Source: Candidatus Nitrotoga sp. LAW (lineage in GTDB: Bacteria; Pseudomonadota; Gammaproteobacteria; Burkholderiales; Gallionellaceae). Taken from it: a stretch of 64,000 bases of DNA. This document shows, one piece after another, positions 1 to 64,000 of this stretch. Numbering within the stretch: position 1 is the stretch's first letter; every line of letters begins with the position of its first letter. The stretch lies in assembly GCA_003402315.1 (NCBI GenBank), contig QFXI01000018.1:119015-183014 (forward strand), given 5' to 3'. The position numbers were made by a program, and so were the translations under genes. Under the pieces are notes generated by a model. The model was not told the DNA's origin, made no database searches, and saw only the letters and a program-made list of their open reading frames with translations.

Positions 1-213
1 GCCGCTCTTCTGAATGCCACGTGCCAAAGCGGCGGCAAATTCCACACCAGACAGGCGCCCGTCGCGACCAATTGCGATCGTGTGCTGACCGCGTGCTTTG
101 GCTTCTGAGCCGATAGCATGGCCAATAATCTCGATAATTTCCTGGGTCAGTGATTTACCGACAATGCCGCGAATATCGTAGGCCTTGAAAATTTCTTTAG
201 GTAAGTTTTGCAT
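1..213 (-). CDS. phosphomannomutase/phosphoglucomutase, N-terminal part (truncated by window edge)
   Basis: Reverse-strand translation MQNLPKEIFKAYDIRGIVGKSLTQEIIEIIGHAIGSEAKARGQHTIAIGRDGRLSG... has the FKAYDIRG and GRDGRLSG motifs of the PMM/PGM family. Confidence 0.85.
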   Translation of the reverse strand, partial: MQNLPKEIFKAYDIRGIVGKSLTQEIIEIIGHAIGSEAKARGQHTIAIGRDGRLSGVEFAAALARGIQKSG

Positions 214-345
214 GGCTTTACTCCATGGATTAGATAGAAATGTGGCATGACTCTATCAAGGGTCACGGAACAGCGTGAGAGAAAATGCTTGATCCTGATG
301 TGATCAACTTAAAGCGCGCCATGATTTTGCGCCTAGCGGGAATTT

Positions 346-546
346 TTAATGATGTCCTTTAGGTAACTCACCCTTGAACTTGTATAAGGTACCGCAATAG
401 GGGCAGCGCGCTTCACCGACCTTCTCGACTGGGATGGCCACTCGGGGGTGTGCATTCCATAGGCTCGTATTAGGCATGGGACAATAAAGCGGCAAATCTG
501 TGGCAGTCACTTCGATATAGCGTAGCTTGGCATGTTCGGTTTGCAT
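346..546 (-). CDS. zinc-finger domain-containing protein (CHCC type), 66 aa
   Basis: Start trimmed to MQTEHAKLRYIEVTATDLPLYCPMP...; C-x-H / CPYCG metal-binding pattern; directly downstream of ilvE. Confidence 0.75.
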   Translation of the reverse strand: MQTEHAKLRYIEVTATDLPLYCPMPNTSLWNAHPRVAIPVEKVGEARCPYCGTLYKFKGELPKGHH

Positions 547-556
547 ATAACTCCCT

Positions 557-1477
557 TTAAACGTGTGCCAACCAATCGGCATATTGCGGATTTTTTCCAC
601 TGACACAATCAAAAAACAGTGCTTGCAGGCGCGTTGTGATCGAACCGCGCGTACCATTGCCTATAATACGGTTATCTAGCTCACAGATCGGCGTAACTTC
701 GGCCGCAGTACCCGTAAAGAAAGCCTCGTCAGCACAATATACTTCATCGCGTGTGATGCGTTTTTCGATCAGTTCTATACCAAGATCAGCCGCTAGTGTG
801 ATGATAGAATCACGCGTGATGCCTTCCAGGCAAGAAGTCAGGTCTGGGGTATACAGCTTGCCTTTTTTCACAATAAAGATATTCTCGCCCGCTCCTTCCG
901 CCACATAACCATCCACGTCCAATAGCAGCGCCTCATCATAGCCATCGTGCGCTACTTCTTGATGGGCCAAAATGGAATTGGTGTAAGTACCGACTGATTT
1001 GGAACGGCACATATTAATGTTTACGTGGTGGCGGGTGAAACTGGAGGTTTTTACACGAATACCTTTTTCCATTCCCTCTACACCAAGATATGCGCCCCAT
1101 GGCCAAGCCGCAACGGCGACGTGGGTACTAATAGCAGTGGCGGCGATACCCATAGCTTCTGAACCATAAAACACAATGGGCCGAATATAACAGGACTCCA
1201 GATTGTTGGCGCGTACTACTTCGCGTTGCGCCTCCATCAAAGTTTCTTTGTCGAAAGGCATCTTCATCTTGAAGATATAGGCTGAATTGAACAGGCGGTC
1301 GGTATGATCCTTAAGGCGGAAAATTGCCGTACCTTGTGTAGTCTTGTATGCACGCACACCTTCAAACACTCCCATGCCGTAGTGCAGTGTGTGCGTCAAT
1401 ACGTGTGTTGTGGCATCTCGCCAAGGCACCAGTTTGCCGTCATACCAGATAAAACCGTCGCGGTCAGCCATGGACAT
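557..1477 (-). CDS. ilvE: branched-chain amino acid aminotransferase
   Basis: 306 aa; class IV aminotransferase features (GVFEGVRAY, EGAGENIFIV, FFTGTAAEVTPI). Confidence 0.95.
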   Translation of the reverse strand: MSMADRDGFIWYDGKLVPWRDATTHVLTHTLHYGMGVFEGVRAYKTTQGTAIFRLKDHTDRLFNSAYIFKMKMPFDKETLMEAQREVVRANNLESCYIRPIVFYGSEAMGIAATAISTHVAVAAWPWGAYLGVEGMEKGIRVKTSSFTRHHVNINMCRSKSVGTYTNSILAHQEVAHDGYDEALLLDVDGYVAEGAGENIFIVKKGKLYTPDLTSCLEGITRDSIITLAADLGIELIEKRITRDEVYCADEAFFTGTAAEVTPICELDNRIIGNGTRGSITTRLQALFFDCVSGKNPQYADWLAHV

Positions 1478-1671
1478 GGTTGAATTTCCTTAAGAGTATT
1501 GCAAAAACCGCAATTCTAACGTTTTCCGTGTACTTTATGAAGCAATAGTATTTTTCAAAAATAAAATTCAAAAAACGAGATTTCCAGATGGTATTCTGAA
1601 TTTGGCGAGCCTTTTGCCATGCGGTAAGCTTAAAAATGGCTATAAATTGCCCCAAATTGACCTAATGCATC

Positions 1672-2700
1672 CTAAGGCAGCAAAGGAATGTTGGTTAGCG
1701 CTGTCGTTTCGGGTAGATCGAACATAATGTTCATATTCTGTACCGCTTGACCGGCCGCACCTTTGACCAGATTGTCAATGACTGACAATACAACCACAGT
1801 ATTACCTTGTTGTGGCCGGTGTACCGCAATACGGCAACAATTCGCACCGCGTACAGTACGCGTTTCTGGATGGCTGCCGGCTGGCATTACATCCACAAAT
1901 GTCTCATTGGCATAACGCTGCTCATATAGCGCTTGTAGGTCTGTATCACATTGTATACGCGCATATAATGTGGCATGGATACCGCGTATCATTGGAGTGA
2001 GGTGTGGCACAAAGGTCAGACCAATTTTCTGTTTTGCCGCTCGTGCGAGTCCTTGACTAATTTCTGGTAAATGGCGGTGCCCAGATACACCATAAGCTTT
2101 AAAATTGTCCGCTACCTCAGAAAACATGATGCTAACCTCTGCCTTGCGCCCTGCGCCAGATACACCTGATTTCGCGTCGGCAATCAAGCTGTTGCAATCT
2201 ACAATCCCTGCTTCCAATAACGGAAGAAAACCGAGCTGCACAGCCGTTGGATAGCAACCCGGGTTGGCCACTAGCCGTGCATGTTTTATCTGCTCGCGGT
2301 TGCTCTCTGGTAAACCATATATTGCTTCAGCAACCAGATCGGGGCAGGCGTGGCTCATACCATACCATTTTTCCCAAACCGCTACGTCTTGAATACGAAA
2401 GTCCGCCGCTAAATCTATTATCCGTACCCCTGCGCCAAGCAAAGCGCGGGCATGATGCATGGCAATGCCATTGGGTGTGGCAAAAAACACCAGATCACAT
2501 TGGTCTAGATGTGCTTCATCTTGGTGGGTAAAACATAAATCTACATGGCCACGCAAGCTGGGAAACATCTGGCTGACTGGCGTTCCTTGGTCGGCACGTG
2601 AGGTAATGGCGGACAACTCCACTTTCGGATGTTGTGCCAGCAGACGCAACAGCTCGACTCCCGTATAACCTGTTCCTCCGACGATGCCAACTTTGATCAC
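1672..2700 (-). CDS. argC: N-acetyl-gamma-glutamyl-phosphate reductase
   Basis: [15 protein letters not shown]-terminus and [10 protein letters not shown] active-site Cys motif. Confidence 0.97.
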
Positions 2701-2885
2701 TTCTTTACCCCTATTTTTTGCGTTATCTATGGCAAATACATTGCAGCAGTTATTATTCTTGTGAAGGTGCTCGACAGTACCGTACCCGTTCCGCGCGCAC
2801 TCAAAGTGTCAGGGCATTATTTTAGTTTGTGAAGCGCTCAATTGTTTGCCAACTATTTGTTTGGCGAAATAATACAACGAAAATG

Positions 2886-2909
2886 AAAAACCGCCCAAAG
2901 GCGGTTTTT
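2886..2909 (-). terminator. intrinsic terminator downstream of rplM-rpsI
   Basis: AAAAACCGCCCAAAGGCGGTTTTT: perfect GC stem with A/T flanks, just 3' of rpsI. Confidence 0.85.
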
Positions 2910-2928
2910 CCAAACATTCCAAATACGC

Positions 2929-3321
2929 TTAACGCTTGGAGAATTGCTTGCGGCGGCGCGCCTTGCGTAAACCAACTTTTTTACGCTCAACTTCACGCGC
3001 ATCACGGGTAACGAATCCAGCTTTACTCAACACTGGCTTGAAGCTTGCGTCAAAATCTATCAGAGCACGGGTGATACCATGGCGTACCGCCCCAGCCTGG
3101 CCAGATTCACCACCGCCACACACGTTTATCATAATGTCGAATTTGTTAAGCATGTCGGTCAGCTCTAACGGCTGACGCACTATCATGCGGCCAGTTTCCC
3201 TCGAAAAAAATATATCGAGTGGCTTATCGTTGACCACGATATCGCCTTTGCCTGGTTTAATGAATACACGTGCTATCGCGCTCTTGCGGCGACCGGTACC
3301 ATAGTTGTAAGTCACACTCAT
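2929..3321 (-). CDS. rpsI: 30S ribosomal protein S9
   Basis: [14 protein letters not shown]... [15 protein letters not shown]-terminus. Confidence 0.98.
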
Positions 3322-3323
3322 GA

Positions 3324-3761
3324 TTAAGCTTTCAATAGATCAATAGGTTTAGGTTGCTGCGCCGTATGTGGATGATCAGCACCCCCATAAATCTTAAGCT
3401 TACGCAACATAGCATAGCCTAATGGGCCTTTTGGCAGCATACCTTTAACTGCTTTTTGCAGTACGCGGTCTGGGTGACGTTCCTGTAGCTTGATAAAATT
3501 AGTCGTATATATCCCGCCAGGATAGCCAGTGTGACGGTGATAGACTTTGTCTTCTGCTTTATTACCGGTAACACGCAGTTTCTCAGCGTTAACCACGACG
3601 ATAAAGTCACCCGTATCTACGTGCGGTGTATATATTGCCTTATGCTTGCCGCGAAGGCGGGCTGCAATTTGGCTAGCTAAACGACCTAAAATTTTGTCGG
3701 CAGCATCTACCAAATACCAGTCATGCTGGACTTCATGGGGCTTAGCTGAAAATGTTTTCAT
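3324..3761 (-). CDS. rplM: 50S ribosomal protein L13
   Basis: [16 protein letters not shown]..., [21 protein letters not shown]; upstream of rpsI as usual. Confidence 0.98.
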
Positions 3762-3970
3762 GGCACTTCCTAAAACAAAAATTAGTAAACTTCGAAGGGC
3801 GCGAATTTTATGTCAAAAGACCAGCTTCTGTCAAACACATTTGATACTTCGGTTCCGGTACTAAGAATGAAGTGTTGTTTATATAACACGCTTTTCTTGG
3901 CGCTTTAAACTCAATTAAATCAATCAGTCAGGCAATTGATAATTCTATCCTCTTAACGGTTAAAGCATTA

Positions 3971-5491
3971 TTACTGGTTAGCGGCTAGATCAAGGTCGAG
4001 CTGACTGGCATCATCGTCCGTATTTACCTTGCCATTCTCACGCGCTGCTTCAATGCCATCGAGGTACTCTAATGTAATATCTCCGGTGATGTAATCTCCA
4101 TCAAAGCATGAAGCGTCAAAATATTGAATATCCCGATTCGTCTTACGCACTGCCGTTTTGAGGTCATCGAGATCCTGATAAATCAATCTGTCGGCACCGA
4201 TTTCACGGCAAATTTCCTCATCACTGCGGCCGGTGGCAATCAGCTCTTTGCGGCTCGGCATGTCTATGCCATACACATTAGGAAAACGCACCGGGGGTGC
4301 GGCGGAGGCGAAATATACTTTGCGCGCCCCGGCATCACGCGCCATTTGAACAATTTCACGGCTAGTGGTACCGCGTACGATGGAATCGTCTACCAACAAG
4401 ACATTTTTATCCTTAAATTCCACGCTAATTGCATTTAATTTCTGACGGACCGATTTTTTCCGCATTGCCTGTCCCGGCATGATGAAGGTACGCCCAATAT
4501 AACGGTTTTTCACGAAGCCTTCGCGAAACGAGATACCCAAACGATTAGCCAATTGCAAGGCACTAGGGCGGCTGGAGTCTGGAATGGGGATAACGACATC
4601 AATATCATGTTGCTGCCATTCGCGGGTAATTTTGTCGGCCAGGTTTTCACCCATATTCAAGCGTGTCTCATATACCGAAATCCCATTAATTACCGAATCT
4701 GGACGCGCCAGATAAACATACTCAAAAATGCATGGGTTAAGGGTTGGATTTTCTGCACATTGCTGGCTATGAAGATTTCCATCAAAGTCAACAAATACCG
4801 ATTCACCTGGTGCAATATCGCGGAGAAACTTAAAACCTAGCGTATCCAATGCCACACTTTCCGAAGCAATCAAATATTCCGTGCCATTTTCAGTTTGATG
4901 GCTACCTAATACCAGTGGCCGAATACCATAAACATCGCGGAACGCCAGCAGGCCATAACCCGCAATCATTGCCACCACTGCGTAAGCACCACGGCAACGA
5001 CGATGCACCCCGGATACGGCGTCAAAGATGTTCTTAATGTCAAGACGATAACGCATTGTGGAATTGGCTTGCAACTCATGCGCAAGCACATTGAGCAGCA
5101 CTTCTGAATCGGAATTGGTGTTTACGTGTCGCCTGTCTTCAAGAAATAATTCTTGTTGCAGTTGCTCGGTATTGGTCAAGTTGCCGTTATGTCCAAGCAC
5201 AATGCCGAATGGCGAGTTGACATAAAATGGCTGTGCTTCATTGTGATCGATGGCGGAACCCGCAGTAGGGTAACGCACATGGGCTATGCCCGCATTGCCG
5301 CGCAGCGCCCTCATGTTACGCGTCCGGAACACATCGCGTACTAGGCCATTACCCTTGTGCAAGTGAAAAGTATTGCCTTCAATAGTGGCAATACCTGCGG
5401 CATCCTGCCCGCGATGCTGCAATACTAATAAGCCATCATATAGAACTTGATTGGCCGATGTTTGCGCGACAATGCCTAGAATGCCACACAT
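3971..5491 (-). CDS. purF: amidophosphoribosyltransferase
   Basis: MCGILGIV N-terminal Ntn glutaminase; [22 protein letters not shown] loop. Confidence 0.98.
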
Positions 5492-5507
5492 GCTTTAACC
5501 CCAATAT

Positions 5508-6008
5508 TCATTTTCTCAACCCAAAATGCACACGGCGCGCCACGCTATCTGGCAACCAGATTAAGCTAGCTAGAGCCACGCTTTCCAACGGTTTACTCAA
5601 CTTCGCCTCACGCCAAAATGGCTTCTGCGGCAAGTCAGTCACCCCCGCCAATAGAACTAACATCAACACTAACAACATGCCACGTAGCATGCCAAATAAA
5701 CTGCCAAATAAACTGTCTATCCAACCAAGGCCTGTCGATTTGATTAATTTCGAAATCAACCATACCACGACACCACTGACGATTAAGGTAGCCACAAACA
5801 GTAAAACAAAAGCAACCGTGATCTTGATCGCATCCATTCCCAGCTCTATCGGCATTAACGCTGCTACATTAACTGCCTGCCAACGTGCCACCACATAAGC
5901 TACCACCCAACCGAACAGTGACAACACCTCATACACAAAACCGCGCCACCACCCCAGCAACACCGACCATACGGCAATTATAATGACAGTATAATCAAAC
6001 CAGGTCAT
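5508..6008 (-). CDS. cvpA: CvpA family protein
   Basis: MTWFDYTVIIIAVWSVLLGWWRGFVYEVLSL; multi-TM; next to purF. Confidence 0.93.
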   Translation of the reverse strand: MTWFDYTVIIIAVWSVLLGWWRGFVYEVLSLFGWVVAYVVARWQAVNVAALMPIELGMDAIKITVAFVLLFVATLIVSGVVVWLISKLIKSTGLGWIDSLFGSLFGMLRGMLLVLMLVLLAGVTDLPQKPFWREAKLSKPLESVALASLIWLPDSVARRVHFGLRK

Positions 6009-6010
6009 GC

Positions 6011-6631
6011 CTAATACGCTGGACTTACCGTTGGTTTCAGTCCTTGCGCTTCCAAGTTTTTGTACACATTATCCGCAGCTTCACGCGTCGCATAAGGACC
6101 GGCACGGACACGGGTTTTCTCGCCTACTTTTTCGGTGTAAACTTTGATATTTTGTTTGCTCAATTTTTTTTGCCATTGATGCGCGGTATCAGCATTGGCA
6201 AATGCGCCGACCTGTACCACAAAACCAGAGTGTGGTGTGGGTTGTCTATTCTCTATGTGAATATCCCCAGCTGATTTAACTTCAGGCTTGACTGGATGGG
6301 ATTTACTTTCAATCACTTGCGATGCCGCGCCCCCCTGATCTGTAACGACAGGTTGGCTGGGTATTGTTGGAGCAGGAATAGCAACCGGTGAAGAAGCCAC
6401 AGGAACGGAGATAGGTGCTGACGGCATGTGCATATTAGGCATGAACTCACCTACCTTATCTTTGTCCGGAATGCGCAACTCAATATCCTGGCCCCCTAAT
6501 TTGGGTTCGCTATCTAACACCATGGGCAGCAGCACCACAATTACGATGACGAGTGCCACTGCGCCAATCAACCGGCGTCTTGCCCGACGCTTCAGACTGA
6601 CTTCATCATCCATGAGTTGCTTTGCCATCAT
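6011..6631 (-). CDS. SPOR domain-containing protein (DedD-like)
   Basis: N-terminal cytoplasmic tail + TM, C-terminal SPOR repeat (GFVVQVGAFANADTAHQWQKKL...TRVRAGPYATREAAD); between cvpA and folC. Confidence 0.9.
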   Translation of the reverse strand: MMAKQLMDDEVSLKRRARRRLIGAVALVIVIVVLLPMVLDSEPKLGGQDIELRIPDKDKVGEFMPNMHMPSAPISVPVASSPVAIPAPTIPSQPVVTDQGGAASQVIESKSHPVKPEVKSAGDIHIENRQPTPHSGFVVQVGAFANADTAHQWQKKLSKQNIKVYTEKVGEKTRVRAGPYATREAADNVYKNLEAQGLKPTVSPAY

Positions 6632-7986
6632 GACTCTCCGCGCAAATCAAAGCGTAACGCAGACTGCGCACGCATCACCTCTGCTACTGTATAGAATGAA
6701 CCAAACGTTATAATTCTATCATTTTCGATGGCCTCATTACAGGCATGCTGCAGCGCATCTGTTACCGTGACAAACGTCAACACCGCACTTTGCACCCCCT
6801 CGGCATATAACACTTTGGATAATTCCGCGGCCGTTGCACCGCGCGGCGCGGCTATGCCAGCCACTAGCCAGACATCCACCCGCCCCTTGAGCGCACGCGC
6901 AACACTGGCCATATCTTTGTCCTTAAGCATGGCGAACACGGCGAAAGTTTTGTGGCACGGCGGCAAGTCGGCCAAATTTTGTGCCAGCGAGCGTGCCGCT
7001 TGGGGATTGTGCGCCACATCCAAAATCAGCATCGGCCTGCCGGGTACAACCTGAAAACGACCTGGCAGCATTACCTCGACTAAGCCGCGCCGCACCGCCG
7101 CCATACTCACCGGCAATTTATTCTTTAGTGCATCCAGCGCCGCTAATGCGGCGCTGGCATTATGCAATTGAAACGCTCCACGCAAAGCAGGATAGGGCAA
7201 GGCGCTGCGAGTACCGCCCACACCATGATAATTCCACTGTTGCGCGCCTGCCGTGAAACTGAATTGCTCACCCAGACACCACAACTGCGCGCCGACATGC
7301 TGCGCCTGTGTGCGAATCGCAATAGGCACATCCCTATCGCCGAACACCGCCACTTTCCCAACACGAAAAATTCCCGCTTTTTCAAATGCAATTTGTTCAC
7401 GCGTATCACCAAGATATTCCATATGGTCCAAGTCTATGCTGGTAACCACCGCACAATCGTGGTCGAACACATTAACCGCATCCAGCCGTCCACCCAGACC
7501 CACTTCCAGTATCGCCACCTCTACCGCTTGATCGATAAAACATTGCATCGCAGCCAACGTCCCGAACTCAAAATAGGTTAACGAAATTTCTGATAATTCA
7601 TCATTATCCAGCAAGCTGGCATCCCTGTTTTGCAAGGGCAGAACAGCACGCGCCTGCTCTACCCGCTCGAATGCTGCGCACAGCATCGCATCACTGGCCT
7701 GCCGCTGGCCGATACGGACGCGTTCGTTGTAATCCAGCAAATGCGGCGAGGTATAGCAGCCAACGCGATAACCCGCCGCGTGCAGCATGCTTTCAAGCAT
7801 TGCGCACACTGAACCCTTACCGTTAGTACCGCCGACAACAATAACCGGAAAAGTTGGGTTAAATCCCAGCCGCTGTTTAACTTTTGCAACGCGCTCAAGA
7901 CCCAGTTCAATAGCTTTGGGATGCTTGGTCTCAAGATAGGCGAGCCAGTCGCTCAATGCGCTATACTCACCTAACATGGCGACCAA
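6628..7986 (-). CDS. folC: bifunctional folylpolyglutamate/dihydrofolate synthase
   Basis: VVGGTNGKGSVCAMLESML, TSPHLLDYNERVRIG, EVGLGGRLDAVN Mur-ligase motifs; 4-nt overlap with next gene. Confidence 0.96.
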   Translation of the reverse strand: MVAMLGEYSALSDWLAYLETKHPKAIELGLERVAKVKQRLGFNPTFPVIVVGGTNGKGSVCAMLESMLHAAGYRVGCYTSPHLLDYNERVRIGQRQASDAMLCAAFERVEQARAVLPLQNRDASLLDNDELSEISLTYFEFGTLAAMQCFIDQAVEVAILEVGLGGRLDAVNVFDHDCAVVTSIDLDHMEYLGDTREQIAFEKAGIFRVGKVAVFGDRDVPIAIRTQAQHVGAQLWCLGEQFSFTAGAQQWNYHGVGGTRSALPYPALRGAFQLHNASAALAALDALKNKLPVSMAAVRRGLVEVMLPGRFQVVPGRPMLILDVAHNPQAARSLAQNLADLPPCHKTFAVFAMLKDKDMASVARALKGRVDVWLVAGIAAPRGATAAELSKVLYAEGVQSAVLTFVTVTDALQHACNEAIENDRIITFGSFYTVAEVMRAQSALRFDLRGES

Positions 7987-8172
7987 CCTTTTGTTTTTTT
8001 GTGAATTTGTATGGGAAATTTCTCATGCCGATATACGTGTGAACAATTTTAGCCGCAAACATTCGTCATCAGAAAACACGAAATATCTACTCTATTGGCC
8101 AAGCTTAAATTCCGGCTAAACTTCATGGTGTTGTTTTGGTAAGCTCAAAGCTGTGCGGGCAGCATCCATTCA

Positions 8173-9642
8173 TCAGGATGAACAACTTACTACGACATGA
8201 CGCGCCCAATCCGGTGCTGGCGCGGCATAATCTTCCATTTCTGGCTGCTCATCGAAGGGTCTGCTAAGCAATGCGAGCAAGCGATCTACCTCCGAAAAAT
8301 CACGTTCCCGCTCCGCCAGGGCAATCGCACTTTGTGCCATGGAATTACGCAGAATATATTTAGGATTGACCTTGTCCATACGTGCCTTTCGCTCCTCGTC
8401 CGTTCCCGGCTCGCTTTGCAGGCGTGTGCGATAAATATCGGCCCAAGCGTCAAACGCCGCCCGGTCGATGAATTGGTCGCGTAACTCGCTGTTTTTCTCA
8501 TCCGGCGCGAATTTGAACCGGCCTAAGCTGCGAAACAGATTGGTGTAATCCAGCTGGCTTGCGCGCATCATTTCCAGCAGTGATGTAACGAGAGAAGCAT
8601 CTTCTTTGCTGACGTTGGTTAGTCCCAGCTTCTTGCCCATCAATTCAGTATAGTGTTCGAAGTATGTCGGCTCGTAATTTTCCAGGGCCTTTTGCGCTTC
8701 CTCCACCGCGATAATGGGCGTCAAAGCCTGCGCCAGACAAGCCAGGTTCCACAAGCCGATTTGCGGCTGCTGGTCAAAGGCGTAGCGTCCGCTATGATCG
8801 GAGTGATTACAAATAAAGCCCGGGTCGTAGGTTTCCATAAAACCGAATGGGCCATAATCGAAAGTCAGCCCGAGGATCGACATGTTGTCCGTATTCATCA
8901 CACCATGTGCAAAACCGACAGCTTGCCATTGAGCCATCAGACTTGCGGTGCGCGTGATGACCTCATTCAAGAAACGCAAGTACTTGTCCGGCGCATCGCT
9001 GATGTCCGGGAAATGCTTGGCAATAACATAATCAGCGAGCAAGGCGAGCGGTTCGTGCTGATCCCTATAGGCGAAAACCTCAAACGAACCGAAACGCACA
9101 TGCGACGGTGATAAACGCGTCACCACAGCGGCACTTTCGATAGTCTCACGGTATACCTCTGCATCGCTGCCCACAATGCACAAAGCGCGGGAAGTAGGAA
9201 TGCCCAAGCCATGCATCGCTTCTGAGCACAAATACTCACGAATGCTGGATCGCAGCACGGCACGTCCATCGCCTTCGCGCGAAAACGGTGTGATACCGGC
9301 CCCTTTTAATTGAATATCCCAATATTCTCCATCACTGTTTTTTATCTCGCCAAGCAAAATTGCGCGTCCATCTCCCAGTTGCGGCACGAAGTAACCAAAT
9401 TGGTGCCCGGCGTAGAGCATTGATAACGGTTCGCTACCAGGCAATAAACGGTTGCCGATAAAATACTCGGCAAAATCTGAGCGCTCACTTTCAGTTACAT
9501 CCAAATTAATTAATTCGGCGGCACTCGCATTAAAACTAACCAAATAGGGATGGGGCAAAGGTGTAGGGTTCAGGCGGCTATGAAAAATATCTGGTAGCCG
9601 AGAAAAGGTGTTGTCAAAATTCAATTGGTCAAGCTTTCCCAT
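8173..9642 (-). CDS. selO: protein adenylyltransferase SelO (YdiU/UPF0061)
   Basis: YAGHQFGYFVPQLGDGRAILLGE, GVMNTDNMSILGLTFDYGPFGFM; C-terminal SCSS corresponding to the CUSS-type end of eukaryotic SelO; start trimmed to MGKLDQLNF. Confidence 0.93.
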   Translation of the reverse strand: MGKLDQLNFDNTFSRLPDIFHSRLNPTPLPHPYLVSFNASAAELINLDVTESERSDFAEYFIGNRLLPGSEPLSMLYAGHQFGYFVPQLGDGRAILLGEIKNSDGEYWDIQLKGAGITPFSREGDGRAVLRSSIREYLCSEAMHGLGIPTSRALCIVGSDAEVYRETIESAAVVTRLSPSHVRFGSFEVFAYRDQHEPLALLADYVIAKHFPDISDAPDKYLRFLNEVITRTASLMAQWQAVGFAHGVMNTDNMSILGLTFDYGPFGFMETYDPGFICNHSDHSGRYAFDQQPQIGLWNLACLAQALTPIIAVEEAQKALENYEPTYFEHYTELMGKKLGLTNVSKEDASLVTSLLEMMRASQLDYTNLFRSLGRFKFAPDEKNSELRDQFIDRAAFDAWADIYRTRLQSEPGTDEERKARMDKVNPKYILRNSMAQSAIALAERERDFSEVDRLLALLSRPFDEQPEMEDYAAPAPDWARHVVVSCSS

Positions 9643-9746
9643 AGTAATATTTTTATATTTAATCGGCCAATCCGGTTTACTGCAATCCATAGAAGGTTAT
9701 AAAAAAGTTGTGCTCAGCAGCGTACGTGTGCCGCCCAGGGAAAGCA

Positions 9747-10295
9747 TCAGCGCCGCCGTGATGCACGCTTGCGCCATTCCCATACCACAATCACATACCA
9801 CAGCATGCGCACACTAAAATAGCCCACAATAGCAAAACTTAACGCCAAAAGCGGCAAGCCAGCCGCAAGGGGTTTGCCCAATGACACAACCCAATCCAAC
9901 ATGACAGTTGGCCAGTTAACCCAAGTCATTTCCGGCAAGGAAAGATTAGCGGATGACTGGCCATTATTATGCCCGGTAACAAATGCGCCAAGCTGATATG
10001 CCAATGCATAGAGAGGCACAATAGTGAATGGATTAGTGTATAGCGTAGTGACCGCAGCTACCGGCAAATTAACGCGTAACAGCACTGCCAGCAAAACTGC
10101 GCCTATCATTTGCAGCGGGCCAGGAATCAGTCCGGTGAACAGACCGATGGCTACACCGCCTGACACTGAATGACGGTTAAGATGCCATAGGTTGGGATGA
10201 TGTAGCCAGCCGCCAAACCAGCGCGCCCAACGGCTTTGTTTAAATGCCTCATGGCTTGGCAGGAATTTCCTGAAATATTTTTTCGGCACGGGCAT
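9747..10295 (-). CDS. DUF2062 domain-containing membrane protein
   Basis: GGVAIGLFTGLIPGPLQMIGAVLLAVLLRVNLPVAAVTTLYTNPFT signature. Confidence 0.88.
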   Translation of the reverse strand: MPVPKKYFRKFLPSHEAFKQSRWARWFGGWLHHPNLWHLNRHSVSGGVAIGLFTGLIPGPLQMIGAVLLAVLLRVNLPVAAVTTLYTNPFTIVPLYALAYQLGAFVTGHNNGQSSANLSLPEMTWVNWPTVMLDWVVSLGKPLAAGLPLLALSFAIVGYFSVRMLWYVIVVWEWRKRASRRR

Positions 10296-10357
10296 TTAAT
10301 CAGGCAGAATCGTTGCTAGGCAAAATCGGGATAGTAGATTACCTGATTTTATTGAAT

Positions 10358-12931
10358 ATGCCAGCCCTCTTTGGGAAGTTTGCACATGTGAGCCAGGAAA
10401 TACCCGATCCAACTGATATGCGCGGCCTGACGCATGCCGAAGCACGTCGGCGACTGCAAGCTGAAGGGATGAATGAATTGCCCACAGCCAGAAGCCGCGA
10501 CATCCCGGCGATTGCACTGGAAGTAGTGCGTGAACCAATGTTTTTGCTGTTGTTGGTGGCTGGAATGATTTATCTGCTGTTGGGCGACGTCAGCGATGCG
10601 CTGATGTTGCTGGGCTTTGTGTGCATGGTGATGGGGATCACCATTTATCAGGAACGCAAGACGGAACGGGTGTTGGAGGTATTGCGCGACATCAGCAGCC
10701 CGCGCGCGCTAGTGATGCGTGAAGGTGTCGCGCAACGCATCGCCGGACGTGAAGTGGTGCGTGGCGACATCCTGATTCTGGCCGAAGGTGACCGGGTGCC
10801 GGCGGACGCGGCGCTGATTTCCTGCAGTGATTTTGCGACGGATGAATCAATGCTCACTGGTGAATCAGTGTCGGTACGCAAGATCGGTCAACCTGATGCC
10901 ATCAAGCTGTATCCGCCTGGCGGCGATGATTTGCCGTTTGTGTATTCTGGAACGCTGGTGGTGCAAGGACGCGGCGCCGCGCGCGTGCTGGCGACCGGAC
11001 CACATACCGAACTCGGTAAGGTCGGCAAGGCATTGCAAGTATTGGATAACGAGTCCACGCCATTACAAAAAGAAATCAACAGGCTGGTGCGCAACCTCGC
11101 CATTGTTGGCGTCCTGTTAAGCTTGCTGTTGGTAATGGTCTATGGCCTGAGCCGTGACGATTGGTTGCACGGATTTCTGGCTGGCATCACGCTGGCGATG
11201 TCAATCTTGCCGGAAGAATATCCATTTGTGTTGATCGTGTTCATGGCAATGGGGGCATGGCGTATTTCGCGCCATCAGGTGCTGACCCGCCGCATGCCCA
11301 CGGTGGAAACACTGGGCTCGGCTACTGTGCTGTGTGTAGACAAGACCGGCACACTCACACTCAATCAAATGACAGTACAGCAATTAATTGCTGGCGATGC
11401 ATCGTTCGTAGTGGCTGCATCGCACGCTCCACTACCCGAGACATTTCATGAGTTGGTCGAATTCAGCATTCTGGCGAGCAAAACCGATCCCTTTGATCCA
11501 ATGGAAAAAGCCATCCACGCACTCGGCGAATATTATCTGACTGACACAGAACATCTGCACCGTGATTGGGCGCTGGCTCATGAATATTCATTGTCGCCGG
11601 AACTGCTCGCGCTCTCACATGTATGGCGGGCAAGCGACAGCAATGAATACGTAGTGGCAACCAAAGGCGCGCCGGAAGCAGTGGCCGATTTGTGCCATCT
11701 GAATGAGCATCAATTATCTTTACTTTCTACTCAGGTCAATATTCTCGCGGCACAAGGCATGCGCGTGTTGGGGGTAGCCAAGGCCAGTTATCGCGGCCGT
11801 GAATGGCCAAGCATTCAACATGACTTCGAATTCGAATTTATCGGCCTGGTCGGATTGGCTGATCCAGTCCGCCCTACCGTTGCAGCGGCGCTCAAGGAAT
11901 GCACTGCGGCAGGCATCCGAGTGGTGATGATTACCGGCGATTATCCTGCTACCGCTGCCGCAATTGCTCAACAGATTTATCTGCCCGGTGGGCATGGCAG
12001 CATCATTACTGGTATGGAACTTAATCAAATGGATGATGCAACATTGCGCGAACGCATCCGCCACAACAATATTTTCGCGCGTATGGTACCGGAGCAAAAA
12101 CTGCGGCTGGTGAACGCGCTCAAGGCAAACGGCGATATAGTGGCGATGACCGGCGACGGGGTAAACGACGCTCCTGCGTTAAAAGCGGCGCACATCGGCA
12201 TCGCCATGGGTGGGCGTGGCACCGATGTGGCACGCGAAGCAGCCGCACTGGTATTGCTGGATGATGATTTTGCCTCAATCGTGCGCGCCGTGCATATCGG
12301 GCGCAGTATTTTCGATAACCTGCGCAAAGCGATGGCTTATATTTTTGCGGTACACATACCCATCGCCGGCTTGTCGCTGATTCCATTGTTACTGGGCTGG
12401 CCAACGGTATTCGTTCCGGTCCATATCGTGTTTATGGAAATGATCATCAACCCGGCCTGCTCCATCGCCTTCGAAGCGGAACCAGCAGAGCGCAATGTCA
12501 TGCGGCGCCCGCCGCGCAGCCCACAAGAGCCGCTGTTTGGAAGACAGGTCATCCTGCTCAGCCTGTTACAGGGTACATTGCTGTTACTAACCACACTCGT
12601 AGTACTGGGCTATGCACTGCACCAGGGCGCAGCGGAAGAGGAGGCCCGTGCACTGACTTTTTCCACGCTGGTCATCGGCAATATTGGACTGATTTTGGTC
12701 AACCGTTCCTGGCAACTTAACATCTTCAGCTCACTCAACAACCGCAATTCTGCACTGTGGTGGGTAGTAGGCGGTGCATTTTCCTTCCTTCTGCTAATCC
12801 TGTATTTACCCTTCTTACGTGAAATATTTCACTTCGCGCCTCTCACTCCCTATCAACTCGCGTTGAGTTTTGCTGCCGGTCTGTGCAGTGTGCTCTGGTT
12901 CGAATTGCTCAAGTTCGTTCGGCGGCACTAA
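10358..12931 (+). CDS. cation-translocating P-type ATPase
   Basis: CVDKTGTLTLNQ phosphorylation site, DESMLTGES, MTGDGVNDAPALK, multiple TM helices; start may be 10313 or 10358. Confidence 0.95.
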   Translation: MPALFGKFAHVSQEIPDPTDMRGLTHAEARRRLQAEGMNELPTARSRDIPAIALEVVREPMFLLLLVAGMIYLLLGDVSDALMLLGFVCMVMGITIYQERKTERVLEVLRDISSPRALVMREGVAQRIAGREVVRGDILILAEGDRVPADAALISCSDFATDESMLTGESVSVRKIGQPDAIKLYPPGGDDLPFVYSGTLVVQGRGAARVLATGPHTELGKVGKALQVLDNESTPLQKEINRLVRNLAIVGVLLSLLLVMVYGLSRDDWLHGFLAGITLAMSILPEEYPFVLIVFMAMGAWRISRHQVLTRRMPTVETLGSATVLCVDKTGTLTLNQMTVQQLIAGDASFVVAASHAPLPETFHELVEFSILASKTDPFDPMEKAIHALGEYYLTDTEHLHRDWALAHEYSLSPELLALSHVWRASDSNEYVVATKGAPEAVADLCHLNEHQLSLLSTQVNILAAQGMRVLGVAKASYRGREWPSIQHDFEFEFIGLVGLADPVRPTVAAALKECTAAGIRVVMITGDYPATAAAIAQQIYLPGGHGSIITGMELNQMDDATLRERIRHNNIFARMVPEQKLRLVNALKANGDIVAMTGDGVNDAPALKAAHIGIAMGGRGTDVAREAAALVLLDDDFASIVRAVHIGRSIFDNLRKAMAYIFAVHIPIAGLSLIPLLLGWPTVFVPVHIVFMEMIINPACSIAFEAEPAERNVMRRPPRSPQEPLFGRQVILLSLLQGTLLLLTTLVVLGYALHQGAAEEEARALTFSTLVIGNIGLILVNRSWQLNIFSSLNNRNSALWWVVGGAFSFLLLILYLPFLREIFHFAPLTPYQLALSFAAGLCSVLWFELLKFVRRH

Positions 12932-12938
12932 GCAAGCC

Positions 12939-15380
12939 ATGCGCTATGCCGTTTTATTTTTTGCATTGGGCGTATGGCTGTTGCAACAACAGGCCGTGCT
13001 TCCCAACCCCGCTTGGAGTGGGTTGGCATTATTGTTTGCTATTGCTTGGATGCTACCGCGTAACACTCTTGTGCAGCGTAAAGCATCCCCTGTTTTTCTT
13101 GCGGCATTTGCCTGTACCTTTGGTTTTTTCTACGCTGCATTTTTTGCGCAGCAACGTTTGTCCGACGCTCTGCCTGCCGAATGGCAGGGCAAAGATATTC
13201 AAATCATCGGTGTGGTGGGAAAGCTTCCCATACAGCATGAACGCGGACTTCGTTTTGTCTTCGATGTGGAGCAGGTGCTCACCCCCAATGCTATTGTTCC
13301 GCCACACATCCTGCTTGTAAGTTACGATGGTGCGCGGGAAGAACCTCTTGACATCCATGCCGGTGAACGCTGGCGATTCACAGTACGCTTGAAGCAACCG
13401 CACGGCAGCAGTAATCCCCACGATTTTGATTTTGAAGCATGGATGCTGGAAAACAAGCTGCGCGCCAACGGCTATATTCGTCGAGCACAAGATAACTCAC
13501 GACTGGATGCGTTAGTGAAATCACCTGATTACTACATCCAGAGCCTACGCGAAAAAGTACGCGACCACATCCAGAAAACGTTAACCCCCCTTCCCAATCA
13601 GCTTCATCCTTTACAAATTTCACACGCCGCAAGCGGGAAAAAAATTCTCGATAGCGCTGAGATGAGTGTTACCGAAAAAAATGATTATGTCGGCGTGTTA
13701 ACCGCACTTGCCATCGGCGACCAGGCCGGCATCCCAGCGGCGCAGTGGCAGGTTTTTACGCGAACTGGAGTCAATCATTTGATGAGTATTTCAGGCTTGC
13801 ACATCACCCTGCTGTCAGGGCTGGCGTTTGCCGCAAGCTATTGGTTATGGCGGCGCAGTGCGCGCCTCACGCGCACGCTACCGGCACGCAAAGTTGCTGC
13901 GCTCATCGGTTTGCTAGTGGCACTCGGTTATGCGCTACTGGCAGGCTACGGTGTACCGGCGCAACGTACAGTGTATATGCTGGCGACGATCGCTACCGTG
14001 TTGTGGCTCTCACGCACTGTCGCACCGTCGCAAATTCTTGCGGCCGCCTTGCTCGTTGTATTGTTACTCGACCCATGGGCGGTGCTATCACCGGGATTTT
14101 GGCTCTCTTTCGGCGCGGTGGCATTGATTTTTTATGTGACCGCACATCGGTTGCGCCCTCCGCACTGGTTAGTAACGTATGGTCGCGTTCAATGGGCAAT
14201 GAGTATCGGGCTGATCCCTCCGCTGTTGGCAATGTTCCAGCAAGTTTCATTGGTGTCGCCCATCGCTAATGCTTTTGCCATTCCGTTGGTCAGTTTCGTG
14301 GTGGTGCCGCTCACTTTGCTGGGCACTGTACTTCCCTTCGATTGGCCGCTGTGGCTGGCGCATCAGGCCATGGGAGTGTGCGGTAACCTGCTGAAGTGGC
14401 TGAATGACCTGCCAGAGGTGGTATGGACACAGCACGCCCCGCCCACATGGAGCATAGCTATCGGCATGTTTGGTGTGCTATGGATGTTATTGCCGCGCGG
14501 ATTCCCCGCACGCTGGCTGGGACTGATCGCCCTGCTACCGATGTTTCTAGTACTGCCCGCAGTACCACCAGAAGGTTCACTACGCTTGGTAATTTTCGAT
14601 GTCGGGCAAGGCTTGGCGGTCGCCGCGCAGACACACGACCATGCACTGCTCTATGATGCCGGCCCCAATTTTAATAGCGAGGCTAACAGTGGCAACCGCA
14701 TTCTCATCCCGGCGCTGCGGGGCATGGGCATCGCGCGACTCGACGGCCTGATTCTTACCCACGATGACAACGACCACACTGGCGGTGCATTATCTATTTT
14801 GCAAGGCATTCCCGTAGATTGGCTCTCATCCTCGCTGGCAACAAACCATCCCCTGTTGCAACACGCTTCGAACACCCAGCGCTGCATGGATGGGCAAACC
14901 TGGGAATGGGACGGCGTGCACTTTGAAGTGCTACACCCGACAGCGGAAAGTTATGCGGAAGAAAAAATCCGCGACAATAACCGCAGCTGTGTATTGAAAA
15001 TCAGCACGGGCAAAAACAGCGTGTTGCTTGCCGCCGACATTGAAAAAGATTCCGAATGGCGGTTACTGAAACAACATGAGGAAGAGCTCCCCGCCACGAT
15101 TTTAGTGGTGCCACACCACGGCAGCAAGACCTCGTCAGTGAATGCCTTCGTAGCGGCCATACATCCGCGCTATGCTGTATTCACCGTGGGTTACCGCAAT
15201 CGCTTCGGTCATCCGAATAAAGAGGTGGTCGAACGCTATCTTGCAGTAAATAGCGAACCATTACGTTCGGATCGGGACGGCGCCATCATCGTGGAAATGG
15301 ATGTGCAGAATATCAGCGTGGAGCGATATCGCAAAAGCCACGCACGATACTGGCACCAAGACATTGCTGGTGGAACATAA
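12939..15380 (+). CDS. comEC: DNA internalization-related competence protein ComEC/Rec2
   Basis: Competence domain (FTRTGVNHLMSISGLHITLLSGL) plus C-terminal metallo-beta-lactamase fold (DVGQGLAVA, LTHDDNDHTGG, VVPHHGSKTSS). Confidence 0.95.
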   Translation: MRYAVLFFALGVWLLQQQAVLPNPAWSGLALLFAIAWMLPRNTLVQRKASPVFLAAFACTFGFFYAAFFAQQRLSDALPAEWQGKDIQIIGVVGKLPIQHERGLRFVFDVEQVLTPNAIVPPHILLVSYDGAREEPLDIHAGERWRFTVRLKQPHGSSNPHDFDFEAWMLENKLRANGYIRRAQDNSRLDALVKSPDYYIQSLREKVRDHIQKTLTPLPNQLHPLQISHAASGKKILDSAEMSVTEKNDYVGVLTALAIGDQAGIPAAQWQVFTRTGVNHLMSISGLHITLLSGLAFAASYWLWRRSARLTRTLPARKVAALIGLLVALGYALLAGYGVPAQRTVYMLATIATVLWLSRTVAPSQILAAALLVVLLLDPWAVLSPGFWLSFGAVALIFYVTAHRLRPPHWLVTYGRVQWAMSIGLIPPLLAMFQQVSLVSPIANAFAIPLVSFVVVPLTLLGTVLPFDWPLWLAHQAMGVCGNLLKWLNDLPEVVWTQHAPPTWSIAIGMFGVLWMLLPRGFPARWLGLIALLPMFLVLPAVPPEGSLRLVIFDVGQGLAVAAQTHDHALLYDAGPNFNSEANSGNRILIPALRGMGIARLDGLILTHDDNDHTGGALSILQGIPVDWLSSSLATNHPLLQHASNTQRCMDGQTWEWDGVHFEVLHPTAESYAEEKIRDNNRSCVLKISTGKNSVLLAADIEKDSEWRLLKQHEEELPATILVVPHHGSKTSSVNAFVAAIHPRYAVFTVGYRNRFGHPNKEVVERYLAVNSEPLRSDRDGAIIVEMDVQNISVERYRKSHARYWHQDIAGGT

Positions 15381-15884
15381 GGGCACCTCTAAAAATCCAA
15401 TTTTGCGAGCAGCCGCTTTGCGGCTTGCCTGCTTACCCCGCTTCGTCACAATACGGCGTTACTCGAAAAAAATTATCGCTTACATATCAATCATATGCCG
15501 CGCTCAAATTTTTTACTCGTTTGCCATAAAATATGGATAACCCACCAAAATACGATAGTTTAATAATTTTCAACCCATATCAGGGCTACCAGTCCAAGAA
15601 AGTAGAGGCATAGCGGGGGTGTTTCAGCGATATCAATCACCCGGCGGAAAATCAACGGGCAGATCCTGATCGACGCAAGTTTGATCGGCGCTCCTGATGT
15701 CCGCAATAGCCGATGAAGTGACGGTTGGCATTCTCGTCATGACGGACAGATCATCGGTCCCTGCTGTCATTTTGGGGCAGAATTTTGAATGATCATTTCT
15801 GGCGACCATTCGACATTTTCCTGCGTGGGCGGTAGCATCGCGCTCCATTTTTTATCAGTTCGATTTCAGACCTCTCTCCTGACC

Positions 15885-17150
15885 ATGTCTATTGAAACTC
15901 CCGCCCGCGCCTGCGGCATCGATTTCGGCACATCCAACTCCACCGTAGGCTGGTTGCGTCCTGGCCAGCCTAGCCTGCTGGCACTGGAAAACGGCAAGCC
16001 CATTCTGCCCTCCGTAGTTTTTTTCAATGCCGAAGAAAACACCGTAAGCTTCGGCCAAGCAGGTCTCAAGGAATATCTGGATGGCTACGAAGGCCGCTTG
16101 ATGCGCGCCTTGAAGAGCCTCCTCGGCAGCAGCCTGATGGAAGGCAAAACCGAAATCCAGGGCCGTTCGCTGCCCTACAAGGAATTACTGACCCAATTCA
16201 TCACCGAACTCAAGCACCGCGCCGAAATGGCAGCGGATCGCTCTTTCGACCAAGCCGTGTTTGGTCGGCCGGTGTTTTTTGTGGATGACGATACGGCGGC
16301 CGACGACAAAGCCGAGGTGACGCTGGAAGCCATCGCCCGCACCGCCGGCTTCCGCGAGGTGAACTTTCAGTACGAGCCCATCGCCGCAGCCTATCACTAC
16401 GAACGCCAGATTAACCACGAGGAACTGGTGCTGATCGCTGACATCGGCGGCGGCACCTCCGACTTCTCCCTGATCCGGCTCTCGCCGCAACGCGCACTGG
16501 CAGCCGACAGGCGCGACGACCTGTTGGCCAATAGCGGCGTGCACATCGGCGGCACCAACTTCGACCGACAACTGAGCCTGGGAGGCGTGATGCCCCTGCT
16601 GGGCTATGGCAGCCTGCTCAAGCGCGGCTTGACCATGCCCTCCAGCTACTACATGAATCTTGCCACCTGGCACACTATCAACCAGGTCTATACCAGCCGC
16701 ACCTGGGCCGAATTGCAGGAGCTGTACCTGGACACCCAAGCGCCTGAAGCCATGGACCGCCTGCTCAAGCTGATCCGCGACCGCGCCGGCCATTGGCTGG
16801 CCGTGCAGGTGGAAGAAGCCAAGATCGCCCTGTCCACCGGCAATAGCGCAGCCCTACATCTGGATAGACTCGCACCCGGCATGCGCCACACGCTGACCCG
16901 TATCGAGTTTGAAAAAGCGTCGGCAGAGCTGGTAGAACAGATCGGCAACACTTTGGGCACCTTGCTGGCAAAGGCCGGCGTGCGTAGCGAGGCGGTGGAT
17001 ACGATATTTTTCACCGGCGGTGCCAGCGGCGTGCCCATGCTGCGCGAACGCATTGCCGCAATCTTACCTATGGCCCGGCGCATGGAAGGCGACTTGTGCG
17101 GCAGCGTTGGCGCCGGTCTTGCAGTAGAGGCACAACGGCGCTTTGGCTGA
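15885..17150 (+). CDS. Hsp70 family protein (YegD-like)
   Basis: GIDFGTSNSTVGW, LIADIGGGTSDFSLIRL, FFTGGASGVPMLRERI actin-like ATPase motifs; no C-terminal substrate-binding domain. Confidence 0.88.
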   Translation: MSIETPARACGIDFGTSNSTVGWLRPGQPSLLALENGKPILPSVVFFNAEENTVSFGQAGLKEYLDGYEGRLMRALKSLLGSSLMEGKTEIQGRSLPYKELLTQFITELKHRAEMAADRSFDQAVFGRPVFFVDDDTAADDKAEVTLEAIARTAGFREVNFQYEPIAAAYHYERQINHEELVLIADIGGGTSDFSLIRLSPQRALAADRRDDLLANSGVHIGGTNFDRQLSLGGVMPLLGYGSLLKRGLTMPSSYYMNLATWHTINQVYTSRTWAELQELYLDTQAPEAMDRLLKLIRDRAGHWLAVQVEEAKIALSTGNSAALHLDRLAPGMRHTLTRIEFEKASAELVEQIGNTLGTLLAKAGVRSEAVDTIFFTGGASGVPMLRERIAAILPMARRMEGDLCGSVGAGLAVEAQRRFG

Positions 17151-17232
17151 TAACGCGGCAATTCGTAGTCCAACCCACGCATCACTACTCGCGCTTTGAA
17201 AAAGCTGTAAGAAGATCCATCAAAAAAACATT

Positions 17233-18117
17233 TTAAAATCTCTTACCCAACCTCTGTTCAAACAGGGTAACGATGGCAGATGAATCCTCTTCACCCATTC
17301 CCGCCTCAACAAGGGCATTGATATAAGCAGCCGCCATCTTGGTGCCCGGCAATTCAATAGCCAGTTCATCTGCAAATTGCCGCACGATGCACAGGTCTTT
17401 CTGATGCAGCTTGGCTTTGAAACCAGGCGTGAAATTATGCGTAAGCATGCGTTGTCCCTGCACTTCAAGTATTCGGCTGCCTGCAGATCCTCCCAGCAAA
17501 GCTTGCCTTACTTTTGCGGGATCCACACCGGATGTAACAGCCAGCGCAAAGGCTTCAGCAATCGCGGCAAGCGTTTGTGTTATCACAACCTGATTGCACG
17601 CTTTGCTCACTTGCCCAGCACCATGATCGCCGATATGAACAATGTTTTTTCCCATCACTTGCAGTACAACCAATGCTTGCTGGAATATGTCGGCCTTACC
17701 ACCCACCATGATAGAGAGCGTGCCATCGATGGCTCCCTGGCTGCCACCCGAAACCGGTGCATCAAGCATGTTGATTTTTTTCTGCGCTAGTGCTGATGCT
17801 ATTTGACGGGTGACTGAAGGTGAGATGGTGCTCATGTCGATTACCGTGCTGCCGGTTTGTGCGCCGTGAATGATGCCCTGTTTACCGAGGATAACTTCCC
17901 GTACATCTTCGGTATCAGAAACATTGGTAAAAATCAGGTCGCAATGTTTTGCCAGTGCTTGCGGGGTGTTGCATGCCTGCGCACCAGCCTGCACCAGTTG
18001 CTGCATTTGTTCGGGGCGACGCGCATACACCCATAGCGGATAATCCGCTTTGAGCAAGTTATTGGCGCAGGCATGTCCCATCACGCCCAGGCCGATGTAA
18101 CCAATATTGGGTTTCAT
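17233..18117 (-). CDS. NAD(P)-dependent beta-hydroxyacid dehydrogenase (2-hydroxy-3-oxopropionate reductase-like)
   Basis: IGYIGLGVMGHACANNLLK, MLDAPVSGGSQGAIDGTLSIMVGG, GAGQVSKACNQ. Confidence 0.9.
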   Translation of the reverse strand: MKPNIGYIGLGVMGHACANNLLKADYPLWVYARRPEQMQQLVQAGAQACNTPQALAKHCDLIFTNVSDTEDVREVILGKQGIIHGAQTGSTVIDMSTISPSVTRQIASALAQKKINMLDAPVSGGSQGAIDGTLSIMVGGKADIFQQALVVLQVMGKNIVHIGDHGAGQVSKACNQVVITQTLAAIAEAFALAVTSGVDPAKVRQALLGGSAGSRILEVQGQRMLTHNFTPGFKAKLHQKDLCIVRQFADELAIELPGTKMAAAYINALVEAGMGEEDSSAIVTLFEQRLGKRF

Positions 18118-18396
18118 AAGGTCTCGCAGTTCAAAAATCAGAAAAAACAGGCTACAGCATTGCAATCATTTTGGCGAGCCATGCTCATGCCTAGTCTCTG
18201 CCCGACGGAGCTTACTTGGTCGCGGGAAGTTGAATGAGGAGATTAAATCGAGTGTGGCCCAATTTACTGTTTAACCTTTTTATTTTTGCCTTGATTTTTA
18301 ATAAAAATAGCATACCTGCCTATTATTCATGAAAGCAATTTCAGTCAAGACGCACGCAGCTCCAACACGTATATTTCCTCTCAAGGAGAAGTAACG

Positions 18397-19263
18397 GTGA
18401 AAACTATGAGAGAACAGATATATGCTGGGAGGTTTTACAGGGTATTCAACTATATCGACAAACATCTTGAAGAAGAACTAAGCGTAGATTTGCTGAGTCA
18501 GTTTGCAAATTTCTCGAAATTTCATTTTCACCGGCAATTCTCCGAATACTGCAGCATCAGCGTCATTAGATATATCCAGTTAATGCGGCTCAAGCGTGCC
18601 TCCTACAGGCTGGCGTTCAACCCTCTTGAACGGATTATCGACATAGCGCTAGATGCTGGATTTGAAAACCCGGAATCGTTTTCACGTGCGTTCAAAAATA
18701 CGATAGGACAAACCCCGTCTGACTTCAGAAAGAAACCGGAATGGGAACCATGGATTGAACGCTATCAATTTCCCAACAAAAAAAGGAATGCAAATATGGA
18801 AGTCAAAATCATCAATTTCGAACACACGAAAGTGGCTGCGCTTGAGCATCGTGGCGACCCAAAGTTAGTCAACAACTCGGTCAAAACATTTATTGAATGG
18901 CGTAAGGAATGTGGCTTGTCACCTATCACTTCAAGCAAAACCATAGGCATCGTCTACGACAACCCTGAAACTACCGCGCCTGATCAATTCCGTTTCGATA
19001 TCTGCGGCTCAGTAACGGAAGTGATTCCGAAAAACCAGCAGGGCATCATCAACAAACAGATACCTGAGGGTCGCTGTGCTGTCGTTTGCCATGTGGGCTC
19101 ATATGACAACATTGGAGAGGCAGCGTATTACTTGTACAGAGATTGGTTACCCGGCAGTGGCGAAGAGTTGCGCGATTTTCCCTTGTTTTTTCACTATCTG
19201 AATCTGGATTCAGATACACCAGAACATGAACTGAGGACAGATGTTTATCTTCCGTTGAAATAA
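18397..19263 (+). CDS. AraC-family transcriptional regulator with C-terminal GyrI-like effector domain
   Basis: Two HTH segments (FSKFHFHRQFSEYCSISVIRYIQLMRLKRASYRLAF; DIALDAGFENPESFSRAFKNTIGQTPSDFRK) then GyrI-like domain; GTG start with AAGGAG 12 nt upstream. Confidence 0.9.
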   Translation: MKTMREQIYAGRFYRVFNYIDKHLEEELSVDLLSQFANFSKFHFHRQFSEYCSISVIRYIQLMRLKRASYRLAFNPLERIIDIALDAGFENPESFSRAFKNTIGQTPSDFRKKPEWEPWIERYQFPNKKRNANMEVKIINFEHTKVAALEHRGDPKLVNNSVKTFIEWRKECGLSPITSSKTIGIVYDNPETTAPDQFRFDICGSVTEVIPKNQQGIINKQIPEGRCAVVCHVGSYDNIGEAAYYLYRDWLPGSGEELRDFPLFFHYLNLDSDTPEHELRTDVYLPLK

Positions 19264-19670
19264 CCAGTTCATTCTATGCAATATGCCTGAACCCATTACT
19301 TATTTATTTTTCTATAAAAAACAGTATTCTGCCGCCTATTTTTTAATATATATTTCAAGATAAAGTATGTAAGAATATTTACTTTTATTGACTCGCCCAT
19401 TAAATGGTTTAAGCAGCATATTTATGTGTGGGTCTTGAAAGTAGTAGCGATACATTCTCTGTTGCTCTCCAGCATCGTCATGTGATCGTTAGCAGCGGGC
19501 ACAACATTTCTTCTTGGTACGCACCTGTACTTTCAATCCTATGCCTGCCTCAGGTCTGAATTTAACCGCTCTTTCGGATTCAATTCAGAACTATCGTTGG
19601 GCAAATAAAAGCATTCCATTTTTCCTTGTTTTTTCCCAATATTTTTGATCATTAGTTCAAGGAATTCAAT

Positions 19671-20732
19671 CTAGACAGTGACGATTGGTACCCGTTCGGT
19701 CAGCGCGCACAGCAGTTCATAACTGATAGTACCTGCCGCATGAGCTACCTGTTCCACTGGCAAACCTTCCCCCCACAACGTCACACGACTACCCACATCA
19801 GCAAGAGGTAACGCACTTAAATCCACACTCAGCATGTCCATAGAGATACGTCCCAAAATGCGCGTACGCTGACCTTCTACCAGCACTGGCGTACCAGTTG
19901 GCGCATGGCGCGGATAGCCGTCGGCATATCCGCAAGCGACCACGCCAACGCGCGTGGGCGCCTCAGTACGGAATAACCCGCCATAGCCAATATTTTCGCC
20001 CGCCCGCAACTCTTGCACCGCAATGATGCGGCTTTGCAGTGTCATCACTGGCTGCAAGCCGAGTTGTTGCGCGCTGACTTCCGCAAACGGCGATGCGCCA
20101 TATAACATGATGCCAGGGCGCACCCAATCGGCATGGGTTGCGGGATAGCGCAACAGGGCGGCGGAATTGGCCAGCGAGCGCGCCATGCGATAGGGCGCGA
20201 GCGTATTGAATACGTCTAGTTGTGCAGCCACACCTGTCGCTTCGTCAGCGTGGGCAAAATGTGTCATTAGCGTAATGTCGCGTACGGCAGGGTGGGCTTT
20301 GAGTTTTTCCAGCGCAGCGGGAACCTTGTTTGGAGCAAATCCCAAGCGGTTCATACCGCTGCCGACCTTGAACCACACCTCCAAGCTGCCACGGCTCGGA
20401 TAGGCCTCCAGCATGTCAATCTGCTGCTGGGTGTGAATGACACAGGCGAGGTCGTACTCAGCCACCAGCGGCAAATCGTCCGGAGTAAAAAAGCCTTCCA
20501 GCAGCAGGATAGTCTGACTGAAGCCCGCATCACGCAGGCATATCGCATCACGGATATCCAACAATGCGAAACCTTCCGCCGCATTCAACGCTTCAGCGGC
20601 ACGCAATAAACCATGGCCATACGCATTGGCCTTGATCACCGCCATGATGCGTGCGCTGCTCGCGCGACGTGCGACTTGCAGGTTCCATTCTAACGCGGAA
20701 AGATCAATGCGGGCTTGGATTGGACGGGGCAT
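19671..20732 (-). CDS. alr: alanine racemase
   Basis: AVIKANAYGHGLLRAA PLP-lysine motif; MLYGASPF; CGYADGYPRH. Confidence 0.97.
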   Translation of the reverse strand: MPRPIQARIDLSALEWNLQVARRASSARIMAVIKANAYGHGLLRAAEALNAAEGFALLDIRDAICLRDAGFSQTILLLEGFFTPDDLPLVAEYDLACVIHTQQQIDMLEAYPSRGSLEVWFKVGSGMNRLGFAPNKVPAALEKLKAHPAVRDITLMTHFAHADEATGVAAQLDVFNTLAPYRMARSLANSAALLRYPATHADWVRPGIMLYGASPFAEVSAQQLGLQPVMTLQSRIIAVQELRAGENIGYGGLFRTEAPTRVGVVACGYADGYPRHAPTGTPVLVEGQRTRILGRISMDMLSVDLSALPLADVGSRVTLWGEGLPVEQVAHAAGTISYELLCALTERVPIVTV

Positions 20733-20828
20733 GAACGCAAGATTGCAGGATAAAATAGGGAGCTGTTAATGATAGCAGGCATCCTATTTTCGTGATATAA
20801 AACGCGCTCTTAAAAATTGCGCCTCCCA

Positions 20829-22067
20829 ATGAATCGCGGATTTTATATCATACTTGCGGCGCAGTTCTTCTCCGCACTTGCAGACAATGCCCTACTATTT
20901 GCCGCCATTGCATTGCTTCACGAAATGCATGCGCCAGACTGGCATACCCCGATATTGCAAGCAGCATTTGTGGTGTCCTATATCGTTCTGGCACCTTTTG
21001 TAGGCGCCTTTGCTGATTCGCTGCCCAAGGGCCGCGTCATGTTCATTAGTAACAGCATCAAGCTGTTCGGCTGTATTGCCATGCTGGCCGGGGTAAATCC
21101 GCTTCTCGCCTATGCAGTGGCGGGACTGGGCGCGGCGGCTTATTCCCCGGCAAAATACGGCATCCTTACCGAATATTTACCGTCCGACAAATTAGTACTG
21201 GCAAACAGTTGGATAGAAGGATTGACTGTCGCCGCCATTGTGCTTGGCGCAATAGTGGGGGGTATACTCATCGGCCCAAATATTTCAGGCCAAATGCTGC
21301 AATGGTGGGATGTACCGCTAATAGAAACCGGCATTGACTCGGCGCCAGAACTAGCTATCGCCATCATCACGGTTATTTATCTCATCGCGGCGTTGTTCAA
21401 TCTCTATATCCCGCGCGTGCCAATCGAGCACAAGCCGTTAAGCCGCAACCCAGGGTTCTTGGTAAGTGAATTCGCGCATTGTTTCAAACTGCTATGGAAA
21501 GATCCGCTAGGACAAGTGTCGCTGAGCGTCACCACACTTTTCTGGGGGGCAGGCGCTACGTTACGTTTAATCGTGTTGGCATGGGCCGTCACCGTACTTC
21601 ACTATGATATGGGCGAAGCCGCCAAGCTCACCGCTTGGGTCGCCATTGGTATTGCCATCGGCTCCGTACTGGCGGCTAAATATATCAAACTGGAACATTC
21701 GGTGAAAGTATTGCCAATAGGTATTGCCATGGGGTTAATGGTACTGGCCATGATCCCGGTTACCAGCTCACCACTTGCCATTGCGCTGCTCATTGTTATT
21801 GGCGCAATGGGCGGCTACCTCTTGGTACCCATGAATGCGCTATTGCAACACCGCGGCCACTTGCTTATGGGGGCTGGTAGATCAATCGCTGTGCAAAACT
21901 TTAATGAAAACATCAGTATTTTCGCCATGCTTGCATTATTTGCCTTAATGCAAAAATTGGAATTAAGTATTTACACAATTACTTTGGTGTTTGGCCTGTT
22001 ACTCTCAGGCATCATGACGGTGTTGTATAGAAAGCACAGGCATGATCAGGATACGGGGCAGATGTAG
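20829..22067 (+). CDS. lplT: lysophospholipid transporter LplT (MFS)
   Basis: MNRGFYIILAAQFFSALADNALLFAAIALL; NSWIEGLTVAAIVLG; GRSIAVQNFNENISI. Confidence 0.92.
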   Translation: MNRGFYIILAAQFFSALADNALLFAAIALLHEMHAPDWHTPILQAAFVVSYIVLAPFVGAFADSLPKGRVMFISNSIKLFGCIAMLAGVNPLLAYAVAGLGAAAYSPAKYGILTEYLPSDKLVLANSWIEGLTVAAIVLGAIVGGILIGPNISGQMLQWWDVPLIETGIDSAPELAIAIITVIYLIAALFNLYIPRVPIEHKPLSRNPGFLVSEFAHCFKLLWKDPLGQVSLSVTTLFWGAGATLRLIVLAWAVTVLHYDMGEAAKLTAWVAIGIAIGSVLAAKYIKLEHSVKVLPIGIAMGLMVLAMIPVTSSPLAIALLIVIGAMGGYLLVPMNALLQHRGHLLMGAGRSIAVQNFNENISIFAMLALFALMQKLELSIYTITLVFGLLLSGIMTVLYRKHRHDQDTGQM

Positions 22068-22096
22068 TTTTCTTTTTTAATTTCAAACCAACAATC

Positions 22097-22846
22097 TCAA
22101 ACTAACCTCTGCATCGTAGCAACTGCTAGGCACAGATCGTCCCATGCTTTGGCTTTGTTCAGCGGAGTGTGCAGTAGATCGGTTGGGTGGTAAGTAATGA
22201 TGAGTGGAATAGTTTTCGCCAAACTATGAGAGGATGAACCGCCATAGTCATGAAGTTTGCCACGCAGGTTAGGCAAGGCGGCGTCATACCCCAGTAATAA
22301 AGCGGCGGTTTCACCTAGAACTACGATCAGCTTGGGCTGGATGAGTTGAATTTGGCGCTCCAGGTAGGGCACGCATTGGGCAGTCTCATTGGCTTCTGGC
22401 GTACGATTGCCGGGTGGGTAGCATTTAACGATGTTGGTAATGTACACATTGTGGCCGCGTTTCAACTTAATTGCAGCCAGCATATTATCGAGTAATTTGC
22501 CAGATTGTCCCACGAACGGCTCACCTTGAACGTCTTCGTCCGCGCCCGGCCATTCGCCCACGAATAACCAGTCTGCCCGTACATCACCCATACCAAGAAC
22601 CGTCTGTGTACAGCCCGCACGCAGTTTGCAAGCCGTGCAATTTTTCACCAATGCTTTTAATTCAGCCCAGTTGCAGCTATGAATATTTTGTAAGTCTGCT
22701 TTTTCCATTACAGACTGACTGGTCACTTGCTCTATTATAGGTTGGGCCGCTACAGTCACTTGCTCAAATACAGGCTTGGTTTGTCTGCGCCGTTGCCACA
22801 GCGGATAGAGATTGAGCTCACGTAATATTGCTTCTTCTCGCTTCAC
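22097..22846 (-). CDS. uracil-DNA glycosylase (family 4, Fe-S type)
   Basis: CNWAELKALVKNCTACKLRAGCTQTVLGMGDVRADWLFVGEWPGADEDVQGEPFVGQSGKLLDNML; TYHPTDLL. Confidence 0.93.
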   Translation of the reverse strand: MKREEAILRELNLYPLWQRRRQTKPVFEQVTVAAQPIIEQVTSQSVMEKADLQNIHSCNWAELKALVKNCTACKLRAGCTQTVLGMGDVRADWLFVGEWPGADEDVQGEPFVGQSGKLLDNMLAAIKLKRGHNVYITNIVKCYPPGNRTPEANETAQCVPYLERQIQLIQPKLIVVLGETAALLLGYDAALPNLRGKLHDYGGSSSHSLAKTIPLIITYHPTDLLHTPLNKAKAWDDLCLAVATMQRLV

Positions 22847-23307
22847 AGTAAATATTCCATCACGATTGCGTCTTCGCGCCCAATGTCTGCCGCATAATAG
22901 CCACGGCGCAGGCCAATTTCGAGAAACCCGACATCACGATATAGTCCCAGCGCCGCCACATTGGAAGGACGCACTTCCAGCAACATGCGCCGCATGTTAC
23001 TGGCGCGCGCAATTTTTATTGTTGCATCCAATAGCCAACGGCCCAAGCCTTTGCGTTGATATTCGGCGGCGATGCCGATATTGAGCAAGTGCGCTTCATC
23101 CAATGCAGGCATGAACACAACATAACCTAATATTTCACCCTCTGCTTCGCACACCTTACACACATAATTACTATTAAGCGCATCGGTAAAATTCCCGCAA
23201 GTCCACGGACAAGCATGCACGCGTCGTTCAATGCACACTATCCCTGCCAAGTCTGCTAGATTCATATTGCGCAAGATGGTGTGGTCAAGTAACTGGGACA
23301 AACTCAT
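22843..23307 (-). CDS. rimI: ribosomal protein S18-alanine N-acetyltransferase
   Basis: GNAT fold (LLNIGIAAEYQRKGLGRWLLD, EVRPSNVAALGLYRDVGF); 4-nt overlaps with tsaB and udg. Confidence 0.93.
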   Translation of the reverse strand: MSLSQLLDHTILRNMNLADLAGIVCIERRVHACPWTCGNFTDALNSNYVCKVCEAEGEILGYVVFMPALDEAHLLNIGIAAEYQRKGLGRWLLDATIKIARASNMRRMLLEVRPSNVAALGLYRDVGFLEIGLRRGYYAADIGREDAIVMEYLL

Positions 23308-23975
23308 CGCTCGCTGGTTTTTAGCGCCACCTTGTCGCGTAAATAAAACGGCATGGCTTGCGCCGCATCCATGCCTTGACCGGCGGCAAATAATGGCGCG
23401 GCCAATTCTGCAATAGCACTGGCCTGTGGCACGGCCTGCGTATCGCTACCAATAATTTGCCCGGCATAGAGATTACCCAATACAGCACCATATATGGCAA
23501 AGCCACTGCCTGTACCAAACCATCCAGAGCCTTGAACCTGCGGAGCCTGTTGCGGCAAACATAAATTCGGCTCGCAAACTGTCACCCATGACCCCGCCCG
23601 TTTTTCATAGACAGCATGATAAATCTCACCCATGCGCGCATCCAGTGCGGCGATCACTTTATCGTGGCCGGCGGCTTGCGCTAATGCTTGCAACGTACAC
23701 ACTCCCACCACCGGCAAATCCGCTCCCAGCGCCAATCCTTGCGTTACCCCACAAGCAATGCGTACGCCGGTGAATGAACCCGGCCCGGCGCCAAATGCAA
23801 TGCCATCCAATTTCGAAATTTTAACGCCCGCTTCATGCAATAAATTATCCAGTATTCCTATCAGCAATTCGGAATGGCGCTGTCCGGCCAGTTCGCAACG
23901 ATTGACAACATTGCCGTCCTGCCATAGTGCGACGGAGCAGTATTCAGTAGATGTTTCCAGCGCCAATATACGCAT
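23304..23975 (-). CDS. tsaB: tRNA threonylcarbamoyladenosine biosynthesis protein TsaB
   Basis: MRILALETSTEYCSVALW, GAGPGSFTGVRIACGVTQGLALG. Confidence 0.95.
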   Translation of the reverse strand: MRILALETSTEYCSVALWQDGNVVNRCELAGQRHSELLIGILDNLLHEAGVKISKLDGIAFGAGPGSFTGVRIACGVTQGLALGADLPVVGVCTLQALAQAAGHDKVIAALDARMGEIYHAVYEKRAGSWVTVCEPNLCLPQQAPQVQGSGWFGTGSGFAIYGAVLGNLYAGQIIGSDTQAVPQASAIAELAAPLFAAGQGMDAAQAMPFYLRDKVALKTSER

Positions 23976-24076
23976 CATTATTAAGAATTGCCCTATTGAA
24001 TAATATGCACTTAAACATTCCCGTTTAAACGGGAATATTTAAGCGGTGAAATAATATTGTCGAAATTTATGTTGGT

Positions 24077-24547
24077 TCAGACTAACAACAACGCGACAGC
24101 CTGCGCCGCGATACCTTCTTCGCGCCCGCTAAAGCCCAGCCTTTCAGTGGTGGTCGCTTTCACATTAACAGCATTCACCGCTACGCCCAAATCAGCGGCA
24201 ATATTCTCTACCATGCGCGGAATGTGCGGTGCCATCTTGGGTGCTTGTGCAATGATAGTGGCATCCAAATTGCCTATGCGAAAACCCGCATTGGTCACCA
24301 TACGCGCTACTTCGCGCAATAAAATGCGGCTATCAATATTTTTAAACTTGGTATCGGTATCTGAAAAATGACGCCCGATATCACCCAGCGCTGCTGCACC
24401 CAGCAGGGCATCACAGATGGCGTGCAACAGTACGTCAGCATCGGAATGGCCGAGCAGCCCTTTGTCATGGAGTATCTCCACGCCACCAATAATTAACTTG
24501 CGCCCCTCGACTAATTGATGAACGTCAAAACCCTGTCCGATTCTCAT
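24077..24547 (-). CDS. ispF: 2-C-methyl-D-erythritol 2,4-cyclodiphosphate synthase
   Basis: [44 protein letters not shown]. Confidence 0.98.
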
Positions 24548-24549
24548 AT

Positions 24550-25230
24550 TTATTTTCTTTGGACTAACAACAATTCGGCTAACTCAATATCCTGCGGATA
24601 AGTTACCTTAAAGTTGCTGTAACTACTTGTCACGAGCTTGGGATGAAACCCCAGCGCCTCGACTGCGGAGGCGTCATCCGTTACATTTGGGGCGGTTTGT
24701 AGCGCTTGTAATAATAGCCCAGTGCGAAACATTTGCGGTGTCTGCGCCTGCCATACTCCCTCACGATTTTCGGTATGCACAATTCGGCATTCAGCATCGG
24801 CACGCTTCAAAGTATCTGCTACCGGCACAGCAAGAATGCCGCCAACCTCGTCGTCGCGCAATACTTCAATCAAGTGTGCAAGCTGCTTGTGGCTCAAACA
24901 AGGCCGTGCAGCATCATGCACCAGTAGCCAGTCATCAAGTTCAAGTTCGGCGGCCATTAATCCATTCAGTACGCTTTCCGCGCGCGTTGCGCCACCACAA
25001 AATAGCGGCTGTAACTTTTCTCCGAATAACGACCAGTCATAACTATGCCAGTACGCGTCATCAGGTGTGAGGATTACAAAGACAGTGTTGATATCCGGGT
25101 TGGCACACAAAGTTGCAAGTGCGTGATAAAGCATCGGCTGTCCGGCAATCGGCAGGTATTGTTTTGGTAACCCACTGCCCATGCGAGAACCACAGCCAGC
25201 GGCGGGAACGAGTGCGAAAATTTCGGGCAT
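24550..25230 (-). CDS. ispD: 2-C-methyl-D-erythritol 4-phosphate cytidylyltransferase
   Basis: [38 protein letters not shown]; adjacent to ispF. Confidence 0.98.
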
Positions 25231-25356
25231 TATTTGAAGGAAAAAGTAAGCCTATTCACTCAAACCGTTTCAAGTTCAATACGAATTTTACGGAATAGTT
25301 CTAAATAAAGTTAAACTAGTTTAAATCTCAACTGATTACCGATTTTTCGAAACGTT

Positions 25357-26415
25357 TTACATATTTGTTGTTCCTGGTAGAGCCATATCACTTATTGTTT
25401 TAGACGTACCCTGAGCGGCGCGCCGCATCCGGTCATTGATTGCAACCCATTCTTGCTGTGTTGGGGGAGCTTCTGCCAAAATACAATCGAAGTTGGCGTG
25501 ATCAATACGGTGCAGTGTCGCATAAAGTTCGCGTCCATATTCATCAGCCATTAGTGGCATCTGGAGGCTCGTGATTCCAACAATATGGCTTACATCGCTA
25601 TTTGCACTCAGATTAAGAACCGCTACTTTATGGCCCAGTTTAGCCAGTTGATACACTCGATGCCACAATTCATCTGCCGGATAGATCTCAATTGGCGTTG
25701 TTGGAGCATAATGTGAGTCCAACATGCCGGGAGCCCGCAGCAGCTTGGAGGTGACTGACTGGGCCAGTGATACTTTCTGATTAAGCGTGTATTCAATTGC
25801 TTCGACGGGAAGCCCGCCAGGCCGCAATAACGTAGCCTCTCCGTGCGTTAAGCTAATGATGGTGGACTCTACACCGATACGGCATGCCCCCCCATCAAGA
25901 ATCATACCTACTTTAGATCCTAGTTTGTCATGCACGTGTTGCGCTGTGGTTGGACTTACCTGTCCAAAACGATTGGCCGATGGTGCTGCAATTCCGCCGC
26001 CGAATACACGCAGCAGGGCGGTTGCGACGGGGTGGTCAGGTACACGCAGACCTACCGTATCTTGCCCGCCGGTAACCTCATTCGGCACTTGGCTGGACCG
26101 TTGCAGGATTAAGGTCAGCGGCCCCGGCCAGAATGCTTCTGCCAGTCGCCATGCGGCGTCGGGAATTTCCCGCGCCCAAGTGGACAGTTGGGAGGCTGCG
26201 GCAATATGAACGATTAGCGGATGATAGTTTGGTCGATTTTTGATCTCAAAAATTTTTCGCACGGCAAGTGGATTGGAGGCATCCGCCCCCAATCCGTAAA
26301 CAGTCTCAGTGGGAAAAACCACAGTCTCGCCTGCCCGCAGCAATGCCGTGGCAGCTTGTATTTCGTCATCCGGAACCTTATAGGGATTCACCGCAGTGTC
26401 TTGTTTTCTTTTCAA
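25357..26415 (-). CDS. L-threonylcarbamoyladenylate synthase, long Sua5-type
   Basis: YrdC domain (GETVVFPTETVYGLGADA, FWPGPLTLIL, APSANRFGQVSPT) plus C-terminal Sua5 extension. Confidence 0.93.
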   Translation of the reverse strand: MKRKQDTAVNPYKVPDDEIQAATALLRAGETVVFPTETVYGLGADASNPLAVRKIFEIKNRPNYHPLIVHIAAASQLSTWAREIPDAAWRLAEAFWPGPLTLILQRSSQVPNEVTGGQDTVGLRVPDHPVATALLRVFGGGIAAPSANRFGQVSPTTAQHVHDKLGSKVGMILDGGACRIGVESTIISLTHGEATLLRPGGLPVEAIEYTLNQKVSLAQSVTSKLLRAPGMLDSHYAPTTPIEIYPADELWHRVYQLAKLGHKVAVLNLSANSDVSHIVGITSLQMPLMADEYGRELYATLHRIDHANFDCILAEAPPTQQEWVAINDRMRRAAQGTSKTISDMALPGTTNM

Positions 26416-26849
26416 TCCTGCACTTTGTCGGCTTGTCGCAGTTCCGCCGACGATTCATCACCTGAATAGGGATAACGGACATGGCCGAGGCGAATCAGGA
26501 ACACTGCCAGCGTTAACATCAGGATAGAGCCAGTTATCGCGAGCATGCGCCAGTCATCCATAGCTTTCATATCCAAGATCAGGTAACGCGCAAGTGCCAC
26601 CATGCCAATGTAAAGCGGGAAGCGCACTGGTAGTTTGCCTGAGTTGTAATATAGCCCGACCATGGCAAGTACCTCTAGGTAGAGGAAAAGCAGTAACAAG
26701 TCGGTTAGGGTCACTTGTACTGCCCGTACCATAATCATTGTCTCGCTTGCCATGGCGAACACTGTGGCAATGGCAATGACCAGCAAGCCTATATGTTCGA
26801 CCAGTGAAAGAAGTCGTTGGTTGAATCTTTTAATGGTTCTGCTTTTCAA
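26412..26849 (-). CDS. psiE: phosphate-starvation-inducible PsiE family protein
   Basis: Four-TM small protein with LEVLAMVGLYYNSGKLPVRFPLYIGMVALARYLILD; 4-nt overlap with the Sua5 gene. Confidence 0.85.
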   Translation of the reverse strand: MKSRTIKRFNQRLLSLVEHIGLLVIAIATVFAMASETMIMVRAVQVTLTDLLLLFLYLEVLAMVGLYYNSGKLPVRFPLYIGMVALARYLILDMKAMDDWRMLAITGSILMLTLAVFLIRLGHVRYPYSGDESSAELRQADKVQD

Positions 26850-27057
26850 TCCGCTAGCACCTCAATAATATAAAACATGCACTTAAAAATAAGCGAATCA
26901 GTGCATAACACTTTTATTTTTAATAAAAGTTTCCAATGCTCTGGCCATTTTCAATGGAGGCATATGTAATGCTCGCAATTTGCTTCGGCACCCTTTTTGA
27001 GGTTTTGTGCGTTCACTGAACTCTAGCGTCGCTCTGATGCTAATTGTTGATGATGTA

Positions 27058-27942
27058 TCACACGTCCATCAATAGCCGCACGGCTTCATGATATTTTTCC
27101 GCAGTTTTTTCGATTATGTCGGCAGGAACTTTCGGTGCGGGGAGTTGTTTGTTCCAGCCAGAAGCTTCCATCCAGTCACGCACGAACTGCTTATCAAAGC
27201 TAGGCGGACTGCTACCTACATTGTATTGATCCGCTGGCCAGAACCGTGAGGAATCCGGCGTCAGCGCTTCATCAATTAAATACATTTTCCCTGATGAATC
27301 CACACCAAATTCAAATTTGGTATCAGCGATGATGATTCCCTTGATAGCCGCATATTCCGCTGCCTGGGTATACAGTGACAAGGCGGCATGACGCACTGCA
27401 TTAGCACGCGGCGCCCCCAGCAATTTTACGGCTTGGTCGAAAGAGATATTTTCATCATGTTCACCTGCGGGTGCCTTGGTTGAAGGTGTAAATAATGGTT
27501 GCGGCAGTTTTTGCGCTTCCTGTAAATCGGCAGGCAATTTAATGCCACACACCATGCCAGTCTTCTGATACTCCTTCCACGCGGAACCAGCTAGATAGCC
27601 GCGCACGATGGCTTCAATAGGCACGGGTCTCAAGCGTTTTACTACGAAAGCCCGGCCAGCCAATTGCGCGCGCTCTTCATCAGTTTTGACTAAGGATTCT
27701 GGCTTGATACCGGTAAGGTGATTAGGGAGAACGTGATTAAGCTTACTAAACCAGAAATTGGACAGGGTAGTGAGTACTTGACCTTTTCCTGGCACTGGAG
27801 TCGGTAAAATGACATCAAAGGCAGACAAACGATCAGTTTGCACAATGAGCAGGCGATCATCATCCACTTCATAAATGTCACGCACTTTGCCGCGGTGCAG
27901 TAATGGCAAGCTGGTTAAGTTGGATTCAAGTAATACAGACAT
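27058..27942 (-). CDS. purC: phosphoribosylaminoimidazole-succinocarboxamide synthase
   Basis: [54 protein letters not shown]. Confidence 0.98.
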
Positions 27943-27954
27943 AAGGTTCCCTTT

Positions 27955-28449
27955 TTAGCTTAGTGATGGCAGCTTGGTCGCGGCAATTGCTTCGGCCTGC
28001 TGTTTGCGGAATTCGACGAGACGCTTGGCCAACTGTGTATCGTTCAATGCCAGCATGGCTATTGCGAACAGGCCGGCATTTGCCGCACCAGCTTCGCCGA
28101 TAGCAAACGTGGCCACCGGAATACCTTTAGGCATTTGCACGATGGATAATAGCGAATCGATTCCCTTGAGGTATTTGGACGGAATGGGTACGCCCAGCAC
28201 GGGCAGCGTCGTTTGACCAGCAATTACACCAGCCAAATGCGCCGCACCACCCGCGCCAGCAATGAAACATTGTACGCCTTGCTCACTCATTTCCTGAACA
28301 TAGGTTAATAACAATTCAGGTGAACGGTGTGCGGAGATCACGCGCGCATCGTAGGCTACGCCGAAATCATGTAAAGGGCGCGCGGCCTGCTGCATGATTT
28401 CCCAATCATTTGAACTACCCATCAAGATGGCAACCAGTGGTTTGCTCAT
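27955..28449 (-). CDS. purE: 5-(carboxyamino)imidazole ribonucleotide mutase
   Basis: ILMGSSNDWEIMQQAARPLHDFGVAYDARVISAHRSPE; GGAAHLAGVIAGQTTLPVLGVP. Confidence 0.98.
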   Translation of the reverse strand: MSKPLVAILMGSSNDWEIMQQAARPLHDFGVAYDARVISAHRSPELLLTYVQEMSEQGVQCFIAGAGGAAHLAGVIAGQTTLPVLGVPIPSKYLKGIDSLLSIVQMPKGIPVATFAIGEAGAANAGLFAIAMLALNDTQLAKRLVEFRKQQAEAIAATKLPSLS

Positions 28450-28874
28450 GATATTTCTCTCTTTTTAAGTTTGCTTAATAGATCTTGTTATTTAATTTCT
28501 AATACCCGTTAGAGTTTATTTATAAAGTAAAGCGCTCTGCTACAAGCAGTAGGCATTAACTGTGCTCTTCAAATTTGCTGGTTTCTACCGGCTTTCGCCC
28601 CGGTAAACGGGAATTAAACCCACAGCGATTTAACAAAATTGATCAGCGCAACGCGGCTGTACAAGACAGTAGGGCAGCTAAAATGAATTGATTTGTGTTT
28701 CGGTTGAAGATCCGTATACCGCAATTTAAATTTAAACGGTTAACCGGAACCCACCTCGATCATTTTTTGGGTGAATACATTTTGCTCATTTGCTCAAGTG
28801 GAATTGCCAGATGTGCATATATTTTGCGTCTGGGTACAGCTTTAAGTTTAATTAACGTCGTTAAAGGTTAATAA

Positions 28875-29357
28875 TTATTTTTTAAATCCAATAAGGTAGA
28901 TTCCGATAACTTTTCCCACTTTATCTTTAATGGGGTCGTAACAAGTATAGTAAGAGTTGCCTAAAATATCGATATCACCACAATATACTTCACCTTTGAT
29001 CACTGCATCATAAGCCTTGTTATGGACAAGTTTAGTTCCAACTCCGCGCGTTCCTTTAGGTGTTAATACGTTTGTGCTAACCCGAATAAACTCAATACCA
29101 TCTTTAACGAAGACCGTAGAATACGCGCCAGATGTTTTTTTAATTTCATCCACAACACTAAAGTTGTTGTTTATTTTTTGTGTACCGAAATAAATAACGG
29201 GAGCAATGATATTGCCAGATTTTTCCACTCCTTCTATCCTAGGTTCACCCATTTTTACAAATTTTGCCTTAAGTTCATCAACTATTTTCCTGGCGTCATC
29301 TGCACTTGCAGTAGCCATGAATAGTAATGTTGTTAGGAACAGAATTGTTTTTTTCAT
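28875..29357 (-). CDS. secreted/periplasmic stand-alone Cache-domain protein
   Basis: Signal peptide MKKTILFLTTLLFMATASA, then FVKDGIEFIRVSTNVLTPKGTRGVGTKL...YDAVIKGEVYCGDIDILGNSYYTCYDPIKDKVGKVIGIYLIGF, Cache-like; no downstream HAMP/MCP/kinase module. Confidence 0.75.
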   Translation of the reverse strand: MKKTILFLTTLLFMATASADDARKIVDELKAKFVKMGEPRIEGVEKSGNIIAPVIYFGTQKINNNFSVVDEIKKTSGAYSTVFVKDGIEFIRVSTNVLTPKGTRGVGTKLVHNKAYDAVIKGEVYCGDIDILGNSYYTCYDPIKDKVGKVIGIYLIGFKK

Positions 29358-29888
29358 AAAAATACCTTTTTTAAATAGGTTTATTCGAATAAATTTATTC
29401 ATGGTAGTCGGAGTATAAATATTCATTTTGTAATTGTAAATTTTAACAAATAACGTTTATTAAAATAACCTGGGAGCTTGCTGGAATATTTACAATAACC
29501 CATTGATTATGTTGGTGCATTTGTTATTCAGGATAATTAATTTATTGATTAAAAACAATGCATTATGCAACCACATAATTCCAAATCTGACGGTTTGCCA
29601 ATTGCACTAATTTCTTGCTCTGCCCAAGCGTTTAAATCTAGCTTTTTGAAAGTATCATTTTTTTATTACATTAACATTTCGGAGCTCATCGTAATCTTAT
29701 AGCTGCAACGTAGTTCGATTGGCTCAATACGCTGTACAATTATACAATCATTTTAGGCATTTCCATCCCAGATGGAGCCTCCATCAATAAAACTCATGTC
29801 CGGCCGGGACGCCAGCTGCAGAGACTGGATAAAATATTTTATTTATTCTTATGGTTACGGTAAAGGTTGCGTCTTGATAGTGTCAAAA

Positions 29889-31613
29889 TCAAGTTTGACG
29901 CACATATCCCTCGCGCTTTAGTTTGAGTAAAATTTTTTGCACTGCCTCTTCCACACTAATATTTGTAGTATCAATTATTAGTTCTGGATTTTCTGGGGTT
30001 TCATAGGGATCACTGATGCCGGTGAATTCTTTAACGATGCCAGCACGGGCCTTAGCGTAAAGTCCTTTTCGGTCACGGCCTTCGCATACGTATAGTGGCG
30101 TGGCCACATGGATTTCAAAAAAACCGCCCAATGGTTCGATCATAAGCCGTACATCTCGGCGAGTGGCGTCATAGGGTGCAATTGGTGCGCAAATGGCAAT
30201 ACCGTAGTTCTTGGTGATTTCGGAAGCTACGTAACCGATTCTTCGTACGTTGATATCGCGATGTTCACGCGAGAAGCCTAGTTCGCTGGAAAGATGCTTG
30301 CGCACGAGATCGCCATCCAACAAAGTAACTTGCCTACCACCCATTTCCAACAGTTTCGTCATTAGGACTTTGGCTAAAGTCGATTTTCCGGCGCCAGACA
30401 AGCCTGTAAAAAATATCGTAAGGCCTTGTTTATCACGGGTTGGGTAGGCTATACGTAATTCATTCAGTACTTCAGGATAGGAAAACCACTCAGGAACTTG
30501 TAGCCCTTTCGCCAGGCGATGTTTCAATTCCGTATCGGTCAAACTAGCGCTAAGTGTACCTTCAGGTACTTCTTCCAAAGGTAGATATTGCGCACGTTCT
30601 ACTACGTAAACCATGCGGGGAAATGGGATCAATTCTATACCTACAGCATTGCGTTTCGCTGCATTGGTGGGTAAACAATATTCCTGAAACAAATCTATTC
30701 CGCGTCGGGTACCCTCATCGTCTTTATACTCCCCGCCAACAATTAAATGGGAGCAGCCATAATTGCGTTGCACAATGGCTTTCCAAAAAACTTCACGTAA
30801 GCCGGATCCACGAGAGTAAAGGGGTAGCAAGGATAGGGCTGTGGTCGTGGAAGAAAAACGCGGCATGATGGCTTGATAGCAGCGTACCAAGGTGAAGTAA
30901 TCGGGATGATCAGATTTTGCATTGCCGATGACAGGATGGATTAGTAAATTGGCTTCATAGGCTATAGCGGAACGCGTCGTAAATTCATATTGAACACGAT
31001 GTAATGGTTGGTGTGCCTGAAAAGCAATGATTCGATGCCAGCCGCGCTGTATGAAAGATTTGCGCAATTCTTCCGGGGTAAGATGGAGTGTCGGAAAATC
31101 GTGGCGTAAGGGTAAAGATAGTCCTTCAAGACGTCCAGAAACATACTGGCCTTTTTGTTGTAAAAGATGAGCAACACCGGGATGAGCGGGGTCATCAGAA
31201 TTGAATAGAACTTGTGCTTCTATTTTTCTATCAGGCTGCCAAAGTTCTTCTACGGTGATCACGGCTAGCATGAAACCTTCTGGATCGCGCAAAGCAAGAC
31301 AGCTTCCGGGTACAAGTTGTTGGGCAACCGAATCTGGAATATCCAGAGTAATAGGCATAGGCCAAAACGTACCATCGGCGAGGCACATATCATTCAGAAC
31401 GCTGTTGTAGTCGGCCTGGTTCATGAAGCCGCGTAATGGAGAGAATCCCCCGTTAAGTAACAACTCCAAGTCTGATAATTGTCGCTGGTTTAAATCCAAT
31501 GATGGGAAGTGTATGGCTTCGCGGCATAGGGCTTCCGCACGCTTTTGGTCGACATTCAAGTTGACTAAGTCGCCGCCATAAGGTGTTATAAGTTTATCCA
31601 TTACGTTAGGCAT
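29889..31613 (-). CDS. bifunctional sulfate adenylyltransferase / adenylylsulfate kinase
   Basis: N-terminal ATP sulfurylase (QAHQPLHRVQYEFTTRSA, VGGEYKDDEGTRRGIDLF) fused to APS kinase (IFFTGLSGAGKSTLAKVL, HRDINVRRIGYVASEITKN). Confidence 0.95.
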   Translation of the reverse strand: MPNVMDKLITPYGGDLVNLNVDQKRAEALCREAIHFPSLDLNQRQLSDLELLLNGGFSPLRGFMNQADYNSVLNDMCLADGTFWPMPITLDIPDSVAQQLVPGSCLALRDPEGFMLAVITVEELWQPDRKIEAQVLFNSDDPAHPGVAHLLQQKGQYVSGRLEGLSLPLRHDFPTLHLTPEELRKSFIQRGWHRIIAFQAHQPLHRVQYEFTTRSAIAYEANLLIHPVIGNAKSDHPDYFTLVRCYQAIMPRFSSTTTALSLLPLYSRGSGLREVFWKAIVQRNYGCSHLIVGGEYKDDEGTRRGIDLFQEYCLPTNAAKRNAVGIELIPFPRMVYVVERAQYLPLEEVPEGTLSASLTDTELKHRLAKGLQVPEWFSYPEVLNELRIAYPTRDKQGLTIFFTGLSGAGKSTLAKVLMTKLLEMGGRQVTLLDGDLVRKHLSSELGFSREHRDINVRRIGYVASEITKNYGIAICAPIAPYDATRRDVRLMIEPLGGFFEIHVATPLYVCEGRDRKGLYAKARAGIVKEFTGISDPYETPENPELIIDTTNISVEEAVQKILLKLKREGYVRQT

Positions 31614-32571
31614 TGTGACTAAATGCTGCGTTAAATATTTGATTGAACCGGTCGAATTGATTTTCCGGCAGACAATTAATGCCGGCCGCCCCTTTTCTTC
31701 CTCCGCCCGTTTCAAATTGCCCGCATACTTTATCGGCACCATTTTTTGTGGCCAATGGCGCGCGCACGCTAACCATGAATCCTCCATTAGTGCGTTTGGT
31801 CAATATGGCATGGGCTTTAAAAGGGAATGCAGTGGCCAGGAGATTCCCGAATACACCGGAGACGCGCCGACTCCATGGCGCATCGGGAAGAAGGTAAATC
31901 GCCCCGGTGGTATTTTCCACTTCTGGCTTCAGTTTTTGGGCCAGTGCCATATCTGCAATATAGCCATTTTTCAAAGTTTCAAAGGCTGGTTCTTCATGGA
32001 TAAAGGTAAAGGGGTCGCGATGATGATGCATTATTTGATAAAGCTCGGCTGGATGAAAATACAAATCTTGTAGTGATTCTCCATAAGCATTGTAGTTGAT
32101 GCACTCCCCCAGTTGTTGCAGTGCATTTAACTGGATAGTAGTAAGTTGCAGAGTCTTTGATGCGTGAATGGCGGATTCATGCATATTGTCTCCAAAGGCG
32201 GCGACTACTGCCCAGACTAAAAATTGACCGTTAAGGTGATTGTTAACCAGCAAACTGGTACAAGTGTTTGGGCAGGTATCGATAAAAGTGGTTAGTTGAG
32301 GATGAGTGGGAATGTCGCCAGGGATATGATGATCAAAATATCGCACTTGCGCTCCGCAATCCAATGCTAGCAGTAGAGCCTCCCGGTTTTTGCTCATGGC
32401 AATGTCCAAAACAGTAATTTGGTCACCAACTTCAGCCTGCACTTGTGCCAGTAATGAAATGTCCCGTTTTACACCTGTGACGAGAATGCTTTTAGCCGGA
32501 TGAGCGAGACGCAATTGATGTAAGGCACAAATACCATCCGCATCGCCGTTAAATATATCGTAAATTGTCAC
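31606..32571 (-). CDS. DHH-family phosphoesterase
   Basis: NGDADGICALHQL, YFDHHIPGD, C-terminal GGGRKGAAGINCL (DHHA1-like); overlaps the sulfate adenylyltransferase start. Confidence 0.85.
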   Translation of the reverse strand: MTIYDIFNGDADGICALHQLRLAHPAKSILVTGVKRDISLLAQVQAEVGDQITVLDIAMSKNREALLLALDCGAQVRYFDHHIPGDIPTHPQLTTFIDTCPNTCTSLLVNNHLNGQFLVWAVVAAFGDNMHESAIHASKTLQLTTIQLNALQQLGECINYNAYGESLQDLYFHPAELYQIMHHHRDPFTFIHEEPAFETLKNGYIADMALAQKLKPEVENTTGAIYLLPDAPWSRRVSGVFGNLLATAFPFKAHAILTKRTNGGFMVSVRAPLATKNGADKVCGQFETGGGRKGAAGINCLPENQFDRFNQIFNAAFSHNA

Positions 32572-32685
32572 GTTGCTCGCTATTGTTTTATCTATTCAGA
32601 TAAATAGGGGTTATATAAGTCGGCAATTTTCGTCCAATATGCAAATGCTGTGTTTCGTAGCACGTGAATTTATGGAAAACTTTGG

Positions 32686-34017
32686 TTAGGTGGAAGTTAA
32701 CTTCTTTTGTACTGAAAGAGGCTTTGAAAGCGCGGGATTTTTCGCGAAATAGCCTTTAATGCCACTGAGAATGGCGCGCGCCATTTTTTCTTGGTAGTCC
32801 TTGTCGTTCAGGCGAAGCTCTTCGCTGGGATTGCTGATGAAGGCGGTTTCAATCAATATCGAAGGAATATCCGGTGATTTCAGCACGGCGAAACCAGCTT
32901 GCTGAACAGAGCTGCCATGTAGTGTATTGATGTTGCCCATCTCACCCAGCACATGCTTGGCCAGCTTCATGCTGTCGTTGATAGTGGCTGTTTGCGAAAG
33001 ATCAAGCAATGTGCGCGCGAGATAGGGATCTTTTACTGCGAGATTCACGCCGCCAATTAAATCAGCTTCGTTTTCTTTTTTTGCTAGCCAACGCGCGCTG
33101 GCGCTAGTCGCACCGCGTTCGGACAGGGCGAACACTGAGGAGCCGCGTGCATGGGGTTTAATAAAAGCATCGGCATGGATAGAGATAAATAAGTCGGCGC
33201 GTACTTGGCGCGCTTTTTGTACACGTCCGTTCAGTGAAATGAAATAATCGCCGTCTCGAATTAATACGCCACGCATGTCCGGGGTTTCATCCATCAGCTC
33301 CTTCAGTTTGCGTGCGATTGCCAGCGTGACGTTTTTTTCGTATGTGTCATTGTATCCTTTCGCCCCTGAGTCTTCGCCCCCATGTCCGGCATCGATAGCG
33401 ATGATGAGTGTACGTGCGCTCATCTCAGGTCGGCGGCGCGATGCAGATTTTTTTTGTGTAATTGAAGGCGGTGAAATTGTTTGCGCGCCTGCCATTTTAT
33501 ATTTGTTTGATTCACTCTCTTGAGGTAACTGATTTACCGTAGTTGAGATGGATTCCAGGGTGTGTGTTGCTGGTTTTTCTTGCAACAGTGCCATCATCGG
33601 ATCCAAAGGAATGGCGGGATAAATATCAAGAACCAAGCGGTGGTTGTATTTTGCTACTGGCAGAAGGTTGAATAACTGCGGCTTGACTTGGGACTTAAGA
33701 TCGAACACTAAGCGTGTTATGCCGGGTTTGAAGCGGGCTACGCGTACACTCTTTATGTAAGGGTCGTCGCTGCGAATTTTACCAACGAGCTCATTAAGGG
33801 GATCGTTTATTTCGACATCTTTTAGATCAATTACCAGTCGATCAGGGTTTCTAATGGAAAACAGTTCATAGTGGATCGGATTGGCTGATTCTAGTGTTAG
33901 GCGAGTGTATTCAAGTGCCGGCCAAACGCGCGCAGAACTGATGGCAGTTGATGCCTGCGCGTGGGTGAACCATAGCAAAAGACCAAATACGACTAACTTT
34001 GAAGCACTTTTAAGCAT
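32686..34017 (-). CDS. N-acetylmuramoyl-L-alanine amidase with AMIN domain
   Basis: N-terminal AMIN (RLVIDLKDVEIN, TRLVFDLKSQ); Amidase_3 (IAIDAGHGGEDSGAKGYNDTYEKNVTLAIARKL, FISIHADAF, SSVQQAGFAVLKSPDIPSILIETAFISNP). Confidence 0.95.
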   Translation of the reverse strand: MLKSASKLVVFGLLLWFTHAQASTAISSARVWPALEYTRLTLESANPIHYELFSIRNPDRLVIDLKDVEINDPLNELVGKIRSDDPYIKSVRVARFKPGITRLVFDLKSQVKPQLFNLLPVAKYNHRLVLDIYPAIPLDPMMALLQEKPATHTLESISTTVNQLPQESESNKYKMAGAQTISPPSITQKKSASRRRPEMSARTLIIAIDAGHGGEDSGAKGYNDTYEKNVTLAIARKLKELMDETPDMRGVLIRDGDYFISLNGRVQKARQVRADLFISIHADAFIKPHARGSSVFALSERGATSASARWLAKKENEADLIGGVNLAVKDPYLARTLLDLSQTATINDSMKLAKHVLGEMGNINTLHGSSVQQAGFAVLKSPDIPSILIETAFISNPSEELRLNDKDYQEKMARAILSGIKGYFAKNPALSKPLSVQKKLTST

Positions 34018-34484
34018 TCCCTGCCTGCCTGTGAAATTGCACGAACTTCAATATTGCGACCATTACATACTGTTTCAGCAGATAATATTTCAAGTGTGAT
34101 TTCCATATCTGCTTGTGGCACAAGACCTTGCCCTTTTTCTGGCCACTCTACTAGGCATACGTTCTGTCCGTCAAACTCGTCGCGGAAGCCGGCGGCGTCC
34201 CATTCGTCCGCGTCGTGGAAGCGGTAGAGATCAAAGTGACACAAGTGTAACCCACCAGCTTGATACAGCTCAAGCAAAGTATAGGTCGGGCTTTTTACCC
34301 GTCCAATATAGCCCATCGCATGTAGCAGAGCACGTACCAAAGTGGTTTTGCCGGCGCCTAAGTTACCGCGCAGATAAATCACCATACCAGGCTTTATTCC
34401 TGGGGCTAGTCGTGCCGCAAAAGCAACGGTAGCGACTTCATCGGCCAGCGGTAGACTTATTCGGCTATTATTCTGATTATGCAA
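33993..34484 (-). CDS. tsaE: tRNA threonylcarbamoyladenosine biosynthesis ATPase TsaE
   Basis: YLRGNLGAGKTTLVRALLHAMGYIGRVKSPTYTLLELY, FDLYR, VEWPEKG; proposed TTG start at 34484 with GAGGTG SD (minus strand, 34492..34497). Confidence 0.9.
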   Translation of the reverse strand: MHNQNNSRISLPLADEVATVAFAARLAPGIKPGMVIYLRGNLGAGKTTLVRALLHAMGYIGRVKSPTYTLLELYQAGGLHLCHFDLYRFHDADEWDAAGFRDEFDGQNVCLVEWPEKGQGLVPQADMEITLEILSAETVCNGRNIEVRAISQAGRECLKVLQS

Positions 34485-35549
34485 ATCGAGACACCTCAAA
34501 TTGTGGATTACACCGCATTGGCTACCAAAATAAAAGAATGGGGTAGGGAGCTTGGATTTCAGGCCGTAGGTATCGCTGATATCAATCTTCATGATGCCGA
34601 GGAACGCTTACTGAAATGGCTCGCGCGGGGCTTTCATGGCGAGATGGATTATATGGCAAAACATGGTATCAAACGCAGCCGTCCGGCGGAATTGATTCCT
34701 GGCACATTGCGTGTCATTTCTGTACGTATGGACTACTATCCACCCAATGTGAAAGATAGTTGGAAAGTGATAGAGGATGGCAGCCGCGCGTTCATTTCCC
34801 GCTATGCCCTGGGACGCGACTATCACAAAGTTTTACGCAAGCGCCTGGAAAAATTGGCTCAAAAAATTCGCATTGAGGTGGGTGGTTTCAGCTATCGTGT
34901 ATTCACCGACAGTGCGCCAGTAATGGAAGTAGAGTTGGCGTCTAAAGCTCGGTTGGGCTGGCGTGGTAAACATACGTTGCTGTTGTCGCGCGGCCATGGT
35001 TCATGGTTTTTTCTGGGTGAGCTCTACACCGATCTGCCGCTTCCTATTGATGAGCCGGAATCGGAACATTGCGGTACCTGCACGGCGTGCATTCAAGTGT
35101 GTCCAACGCAGGCTATCATCGCGCCATACAAGCTGGATGCACGACGCTGCATTTCCTACCTGACTATTGAACTTAAAAGTAGTATTCCTATAGAACTTCG
35201 CCCGCTTATTGGCAATCGCATTTATGGCTGCGACGATTGCCAAATGGTGTGTCCATGGAATCGTTTTGCGCACAAAAGTCTCGAACCGGATTTTGCTGCA
35301 AGGCACGGGCTGGATGATGTCGCATTAACCGAATTATTTGGATGGGACGAGGAAACGTTCAATCAGAGATTTGCGGGCAGTGCTGTTTACCGCATCGGCC
35401 ATGAGCAATGGCTGCGTAACATCGCTGTGGCACTGGGTAATGCGCCCAATAGCATTGAAGTGCTGGCCGCGCTGCAAGCCCGTGCCCAAGACGCGTCCCC
35501 GTTAGTGCGCGAGCATGTAGATTGGGCGCTGGAACGGCAAGGAAGCTGA
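34479..35549 (+). CDS. queG: epoxyqueuosine reductase QueG
   Basis: KIKEWGRELGFQAVGIADINL, FHGEMDYMAKHG, two 4Fe-4S cysteine clusters (CGTCTACIQVCPTQAI; CDDCQMVCPWNRF). Confidence 0.95.
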   Translation: MQIETPQIVDYTALATKIKEWGRELGFQAVGIADINLHDAEERLLKWLARGFHGEMDYMAKHGIKRSRPAELIPGTLRVISVRMDYYPPNVKDSWKVIEDGSRAFISRYALGRDYHKVLRKRLEKLAQKIRIEVGGFSYRVFTDSAPVMEVELASKARLGWRGKHTLLLSRGHGSWFFLGELYTDLPLPIDEPESEHCGTCTACIQVCPTQAIIAPYKLDARRCISYLTIELKSSIPIELRPLIGNRIYGCDDCQMVCPWNRFAHKSLEPDFAARHGLDDVALTELFGWDEETFNQRFAGSAVYRIGHEQWLRNIAVALGNAPNSIEVLAALQARAQDASPLVREHVDWALERQGS

Positions 35550-35690
35550 CCATTTCACAAAGCGCCCAGCCAATGGGCTGATTCACCATCAGCGCTACCG
35601 TACTCGAGCACAAGTAACGCAGGAAATTACCGAGTACATTGGGGTGTTCTACAGCCGGCAAAGAAAGCAGGCTCACCTTGGTTGCCTGTT
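35548..35690 (+). pseudogene. IS3-family transposase C-terminal remnant
   Basis: Frame reads DHFTKRPANGLIHHQRYRTRAQVTQEITEYIGVFYSRQRKQAHLGCL, matching the HH-x-RY-x-TR...IxEYIxxFYNRQRxHxxLGYLSP end of IS3-type integrase transposases; no complete ORF. Confidence 0.8.
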
Positions 35691-35878
35691 GTCAATAGAT
35701 AACAAGGGGGGCAAGGTGCCCAAAGATTTCCATGTGTACCAAGGTACAACTGACGATCGCAACAGCTTAAAGTACAGTCAAATATTGAAAATTAGTTAAG
35801 CGAGTCAAAAAATACTTTCAAAATTCTCGTATAAGTTATGCGGCACGAAACTTCAACAGACTGGATTAGTTACACCTT

Positions 35879-37132
35879 CTATTCAACTTCTAAATTAACG
35901 GTAATGTCTATGCCTTTTTGACCAATTTTCACTGGTTTTGAAAATCCCTCCAGATCTTTTGAGCTAGAAGTTATCTTTCCCGACTTTGATATTCGCGCAC
36001 CGACAATTACATTGGTTACAGTAGATAAGTTCAAACCTGGCACCATTGACATACTGTCATCCAGCGTGAAACTAAACGGCAGTTCCTTCACTGTTGTGCG
36101 TATAACAGCCAGCGGCGGTTTACGTCCACTTTCCACAGCCCGAGCAAAAATAAACACTGTATCGGTATCTTCGACTCGCGCTTTAAAAGCAGGATCAAGG
36201 CGTACTGTTCCACTCACTGATCCATTTGCAATTTTTGATTGCGTCGCATCTTTATTACCGGCTGAAGCTGCTACCGGAGGTAATCCGGCTAGTCTACGTG
36301 CTTCACTGATACTGGTGCTAACTGAATCCACTATAGGAGAATTGGGTGGCAAAACATCGAGAATCTTTTGCCACAATTTAATAGCGCTTTGATAGTCCCT
36401 GCGTTCGAAAGCCGCAGAACCCGCCAGAGACAACGCTTTTAGATTGTTCGGATCGATTTTCAATGCCTGCTGGATTATTTTTTCTGGCTCTCCTTGTAAG
36501 GTCTGTTTGAGCATGGCTAGTATATCGGCTTGATCGGCCAGCACAGAGGCGTTATCCGGTTGCAATGCTACAGCGCGAGAGTATGCGGCACTGGCATCCT
36601 GATAGCGGTTGAGAGCGGTGTAGGAGCGGGCAAGCATCACCCAACCATCGGCGTTGTCCGGTTCTGCCTTAAGCCGTTCCGCTAGCCATGTCACCATTGC
36701 CTCAAATTGTTCAGGTGTAGCCGGGTGTGCTTCGTCAACGGCTGCTGTCGGGATTTGCGGTTTCAATCCAGCTGGTGTACCCAGTATGAAATATAGAGAA
36801 ATCGCCAACAACGGTACTGCAATTACCAACGCCACGATCGAAGCATTACCCCAACGGCTATCAGCCGATGGCGCAGTGACGATTTCAGCGGTGCCTGAAT
36901 CTTCCAACACGCGACTCTCTAGATCGCTCCGCGCGTTTTGATATTGAACCTCATTTAGTGTCCCGGCTGCCAGATCTGCGTCTAATTCGCGTAACTGATC
37001 ACGAAAAACAGACAGATTCACCTCTGAAGGCGTAGTGGATATCGAGCTATTACCTCGTCTGAGCAATGGTGGCAGCAGAACCAGTAACGTAACAACAATC
37101 AGAGCCCCCACTATAAGCCAAAACGTTATCAT
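35879..37132 (-). CDS. ccmI: c-type cytochrome biogenesis protein CcmI
   Basis: N-terminal TM pair, VFRDQLRELDADLAAGTL, TPR segment (DGWVMLARSYTALNRYQDASAAYSRA), C-terminal domain. Confidence 0.92.
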   Translation of the reverse strand: MITFWLIVGALIVVTLLVLLPPLLRRGNSSISTTPSEVNLSVFRDQLRELDADLAAGTLNEVQYQNARSDLESRVLEDSGTAEIVTAPSADSRWGNASIVALVIAVPLLAISLYFILGTPAGLKPQIPTAAVDEAHPATPEQFEAMVTWLAERLKAEPDNADGWVMLARSYTALNRYQDASAAYSRAVALQPDNASVLADQADILAMLKQTLQGEPEKIIQQALKIDPNNLKALSLAGSAAFERRDYQSAIKLWQKILDVLPPNSPIVDSVSTSISEARRLAGLPPVAASAGNKDATQSKIANGSVSGTVRLDPAFKARVEDTDTVFIFARAVESGRKPPLAVIRTTVKELPFSFTLDDSMSMVPGLNLSTVTNVIVGARISKSGKITSSSKDLEGFSKPVKIGQKGIDITVNLEVE

Positions 37133-37611
37133 GAATGCCCCTTACCTTCTTTTCCAGACAACAGCGATGCCGCGCGGGCATGCTCATCTGCGTTTAGGGC
37201 GGGCGCCTGCCGCATCATTTTGCGGCGCTGGCGCAGAATAACAAAGAGCACGCCCATCCCCACTACTAGCAGTAAAAGAGGACCGAACCAGAGTAACCAG
37301 GTGGTTGATTTCACCAATGGGCTGAACAGAACGAATTCACCATAGCGCTTGACCATGTAATCTAATATTTCTTGCTCTGATTGTCCTTGCCGTAGTTTCT
37401 CGCGCACTTGATTTTTAAGGTCAACCGCGAGTTCAGCATTGGAATCGGCAATCGTTTGGTTTTGACAGACCAGGCAGCGAAGATGTGCAGATAGGTCCAT
37501 AACGCGTTTTTCCAGTGCAGGATCGTCCTTTGTAATCTCCGCCTGATTGGCAGCATGAGCCAGTGGCATTAAAAGCAACAATACAAGGAAGAGAAGTTTG
37601 CTATGCACCAT
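37129..37611 (-). CDS. ccmH: cytochrome c-type biogenesis protein CcmH
   Basis: LRCLVCQNQTIADSNAELAVDLKNQVREKL: LRCxxCQ motif; TM. Confidence 0.95.
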   Translation of the reverse strand: MVHSKLLFLVLLLLMPLAHAANQAEITKDDPALEKRVMDLSAHLRCLVCQNQTIADSNAELAVDLKNQVREKLRQGQSEQEILDYMVKRYGEFVLFSPLVKSTTWLLWFGPLLLLVVGMGVLFVILRQRRKMMRQAPALNADEHARAASLLSGKEGKGHS

Positions 37612-38128
37612 TCAACTCCTTAACGAGAGGAATGAGTTTGTTCTGTATGAGTTCCGGCGTGAGCGCTCCAATAAATTTATGACGAATAAGCCCTGACTTA
37701 TCGATGACGAAAGTTTCCGGGACACCATAGACGCCCCAGTCGATGCCAACGTTACCCTCGCGGTCATAGGCTGACAGGACATATGGGTCACCCGAGTTTC
37801 TTAACAAAGCCAGGCCATCATCACGATTGTCCTTGTAATTAAGCCCATAAATCGGCACCAACTTTTGCCGTCCCAACTCTACCAACAAAGGATGCTCTTG
37901 GCGGCAAGTCACACACCACGAGGACCAAACGTTAAGCAACCAAACCTTGCCGCGCAAGTCCTCCGGCCCAATAGTTTTAGCGGCGTCATGAAGTTGTGGC
38001 AGCCGAAAAGTCGGTGCTACCTTGTTGATTAAGGGCGATGGCACTTCCCTGGGATTGAGTGTGAGTCCGATCCACAAGAAAATAACGAGAACAATAAAAG
38101 CCCCCAGAGGAAGAAGAAAACGGTTCAT
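37601..38128 (-). CDS. ccmG: DsbE/CcmG thiol:disulfide oxidoreductase
   Basis: Thioredoxin-like with WSSWCVTCRQEHPLL; start trimmed to MNRFLLPLG. Confidence 0.94.
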   Translation of the reverse strand: MNRFLLPLGAFIVLVIFLWIGLTLNPREVPSPLINKVAPTFRLPQLHDAAKTIGPEDLRGKVWLLNVWSSWCVTCRQEHPLLVELGRQKLVPIYGLNYKDNRDDGLALLRNSGDPYVLSAYDREGNVGIDWGVYGVPETFVIDKSGLIRHKFIGALTPELIQNKLIPLVKELNGA

Positions 38129-38139
38129 CGGCTTCCCTT

Positions 38140-40092
38140 TCAGCGCTGTGCGGGTGGTTTTAATGGTAGGCGATAGCGACGATCGCTCACCGCCAGCAGA
38201 CCGCCAAAGGCCATGATTAAACATCCACCCCAAATCCAGTTAACCATAGGTTTATGCTGGATGCGCATAACCCACTCGTCCCTACTGATTTGTTCGCCAA
38301 GCGCAACATAAAGATCACGGAACAAGCTCGTGTAAATAGCTCCTTCAGTCATAGCTGAATCCTGCATGGTATAAAGGCGCTTTTCAGGGTAGAGCGTATC
38401 TATCTTCGCTCCATCCAGAGTTACCTCCAGCGTGCCACGAATTCCGCTGTAATTTGGCCCTTTCATTTTCTCCATGGCAAGCAAGCGAAAGGCGTATCCA
38501 TCCAGCGTGGTCACATCACCCACGCGCAGACGCATTTCACTGCTGGTTTCATAGCCCTTGACCAGAGTCACGCCGAGAATAAACACGCCAATGCCAGCGT
38601 GGGCAAGCAGCATGCCGTAAGTGGAGCGAGACGTGCCCCGCAGCGTTGCCCAAGCGCTCCCATTAGTAGATCCCCGCACCCGAGCAACCAGGTAGGCCAT
38701 GCTTGTGAGTAATGCCCACATTCCTAGGGACGTCCCGGCTACCACTGGCGCCGTCCAGTGCCCGAACCAGGACGGCACAAGTGTGCCTAATGCCACACTG
38801 ACGATAAACCACGGCAGCAGATGTTTAAATACTTTCGCCAGGCTGGCCTGTTGCCATGGTGTGCGTGGCCCGACGCCCATCAAGAAAACCGCAATCGCCA
38901 TGATAGGCGCAAATACGGCTTCAAAATAAGGTGGTCCGACTGAAATTTTACCCAGATTCAATGCATCCAAAAATAAAGGATAGAGCGTGCCAAGGAATAC
39001 TGCGCCAGCGGCGGCGACTAGTAGCACATTGTTCAAAAGTAGCATCGACTCGCGTGAAATCAATTCAAATCCGCTGCCCAGCCCCACTTTTGGCGCACGC
39101 CATGCAAATAGCACAAGCGAACTGCCGACCACGATACTCAGGAATGCCAAAATAAAAAGTCCACGCGCCGGATCTGCAGCGAAAGAATGTACGGAAGTCA
39201 GCACTCCAGAACGCACAAGAAAGGTTCCGAGAAGGCTTAAAGAGAAAGCGATAATGGCCAGCAATACGGTCCAGTTTTTGAACGCACCGCGTTTTTCCGT
39301 TACTGCTAGAGAATGGATTAGTGCAGTGCCCACCAGCCAGGGCATGAACGAAGCATTCTCGACCGGATCCCAAAACCACCAGCCGCCCCAGCCCAGCTCA
39401 TAATAGGCCCACCAGCTTCCTAGCATGATGCCCAGAGTAAGAAACATCCACGCCACTGTGGTCCATGGACGTGACCAGCGCGCCCAAGTTGCATCAAGCT
39501 TGCCGCCAATCAATGCCGCGATGGCAAAAGAAAAGGCCACCGAGAAACCTACATAACCCATGTATAGCAAAGGTGGGTGGAATATCATGCCGGGATCTTG
39601 TAACAAAGGATTCAGGTCGCGGCCATCCATTGCGGCTGGTAGCAGGCGTTCAAAGGGGTTGGAGGTGAATAACGTGAAAGAAAGGAAGCCAACACTGATT
39701 AGCCCCATCACGCCTAATACGCGTGCCAACATTTCCTCCGGTAGACGCTTACTGAACAGCGTTACCGCCAGCATCCACCCTCCGAGCATCAGCATCCATA
39801 AGAGTAGCGAGCCTTCATGTCCACCCCACACCGCAGCAATGCGGTATTGAACCGGCAATAATGAGTTTGAGTGTGCGGCAACGTACTTAACCGAGAAGTC
39901 GTTGGTAACAAAGGTATAAACAAGGCAGCCAAAGGCAATCACAATAAAAGCTAGTTGTCCGCGAGCTGCCGGGCGGGCGAGTGCCATCAGCCGCCGATTG
40001 CCGCGCATGCTACCGGTTATAGGTAGTACGCCGAGCATTAGCGCCAGTACGAGCGCCAGCATGAGGGAAAAATTACCGATCTCGGGTATCAC
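38140..40092 (-). CDS. ccmF: cytochrome c-type biogenesis protein CcmF
   Basis: WGGHEGSLLLWML, WWAYYELGWGGWWFWDPVENASFMPWL tryptophan-rich motif; ~15 TM. Confidence 0.97.
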   Translation of the reverse strand: MIPEIGNFSLMLALVLALMLGVLPITGSMRGNRRLMALARPAARGQLAFIVIAFGCLVYTFVTNDFSVKYVAAHSNSLLPVQYRIAAVWGGHEGSLLLWMLMLGGWMLAVTLFSKRLPEEMLARVLGVMGLISVGFLSFTLFTSNPFERLLPAAMDGRDLNPLLQDPGMIFHPPLLYMGYVGFSVAFSFAIAALIGGKLDATWARWSRPWTTVAWMFLTLGIMLGSWWAYYELGWGGWWFWDPVENASFMPWLVGTALIHSLAVTEKRGAFKNWTVLLAIIAFSLSLLGTFLVRSGVLTSVHSFAADPARGLFILAFLSIVVGSSLVLFAWRAPKVGLGSGFELISRESMLLLNNVLLVAAAGAVFLGTLYPLFLDALNLGKISVGPPYFEAVFAPIMAIAVFLMGVGPRTPWQQASLAKVFKHLLPWFIVSVALGTLVPSWFGHWTAPVVAGTSLGMWALLTSMAYLVARVRGSTNGSAWATLRGTSRSTYGMLLAHAGIGVFILGVTLVKGYETSSEMRLRVGDVTTLDGYAFRLLAMEKMKGPNYSGIRGTLEVTLDGAKIDTLYPEKRLYTMQDSAMTEGAIYTSLFRDLYVALGEQISRDEWVMRIQHKPMVNWIWGGCLIMAFGGLLAVSDRRYRLPLKPPAQR

Positions 40093-40379
40093 TTTCCTCC
40101 CCCTTGTCCGCTATAAACGCAACCAACCGCTATCCATGTATTTGATTCGGTCTTGCCCGGTGTTGGTAATTTGTTCATTAGCTTCATTTTTCCAAATTTT
40201 AAGAATTAAATTTAATAAACAGATACGTCCTTAAAGTTCCGCATCATATGTCTCTTAATGAAAGGGACACAGCTTTTAATTTTAACATGGACATTCTAGT
40301 TTCTTTAAAACAACTTCGAGTAAGGCCATTGTTCGTGCTAAAGGTGTAAGTGTCGCTTGTGCCATCGCCTTCGAAATAT

Positions 40380-41171
40380 TTAAGGAGGCACGCTATCGTT
40401 AAAATTAATATTATATTCCACTGTCAGTGGTGCATGGTCACTAAAGCGCTGTTCCATATAGATGTTGGCTGACCGAGCGGACCGCGCAATACCCGGCGTG
40501 GCAATGTGGTAGTCAATACGCCAACCTACGTTTTTTGCCCAAGCTTGGCCGCGATTTGACCACCATGTGTAAGCTTCCAATTCAGGATGCAAGTGACGGA
40601 ACACGTCTACGAACCCAACTTCATCAAATAGTTCAGTAAGCCAAGCACGTTCCTCTGGCAAAAAGCCGGAGTTCTTGCGGTTGCCGCGCCAATTTTTCAA
40701 ATCTTTTTCGGTGTGGGCTACGTTCCAGTCGCCGCATAACAATACCTCACGCCCACTGGCGTGAAGTTCACGCAGATGCGGCATGAAGGCAGCCATAAAC
40801 TTGAATTTCACCGCTTGGCGCTCGTCACCGCTGGAACCAGAGGGAAGGTAAAGTGACACGACACTAAGGTTATCGAACCGCGCTTCAATATAACGCCCTT
40901 CGCTGTCGAATTCAGGTATACCCAGCCCTTCTATTACTGTTTGCGGCTTGTGCCTGCAATAGATGCCTACACCGCTATAGCCCTTTTTTTCGGCATAGTG
41001 GAAATAGCCATGGTAACCGGATGGCGCTAACATTTCCGGCGTCATGTCAGCAGCTTGCGCTTTAAGTTCCTGCACGCAAACAATGTCGGCATTTTGCTGC
41101 GCCAGCCATGGCAACAATCCCTTGCTACAGGCAGAACGAATTCCGTTGAGATTAATGCTGATAACGCGCAC
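40380..41171 (-). CDS. xth: exodeoxyribonuclease III
   Basis: SINLNGIRSACSKGLLPWL, VQELKAQ, GDWNVAHTEKDLKN, SDHAPL. Confidence 0.95.
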   Translation of the reverse strand: MRVISINLNGIRSACSKGLLPWLAQQNADIVCVQELKAQAADMTPEMLAPSGYHGYFHYAEKKGYSGVGIYCRHKPQTVIEGLGIPEFDSEGRYIEARFDNLSVVSLYLPSGSSGDERQAVKFKFMAAFMPHLRELHASGREVLLCGDWNVAHTEKDLKNWRGNRKNSGFLPEERAWLTELFDEVGFVDVFRHLHPELEAYTWWSNRGQAWAKNVGWRIDYHIATPGIARSARSANIYMEQRFSDHAPLTVEYNINFNDSVPP

Positions 41172-41238
41172 TAAAATTCTCCATAGGCAAAGCTTGTAAT
41201 TATAATGGCGGCACGTCTAAATTTTTGATCTATCTACC

Positions 41239-41904
41239 ATGTCTAATTTTCGCCAGGATTTCATCCGTTTCGCCATCAAGCAAGAGGTCTTGTGTTTCGG
41301 TGAATTCAAAACCAAGGCTGGCCGCTTATCGCCCTATTTTTTTAATGCGGGCCTGTTCAATGACGGGGAATCGTTGAAACAGCTTACACAGTTTTACGCG
41401 CAGGCCATCCTGTTCTCAAAAATTCCCTTCGATATGTTATACGGCCCTGCTTATAAGGGTATACCGCTCGCGGCAGGAACGGTCATTGCTCTAGCAGAAA
41501 AAGGCCACAACGTACCTTACTGCTTTAACCGCAAGGAAGCCAAAAACCATGGTGAAGGCGGGAGTACGGTGGGGGCGGCACTGCGGGGACGTGTGCTAAT
41601 TATTGACGATGTTATTTCCGCTGGTACCTCGGTTCGGGAATCCATAGCCTTGATCCGCGCGGCGGGCGCGACACCCTGTGGGGTGGTCATTGCATTGGAT
41701 CGCATGGAGCTGGGACAACAAACAGAGCGGAATGAAAATGAGCTTTCCGCAGCACAGGAAGTAGAGCGTAACTATGGTATTCCGGTGGTGGCAATCGCTA
41801 CACTGAATGATTTGCTTGGTTATTTGCAGGCTAATCCTGCGATGGCGCAAAATCTGCAAGCAGTACAATCCTACCGTGATCGCTATGGGATAGAGCGTAA
41901 ATAA
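41239..41904 (+). CDS. pyrE: orotate phosphoribosyltransferase
   Basis: [37 protein letters not shown]. Confidence 0.97.
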
Positions 41905-41905
41905 G

Positions 41906-42520
41906 ATGAAAATTTTTAGTGCATGTCTGATGTTGATTGCTGTTGCCTTCAGTACAACGGCCGAAGCGAAACTATATAAGTGGGTGGACGATAAGGGCGT
42001 GACCCATTACGGCGAAGTCATTCCTCCAGAATATACCAACAAAAGTAACGCGCTATTAAGCGATAAGGGGCGTTTGATTAAAAGAAATGAGGAAATAAAT
42101 AATACGGAGCGGCGAGCCAATGAGAAGGATGAGGCCAAAAAACGTATTGATAACGAAGCTAACCTTGAATTAAGCCGAAAAGACAATGCGTTATTGAATA
42201 CTTTCAGTAACGAGAAGGAAATTGATCTGGCTCGTGATCGCAATCTGCATCAAATAGAGTCACTTATTAGTAGCATACAGTCACTGCAAAGAACAGCCCG
42301 AGAGGGTTTGAAGAATTATCAGCAGGAAGCAGAGGGGATAAAGCGCGTTGGCAGAAAGCTTCCCGTTTCATTGCAAGCCGACATTACTGAGGGCGAAAAT
42401 AAATTAGCTAAATTGCAACTAGACTTGGTTAAGGCTCAAGAAAAAGTGGCCTCGGTTAAAGCGAGTTATGAAGCTGACAAGATGCGCTTCCGTGAGCTGA
42501 ATGGAAGTGCCAAGAAATAA
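41906..42520 (+). CDS. DUF4124 domain-containing protein
   Basis: Signal peptide + KLYKWVDDKGVTHYGEVIPPEY, then a charged coiled-coil-rich tail. Confidence 0.85.
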   Translation: MKIFSACLMLIAVAFSTTAEAKLYKWVDDKGVTHYGEVIPPEYTNKSNALLSDKGRLIKRNEEINNTERRANEKDEAKKRIDNEANLELSRKDNALLNTFSNEKEIDLARDRNLHQIESLISSIQSLQRTAREGLKNYQQEAEGIKRVGRKLPVSLQADITEGENKLAKLQLDLVKAQEKVASVKASYEADKMRFRELNGSAKK

Positions 42521-42724
42521 GTAAGGGACACCTAAAATTCCTCTCCTCTCCAACTTTTTGCATGGTGACGTATGGATGGGCTGAAAATTAAAGTTCGACA
42601 TTTTATATAGGATAGTAAAAACAAAAGACTAAGAGAAGGCCAGCCTGAGGAAAAAGATAATTACGGCTTAGAGGAAGCGGAACGAAGGTGCTATCGCTAT
42701 CGAAAATATTGGTGGGATGCCAAA

Positions 42725-43375
42725 TTATACCCAATATGCAGTCTGTGTCATTACCCTTGCGCTCATTTGCATCGCTATCTTTATAGGTAGTGGCAATTCT
42801 GCACCTCCCAGCTGCACTGCAATATCCCTGTGCCGAGCCTCATCTGTAAGCATTTGCCAAATAACTGCACGGCTTTTTATATCCCGCTCTGGCAATTTCC
42901 CCAAATGACTTTGCAGATGCGCACCTACCTGTCGTTCTGTTTCCGCCATAAATCCAAGACTCCATTTATCACCTAGCAATCCAGCAAACGCACCGACAAC
43001 CAAAGAGCCACCATACCAAATTGGATTGAACACGCTTAGATGGCTGCCTAATTCACGTACACGTTGCGACGTCCATGCCAAATGTTCGGTCTCTTCATTC
43101 GCTGCTTGTCGTAAGTCTTGCTGCACCACAGGATCGCGCGCCGTCAGCGCTTGCCCTTGATATAAGGCTTGAGCGCAAATCTCACCGCTATGATTTATTC
43201 GCATCAGCGCTGCTGCATGCTTTTTTTCATTCTCGTCTAATGCTGCATCCGGCAAACCAGCATCAGGAAAAGGTCGTGTACTATGCGCTTCGCTAAATAA
43301 AGTGCGCAAGCTTTTGTCGAATTCAATAATCAAGCTGTCGAAACCCAACACAGATATCTCCTTGTACACGTTCAT
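42725..43375 (-). CDS. coq7: 2-polyprenyl-3-methyl-6-methoxy-1,4-benzoquinone monooxygenase
   Basis: di-iron motifs [18 protein letters not shown] and [18 protein letters not shown]. Confidence 0.95.
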
Positions 43376-43900
43376 ACCAATCCCGACAGTGAGGATTTCT
43401 TCTGAAAATTAAGATTCTACTTTTTTAAACTTATGTGACCCACAACAAAAATTTTATTTATGTATTTGATATGTTACGGCGAAGCGAGATTTTTTTATGG
43501 CCAATTGCGTAGGTAAACAATAAACATTAATTTTTAGAGATACGCCATTACAATTCATGAGGATCAGCCCCAACAATACGCTCAAGTAGAATTTGAAACA
43601 AAAAGCACCATCGTTGTGTATTTAACCATAATTATGCTCAAATACATTCTAATTAGATTGGTAGCCTTAGTAAAAGGGTGGCGATCCATAGCATTAACCT
43701 CACCATCTTAATCTAACTAAAAATTAAAGTGGGATTCTAATCAGAAAAAATTTTCCGCTTGTATTGTGTTGCGATAATACAACATGTGCCTTGCTTATCC
43801 GCTAAGCACTCTGTCAGAATACACTCTGACTTCTCATAAGTGGTTTAAATTTGAGAGGTTTTCCCGGAAAACCAATTTAGTAAATCAAGGAGAACATTTT

Positions 43901-44989
43901 ATGAACATGAACAAGAGTTTAATTGCTCTCGCTGTTGCGGGGATATTTGCGTCCTCGGCTGCAACGGCCGCTGTAGACGTTTACGGTCAAGCTAACGTAT
44001 CGTACGATATCGTTAACAATGATTCAAACAGGGACAGCCAAGGAGTCGCCAGTAATGGATCACGCTTTGGTTTGAAAGGTTCAGAAGATCTAGGTGGTGG
44101 TTTATCCGCAATCTGGCAAATTGAAAACCAAATTGCGATTGGCGCGGGCTTGGGCGGCACAGAAAACCCAGGCTCCAATACAAGCATTGCCTTCCGTGAT
44201 ACATTCGCTGGTCTGAGAAGCGATACAGCTGGTACTGTAAGATTAGGGCGTTTTGATACACCCTATAAATTAGCAACCCGCGGCATGGACATGTTCCATA
44301 ATACCCTTGCAGATAACCGTTCCTTGATGGGGCTCGGCCATGATGTTCGTGCAAGCAACTCTGTTGGTTTTAACAGCTTGAATTACTCAGGTTTCAGTGC
44401 AGCAGCTTCTTATTTTGGCGATCAAGGCGGTACCGCACCTGGCTTTAATACGCCAACCATTGGTACAGCCAACACTTTGTTCAACACAAATGAAGGTTTC
44501 TCAATTGCGGGTATGTACGACGCAGGCCCGTATCACGCTACTGCAGCTTATCAAACTATCAGCAATGGTCTGTCAAATACAAACATAAGCACAGATGCAT
44601 GGAAAATTGGTGGGGGTTACTCGGTAGACGCCTTTGCGCTGAACGGTGTTTATGAAAGAATCAGCAACAGAAATGGTTCTGGTGACGCTAGTGCTTGGTA
44701 CCTGTCCGGTAAGTACAACTTGACTTCAGCTGATGCTCTTAAACTGGCATATACAGACGTTAACAACCACGTTAACGAAGCTGCGAATTCAGGAGCTAAG
44801 CAATATTCTGTTGGTTACGACCACAAAATGAGCAATCGTACTACGCTGTATGCTTTGTACACCAAGTTGGATAATGACCAAAATGCTAATTACCTGCTTG
44901 GCTGGAACAGCGCTAGCACTTCCGTTAGCAATGCAGGAATTGGTCAATCACCTTCTGCTTTCTCAGCAGGTATGAAACATTCGTTCTAA
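43901..44989 (+). CDS. outer-membrane porin (Gram-negative porin, beta-proteobacterial type)
   Basis: Signal peptide MNMNKSLIALAVAGIFASSAATA, VDVYGQANVSYDIV, SRFGLKGSEDLGGGLSAIWQIE; C-terminal AFSAGMKHSF. Confidence 0.94.
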   Translation: MNMNKSLIALAVAGIFASSAATAAVDVYGQANVSYDIVNNDSNRDSQGVASNGSRFGLKGSEDLGGGLSAIWQIENQIAIGAGLGGTENPGSNTSIAFRDTFAGLRSDTAGTVRLGRFDTPYKLATRGMDMFHNTLADNRSLMGLGHDVRASNSVGFNSLNYSGFSAAASYFGDQGGTAPGFNTPTIGTANTLFNTNEGFSIAGMYDAGPYHATAAYQTISNGLSNTNISTDAWKIGGGYSVDAFALNGVYERISNRNGSGDASAWYLSGKYNLTSADALKLAYTDVNNHVNEAANSGAKQYSVGYDHKMSNRTTLYALYTKLDNDQNANYLLGWNSASTSVSNAGIGQSPSAFSAGMKHSF

Positions 44990-45029
44990 GCTATCTTTTT
45001 CGCGAGAAAACTAATAGTTTGATCATAAG

Positions 45030-45056
45030 CGGACACTTTCGGGTGTCCGTTTTTTT
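45030..45056 (+). terminator. intrinsic terminator downstream of porin
   Basis: CGGACAC-TTTCGG-GTGTCCG followed by TTTTTTT. Confidence 0.9.
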
Positions 45057-45267
45057 ATATTGATGCAATGTTGGTGACATACATCGATATTAATGTCTGA
45101 AAATTACCAAGATTAACTATTTCCCGAGCAATCTCTACTTTTAGCTCATCGGATCCATAGTTTACTGGTTTGCTAACGCCAAAATGAGCTATCCACTGGC
45201 TATTCCAACAAAACTGGAAGCAGTGTGCAGTATTAGAAAATATCCACTACAGTTATACGCACGAATA

Positions 45268-46059
45268 TTACAGCCCAAACAGTTGTGCTAATGCAACGCC
45301 TGGCTCAGTGGCACGCATAAATACCTCACCCACCAAAAAAGCATTGACGTGATTATTGCGCATCAGCTGTACATCTTTTACTTGGAGGATGCCACTTTCG
45401 GTTACCACAATACGTTCTTGTGGAATGTGCGGTAATAAATCCAACGTAGTTTGCAGTGTTACCTCAAAAGTATGCAAATTACGATTATTAATGCCAATAA
45501 GCGGAGTAGTGAGTTGCAAGGCCTCGTCCAATTCTGCTTTATTGTGCACTTCTACTAGCACGCTTAATCCTAGGCTATGTGCTAAAGCCTCGAATTCTTG
45601 CATCTGCGCCAAACTTAATGCTGCCGCAATCAGCAGGATGCAGTCCGCTCCTAACGCACGTGCCTGATAAATTTGGTAGGCATCCACCATGAAATCCTTG
45701 CGCAGTACCGGGATTGAACAAGCATCCCGCGCTTCTTGCAAATACTCGGCACTGCCCTGAAAGAATTGCGCATCGGTTAATACTGACAGGCAGGCCGCAC
45801 CGTGATTCGCATAGCTAGCAGCAATTTCCGCCGGGCGAAAATCTGCGCGCAACACACCTTTACTTGGGCTGGCTTTTTTAATTTCGGCTATCACTGCGGG
45901 CTGGCTTGCTGTAATTTTTTTGCGAATTGCTCCGACGAAATCACGAGTAGGTAAGACTTGTTCCGCCTTAGCGCGCATGGTTACCGATGAGCATGTGGCT
46001 TTTGCGGTAGCAATTTCTTGCGCCTTAACAGTAAGAATTTTTTGCAGAATGTCAGACAT
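45268..46059 (-). CDS. trpC: indole-3-glycerol phosphate synthase
   Basis: [77 protein letters not shown]. Confidence 0.97.
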
Positions 46060-46232
46060 GGCAGACCCTAATATACAAGGTGCGTATTTTAACTTAAGTG
46101 CAATGGTAAAATGCGCACTTATAGATGAACAAAATGCAGCGATATCTGTCATCAATGAGATGACTGCATTGACAATGATGGAATCGTTGCGCTTTGCCCA
46201 TCTACTGGCCCCACTTGAATTATGAGGTAGAA

Positions 46233-47492
46233 ATGGATGATATAAAAACATACATGCAGCAAGTTGGACAGGATGCCCGCGCCGCTTCGCGCATTATGGC
46301 GCAAGCTGGCACAGCGAAAAAAAATCGTGCCCTGGAAAATATTGCTGCCGCTATCCTGAGCAGTATCGCACAACTCATTACGGCGAACGCCAAGGATACC
46401 GCTGCTGCGCGTGTTAACGGGTTGGATGCTGCCTCCATCGACCGTCTCACCCTAACTGAAAAATCCGTACAAAGCATAGCGGAAGGGTTATTGCAGATAG
46501 CGGCCCTGCCGGATCTCATTGGAGAGATTAACGACCTGAAATATCGTCCTTCCGGCATCCAGGTCGGTAAGATGCGTGTACCACTTGGCGTTATCGGCAT
46601 CATTTATGAATCCCGGCCAAATGTGACAGCTGATGCAGCAGGGCTGTGCCTGAAATCCGGCAATGCTGCCATTTTACGAGGTGGCTCCGAGGCGATTCAT
46701 TCCAACCAAGCAATTGCGGCATGCGTTCATCAGGGGCTGCGCGAAGCCGGCTTGCCAGAGACTGCTGTGCAGGTGATCAGCACCACCGATCGTGCGGCAG
46801 TGGGCGAACTTATTACCATGCGGGAATATGTGGACGTGATCGTGCCGCGGGGCGGAAAAAGTTTAATCGCACGCATCGCGGAAGAAGCCCGTGTACCGGT
46901 TATAAAACACTTGGATGGTATCTGCCATGTATACATCGACGACGAAGCTGATTTAGAAAAAGCCATCCGCATCGCTGACAACGCCAAAACTCAGCGTTAC
47001 GGTGTGTGTAATACCATGGAAACCTTGTTGGTGGCTGCCAGTGTGGCACCACGTGTGTTACCTCAATTATGTAAAATATATCTGGATAAAGGCGTGGAGC
47101 TGCGTGGTGACGAAGCCGCATGTAAACTCGTTACGCAAATGGCAATTGCTACAGAAGAAGATTGGCGCACCGAATATCTTGCGCCGATTTTGAGCGTGCG
47201 TGTGGTGACTGGGCTGGACGATGCTATTGCGCATATCAATACCTACGGATCACAACACACTGACAGCATCGTGACTGAGAATTACACCAAGGCGATGCGT
47301 TTTTTACGCGAAGTGGATTCCAGCTCGGTCATGGTAAATGCTTCAACACGCTTTGCTGATGGCTTCGAATATGGATTAGGCGCGGAAATTGGGATTTCTA
47401 CGGACAAAATTCACGCGCGCGGCCCCGTAGGATTGGAAGGATTAACCTCGCAGAAGTTTATCGTATTGGGTAGCGGGCAGATAAGAAATTAG
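46233..47492 (+). CDS. proA: glutamate-5-semialdehyde dehydrogenase
   Basis: [73 protein letters not shown]. Confidence 0.97.
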
Positions 47493-47559
47493 CAGGAATA
47501 TTTTTCACTAAGAGTTTCTGTATAACTACACTTGCCTGAAGTGATCACGAAAGAAAATT

Positions 47560-49437
47560 ATGAAACAAACCATCGCAGTTAACGTGCCAGATATTGGTGA
47601 CTTTAAGGATGTAACTGTTATCGAGGTGCTAGTAAAAATAGGCGACGCCGTGGCAGCAGAACAATCGCTGATCACATTGGAAACCGACAAGGCGACTGTG
47701 GATGTGCCTTCCCCCGTTGGGGGGGTGGTGAAGGAATTGAAAATCAAAATTGGTGACAAGGTCAGCCAAGGCGGCTCAATCTTAACGTTAGAAACAGAGA
47801 CGACAGCGGAAGAGCCAATCTCTTCGTCTGCCCAATCCACTCCAGTCGCTTCCCCCCCCCTTTTTTCAGAGGAAAAACCAACTCCCTCTCCTGATAAAGA
47901 AAAAGCGCAAGGAAGCATGGGGGCAGGAGAAAGTTCATCTACGCCACAAGTCACTTCCGCCCCATCTTCGATGCCTGAATTTGCTATCCCAAGTTCCTCT
48001 TCATTTGAAAAAGGTGACCTTCATGCCGAAGTAGTCGTCTTGGGCGCCGGCCCCGGTGGCTATACCGCAGCTTTCCGTGCTGCTGATCTGGGCAAACAGG
48101 TAATACTGATTGAACGCCACTCCAAACTCGGGGGGGTGTGTCTTAATGTAGGCTGCATTCCATCGAAGGCGCTGCTACATATCGCCAAGACTATCACCGA
48201 GGCCGATGAAATTTCGCATCATGGCGTCACGTTTAGCAAACCGACGATCGACATTAATAAAATCCGTAGCTGGAAGGAAAGCATTATTGCCAAGCTAACC
48301 GGCGGCTTAGTTGTATTATCCAAACAACGCAAAGTGAACGTAGTTTACGGTGTAGCGAAATTCAATTCGCCTAACAGCATCACGGTGGAAACCAGCGACG
48401 GTAGTAAGACCATCACGTTTGATAACGCCATCATTGCAGCAGGCTCCAGCGTAACGCGTATTCCCGGCTTTCCGTATGATGATCCACGCTTGATTGATTC
48501 TACTGGCGCATTGCTGTTACAGGACATCCCTGAGCGTATGTTAATTATTGGCGGAGGCATCATCGGCTTGGAGATGGGCACGGTATATGACGCGCTGGGC
48601 TCCAAAATTTCTGTGGTCGAATTGGCCGATAACCTAATTCCTGGTGCTGACCGCGATCTTGTACGTCCGTTGCACAAGCGCATCGAAAAACGTTACGAAG
48701 CAATTTATTTAAAGACCAGGGTCACTAAAATTGAGGCAAGGACGGAAGGGTTGAATATCACCTTTGAAGGTGACAATGCACCTCAGCCACAACTATACGA
48801 CCGTGTGCTGCTCGCCGTAGGGCGTCGTCCAAACGGACACGAAATTAACGCAGAAGCGGCAGGTGTGGTGGTCAATGAACGCGGTTTTATCCCAGTTGAT
48901 AAACAACAGCGCAGCAATGTGCCGCATATCTATGCTATCGGCGATATTGTTGGCGACCCTATGCTGGCACACAAGGCAACGCATGAAGGCAAAGTGGCTG
49001 CGGAAGTGATTGCCGGACATAAAGCCAGCTTCGATGCGCTCACCATTCCGTCTGTGGCTTATACCGATCCGGAAATTTCCTGGATGGGTCTGACCGAAAC
49101 ACAAGCTAAAGCACAGGGCATACCCTATGAGAAAGCAGCTTTTCCATGGGCGGCAAGTGGCCGTGCACTATCGATGGGACGTGACGAAGGCCTTACCAAG
49201 CTGCTATATGACCCGCAAACCAAGCGTATTCTCGGTGCAGGCATTGTGGGCAGCAATGCGGGTGAGTTGATCGCCGAAACAGTATTGGCGCTGGAAATGG
49301 GTGCCGACATGGGGGACATCGGTCTGACTATCCATCCACACCCCACACTGTCGGAAACTGTCGGCTTTGCAGCGGAAATTGCCGAAGGCAACATTACCGA
49401 CCTATACATGCCCCGGAAAAAACCAGGACGCATCTAA
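47560..49437 (+). CDS. lpdA: dihydrolipoyl dehydrogenase with N-terminal lipoyl domain
   Basis: Lipoyl domain ([15 protein letters not shown]), Ser/Pro-rich linker, E3 domain ([29 protein letters not shown]). Confidence 0.95.
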
Positions 49438-49529
49438 AAAATTTAGAGGCACCCATTAGAATCACATTACTACGCCGGTTGCCAGTGCCTCGATTAACCG
49501 CACAATACGGAACCACGATACAAAGAGGT

Positions 49530-51041
49530 TTACCGTCTACCGCCCAAAATCGAACCAAGTACACCACGAATAATTTGCCGCCCAACTGTTGAACCAATGG
49601 CACGGGCGGCACTCTTGGCAAACGCTTCACCGACACCTTCACGGCTTCTTGATGTGCTGCCGCCGAAGATGCTTCCTAATATCCCGCCCAATCCACCGTC
49701 GCCACTCGTCTCCTCTTGCGTGGAATTAACAGCTTCTGCTGCGGTGCCTTCTACGGATTTATTGCTGGCGCGCTCCTTGATGCGTTCGTAAGCTGATTCG
49801 CGGTCCACCGCTTTTTCATAGTGGCCGACAAGCAGTGAATCTTGAATAATGGCTTTACGTTCCACTTCATTAATGGGGCCGATTTGAGCTTGTGGCGGAA
49901 TAATCAGTGCACGTTCAACAATACTCGGGCGACCTTTTTCATCCAGACATGAAACAAGTGCTTCGCCTACACCCAGCGCAGTTATAACAGCCTCTTCATC
50001 CAGGCTAGGATTGTTATGCATAGTTTCAGCTGCTGCTTTCACGGCCTTTTGGTCGCGTGGACTAAAGGCGCGTAGCGCGTGCTGTACGCGGTTGCCGAGC
50101 TGGCCCAGCACCTTGTCCGGTACATCTGCGGGGTTTTGGGTGACAAAATATACACCTACGCCTTTGGAACGAATTAGGCGCACTACTTGTTCGATTTTAT
50201 CGAGCAGTGCTTCAGGGGCATCGTTGAACAGTAAATGCGCTTCGTCGAAGAAAAATACTAGCCTAGGTTTGGCAAGATCACCCGCTTCCGGCAAATTCTC
50301 GAATAATTCAGACAGTAACCATAACAGCATGGTGGAATACACTTTGGGCGAAGACATCAATTTGTCGGCGGCCAGGATATTAATCATGCCGTAGCCGTTA
50401 GCGTCGGTCTGCATCAGATCGGCAATATTGAGCATCGGTTCGCCAAAAAAACTTTCGCCGCCTTGCGTTTCAATTTGCAGCAGGCCGCGCTGAATTGCAC
50501 CGATGCTGGCGCTGGAGATGTTGCCGTATTCCGTCGTGAAATCTGCCGCATTTTCACCGACGTATTGCAGCATCGCGCGTAGATCTTTCAAATCAAGCAA
50601 TAATAATTCATTGTCATCGGCGACCTTGAACACTAGCGCCAGCACGCCCTGCTGTACTTCGTTCAAATTCAACATACGCCCGATGAGCAGCGGTCCCATG
50701 TCAGAAATAGTGGCACGCAACGGATGGCCCATGGTTCCGAATACATCCCAAAACGTTACTGGATAGGCACGATGTACAAAATTTTCCAGGTTGAGTTGCG
50801 TAACTCTTTCGGTAACTTTTTGATTATTGCCCCCGGTTTTGCTCAAACCGGACAAATCTCCCTTAATATCGGAAAGAAATACTGGCACACCAATGCGGCT
50901 GAAGGATTCCGCCAGTGTTTGCAGGGTGACAGTCTTACCCGTTCCTGTCGCACCCGTTATCAGTCCGTGACGATTGGCCATTTGCGGCAGCAGAAAAAGT
51001 TCTTGTTTATCATTCTTAGCGATCAGTAGCGGTTCGCTCAT
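49530..51041 (-). CDS. HerA-like helicase / DUF853 ATPase (YjgR family)
   Basis: [24 protein letters not shown] Walker [51 protein letters not shown]. Confidence 0.92.
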
Positions 51042-51300
51042 ATTGGCTCCAAGTTAATTTGGTAGTCTGCACAAAACGTAGCAGGCATAGTTGCATGAAT
51101 GCATTAATCCAGATTAATTAAACAAAAAATGATAACGTGGGCTCACGTTTCATAATGCAGGAAAACTATGTATTCTCATTAATACGTTTTTTTATCATAT
51201 TGCCATAATATACTCGATACCCAATCTGCGTGCTTCCCAAAGACTTTGTAATAATGATATATAAATTTTCTAAACCAACTTTTACAGGATAAATATCATC

Positions 51301-52107
51301 ATGCCTCAACATAAAATCCAAAGCATTCTATTTGCCTTTATCACATTTGCCGCTAGCCATGCCCACGCTATTGATTTTGGTGATCTAATCAACAAAGAAC
51401 TTGGCAAGCTGGACAAATCTGCTCCACAAAAATCAGAGCCTGCAGCCACTAGTAACACAACTGGAACTGCAAAACCTACAACAAGCCTGGCCAATTTTAG
51501 CAACAACGATCAGGTTGACAGCTTGAAGCAGGCCCTTGTTCAGGGTGCGGAAACTGCTGTTGCCAACCTTTCCAAAGAGAACGGTTACCTCGGCAACAAC
51601 AAAGTGCGTATTCCATTGCCGGAAAATTTACAGAAAGCGGATGGTTTATTACGTAAATTTGGTATGGGAAAGTATGCCGACGATTTGACTACTTCCATAA
51701 ACCGGGCCGCCGAAACGGCAGCACCTGAAGCAAAAGATTTATTAGTTGGTGCGGTCAATAAAATGACTGTGGAAGACGCAAAAGGCATACTCACGGGTGG
51801 GAGCGATGCTGCCACGCAATATTTCCGCAAAAATACTGAAACGGCACTGGCTGGAAAATTTAAACCTATCGTGGCAACTTCAATGCAAAAAGTGAAGCTC
51901 GCTGAAGCCTATGATCAGTTCGCTGAAAAGGGTGGAAAGTTTGGCTTGATAGACAAACGCGATATCAAAATGGATGACTACATTACCCGCAAGGCAATGG
52001 ATGGCTTGTTTCTAATGATCGCCGAACAAGAAAAAGCGATTCGCGCAAATCCGCTTGAAGCAACAGGCAATCTGGCAAAAAAGATTTTTTCGGCGATCAA
52101 ATTTTAA
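51301..52107 (+). CDS. DUF4197 domain-containing protein
   Basis: Signal peptide; VRIPLPENLQKADGLLRKFGMGKYADDLTTSINRAAETAAPEAKDLLVGAVNKMTVEDAKGILTGGSDAATQYFRKNT. Confidence 0.9.
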   Translation: MPQHKIQSILFAFITFAASHAHAIDFGDLINKELGKLDKSAPQKSEPAATSNTTGTAKPTTSLANFSNNDQVDSLKQALVQGAETAVANLSKENGYLGNNKVRIPLPENLQKADGLLRKFGMGKYADDLTTSINRAAETAAPEAKDLLVGAVNKMTVEDAKGILTGGSDAATQYFRKNTETALAGKFKPIVATSMQKVKLAEAYDQFAEKGGKFGLIDKRDIKMDDYITRKAMDGLFLMIAEQEKAIRANPLEATGNLAKKIFSAIKF

Positions 52108-52164
52108 CTGGTTGGCCATTCACTATTTAATGGGAAGGATGGGTTTGGAGAATCTACCGACTTT

Positions 52165-52569
52165 TTGAACATGACTGAATCTACCAGTCTGATATCACTT
52201 TTCATTAGCAGTTTCCTTGCCGCCACCTTGCTTCCCGGTGGCTCTGAAATTGTGCTGGCCAGTGTGTTGAAACTGTACCCGGAATTATTTTGGCCTGCAC
52301 TTTTGCTCGGGACTCTCGGTAATACGTTGGGTGGCATGGTGTCATTCGGTATGGGTTGGTTGCTACCGCAAACCCATAAACTCAAGCATGTAGAAAAAAT
52401 ACAACACTACGGCACACCCGCATTATTGTTTGCCTGGGTACCATTATTGGGTGATGCGCTGTGTCTTGCTGCCGGATGGCTAAGGCTTAATCCATGGCAG
52501 GCTGCATTATTCATGGTAATCGGCAAATTCGCGCGTTATTGGGTAATTGCGGTTGCAACCCAAATTTAA
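52165..52569 (+). CDS. YqaA family membrane protein (DedA/SNARE-associated-like)
   Basis: FISSFLAATLLPGGSEIVLASVLKLYPELFWPALLLGTLGNTLGGMVSFGMGWLLP. Confidence 0.88.
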   Translation: MNMTESTSLISLFISSFLAATLLPGGSEIVLASVLKLYPELFWPALLLGTLGNTLGGMVSFGMGWLLPQTHKLKHVEKIQHYGTPALLFAWVPLLGDALCLAAGWLRLNPWQAALFMVIGKFARYWVIAVATQI

Positions 52570-52691
52570 ATCAAAGAGTCGCGCGGAACGCTCACGATTC
52601 AATTACTTCAATGTCACTTCCTTATAGACGGGTTCACGAGTCTATCGAAGAAGATCATGAAGGTAATAAACGTAGGCTAAGTTTAAAACAA

Positions 52692-55600
52692 TCAGACCTT
52701 TGACCGAGCAAATTCCTCGAACTGGTCGGCCAACAGTGGCTTGCAATAATAATAACCCTGTAACTCATCGCAACCCTGTTCCCGCAGGAACGTCAGCTGC
52801 CCTACTGTTTCCACTCCTTCGGCGATGGTTTGCAGTCCAAGGCTCTTCGCCATGTTGATAACGGCTCCAACGATAGCCCTGTCTTCTGGATCGGTACTAA
52901 TGTCACGCACAAAAGACTGGTCAATCTTGAGTTTGTATACCTTAAATTTCTTCAGGTGGCTTAGCGATGAAAAACCGGTGCCAAAATCATCGATCGACAT
53001 GCGCACGCCGCGCTCGTGCAGTTTGTTCATTACGGCGATGGCCTTTTGCGGATCGTGCATCGCTACGCCCTCGGTCAGCTCCAGCTCCAAATATTCCGGC
53101 AGCAAGCCCTCTTCGTCGAGAATACGCGTGATCAGATTGGGCAAGTCGGGATGACGGAACTGAACTACGGAAAGATTCACCGCCATAACCAGTGGGGCAA
53201 GGCCATTTTGCATCCAGGATTTTGCCTGCCGTACCGCATGCCTCAGCACCCACTCTCCAATTGGTAGGATCAGTCCACTTTCCTCTGCGGAGGGGATAAA
53301 TTCTGTTGGTGAAACTGAACCTAACACGGGATGTGACCAGTGCAGCAAAGCTTCTGCCCCGACGATGCGACCGTCACGCACGGATACCTGCGGTTGATAG
53401 TAAATCTGCATTTGATCGCGTTCAATCGCTTGACGCAATGCGTTAACCAGTGTCAGGTGACGCGCCGAACGAATTTGCATTTCTGCCGTAAAGAAACTGT
53501 AACCATGACGGCCTTCGTGCTTGGCACGGTACATGGCGGAGTCGGCACTCTTAGAAAGCGTCTCCAGATCCACGCCGTCACCCGGATAAAGTGCAATACC
53601 GATCGAGCCGGTTACATTCAGATCATACTGTTCTATCTGGCAGGGTTCGGCGATGACGTCCAGCAGTTTCTGCGCTACATGAGGCGCTTCGTGTGCATCG
53701 ACGCCGTACAACAAGAAAATAAACTCGTCCCCACCAAGGCGCGACACCATATCTTCCTCGCGTAGCACCAAGCGTAGCCGTTTAGCCAGTTCGACCAATA
53801 ACGCATCACCGACACTATGGCCAAGCGTATCGTTAATATCCTTGAAGTGATCGAGATCGAGGAACATCAACGTCACAGGCTCCCGACTCCGCTGCGCCAA
53901 ACTAATGACATATTTGGCGTGGTTATTCAATTGGACCCGGTTTGGTAGTCCGGTGAGCGCGTCGAAATGTGCCAGATATTGAATACGTTTCTCGGCTTCC
54001 TTACGCGCAGTAATGTCTCTGGTAATACCAAGCAACATCGTGATCTTTCCGGCCGCATCACTGAGTGGTGCGGCATGGGTTTCAAGCCAGTGCTGAGCCC
54101 CCTTGATCCCTTTGATTTCGAACTCAAAGATACAACTTTCTCCACTCATTACGCGTTTGTGCGTGGCAATAAAGGAATCTTGATATTCAGGAAGAATAAA
54201 GTCTACGAGATTATGCTGTTGCACCTCCTCTAGGGAATCTGCCTCGAGCATAGCAAGACCCGTAGTGTTCATTTCCATAATTCCACCGCCATCGCCTATG
54301 ACCATTATGCATTCCGGTTCCGTCTCGATGATGGTACGCAAGCGTTGTTCGCTCTTCCGTAATGCTTCTTCTGCCCGCTTACGCTGCGCCTCGTGCTCAA
54401 AACTTTTTAGCGCATAATCTATGTCCATCGCCATTCCCACCAGCAAATTACGCACATTTTCGTCAAAAGCGTTGTCCACATCAGTATAGAGGGTCAAAAC
54501 CTCGGTGACCTTTCCATTACGGTGTAGCGGAAGCGCGGCGGATGATGCCCACCCAAACCGGGCACCATGCTTATGCCATAGCGTGGTAACGAGGTCATCC
54601 TGAAAATTTTGACACCAAAACGGCAAATTCTCGCGGAACGCCGAGCTAGTCGGTCCACGTCCGTATGGTTCATTGGCGGCCACAGGAATTTGCAGCCCTT
54701 TCAAATATTCCACACCGCTGCCAAAGGATGCGATCGGCTTTATCTGTTTGCTATGTTCTTCAAGCGCGCCTATCCATGCCATATCCATACCGCCGAAATT
54801 TACGACAGCGCGGCAGACTTGCTCGAACAATTCCGCCTCGCTGGTACAGCGCACAATGGCCTGGTTACATTTGCTCAACGCAGCGTAAAGCTTGGTCAAG
54901 CGTTGCTTTGTTGCTTCGGCTTCCTTGCGCTGAGCGTCGATTCTGGCCAAATTCATCTGCGTTTCCGATAACCAGTCCAGCACACTATTTTCCATGCCTT
55001 TAGCGACTGAAATGACGGATGAAAAATTTCCACTGCCAAGATGGGCGATACGCGTATGCAGCTCGTTTACTGAACCACCCAGCGTTGCATACAAATTCCG
55101 TTGCGATTTCCATAGTAAAAATGCTAACAGCAAGCCCAACAGGATGAAGGCTACACGAATTAATGTGGCGCGGACTTCAGCTGTATGGACAGCCTCAAAC
55201 GTTCGCTGATCCGCCATTATTTGAAACTGGCTGATCGGCCTCATAACATTAGCCTTGGCTTGATGATAAGCCGCGTCATGCAATATAGAAATTGCCTCGG
55301 CACGGTTGGTTTCAATCAGCGGGCTGGTTGATTCAATCAATTCCATTGCGGCAAATTCGGTGCGCGTGAGCGTATCCGAGTTGGTTTTTGCCTCCGCCAG
55401 TTTGGCGAATTCTTCTTTAGTAAAACCAGCCCCCCGCATCAACTCCAACAGGGGAACGGCCAGTCCCGGCGACTGCGGACGCAGGTCGTCGCCTAGCACG
55501 ATATCCCAGTAAATGTTCTGGTAGCTGACCGGACGGGGTTTCCTGCCATCTTGGATGTCAAGAATTTCTTGATAATGTTGCTTGTAGATGGGGTCTCCGG

Positions 55601-55826
55601 TCACCACATAGGTGCGAACCATACGTGTAAGGTCATCAGACGACTGGCGTAATTCGTCAGTCAACATTAATGAGTACTGCCGCAATTCGTTAATGCGGTC
55701 GACCGCCTTTTCTGCCCAAACATAAATGGCAAAGGTTGCAGCGAAAACAACGAACGTACCCAACGTTAGCCAAAGATGGCGTGAAAATCGGGGCAAGTTG
55801 TTCTTGAAAGTAGTCATTATTGCCAT
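52692..55826 (-). CDS. membrane-anchored GAF/PAS-GGDEF-EAL protein (c-di-GMP metabolism)
   Basis: Two TM flanking a periplasmic region, GAF-like, PAS, GGDEF (SRLGGDEFIFLL), EAL (VGAEALLHW, DDFGTGFSSLSHLKKF); start at 55826 or 55817 rather than 55895 is likely. Confidence 0.93.
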   Translation of the reverse strand: MAIMTTFKNNLPRFSRHLWLTLGTFVVFAATFAIYVWAEKAVDRINELRQYSLMLTDELRQSSDDLTRMVRTYVVTGDPIYKQHYQEILDIQDGRKPRPVSYQNIYWDIVLGDDLRPQSPGLAVPLLELMRGAGFTKEEFAKLAEAKTNSDTLTRTEFAAMELIESTSPLIETNRAEAISILHDAAYHQAKANVMRPISQFQIMADQRTFEAVHTAEVRATLIRVAFILLGLLLAFLLWKSQRNLYATLGGSVNELHTRIAHLGSGNFSSVISVAKGMENSVLDWLSETQMNLARIDAQRKEAEATKQRLTKLYAALSKCNQAIVRCTSEAELFEQVCRAVVNFGGMDMAWIGALEEHSKQIKPIASFGSGVEYLKGLQIPVAANEPYGRGPTSSAFRENLPFWCQNFQDDLVTTLWHKHGARFGWASSAALPLHRNGKVTEVLTLYTDVDNAFDENVRNLLVGMAMDIDYALKSFEHEAQRKRAEEALRKSEQRLRTIIETEPECIMVIGDGGGIMEMNTTGLAMLEADSLEEVQQHNLVDFILPEYQDSFIATHKRVMSGESCIFEFEIKGIKGAQHWLETHAAPLSDAAGKITMLLGITRDITARKEAEKRIQYLAHFDALTGLPNRVQLNNHAKYVISLAQRSREPVTLMFLDLDHFKDINDTLGHSVGDALLVELAKRLRLVLREEDMVSRLGGDEFIFLLYGVDAHEAPHVAQKLLDVIAEPCQIEQYDLNVTGSIGIALYPGDGVDLETLSKSADSAMYRAKHEGRHGYSFFTAEMQIRSARHLTLVNALRQAIERDQMQIYYQPQVSVRDGRIVGAEALLHWSHPVLGSVSPTEFIPSAEESGLILPIGEWVLRHAVRQAKSWMQNGLAPLVMAVNLSVVQFRHPDLPNLITRILDEEGLLPEYLELELTEGVAMHDPQKAIAVMNKLHERGVRMSIDDFGTGFSSLSHLKKFKVYKLKIDQSFVRDISTDPEDRAIVGAVINMAKSLGLQTIAEGVETVGQLTFLREQGCDELQGYYYCKPLLADQFEEFARSKV

Positions 55827-55919
55827 TCTTTCTAAGCGCGCTACAGATTGTGAAAAATAGTTAACCAGCGCGTATAGCTTCTGACGCGGATTCAATTTCG
55901 GGACACAACAAAAACATTC

Positions 55920-55955
55920 GTTACCTTAGCGCAAATTGATTTGCGCTAAGGTAAC
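55920..55955. repeat. perfect 16-bp inverted repeat with 4-nt loop
   Basis: GTTACCTTAGCGCAAA-TTGA-TTTGCGCTAAGGTAAC read directly; no poly-T tract on either side. Confidence 0.95.
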
Positions 55956-56013
55956 TGATTTAGCAAACACAATGCCGTTTGAAACACTTTAAATATAATA
56001 GATGACAAACATG

Positions 56014-56139
56014 GTAGGCCGCAATGAAACAGCAAATCTTGGATGTGAAGCCATACCTAACGACGCCACGCTACTGAAATTCCGTCATATTCTGGTGAAG
56101 AAGAATTGTTTGCCGACATTAGTGAAGTACTGCTTTTGA
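56014..56139 (+). pseudogene. IS5-family transposase remnant
   Basis: Frame reads ...LGCEAIPNDATLLKFRHILVKKNCLPTLVKYCF*, matching the ...IPDxTTIxxFRHLLExxxL... segment of IS5-family transposases; no intact ORF. Confidence 0.75.
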
Positions 56140-56340
56140 TTTTGAAGGAGGCAATGGTGTTCCGTTTTGCCTTAAGCGGCCTGCGAGTGCAGGCACGTGT
56201 TGAATGCCATTATAATGATTAAAAAATAAACGGAAGTCAGACGTAGTGAGGCTACTTAACTGCCTAGTTTTGTGTGTTATAGACAGTATAGGCATGGTTT
56301 TCATACAAAGTGTGAAATAGTGGTTTTTCTGGAGGAATGA

Positions 56341-57351
56341 ATGAATAAATGGTTTTTTTATTTAGCAGTAGTGTTGGCAGTGGGTAGTGGCTTGGCCCAC
56401 GCACATTCAGATGGGGCGAAGGCAGAAGAGAAGTATGTGCACGTTAAAGATGCCTTGCGCTTAGCCGCCGAGCAAGGTGATGCAGCCGCACAAAACACCC
56501 TTGGTGAAATGTTCCTCCAAGGGGATGGCGTTACACAAGACACTCAAGAAGCCGTAAAGTGGTTTCACCTGGCCGCCAAACAAGGGCATGCACAAGCCCA
56601 ATTTAACCTTGGTTTAAGTTTTGGCAACGGCCAAGGCGTTACACAGGACTATCAGGAAGCGGTCAAGTGGTTTCGCTCAGCTGCCGAGCAAGGACATGCA
56701 AAAGCGCAATTTAGCCTTGGCATAAGCTACGCCAACGGGCAAGGCGCCATACAAAACTTTGAGGAAGCGATGAAGTGGTTTCGTTTGGCCGCCGAACAAG
56801 GCGATGTAATCGCACAATACAACCTTGGCGTAATTTATCTTGACGGAAAAATTGTAGCGCAAAACTACCCGGAAGCCGTGAAATGGTTTCACTTGGCGGC
56901 CAAACAAGGGCATGCACAAGCCCAATTTAATCTTGGTGTAAGCTACGGCAACGGCCAAGGCGTTACACAAAACGATCAGGAAGCGGTTAAATGGTTCCGC
57001 TTGGCCGCCGAACAGGGGCATACAAAAGCACAATATTACCTCGGCTTAAGTTATGCCAATAAACAGGGCACCATGCGAGACGATCAGGAAGCGGTCAAAT
57101 GGTTTCGCTTAGCCGCCAAGCGAGGCGATGCCGCCGCACAAAATAGTCTTGGTTTAAGATACGGCCTCGGTCAAGGAGTGACGCAAGATTATGTTCGCGC
57201 GCACATGTGGTTCAGTCTCGCAACAAATCGTCAAAAGGACGCGCAAGAAAATCGCGATAAAGTAGCTCAACGCATGACACCAACCCAAATCGCTGAAGCG
57301 CAAAAATTGGCACTCGATTGCAAAAAGAGCAATTACACAAACTGTGATTAG
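56341..57351 (+). CDS. secreted Sel1-like repeat protein
   Basis: Signal peptide then at least seven 36-aa repeats (EAVKWFRLAAEQGHAxAQxxLGxxYxNGQGVTQD). Confidence 0.95.
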   Translation: MNKWFFYLAVVLAVGSGLAHAHSDGAKAEEKYVHVKDALRLAAEQGDAAAQNTLGEMFLQGDGVTQDTQEAVKWFHLAAKQGHAQAQFNLGLSFGNGQGVTQDYQEAVKWFRSAAEQGHAKAQFSLGISYANGQGAIQNFEEAMKWFRLAAEQGDVIAQYNLGVIYLDGKIVAQNYPEAVKWFHLAAKQGHAQAQFNLGVSYGNGQGVTQNDQEAVKWFRLAAEQGHTKAQYYLGLSYANKQGTMRDDQEAVKWFRLAAKRGDAAAQNSLGLRYGLGQGVTQDYVRAHMWFSLATNRQKDAQENRDKVAQRMTPTQIAEAQKLALDCKKSNYTNCD

Positions 57352-57524
57352 CACAGCATATTTGGAGTTCTAAAAGAAACAAATAAATGTCTTGTCTAAG
57401 TTACTTCGATTTCATAACGCGTTGAATAGGGAGTGGGAATTTATCAGGTGGTGGCCGTGTCGGTATCGTATTTGACCCGGTTGGCACTTTTGTTAGCGCA
57501 ACATCACTCACAAACAACGCTGCA

Positions 57525-59165
57525 CTAGTTGGCTGCGCCGGAAAATAATACTCTTTGTCGTGATTGTTCAGTGTTACCGAAATAAATATTCCGCCAGGTA
57601 TCGTCCACCTTTAGAAATTGCGGTGTCACATTGGGATTACCCTGATTTTTTGCCAACCATTCGCGAAATGCATAGTGATTCCAGAGACGGAAGAACTCCG
57701 TCAGATAGATGTCTGCCACAGTCGTGTTGCCTTGAATCACCAGCATGTTTTCGTCGTTAGCATTAGTTGAGGCATCCGAAAAATTCGCCGATCCTGAGAT
57801 CACAATTGGATTCGATCCCAACGGATCGATCAGCATAAATTTTGTATGAATATACGGCACATGCGAATTCAAGCTACTCAACCTCTCCTTTAGCCACTTA
57901 TCAAAACTATTTACGCGAATCATGCTGCCGATCGCAAAACGGTTAAAGGGCAATTTCCGCAACCCTAATACCTCCGCTTCTGGTTCGGGCCGATTGCCAT
58001 CATTATCGAGCAAGGCATAACGCAACCCGCCAAAGGGCTTATCAAATACGGGGACAAAGGCTTTGTTGATACCAAAAGCAAAAGTCATGCAAAGCATCGA
58101 TTGCGCGGCGGCGGCCTGTTCGGCATACCATGAGAGTAGCTTTACGCCTGAGCGGGGGCTAAAGAGCGCGCTGGTTGCTTGCCTTGGTGAACTGCCGGGG
58201 GCGGGCGTCGGCGTCAATGTTTCCACACCAGGGCGCAACAAGGGAAACTTAGGATCAACTGCAAGTAAGTTCCAGTAATCATGATAGCTACTTGCAACGC
58301 CCATATCGTTCACTACGTGTCCGACATTCGAATGTCCGAAGATGCCGCCATCAGTGATATTTGTCGAACCCGTCCAAACTGCCTGCGGCTGATTATTCTT
58401 TAACAACACGATAAATTTATTGTGTGCGATGGCGCTTGGATTTGCGGTACGCTGCCTGCATAGACCGTCGATACCCGCGTTGAGCACCGCTGCCTTATTA
58501 AGTGCGGATACCTTTTCGTCACGGCCGTCGTATAGGATGCTCACGTCAACCCCGCGATCCTTGGCCGATTTCAACGCCTTTAAAACAGTTTCGTTGGTGA
58601 ACTGGTAAACGGCCACGCGTAGCGCCCACTGACAATTCTTCGCACGTAGCAAAAACTCGAGCAGCGCTTCCATTAGGCCGCGCGAAAGCCAATCGAAGGC
58701 TGGTTTACCCACTATTTCTGGACTTTTGTTTTTGAAGCGGCGGGCGTATTCCTGGCTAGCGGCGGCGCCGCGATTGAACCACACTTCGTGTAAGCCATTG
58801 TCTTCCTTTTCAGTTTGCACGCGCACCTCGATCTCATCATCTTCAATCAAGCTCTTGGGCGAACCCTTCAGTGCCACTACGCGATAGGTATAATCGTAGC
58901 CCGGCTTGGCCGTGAAATCGGACCATGTGAAACCTTGCACCGGATGGCAACGCAACGAGGCCTTGTCTGTACCTGGGTCGGTTTCGGCGAATACCTTTAT
59001 GCCCTCCAGCCAATAGGCCTCGCCCTCGGTATGATCCGTGCGATGAACGGCAAATCCCAGGACGTGGCGCGAATCGGCTTTCGTCATACTCCAGCCAAGC
59101 AGCACCACATGCGTACCAGCAACTGCCTGTACCGTCAATTTGCCAAGTTGCTTGGTAACGCGCAT
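57525..59165 (-). CDS. phospholipase D-like domain-containing protein
   Basis: Two HxK sites (HNKFIVLLKN...GSTNITDGG; HTKFMLIDPLGSNPIVISGSANFSDAS); N-terminal beta-rich region. Confidence 0.88.
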   Translation of the reverse strand: MRVTKQLGKLTVQAVAGTHVVLLGWSMTKADSRHVLGFAVHRTDHTEGEAYWLEGIKVFAETDPGTDKASLRCHPVQGFTWSDFTAKPGYDYTYRVVALKGSPKSLIEDDEIEVRVQTEKEDNGLHEVWFNRGAAASQEYARRFKNKSPEIVGKPAFDWLSRGLMEALLEFLLRAKNCQWALRVAVYQFTNETVLKALKSAKDRGVDVSILYDGRDEKVSALNKAAVLNAGIDGLCRQRTANPSAIAHNKFIVLLKNNQPQAVWTGSTNITDGGIFGHSNVGHVVNDMGVASSYHDYWNLLAVDPKFPLLRPGVETLTPTPAPGSSPRQATSALFSPRSGVKLLSWYAEQAAAAQSMLCMTFAFGINKAFVPVFDKPFGGLRYALLDNDGNRPEPEAEVLGLRKLPFNRFAIGSMIRVNSFDKWLKERLSSLNSHVPYIHTKFMLIDPLGSNPIVISGSANFSDASTNANDENMLVIQGNTTVADIYLTEFFRLWNHYAFREWLAKNQGNPNVTPQFLKVDDTWRNIYFGNTEQSRQRVLFSGAAN

Positions 59166-59174
59166 GACACACTC

Positions 59175-60212
59175 CTAAAAGACAATTGTCCAACCGGGTT
59201 GATTGGCTTGTTCCTTGGTATAGGAAACGCCATGCACCTTCAAGCCGTTCTGATTCAACAGAGTGATGATGCCCCCCTTATTAGACAAGACCATGGGTGC
59301 TTGCACGTCGACGCGCAGCATGGCGCCCGCGTCGAGAGCGCCGCTCAGGGACATTTTCGCTTTTTGCTTATCGGCCATATGCCAGCCAGCCAGCGGGACA
59401 AGGCGATCACTTGCATTCAATATGTAAACCCATTCCATTTCTGGCGAAGCCTTCGAATTAACCATCGCCGCGACAATGCGGATCAATCCATCGGGTGCTG
59501 TATCTGTCGGTTGCGGCACAATGGGATCGGGATTTACTGGTTCGCCATCGTCCGTACCACTTAATGTGTGTCCGGTGACATCGTTGGTGTGCCAGCTTTG
59601 CGACTGAAACTTTAGAAAGACAGCCGTCCACTGTTGTTGATTGGGAAATTGAAATAACAGGCCGCCATCCTGCCACACACCATCGTCCTGTACGAAGCTG
59701 CCCACATTGCCCTGGTTCATGTGAATGTCGTGAATACCATTACCAGGCACGAAGCCGAAGTACTTATCCGCCTTGTTATTTTCTGGTCCCCAACGTTCGC
59801 CGAAAGCATAAACCAGCGCCTCTTCGTCAGCCATTGCACGCTGCACAATCTGATCAAGCTTCTCGTTCAAATCGTTATCAGGGCCGGGCAGAGAGTGCGG
59901 GAGCGGTGTCATCATTCCCGGCTGCATCAGGTTGCCGCGGATCAGATCTAGCGCGCCTGAGGCGGGATTTGGCGCAAGCGGGCTGAAGCCACTTGGCAAA
60001 ACGGCGACAACGGATGTGAGCGGATGCACGAAATGCGACTTGACATAATACATCAGCTCCGAAGGAGCCAATTGCGATTTCACATTGATTGCAATACGGT
60101 AATTAGTACCAGTCTCATCCACAATGTGGACTTGGTAGTGCGGTGAAGATCCTGAACCCAAACGGCGGGCAATAACCCTACCTTTCAAAACACCATAAGT
60201 CTTGAGTGGCAT
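59175..60212 (-). CDS. DUF2278 (YukJ-like) protein with C-terminal lamin-tail-like domain
   Basis: YGVLKGRVIAR...PHYQVHIVD, FGFVPGNGIHDIHMNQGN; C-terminal EWVYILNASDRLVPLAGWHMADKQKAKMSLSGALDAGAMLRVDVQAPMVLSNKGGIITLLNQNGLKVHGVSYT. Confidence 0.85.
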   Translation of the reverse strand: MPLKTYGVLKGRVIARRLGSGSSPHYQVHIVDETGTNYRIAINVKSQLAPSELMYYVKSHFVHPLTSVVAVLPSGFSPLAPNPASGALDLIRGNLMQPGMMTPLPHSLPGPDNDLNEKLDQIVQRAMADEEALVYAFGERWGPENNKADKYFGFVPGNGIHDIHMNQGNVGSFVQDDGVWQDGGLLFQFPNQQQWTAVFLKFQSQSWHTNDVTGHTLSGTDDGEPVNPDPIVPQPTDTAPDGLIRIVAAMVNSKASPEMEWVYILNASDRLVPLAGWHMADKQKAKMSLSGALDAGAMLRVDVQAPMVLSNKGGIITLLNQNGLKVHGVSYTKEQANQPGWTIVF

Positions 60213-60375
60213 ATTGCCTCCAGATTAAATTTTTTCAAATATCGACCGAGTGACTAGAATCCGCCTAAGTACGAAACCACGTGGGAAGACTCTTGAATGG
60301 TTTCATAGCGATTAACTAAAATTGTCAACACATCTGTAAGCCAATTAAGTTTTACGAGATTGATCGTCAATTATT

Positions 60376-60489
60376 TTAATATTTCTCTTTTGCTACGCGT
60401 TGAGCATTTATCGAGATGACCTTGTCAGTGATGGTATGAAGCTGTTTGCGAGCTTCTGAGTCAAAGTCTCTCGCTGATTTAGGTAACAT
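60376..60489 (-). CDS. candidate small protein of 37 aa, no recognised family
   Basis: ATG...TAA: MLPKSARDFDSEARKQLHTITDKVISINAQRVAKEKY; GGGAGGGGG-rich SD-like sequence just upstream (minus strand); below the ORF-track length cut-off. Confidence 0.45.
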   Translation of the reverse strand: MLPKSARDFDSEARKQLHTITDKVISINAQRVAKEKY

Positions 60490-60543
60490 GATCAACCCCC
60501 TCCCGCAATAAATGATGAAGGTCGCTTTTTAAAGCCTATCTGT
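60474..60543. repeat. copy 1 of a degenerate ~60-70 bp repeat covering the 5' region of the small ORF
   Basis: CTGATTTAGGTAACATGATCAACCCCCTCCCGCAATAAATGATGAAGGTCGCTTTTTAAAGCCTATCTGT; aligns to 63150..63209. Confidence 0.65.
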
Positions 60544-60824
60544 CACCGCAACCTATTAGCAACAGCGCTCTAACAACGTCTAACTATAGAGGAGACCTAT
60601 AAGCAGTACGCGAATCGACCGCTGACCGCCCATCCAGCGGCAAAATTATTGTCAGTGACACTGCTGGAACCATAATAAAGCGTCAGCTATAAAAGAGAAT
60701 AAGCAAAATCCTTATTTTCTGGCGGGGGAGAATAAAGCGGGTATTGGGATAATCAGGCACCGTTATCTCAAAGTGCGGACGGCACATAGAAAGGCCAGAA
60801 TGAGGGCGAGCGGCATACGACTCA

Positions 60825-62636
60825 TCAGCTAACACGCCCCAAGAGGACGTCATGTTCAGTGGCTTGCGCCGGAACAGTTTCATGCGATGCAAGCCAGGCA
60901 TGCACCTGGGCGACCACTGCGGCGCCTTCACCCACAGCGGCGGCGACACGTTTGGTTGAGCTGGCACGTGCATCGCCAATCGCGAATACTCCCGGTACCG
61001 ACGTTTCGAGCGGCAGGGGATGATGATCGTTTTTCAGGTGCGTCAAACGCGTGTCATCGGTCGGCGGCAGATCGATCCCGGTGCAGACGAATCCCTTATC
61101 ATTGACATTCACACCGCAATTCTCCAACCAATCAGTGTTCGGATCGGCACCCACGAACAGAAAAATACGCTGAATGGATTTAGTCTGTTTACTGCCGTCT
61201 TTGCGATTGTGCCACTGCACACTATTCACGCCTTCATCGCAACCTTCTATTCCCACGATCTCTGATTCCGTATACAGCGTAACGTTCGCCAGCATTCCGA
61301 TACGGTCGATGAGATATTTCGACATACTTTTTGCAAGGTCGGAGCCGCGAATCAAATGATGGACGTGCGCCGCATGGCTGGCCAAGAATACGATTGCCTG
61401 TCCGGCCGCATTGCCGCCACCCACGAGCACGACTTCCTCCTGGCCGCATAGCGCGGCCTCGATCGGCGAAGCCCAGTAATAAATGCCGCGGCCTTCGTAT
61501 TTCTCAAGTTCGGGTATACCAGGACGCCGATATTTTGCGCCTGTCGCGATAACCACGGTTTTTGCCAAAACCTGTCCGCCACAATCGAGTTGAAGCGCAC
61601 GAGGAAAGCGTGTGCAATCGAGCGACATCACTTCAACGGGCACCACCATTTCAGCACCGAATTTCAGCGCCTGAACATAAGCGCGTCCGGCCAGCGCTTG
61701 ACCAGAGATACCGGTCGGAAAACCAAGGTAATTTTCAATTCTCGCGCTCGCACCTGCTTGGCCGCCAAACGCATGAGTGTCGAGTACCAGCACGGAAAGC
61801 CCTTCCGACGCGGCATATACCGCGCAGGCAAGACCAGCGGGGCCGGCGCCAACGATCGCAACGTCGTAGACATGGTCAAGGCTCAGATCAATATACAAAC
61901 CGAGGCAACGCGCAAGCTCCCTTTCGGTGGGACACTTAAGAACCGTTCCATCGGAACAAACAACTAGCGGTAATTCATCTGGACGTGGTTGGTGGAGCTT
62001 CACCACATCTTCCGCGACGCTATCCAGTGCTGGATCCAACACAAGATGAGGATGGCCGTTCCTTGAAAGAAATCCCTGCAACCGCACCATACCCGCGCTG
62101 CCAGGGGCACCGATCAATAACGGGCCGCCTCCGCCGGTTTCGATCAATCCCATACGCCGCAGGATCAGGGCTCTCATAATACGTTCCCCGAGCTCTGCCT
62201 CAGCCACGACCACTGCGCGCAAGGAAGGTGGATCTATCACCAGGGCTTCAACTACCTCAAGGGCGCGTCCAGAAGCAAGCGGGGGACGGCCCGAAAGCTG
62301 GCCGACTTCTCCCGCAAAATTGCCCGGCCCGCTTTCAACGATGGGAATCTCGATACCCAGGCCATTTTTGCGCGTCGTCAAGATGCGCCCACTCAGCAAA
62401 ACGACCATGCCCACTGCGGGCCTGCTGGGATCAAACAATATTTCGCCGGGCTGCCAAGTGCACACCGTGCCAAAACGCCGTAACCGGTTAATTTCTGCAG
62501 GGGTAAGCTTAAAAAACATCTGCTCACGACGCGATGCCAAGCTTGGGGGCAAGGGCGCATCTGCCGCATTGGCTGAAGCGTCGTCCACTTGACCAGACGC
62601 TGATGAGAGCAAACCGTCAGTAACTTCGTTTATCAC
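60825..62636 (-). CDS. cNMP-binding-domain/FAD-dependent oxidoreductase (thioredoxin-reductase-like fold)
   Basis: N-terminal CRP-like cyclic nucleotide-binding region, then VAIVGAGPAGLACAVYAASEGLSVLVLD...GGQAGASARIENYLGFP and VVLVGGGNAAGQA; GTG start overlapping the upstream TGA (GTGA). Confidence 0.88.
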   Translation of the reverse strand: MINEVTDGLLSSASGQVDDASANAADAPLPPSLASRREQMFFKLTPAEINRLRRFGTVCTWQPGEILFDPSRPAVGMVVLLSGRILTTRKNGLGIEIPIVESGPGNFAGEVGQLSGRPPLASGRALEVVEALVIDPPSLRAVVVAEAELGERIMRALILRRMGLIETGGGGPLLIGAPGSAGMVRLQGFLSRNGHPHLVLDPALDSVAEDVVKLHQPRPDELPLVVCSDGTVLKCPTERELARCLGLYIDLSLDHVYDVAIVGAGPAGLACAVYAASEGLSVLVLDTHAFGGQAGASARIENYLGFPTGISGQALAGRAYVQALKFGAEMVVPVEVMSLDCTRFPRALQLDCGGQVLAKTVVIATGAKYRRPGIPELEKYEGRGIYYWASPIEAALCGQEEVVLVGGGNAAGQAIVFLASHAAHVHHLIRGSDLAKSMSKYLIDRIGMLANVTLYTESEIVGIEGCDEGVNSVQWHNRKDGSKQTKSIQRIFLFVGADPNTDWLENCGVNVNDKGFVCTGIDLPPTDDTRLTHLKNDHHPLPLETSVPGVFAIGDARASSTKRVAAAVGEGAAVVAQVHAWLASHETVPAQATEHDVLLGRVS

Positions 62637-62962
62637 CGTTTGCGATCCTTGAAAGAAACCGATGAAGGGTGGAGGTGTGCGGTCTGGTTTCCATTGAAAT
62701 CGAGCATCTCCTGATCGATGTAGCACCAGCCCCACGGGTCCGGCGGATCGTAAGATTCCATAATCGGATGGCCGGTCGCATGATAATGCTTGGTCGCATG
62801 TTTGTTTACCGAACTATCACAGCAGCCGACATGGCCACACTGGCGGCATAGGCGAAGGTGCACCCATGAGTCACCGGTCTTCAGGCAATCTTCGCAGCCC
62901 TCCGCAGAGGGGGTGACTTCGCGAATACTATCGAAATGCGTACAAGCCATACAACCTCCCAA
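62633..62962 (-). CDS. UBP-type zinc-finger protein
   Basis: CTHF...CEDCLKTGDSWVHLRLCRQCGHVGCCDSSVNKHATKHYHATGHPIMES, a ZnF-UBP-like Cys/His pattern. Confidence 0.9.
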   Translation of the reverse strand: MGGCMACTHFDSIREVTPSAEGCEDCLKTGDSWVHLRLCRQCGHVGCCDSSVNKHATKHYHATGHPIMESYDPPDPWGWCYIDQEMLDFNGNQTAHLHPSSVSFKDRKR

Positions 62963-63149
62963 TATGTTTCAATTGATCATATCTTGAAGAAATCTTGCTC
63001 CCGTTTTATTAAGTCCCGCACCTTCTTACAACCCTTGGATAACGCTAATTTAGCATGGTAACCAGTATCTCTGGAAAACTTATCACATACGCTCTAATAC
63101 TGCGCCGGGCGTGATAATGGCTGGTCACATGATCAGGTAGCGTCCTTTT

Positions 63150-63209
63150 CTGATTTAGATACACGATTTACTCCCGCAATAAATAATACATTTTTAAGGG
63201 CATATCTGT
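63150..63209. repeat. copy 2 of the small-ORF 5' repeat (degenerate)
   Basis: CTGATTTAGATACACGATTTACTCCCGCAATAAATAATACATTTTTAAGGGCATATCTGT; shares CTCCCGCAATAAAT, TTTTTAA and TATCTGT with copy 1. Confidence 0.65.
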
Positions 63210-63259
63210 GGCGTACGCCATCTGGCAAGAGACTTTTAAAATGCATAGGCCTGAAGGAA

Positions 63260-63860
63260 TTACTTTCCGTTAATCACCAGGATGTCATGCTGATCGGTAT
63301 TTGTAACGAGTTCGGGGGCGTTCGTACCGGACTGGACAGAACCGCTTACCAAGTGGAAATGATTGTCAATAAAATCGCCGGCCAACCCGTGTCTGGGTAT
63401 GGACAATTGAATGCGTTGGCTGAACCACGTGCGACAGGAAGTGGCGCGAGCACCTGTTCGGTCTGCGGGCCATACTCCCATGACTGATTAACCGGAACCC
63501 ACGTAGGTTTTCCTTTCTCCGGCAGCGTGGAGCCCCCAAACATGTAAATGCGACCTTTCGCTTCAGTAAGCGCTACATGATGGAGGCATGCGGGGCATGT
63601 TGCCCTTGCGGCGTCCACTTATCGGTAGCCGGATCGTACTCCATCACCATCCTCATTGCCTTCCAGTCCAACCCCAGTTCACCAAAAACGTATAGCTTAC
63701 CTAGCTGACCGACCGCGATACCGTAGCTCTCCTCTGCGCCTTCGGGTATGGGTGCGACTAACTTCCATTCCCCTGCAAACGTTAAATTAGCGGTCAGAAA
63801 CCATGCGAGTATCAAGTCCCCTATGTTCCATAGGATTTGCCATTCTTGATCTACTGCCAC
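63260..63860 (-). pseudogene. Kelch-repeat protein pseudogene
   Basis: Three frames each encode Kelch pieces: GKLYVFGELGLDWKAMRMVMEYDPATDKWTPQG / HHVALTEAKGRIYMFGGSTLPEKGKPTWVPVNQSWEYGPQTE / SIPRHGLAGDFIDNHFHLVSGSVQSG. Confidence 0.85.
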
Positions 63861-63886
63861 TCATTTCTTTTTCTATTCCCGCGAGT

Positions 63887-64000
63887 TCAAGTTTGAAGTG
63901 CAACGCCTGACTTGAAGAATATCTGACTGGGTGTTTTGTATTCAAGCCTTTTTCTGGGTCGGTTGTTCAATCTGAACATTGTCATATCAATCTCCTGCTG
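63887..64000 (-). mobile_element. IS30-family transposase C-terminus (element runs off window)
   Basis: Reverse frame QQEIDMTMFRLNNRPRKRLEYKTPSQIFFKSGVALQT*, the LNNRPRKxLGxxTPxEVF end of IS30-type transposases. Confidence 0.8.

Follow-up and report, generated by a model that had tools for sequence, protein, structure and literature searches.

A Widespread Bacterial Pair of a zf-UBP Zinc Finger and a Thioredoxin Reductase-Like Flavoprotein Without the CxxC Dithiol

Structure of the Locus

Near one end of the window, the whole 64,000-nt stretch of Candidatus Nitrotoga sp. LAW DNA that was analyzed, two overlapping genes on the reverse strand encode a small zinc-finger protein and a three-domain flavoprotein. 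Their features are as follows.

62633..62950, reverse strand: zf-UBP zinc-finger gene, 105 aa; ATG at 62950, TGA at 62633, GGAGG just 5′ of the ATG
60825..62636, reverse strand: three-domain flavoprotein gene, 603 aa; GTG at 62636, stop at 60825
62633..62636, reverse strand: GTGA overlap of the stop and start of the two genes, from the sequence
62211..62456, reverse strand: CRP-like (cNMP_binding fold) domain of the flavoprotein, aa 61-142; P119-L120 replace the phosphate-binding Arg-Ser/Thr
61896..62126, reverse strand: glutaredoxin-fold domain of the flavoprotein, aa 171-247; S180/M183 at the CxxC positions; from AF2, Foldseek and a profile match
60891..61868, reverse strand: thioredoxin reductase (TrxR)-like FAD/NAD(P)H module of the flavoprotein, aa 257-582; from family and structure matches
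61446..61493, reverse strand: former CxxC site, G382-R-G-I-Y-Y-W388-A-S-P391-I-E393-A-A-L-C397; from alignment of homologues

The GTGA overlap, already pointed out in a sequence-only reading of this DNA, is read directly from the letters, and overlaps of 1-4 nt, or fusion, are kept in the six other congeners holding the pair. Position 62962, given in that reading as the start of the zinc-finger gene, is an in-frame TTG four codons 5′ of the ATG. No convincing promoter or terminator was found at the gene pair. In Pfam, the small protein matches zf-UBP (PF02148; E-value 5.2e-14, 52.7 bits against a cut-off of 22.7), and the flavoprotein matches cNMP_binding (2.4e-9, aa 61-142) and Pyr_redox_2 (4.4e-34, aa 257-571).

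The TrxR-Like Module Lacks the Catalytic Dithiol

Residues 256-584 of the flavoprotein align with solved thioredoxin reductases, GRGIYYWASPIEAALC standing against SRGVSYCAVCDGAFF and W388-A-S-P391 lying opposite their CxxC. The loss of this redox pair, proposed earlier for the single protein, extends to the family: none of 72 homologues (53 aligned and 19 further) has CxxC at the site, where the family instead shares Y-x-A-[ST]-x-x-E-A-x-x-C; of the 53 aligned proteins, all have Glu393 and 50 have Cys397. The same genome encodes an ordinary TrxB that reads GKGVSACATCDGFF (CATC) and carries the NADPH motif HRRxxxR; therefore the flavoprotein is not the housekeeping thioredoxin reductase. A helix starts at the second TrxR cysteine position, and Cys397 sits at its opposite end (residues 494-500 of an AF2 model of a natural fusion of the two proteins); judged from this model, Cys397 seems not to replace the lost pair. 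A CxxC shifted to another place in the flavoprotein was considered and rejected, since none is conserved. This disposes of one hazard to the earlier claim, a CxxC elsewhere superposing on the TrxR active site, as the flavoprotein has no other CxxC and its glutaredoxin-like domain is likewise devoid of one. The FAD-binding residues are invariant in the alignment, and R430 alone remains of the NADPH-phosphate motif HRRxxxR (53/53 aligned flavoproteins); together with the missing CxxC, this pattern agrees with the earlier view of an NAD(P)H oxidoreductase lacking the TrxR dithiol.

The flavoprotein resembles low-Mr TrxB (TIGR01292) in its FAD and NAD(P)H domains, in fold (TM up to 0.94) and in sequence (~27-32% identity), but differs in the absent CxxC, in the reduction of HRRxxxR to a single Arg, in two extra N-terminal domains and in a score of 197.2 bits against the family cut-off of 343.45. 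AhpF, which gives the best Foldseek E-value, likewise has a TrxR-like module immediately preceded by thioredoxin-fold domain(s). The flavoprotein, in contrast, has one glutaredoxin-like domain instead of two thioredoxin-fold domains, lacks both CxxC pairs and carries an added CRP-like domain, and it scores 135.5 bits against the AhpF cut-off (TIGR03140) of 502.9. The AF2 model of the natural fusion has high confidence over the flavoprotein and superposes on the flavin-reducing TrxR conformation (5mh4) with a TM of 0.94, compared with 0.64 for the flavin-oxidizing conformation of the same enzyme (5mjk). The modeled pose is weak evidence for an enzyme that no longer has to move a dithiol up to the flavin, and may be the default of AF2 for the TrxR fold.

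One alternative is that the flavoprotein is a TrxR-like ferredoxin/flavodoxin-NADP reductase (FNR) and that the zinc finger is incidental. TrxR-like FNRs without CxxC are known and were often misannotated as TrxR (PMC10294844), and the flavoprotein shares with them a TrxR-like fold lacking this motif; in one locus (L118), moreover, a flavodoxin/FMN-reductase-like gene follows the flavoprotein gene. However, sequence similarity to FNRs is much lower, the family profile scoring 217 bits to TrxR and 108 bits to the best FNR, and solved FNRs have neither a CRP-like nor a glutaredoxin-like domain. Since, in addition, no ferredoxin or flavodoxin gene recurs as a neighbor and the conserved pairing described below is not incidental, this assignment is regarded as rather unlikely.

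The N-Terminal Domains Have Also Lost Their Signature Residues

The first domain was earlier described as a CRP-like cyclic nucleotide-binding region, of which the fold stands by sequence (PF00027; 37.5 bits against a cut-off of 27.5) and the binding does not. The RS/RT of Crp proteins aligns to P119-L120, none of the residues listed at position 119 for 47 flavoproteins is Arg, and position 120 is L, I, F or M. As the phosphate-binding Arg-Ser/Thr is thus missing in 47/47 aligned sequences, the suggested gating by cAMP or c-di-GMP is not upheld. A cAMP-gated thioredoxin reductase, as the NCBI names of homologues and the CRP-like fold would have it, is very improbable: two class III cyclase genes do occur in the genome, but the nucleotide contacts are gone, CxxC is missing from all homologues examined and the genome has a proper TrxB.

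The domain between the CRP-like and TrxR-like parts, taken alone, matched no Pfam family. AF2 predicts for it the order beta-alpha-beta-alpha-beta-beta-alpha with a core pLDDT of ~92 and a Pro before beta 3, as in the glutaredoxin fold. The top Foldseek matches were mycoredoxin Mrx1, glutaredoxins and NrdH, at a probability of 1.0 but E-values only near 1e-3, and the family profile of the flavoprotein independently finds Mrx1 (E-value 2e-4). The CxxC/CxxS of active glutaredoxins is replaced by S180/M183, and no aligned homologue has Cys at either position. The predicted glutaredoxin fold without its cysteines appears to be new here and previously unnoticed. In five loci (L020, L100, L102, L088, and L101), flavoprotein relatives near zf-UBP genes match only from the glutaredoxin-like domain on, the CRP-like domain being unmatched.

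The Zinc Finger Keeps Its Metal Ligands and Lacks the Ubiquitin-Pocket Arginine

Although the zf-UBP domain is familiar as a ubiquitin reader, it occurs widely in bacteria that lack ubiquitin. The closest solved structure to the window's finger is 2ida (Rhodopseudomonas palustris RPA1320; E-value 2.5e-44), a near full-length match sharing the motif CC-D-x-S; it is a structural-genomics entry. Searches of the open-licence literature yielded no paper about the pair, bacterial zf-UBP or RPA1320, and zf-UBP goes unmentioned in a 2006 survey of the prokaryotic antecedents of ubiquitin.

Among 98 bacterial fingers, C19, C22, C35, C38, C43, C44, H51, H55, and H61 are found in every sequence having a residue there (97-98 of 98), C3, H5, and C76 in 92-97, and W73, R33, and the motif CC-D-x-S show little or no variation. 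We take these Cys and His residues to be the three zinc sites of the HDAC6-type zf-UBP. The bacterial finger thus resembles the HDAC6/USP fingers in its zinc ligands and in the Trp and Tyr of the pocket: the Y1184 equivalent of HDAC6 is kept as Y77 (88 Tyr and 10 Phe of 98), as is the neighboring W75. It differs in having Asp, Ser or Gln for the pocket Arg, and in an insertion, WVHLR, which occurs in bacterial fingers only. The position of HDAC6 R1155 falls on D45 (98/98) or S46 (S/D/Q/E/N) and is never Arg or Lys. Ubiquitin binding by HDAC6 requires both R1155 and Y1184 (PMC13292185). Because the pocket Arg equivalent is missing in 98/98, ordinary ubiquitin-tail binding by the bacterial finger is unlikely on its sequence. 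Arg33, which lies in the insertion and is present in 98/98, is a candidate substitute for the lost Arg.

The Pairing Is Conserved Across Lineages

The zf-UBP gene is found in 7 of 19 congener genomes, the genome of the window included, and adjoins the flavoprotein gene each time. One congener (G012, L012:5855-7945) has the two as a single open frame of 707 codons, which rests on one assembly; at the junction several bases differ, not a single indel, and the ATG of the flavoprotein is retained. In another (G009; L127, contig 75, 799-1576), the flank is conserved, the zinc finger is absent and the flavoprotein gene has decayed, its frame broken in places; this genome is losing the module.

In an even draw of 199 Pseudomonadota genomes, all seven zf-UBP genes adjoin a flavoprotein homologue; five of them come from one genus, so that they stand for three independent lineages, and chance adjacency is estimated from gene number at ~1 in 2000 per genome. 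A wider set of 80 zf-UBP loci from many phyla was collected by running the zf-UBP profile over species genomes, and is biased to relatives of the window's finger. The flavoprotein gene lies within 300 nt in 37 of these (32 flavoprotein-first, 3 finger-first, and 2 divergent), and 31, many of them from Acidobacteriota and Chloroflexota, have none nearby despite long flanks. Pairwise divergences of finger and flavoprotein correlate with r = 0.75, a value reached in 0 of 2000 permutations with species relatedness left uncorrected; the correlation shows co-inheritance. Chance neighbors are rejected by the 7/7 adjacency and the several gene arrangements. The partnership of the two proteins, first surmised from one locus and tied to a survey of neighborhoods, is therefore borne out by the conserved adjacency in both orders and in divergent orientation, by the overlap, by the natural fusion and by the correlated divergence.

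The dependence is one-sided. The flavoprotein family occurs in 23 of the 199 genomes, and since 16 of these 23 have no zf-UBP at all, the finger is dispensable to it. In one Pseudomonadota locus without a finger (L110), the DNA past the flavoprotein gene reads EKAPYNGPIPRYC, which resembles the finger tail of relatives, KTPHDGPIPRYY, and suggests that the finger was lost secondarily. In one congener (L015), the pair is bracketed by direct repeats at 3955-4065 and 6402-6511, which match in two blocks of 91% and 74% identity, and a recombining cassette may lie behind the patchy presence in 7 of 19 genomes.

Genomic Context

Operons with the order dnaK-grpE-dnaJ-cbpM-clpB-trxA-zfUBP-flavoprotein are found on Rhodococcus and Streptomyces plasmids, and trxA stands directly 5′ of the pair in Rhodococcus, Streptomyces, and Rhodomicrobium loci. 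A Paraburkholderia plasmid carries a shortened flavoprotein gene and zf-UBP beside genes for a Clp ATPase, Hsp20, PsiE, and HdeD. Deinococcus ficus and a Phycisphaerae MAG encode fusions of the finger with a Kef-type Na+/H+ antiporter and TrkA_N (L021:4183-6216 in Deinococcus and L060:6303-8252 in Phycisphaerae, each an Na+/H+ exchanger with TrkA_N and a C-terminal zf-UBP), and one Rhizobium has an antiporter gene separating the finger gene from the flavoprotein gene. The common theme of these contexts is NAD(P)H/redox or protein damage, the stress neighbors being confined to a few lineages and absent from the window.

In the window, the neighbors of the zinc-finger and flavoprotein genes are a broken Kelch-like gene, a gene with Sel1 repeats and two paired genes, one DUF2278/LTD and one PLD. 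The DUF2278 and lamin-tail protein is encoded beside the PLD protein, which has a weak DrmC-like match, at 57525-60212 on the reverse strand, and this gene pair also stands beside the module in some congeners. The Kelch-like protein (63260-63860, reverse strand) is split across overlapping frames and is probably a pseudogene. Defence-system models gave no match to the pair, and no third gene is constant beside it across phyla. An alpha/beta hydrolase gene occurs in 16 loci, mostly of Rhizobiales; in L108, L110, L041, L046, and others, genes for a membrane protein of ~169 aa and an alpha/beta hydrolase lie 3′ of the flavoprotein gene, with or without zf-UBP. An EthD-like protein occupies the position of the finger in some loci with the small membrane protein and the hydrolase.

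Proposed Function and Meaning

On the anatomy, conserved pairing, lost motifs and predicted folds demonstrated above, the best explanation, with a probability of about 0.6, is that both genes form one module, a direct-transfer NAD(P)H-FAD reductase with a docking or regulatory zinc finger, working in a stress setting. Folded like a thioredoxin reductase, the flavoprotein would bind FAD and, very probably, NADPH. With the dithiols of both the TrxR-like module and the glutaredoxin-like domain gone, FAD would take electrons from NAD(P)H and hand them straight to an external acceptor, bypassing any protein disulfide relay. The putative acceptor could be a small molecule (e.g., a quinone or an electrophile) or a redox protein, and the CRP-like and glutaredoxin-like domains may be parts for dimerization, docking or sensing. 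The zf-UBP protein would be made by coupled translation and act as an accessory subunit, either docking on the enzyme or guiding it to a target or site; it would be neither a ubiquitin reader nor the obligatory electron acceptor. In the AF2 fusion model the finger has no alignment depth and a pLDDT mostly below 55, so that the model is silent on docking. The module probably works under oxidative, electrophile or protein-folding stress.

That the finger itself accepts the electrons, its cysteines being reduced by the flavoprotein in the manner of a thioredoxin-like client, was the original proposal and is now improbable. The tight coupling of the genes, the extra Cys (the C43-C44 pair) that 98/98 fingers carry beyond the eukaryotic zinc ligands and the trxA gene directly upstream in three genera all speak for it. 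On the other hand, the Cys and His residues match the three HDAC6-type zinc sites and are nearly invariant, as metal ligands should be, and the enzyme has no dithiol with which to begin thiol exchange; it is also usually found without the finger, and with no zf-UBP in most flavoprotein genomes (16/23) the flavoenzyme must have another acceptor.

Alternatively, the finger could be an adaptor that reads a protein tail or tag through the W75/Y77 pocket and Arg33 and delivers the reductase to chaperones or damaged proteins. The retention of W75 and Y77 (or Phe), the invariant R33 in the bacterial-only insertion and the DnaK/ClpB operons are in its favor, but the placement of R33 in the pocket is a prediction from sequence, no bacterial tag partner is encoded nearby and chaperone genes accompany the pair in just a few lineages, which leaves this role a minority possibility. 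Equally speculative is a broader form, in which a two-part module of four domains has lost the textbook residues of each family (those for the ubiquitin tail, the cyclic nucleotide, the glutaredoxin dithiol and the TrxR dithiol) and kept FAD/NAD(P)H binding, while the finger, its W/Y/R33 pocket now recognizing some new bacterial ligand, directs or gates the direct-transfer flavin reductase. If this is true, zf-UBP would have a ubiquitin-free role in redox quality control in bacteria.

Returning to the preferred reading, a reductase with a docking or regulatory finger, the pair is a real and widespread module, unstudied as far as the open-licence literature shows. Public records name such partner enzymes ‘cyclic nucleotide-binding domain-containing thioredoxin-disulfide reductase’, a misleading label for proteins with neither the dithiol nor the cyclic-nucleotide contacts. 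Homologues of the pair lie in some cases within plasmid-borne chaperone/Clp stress clusters, so that the function is testable by simple deletions in laboratory strains, and a stable partner provides a concrete handle on the role of zf-UBP in bacteria free of ubiquitin.
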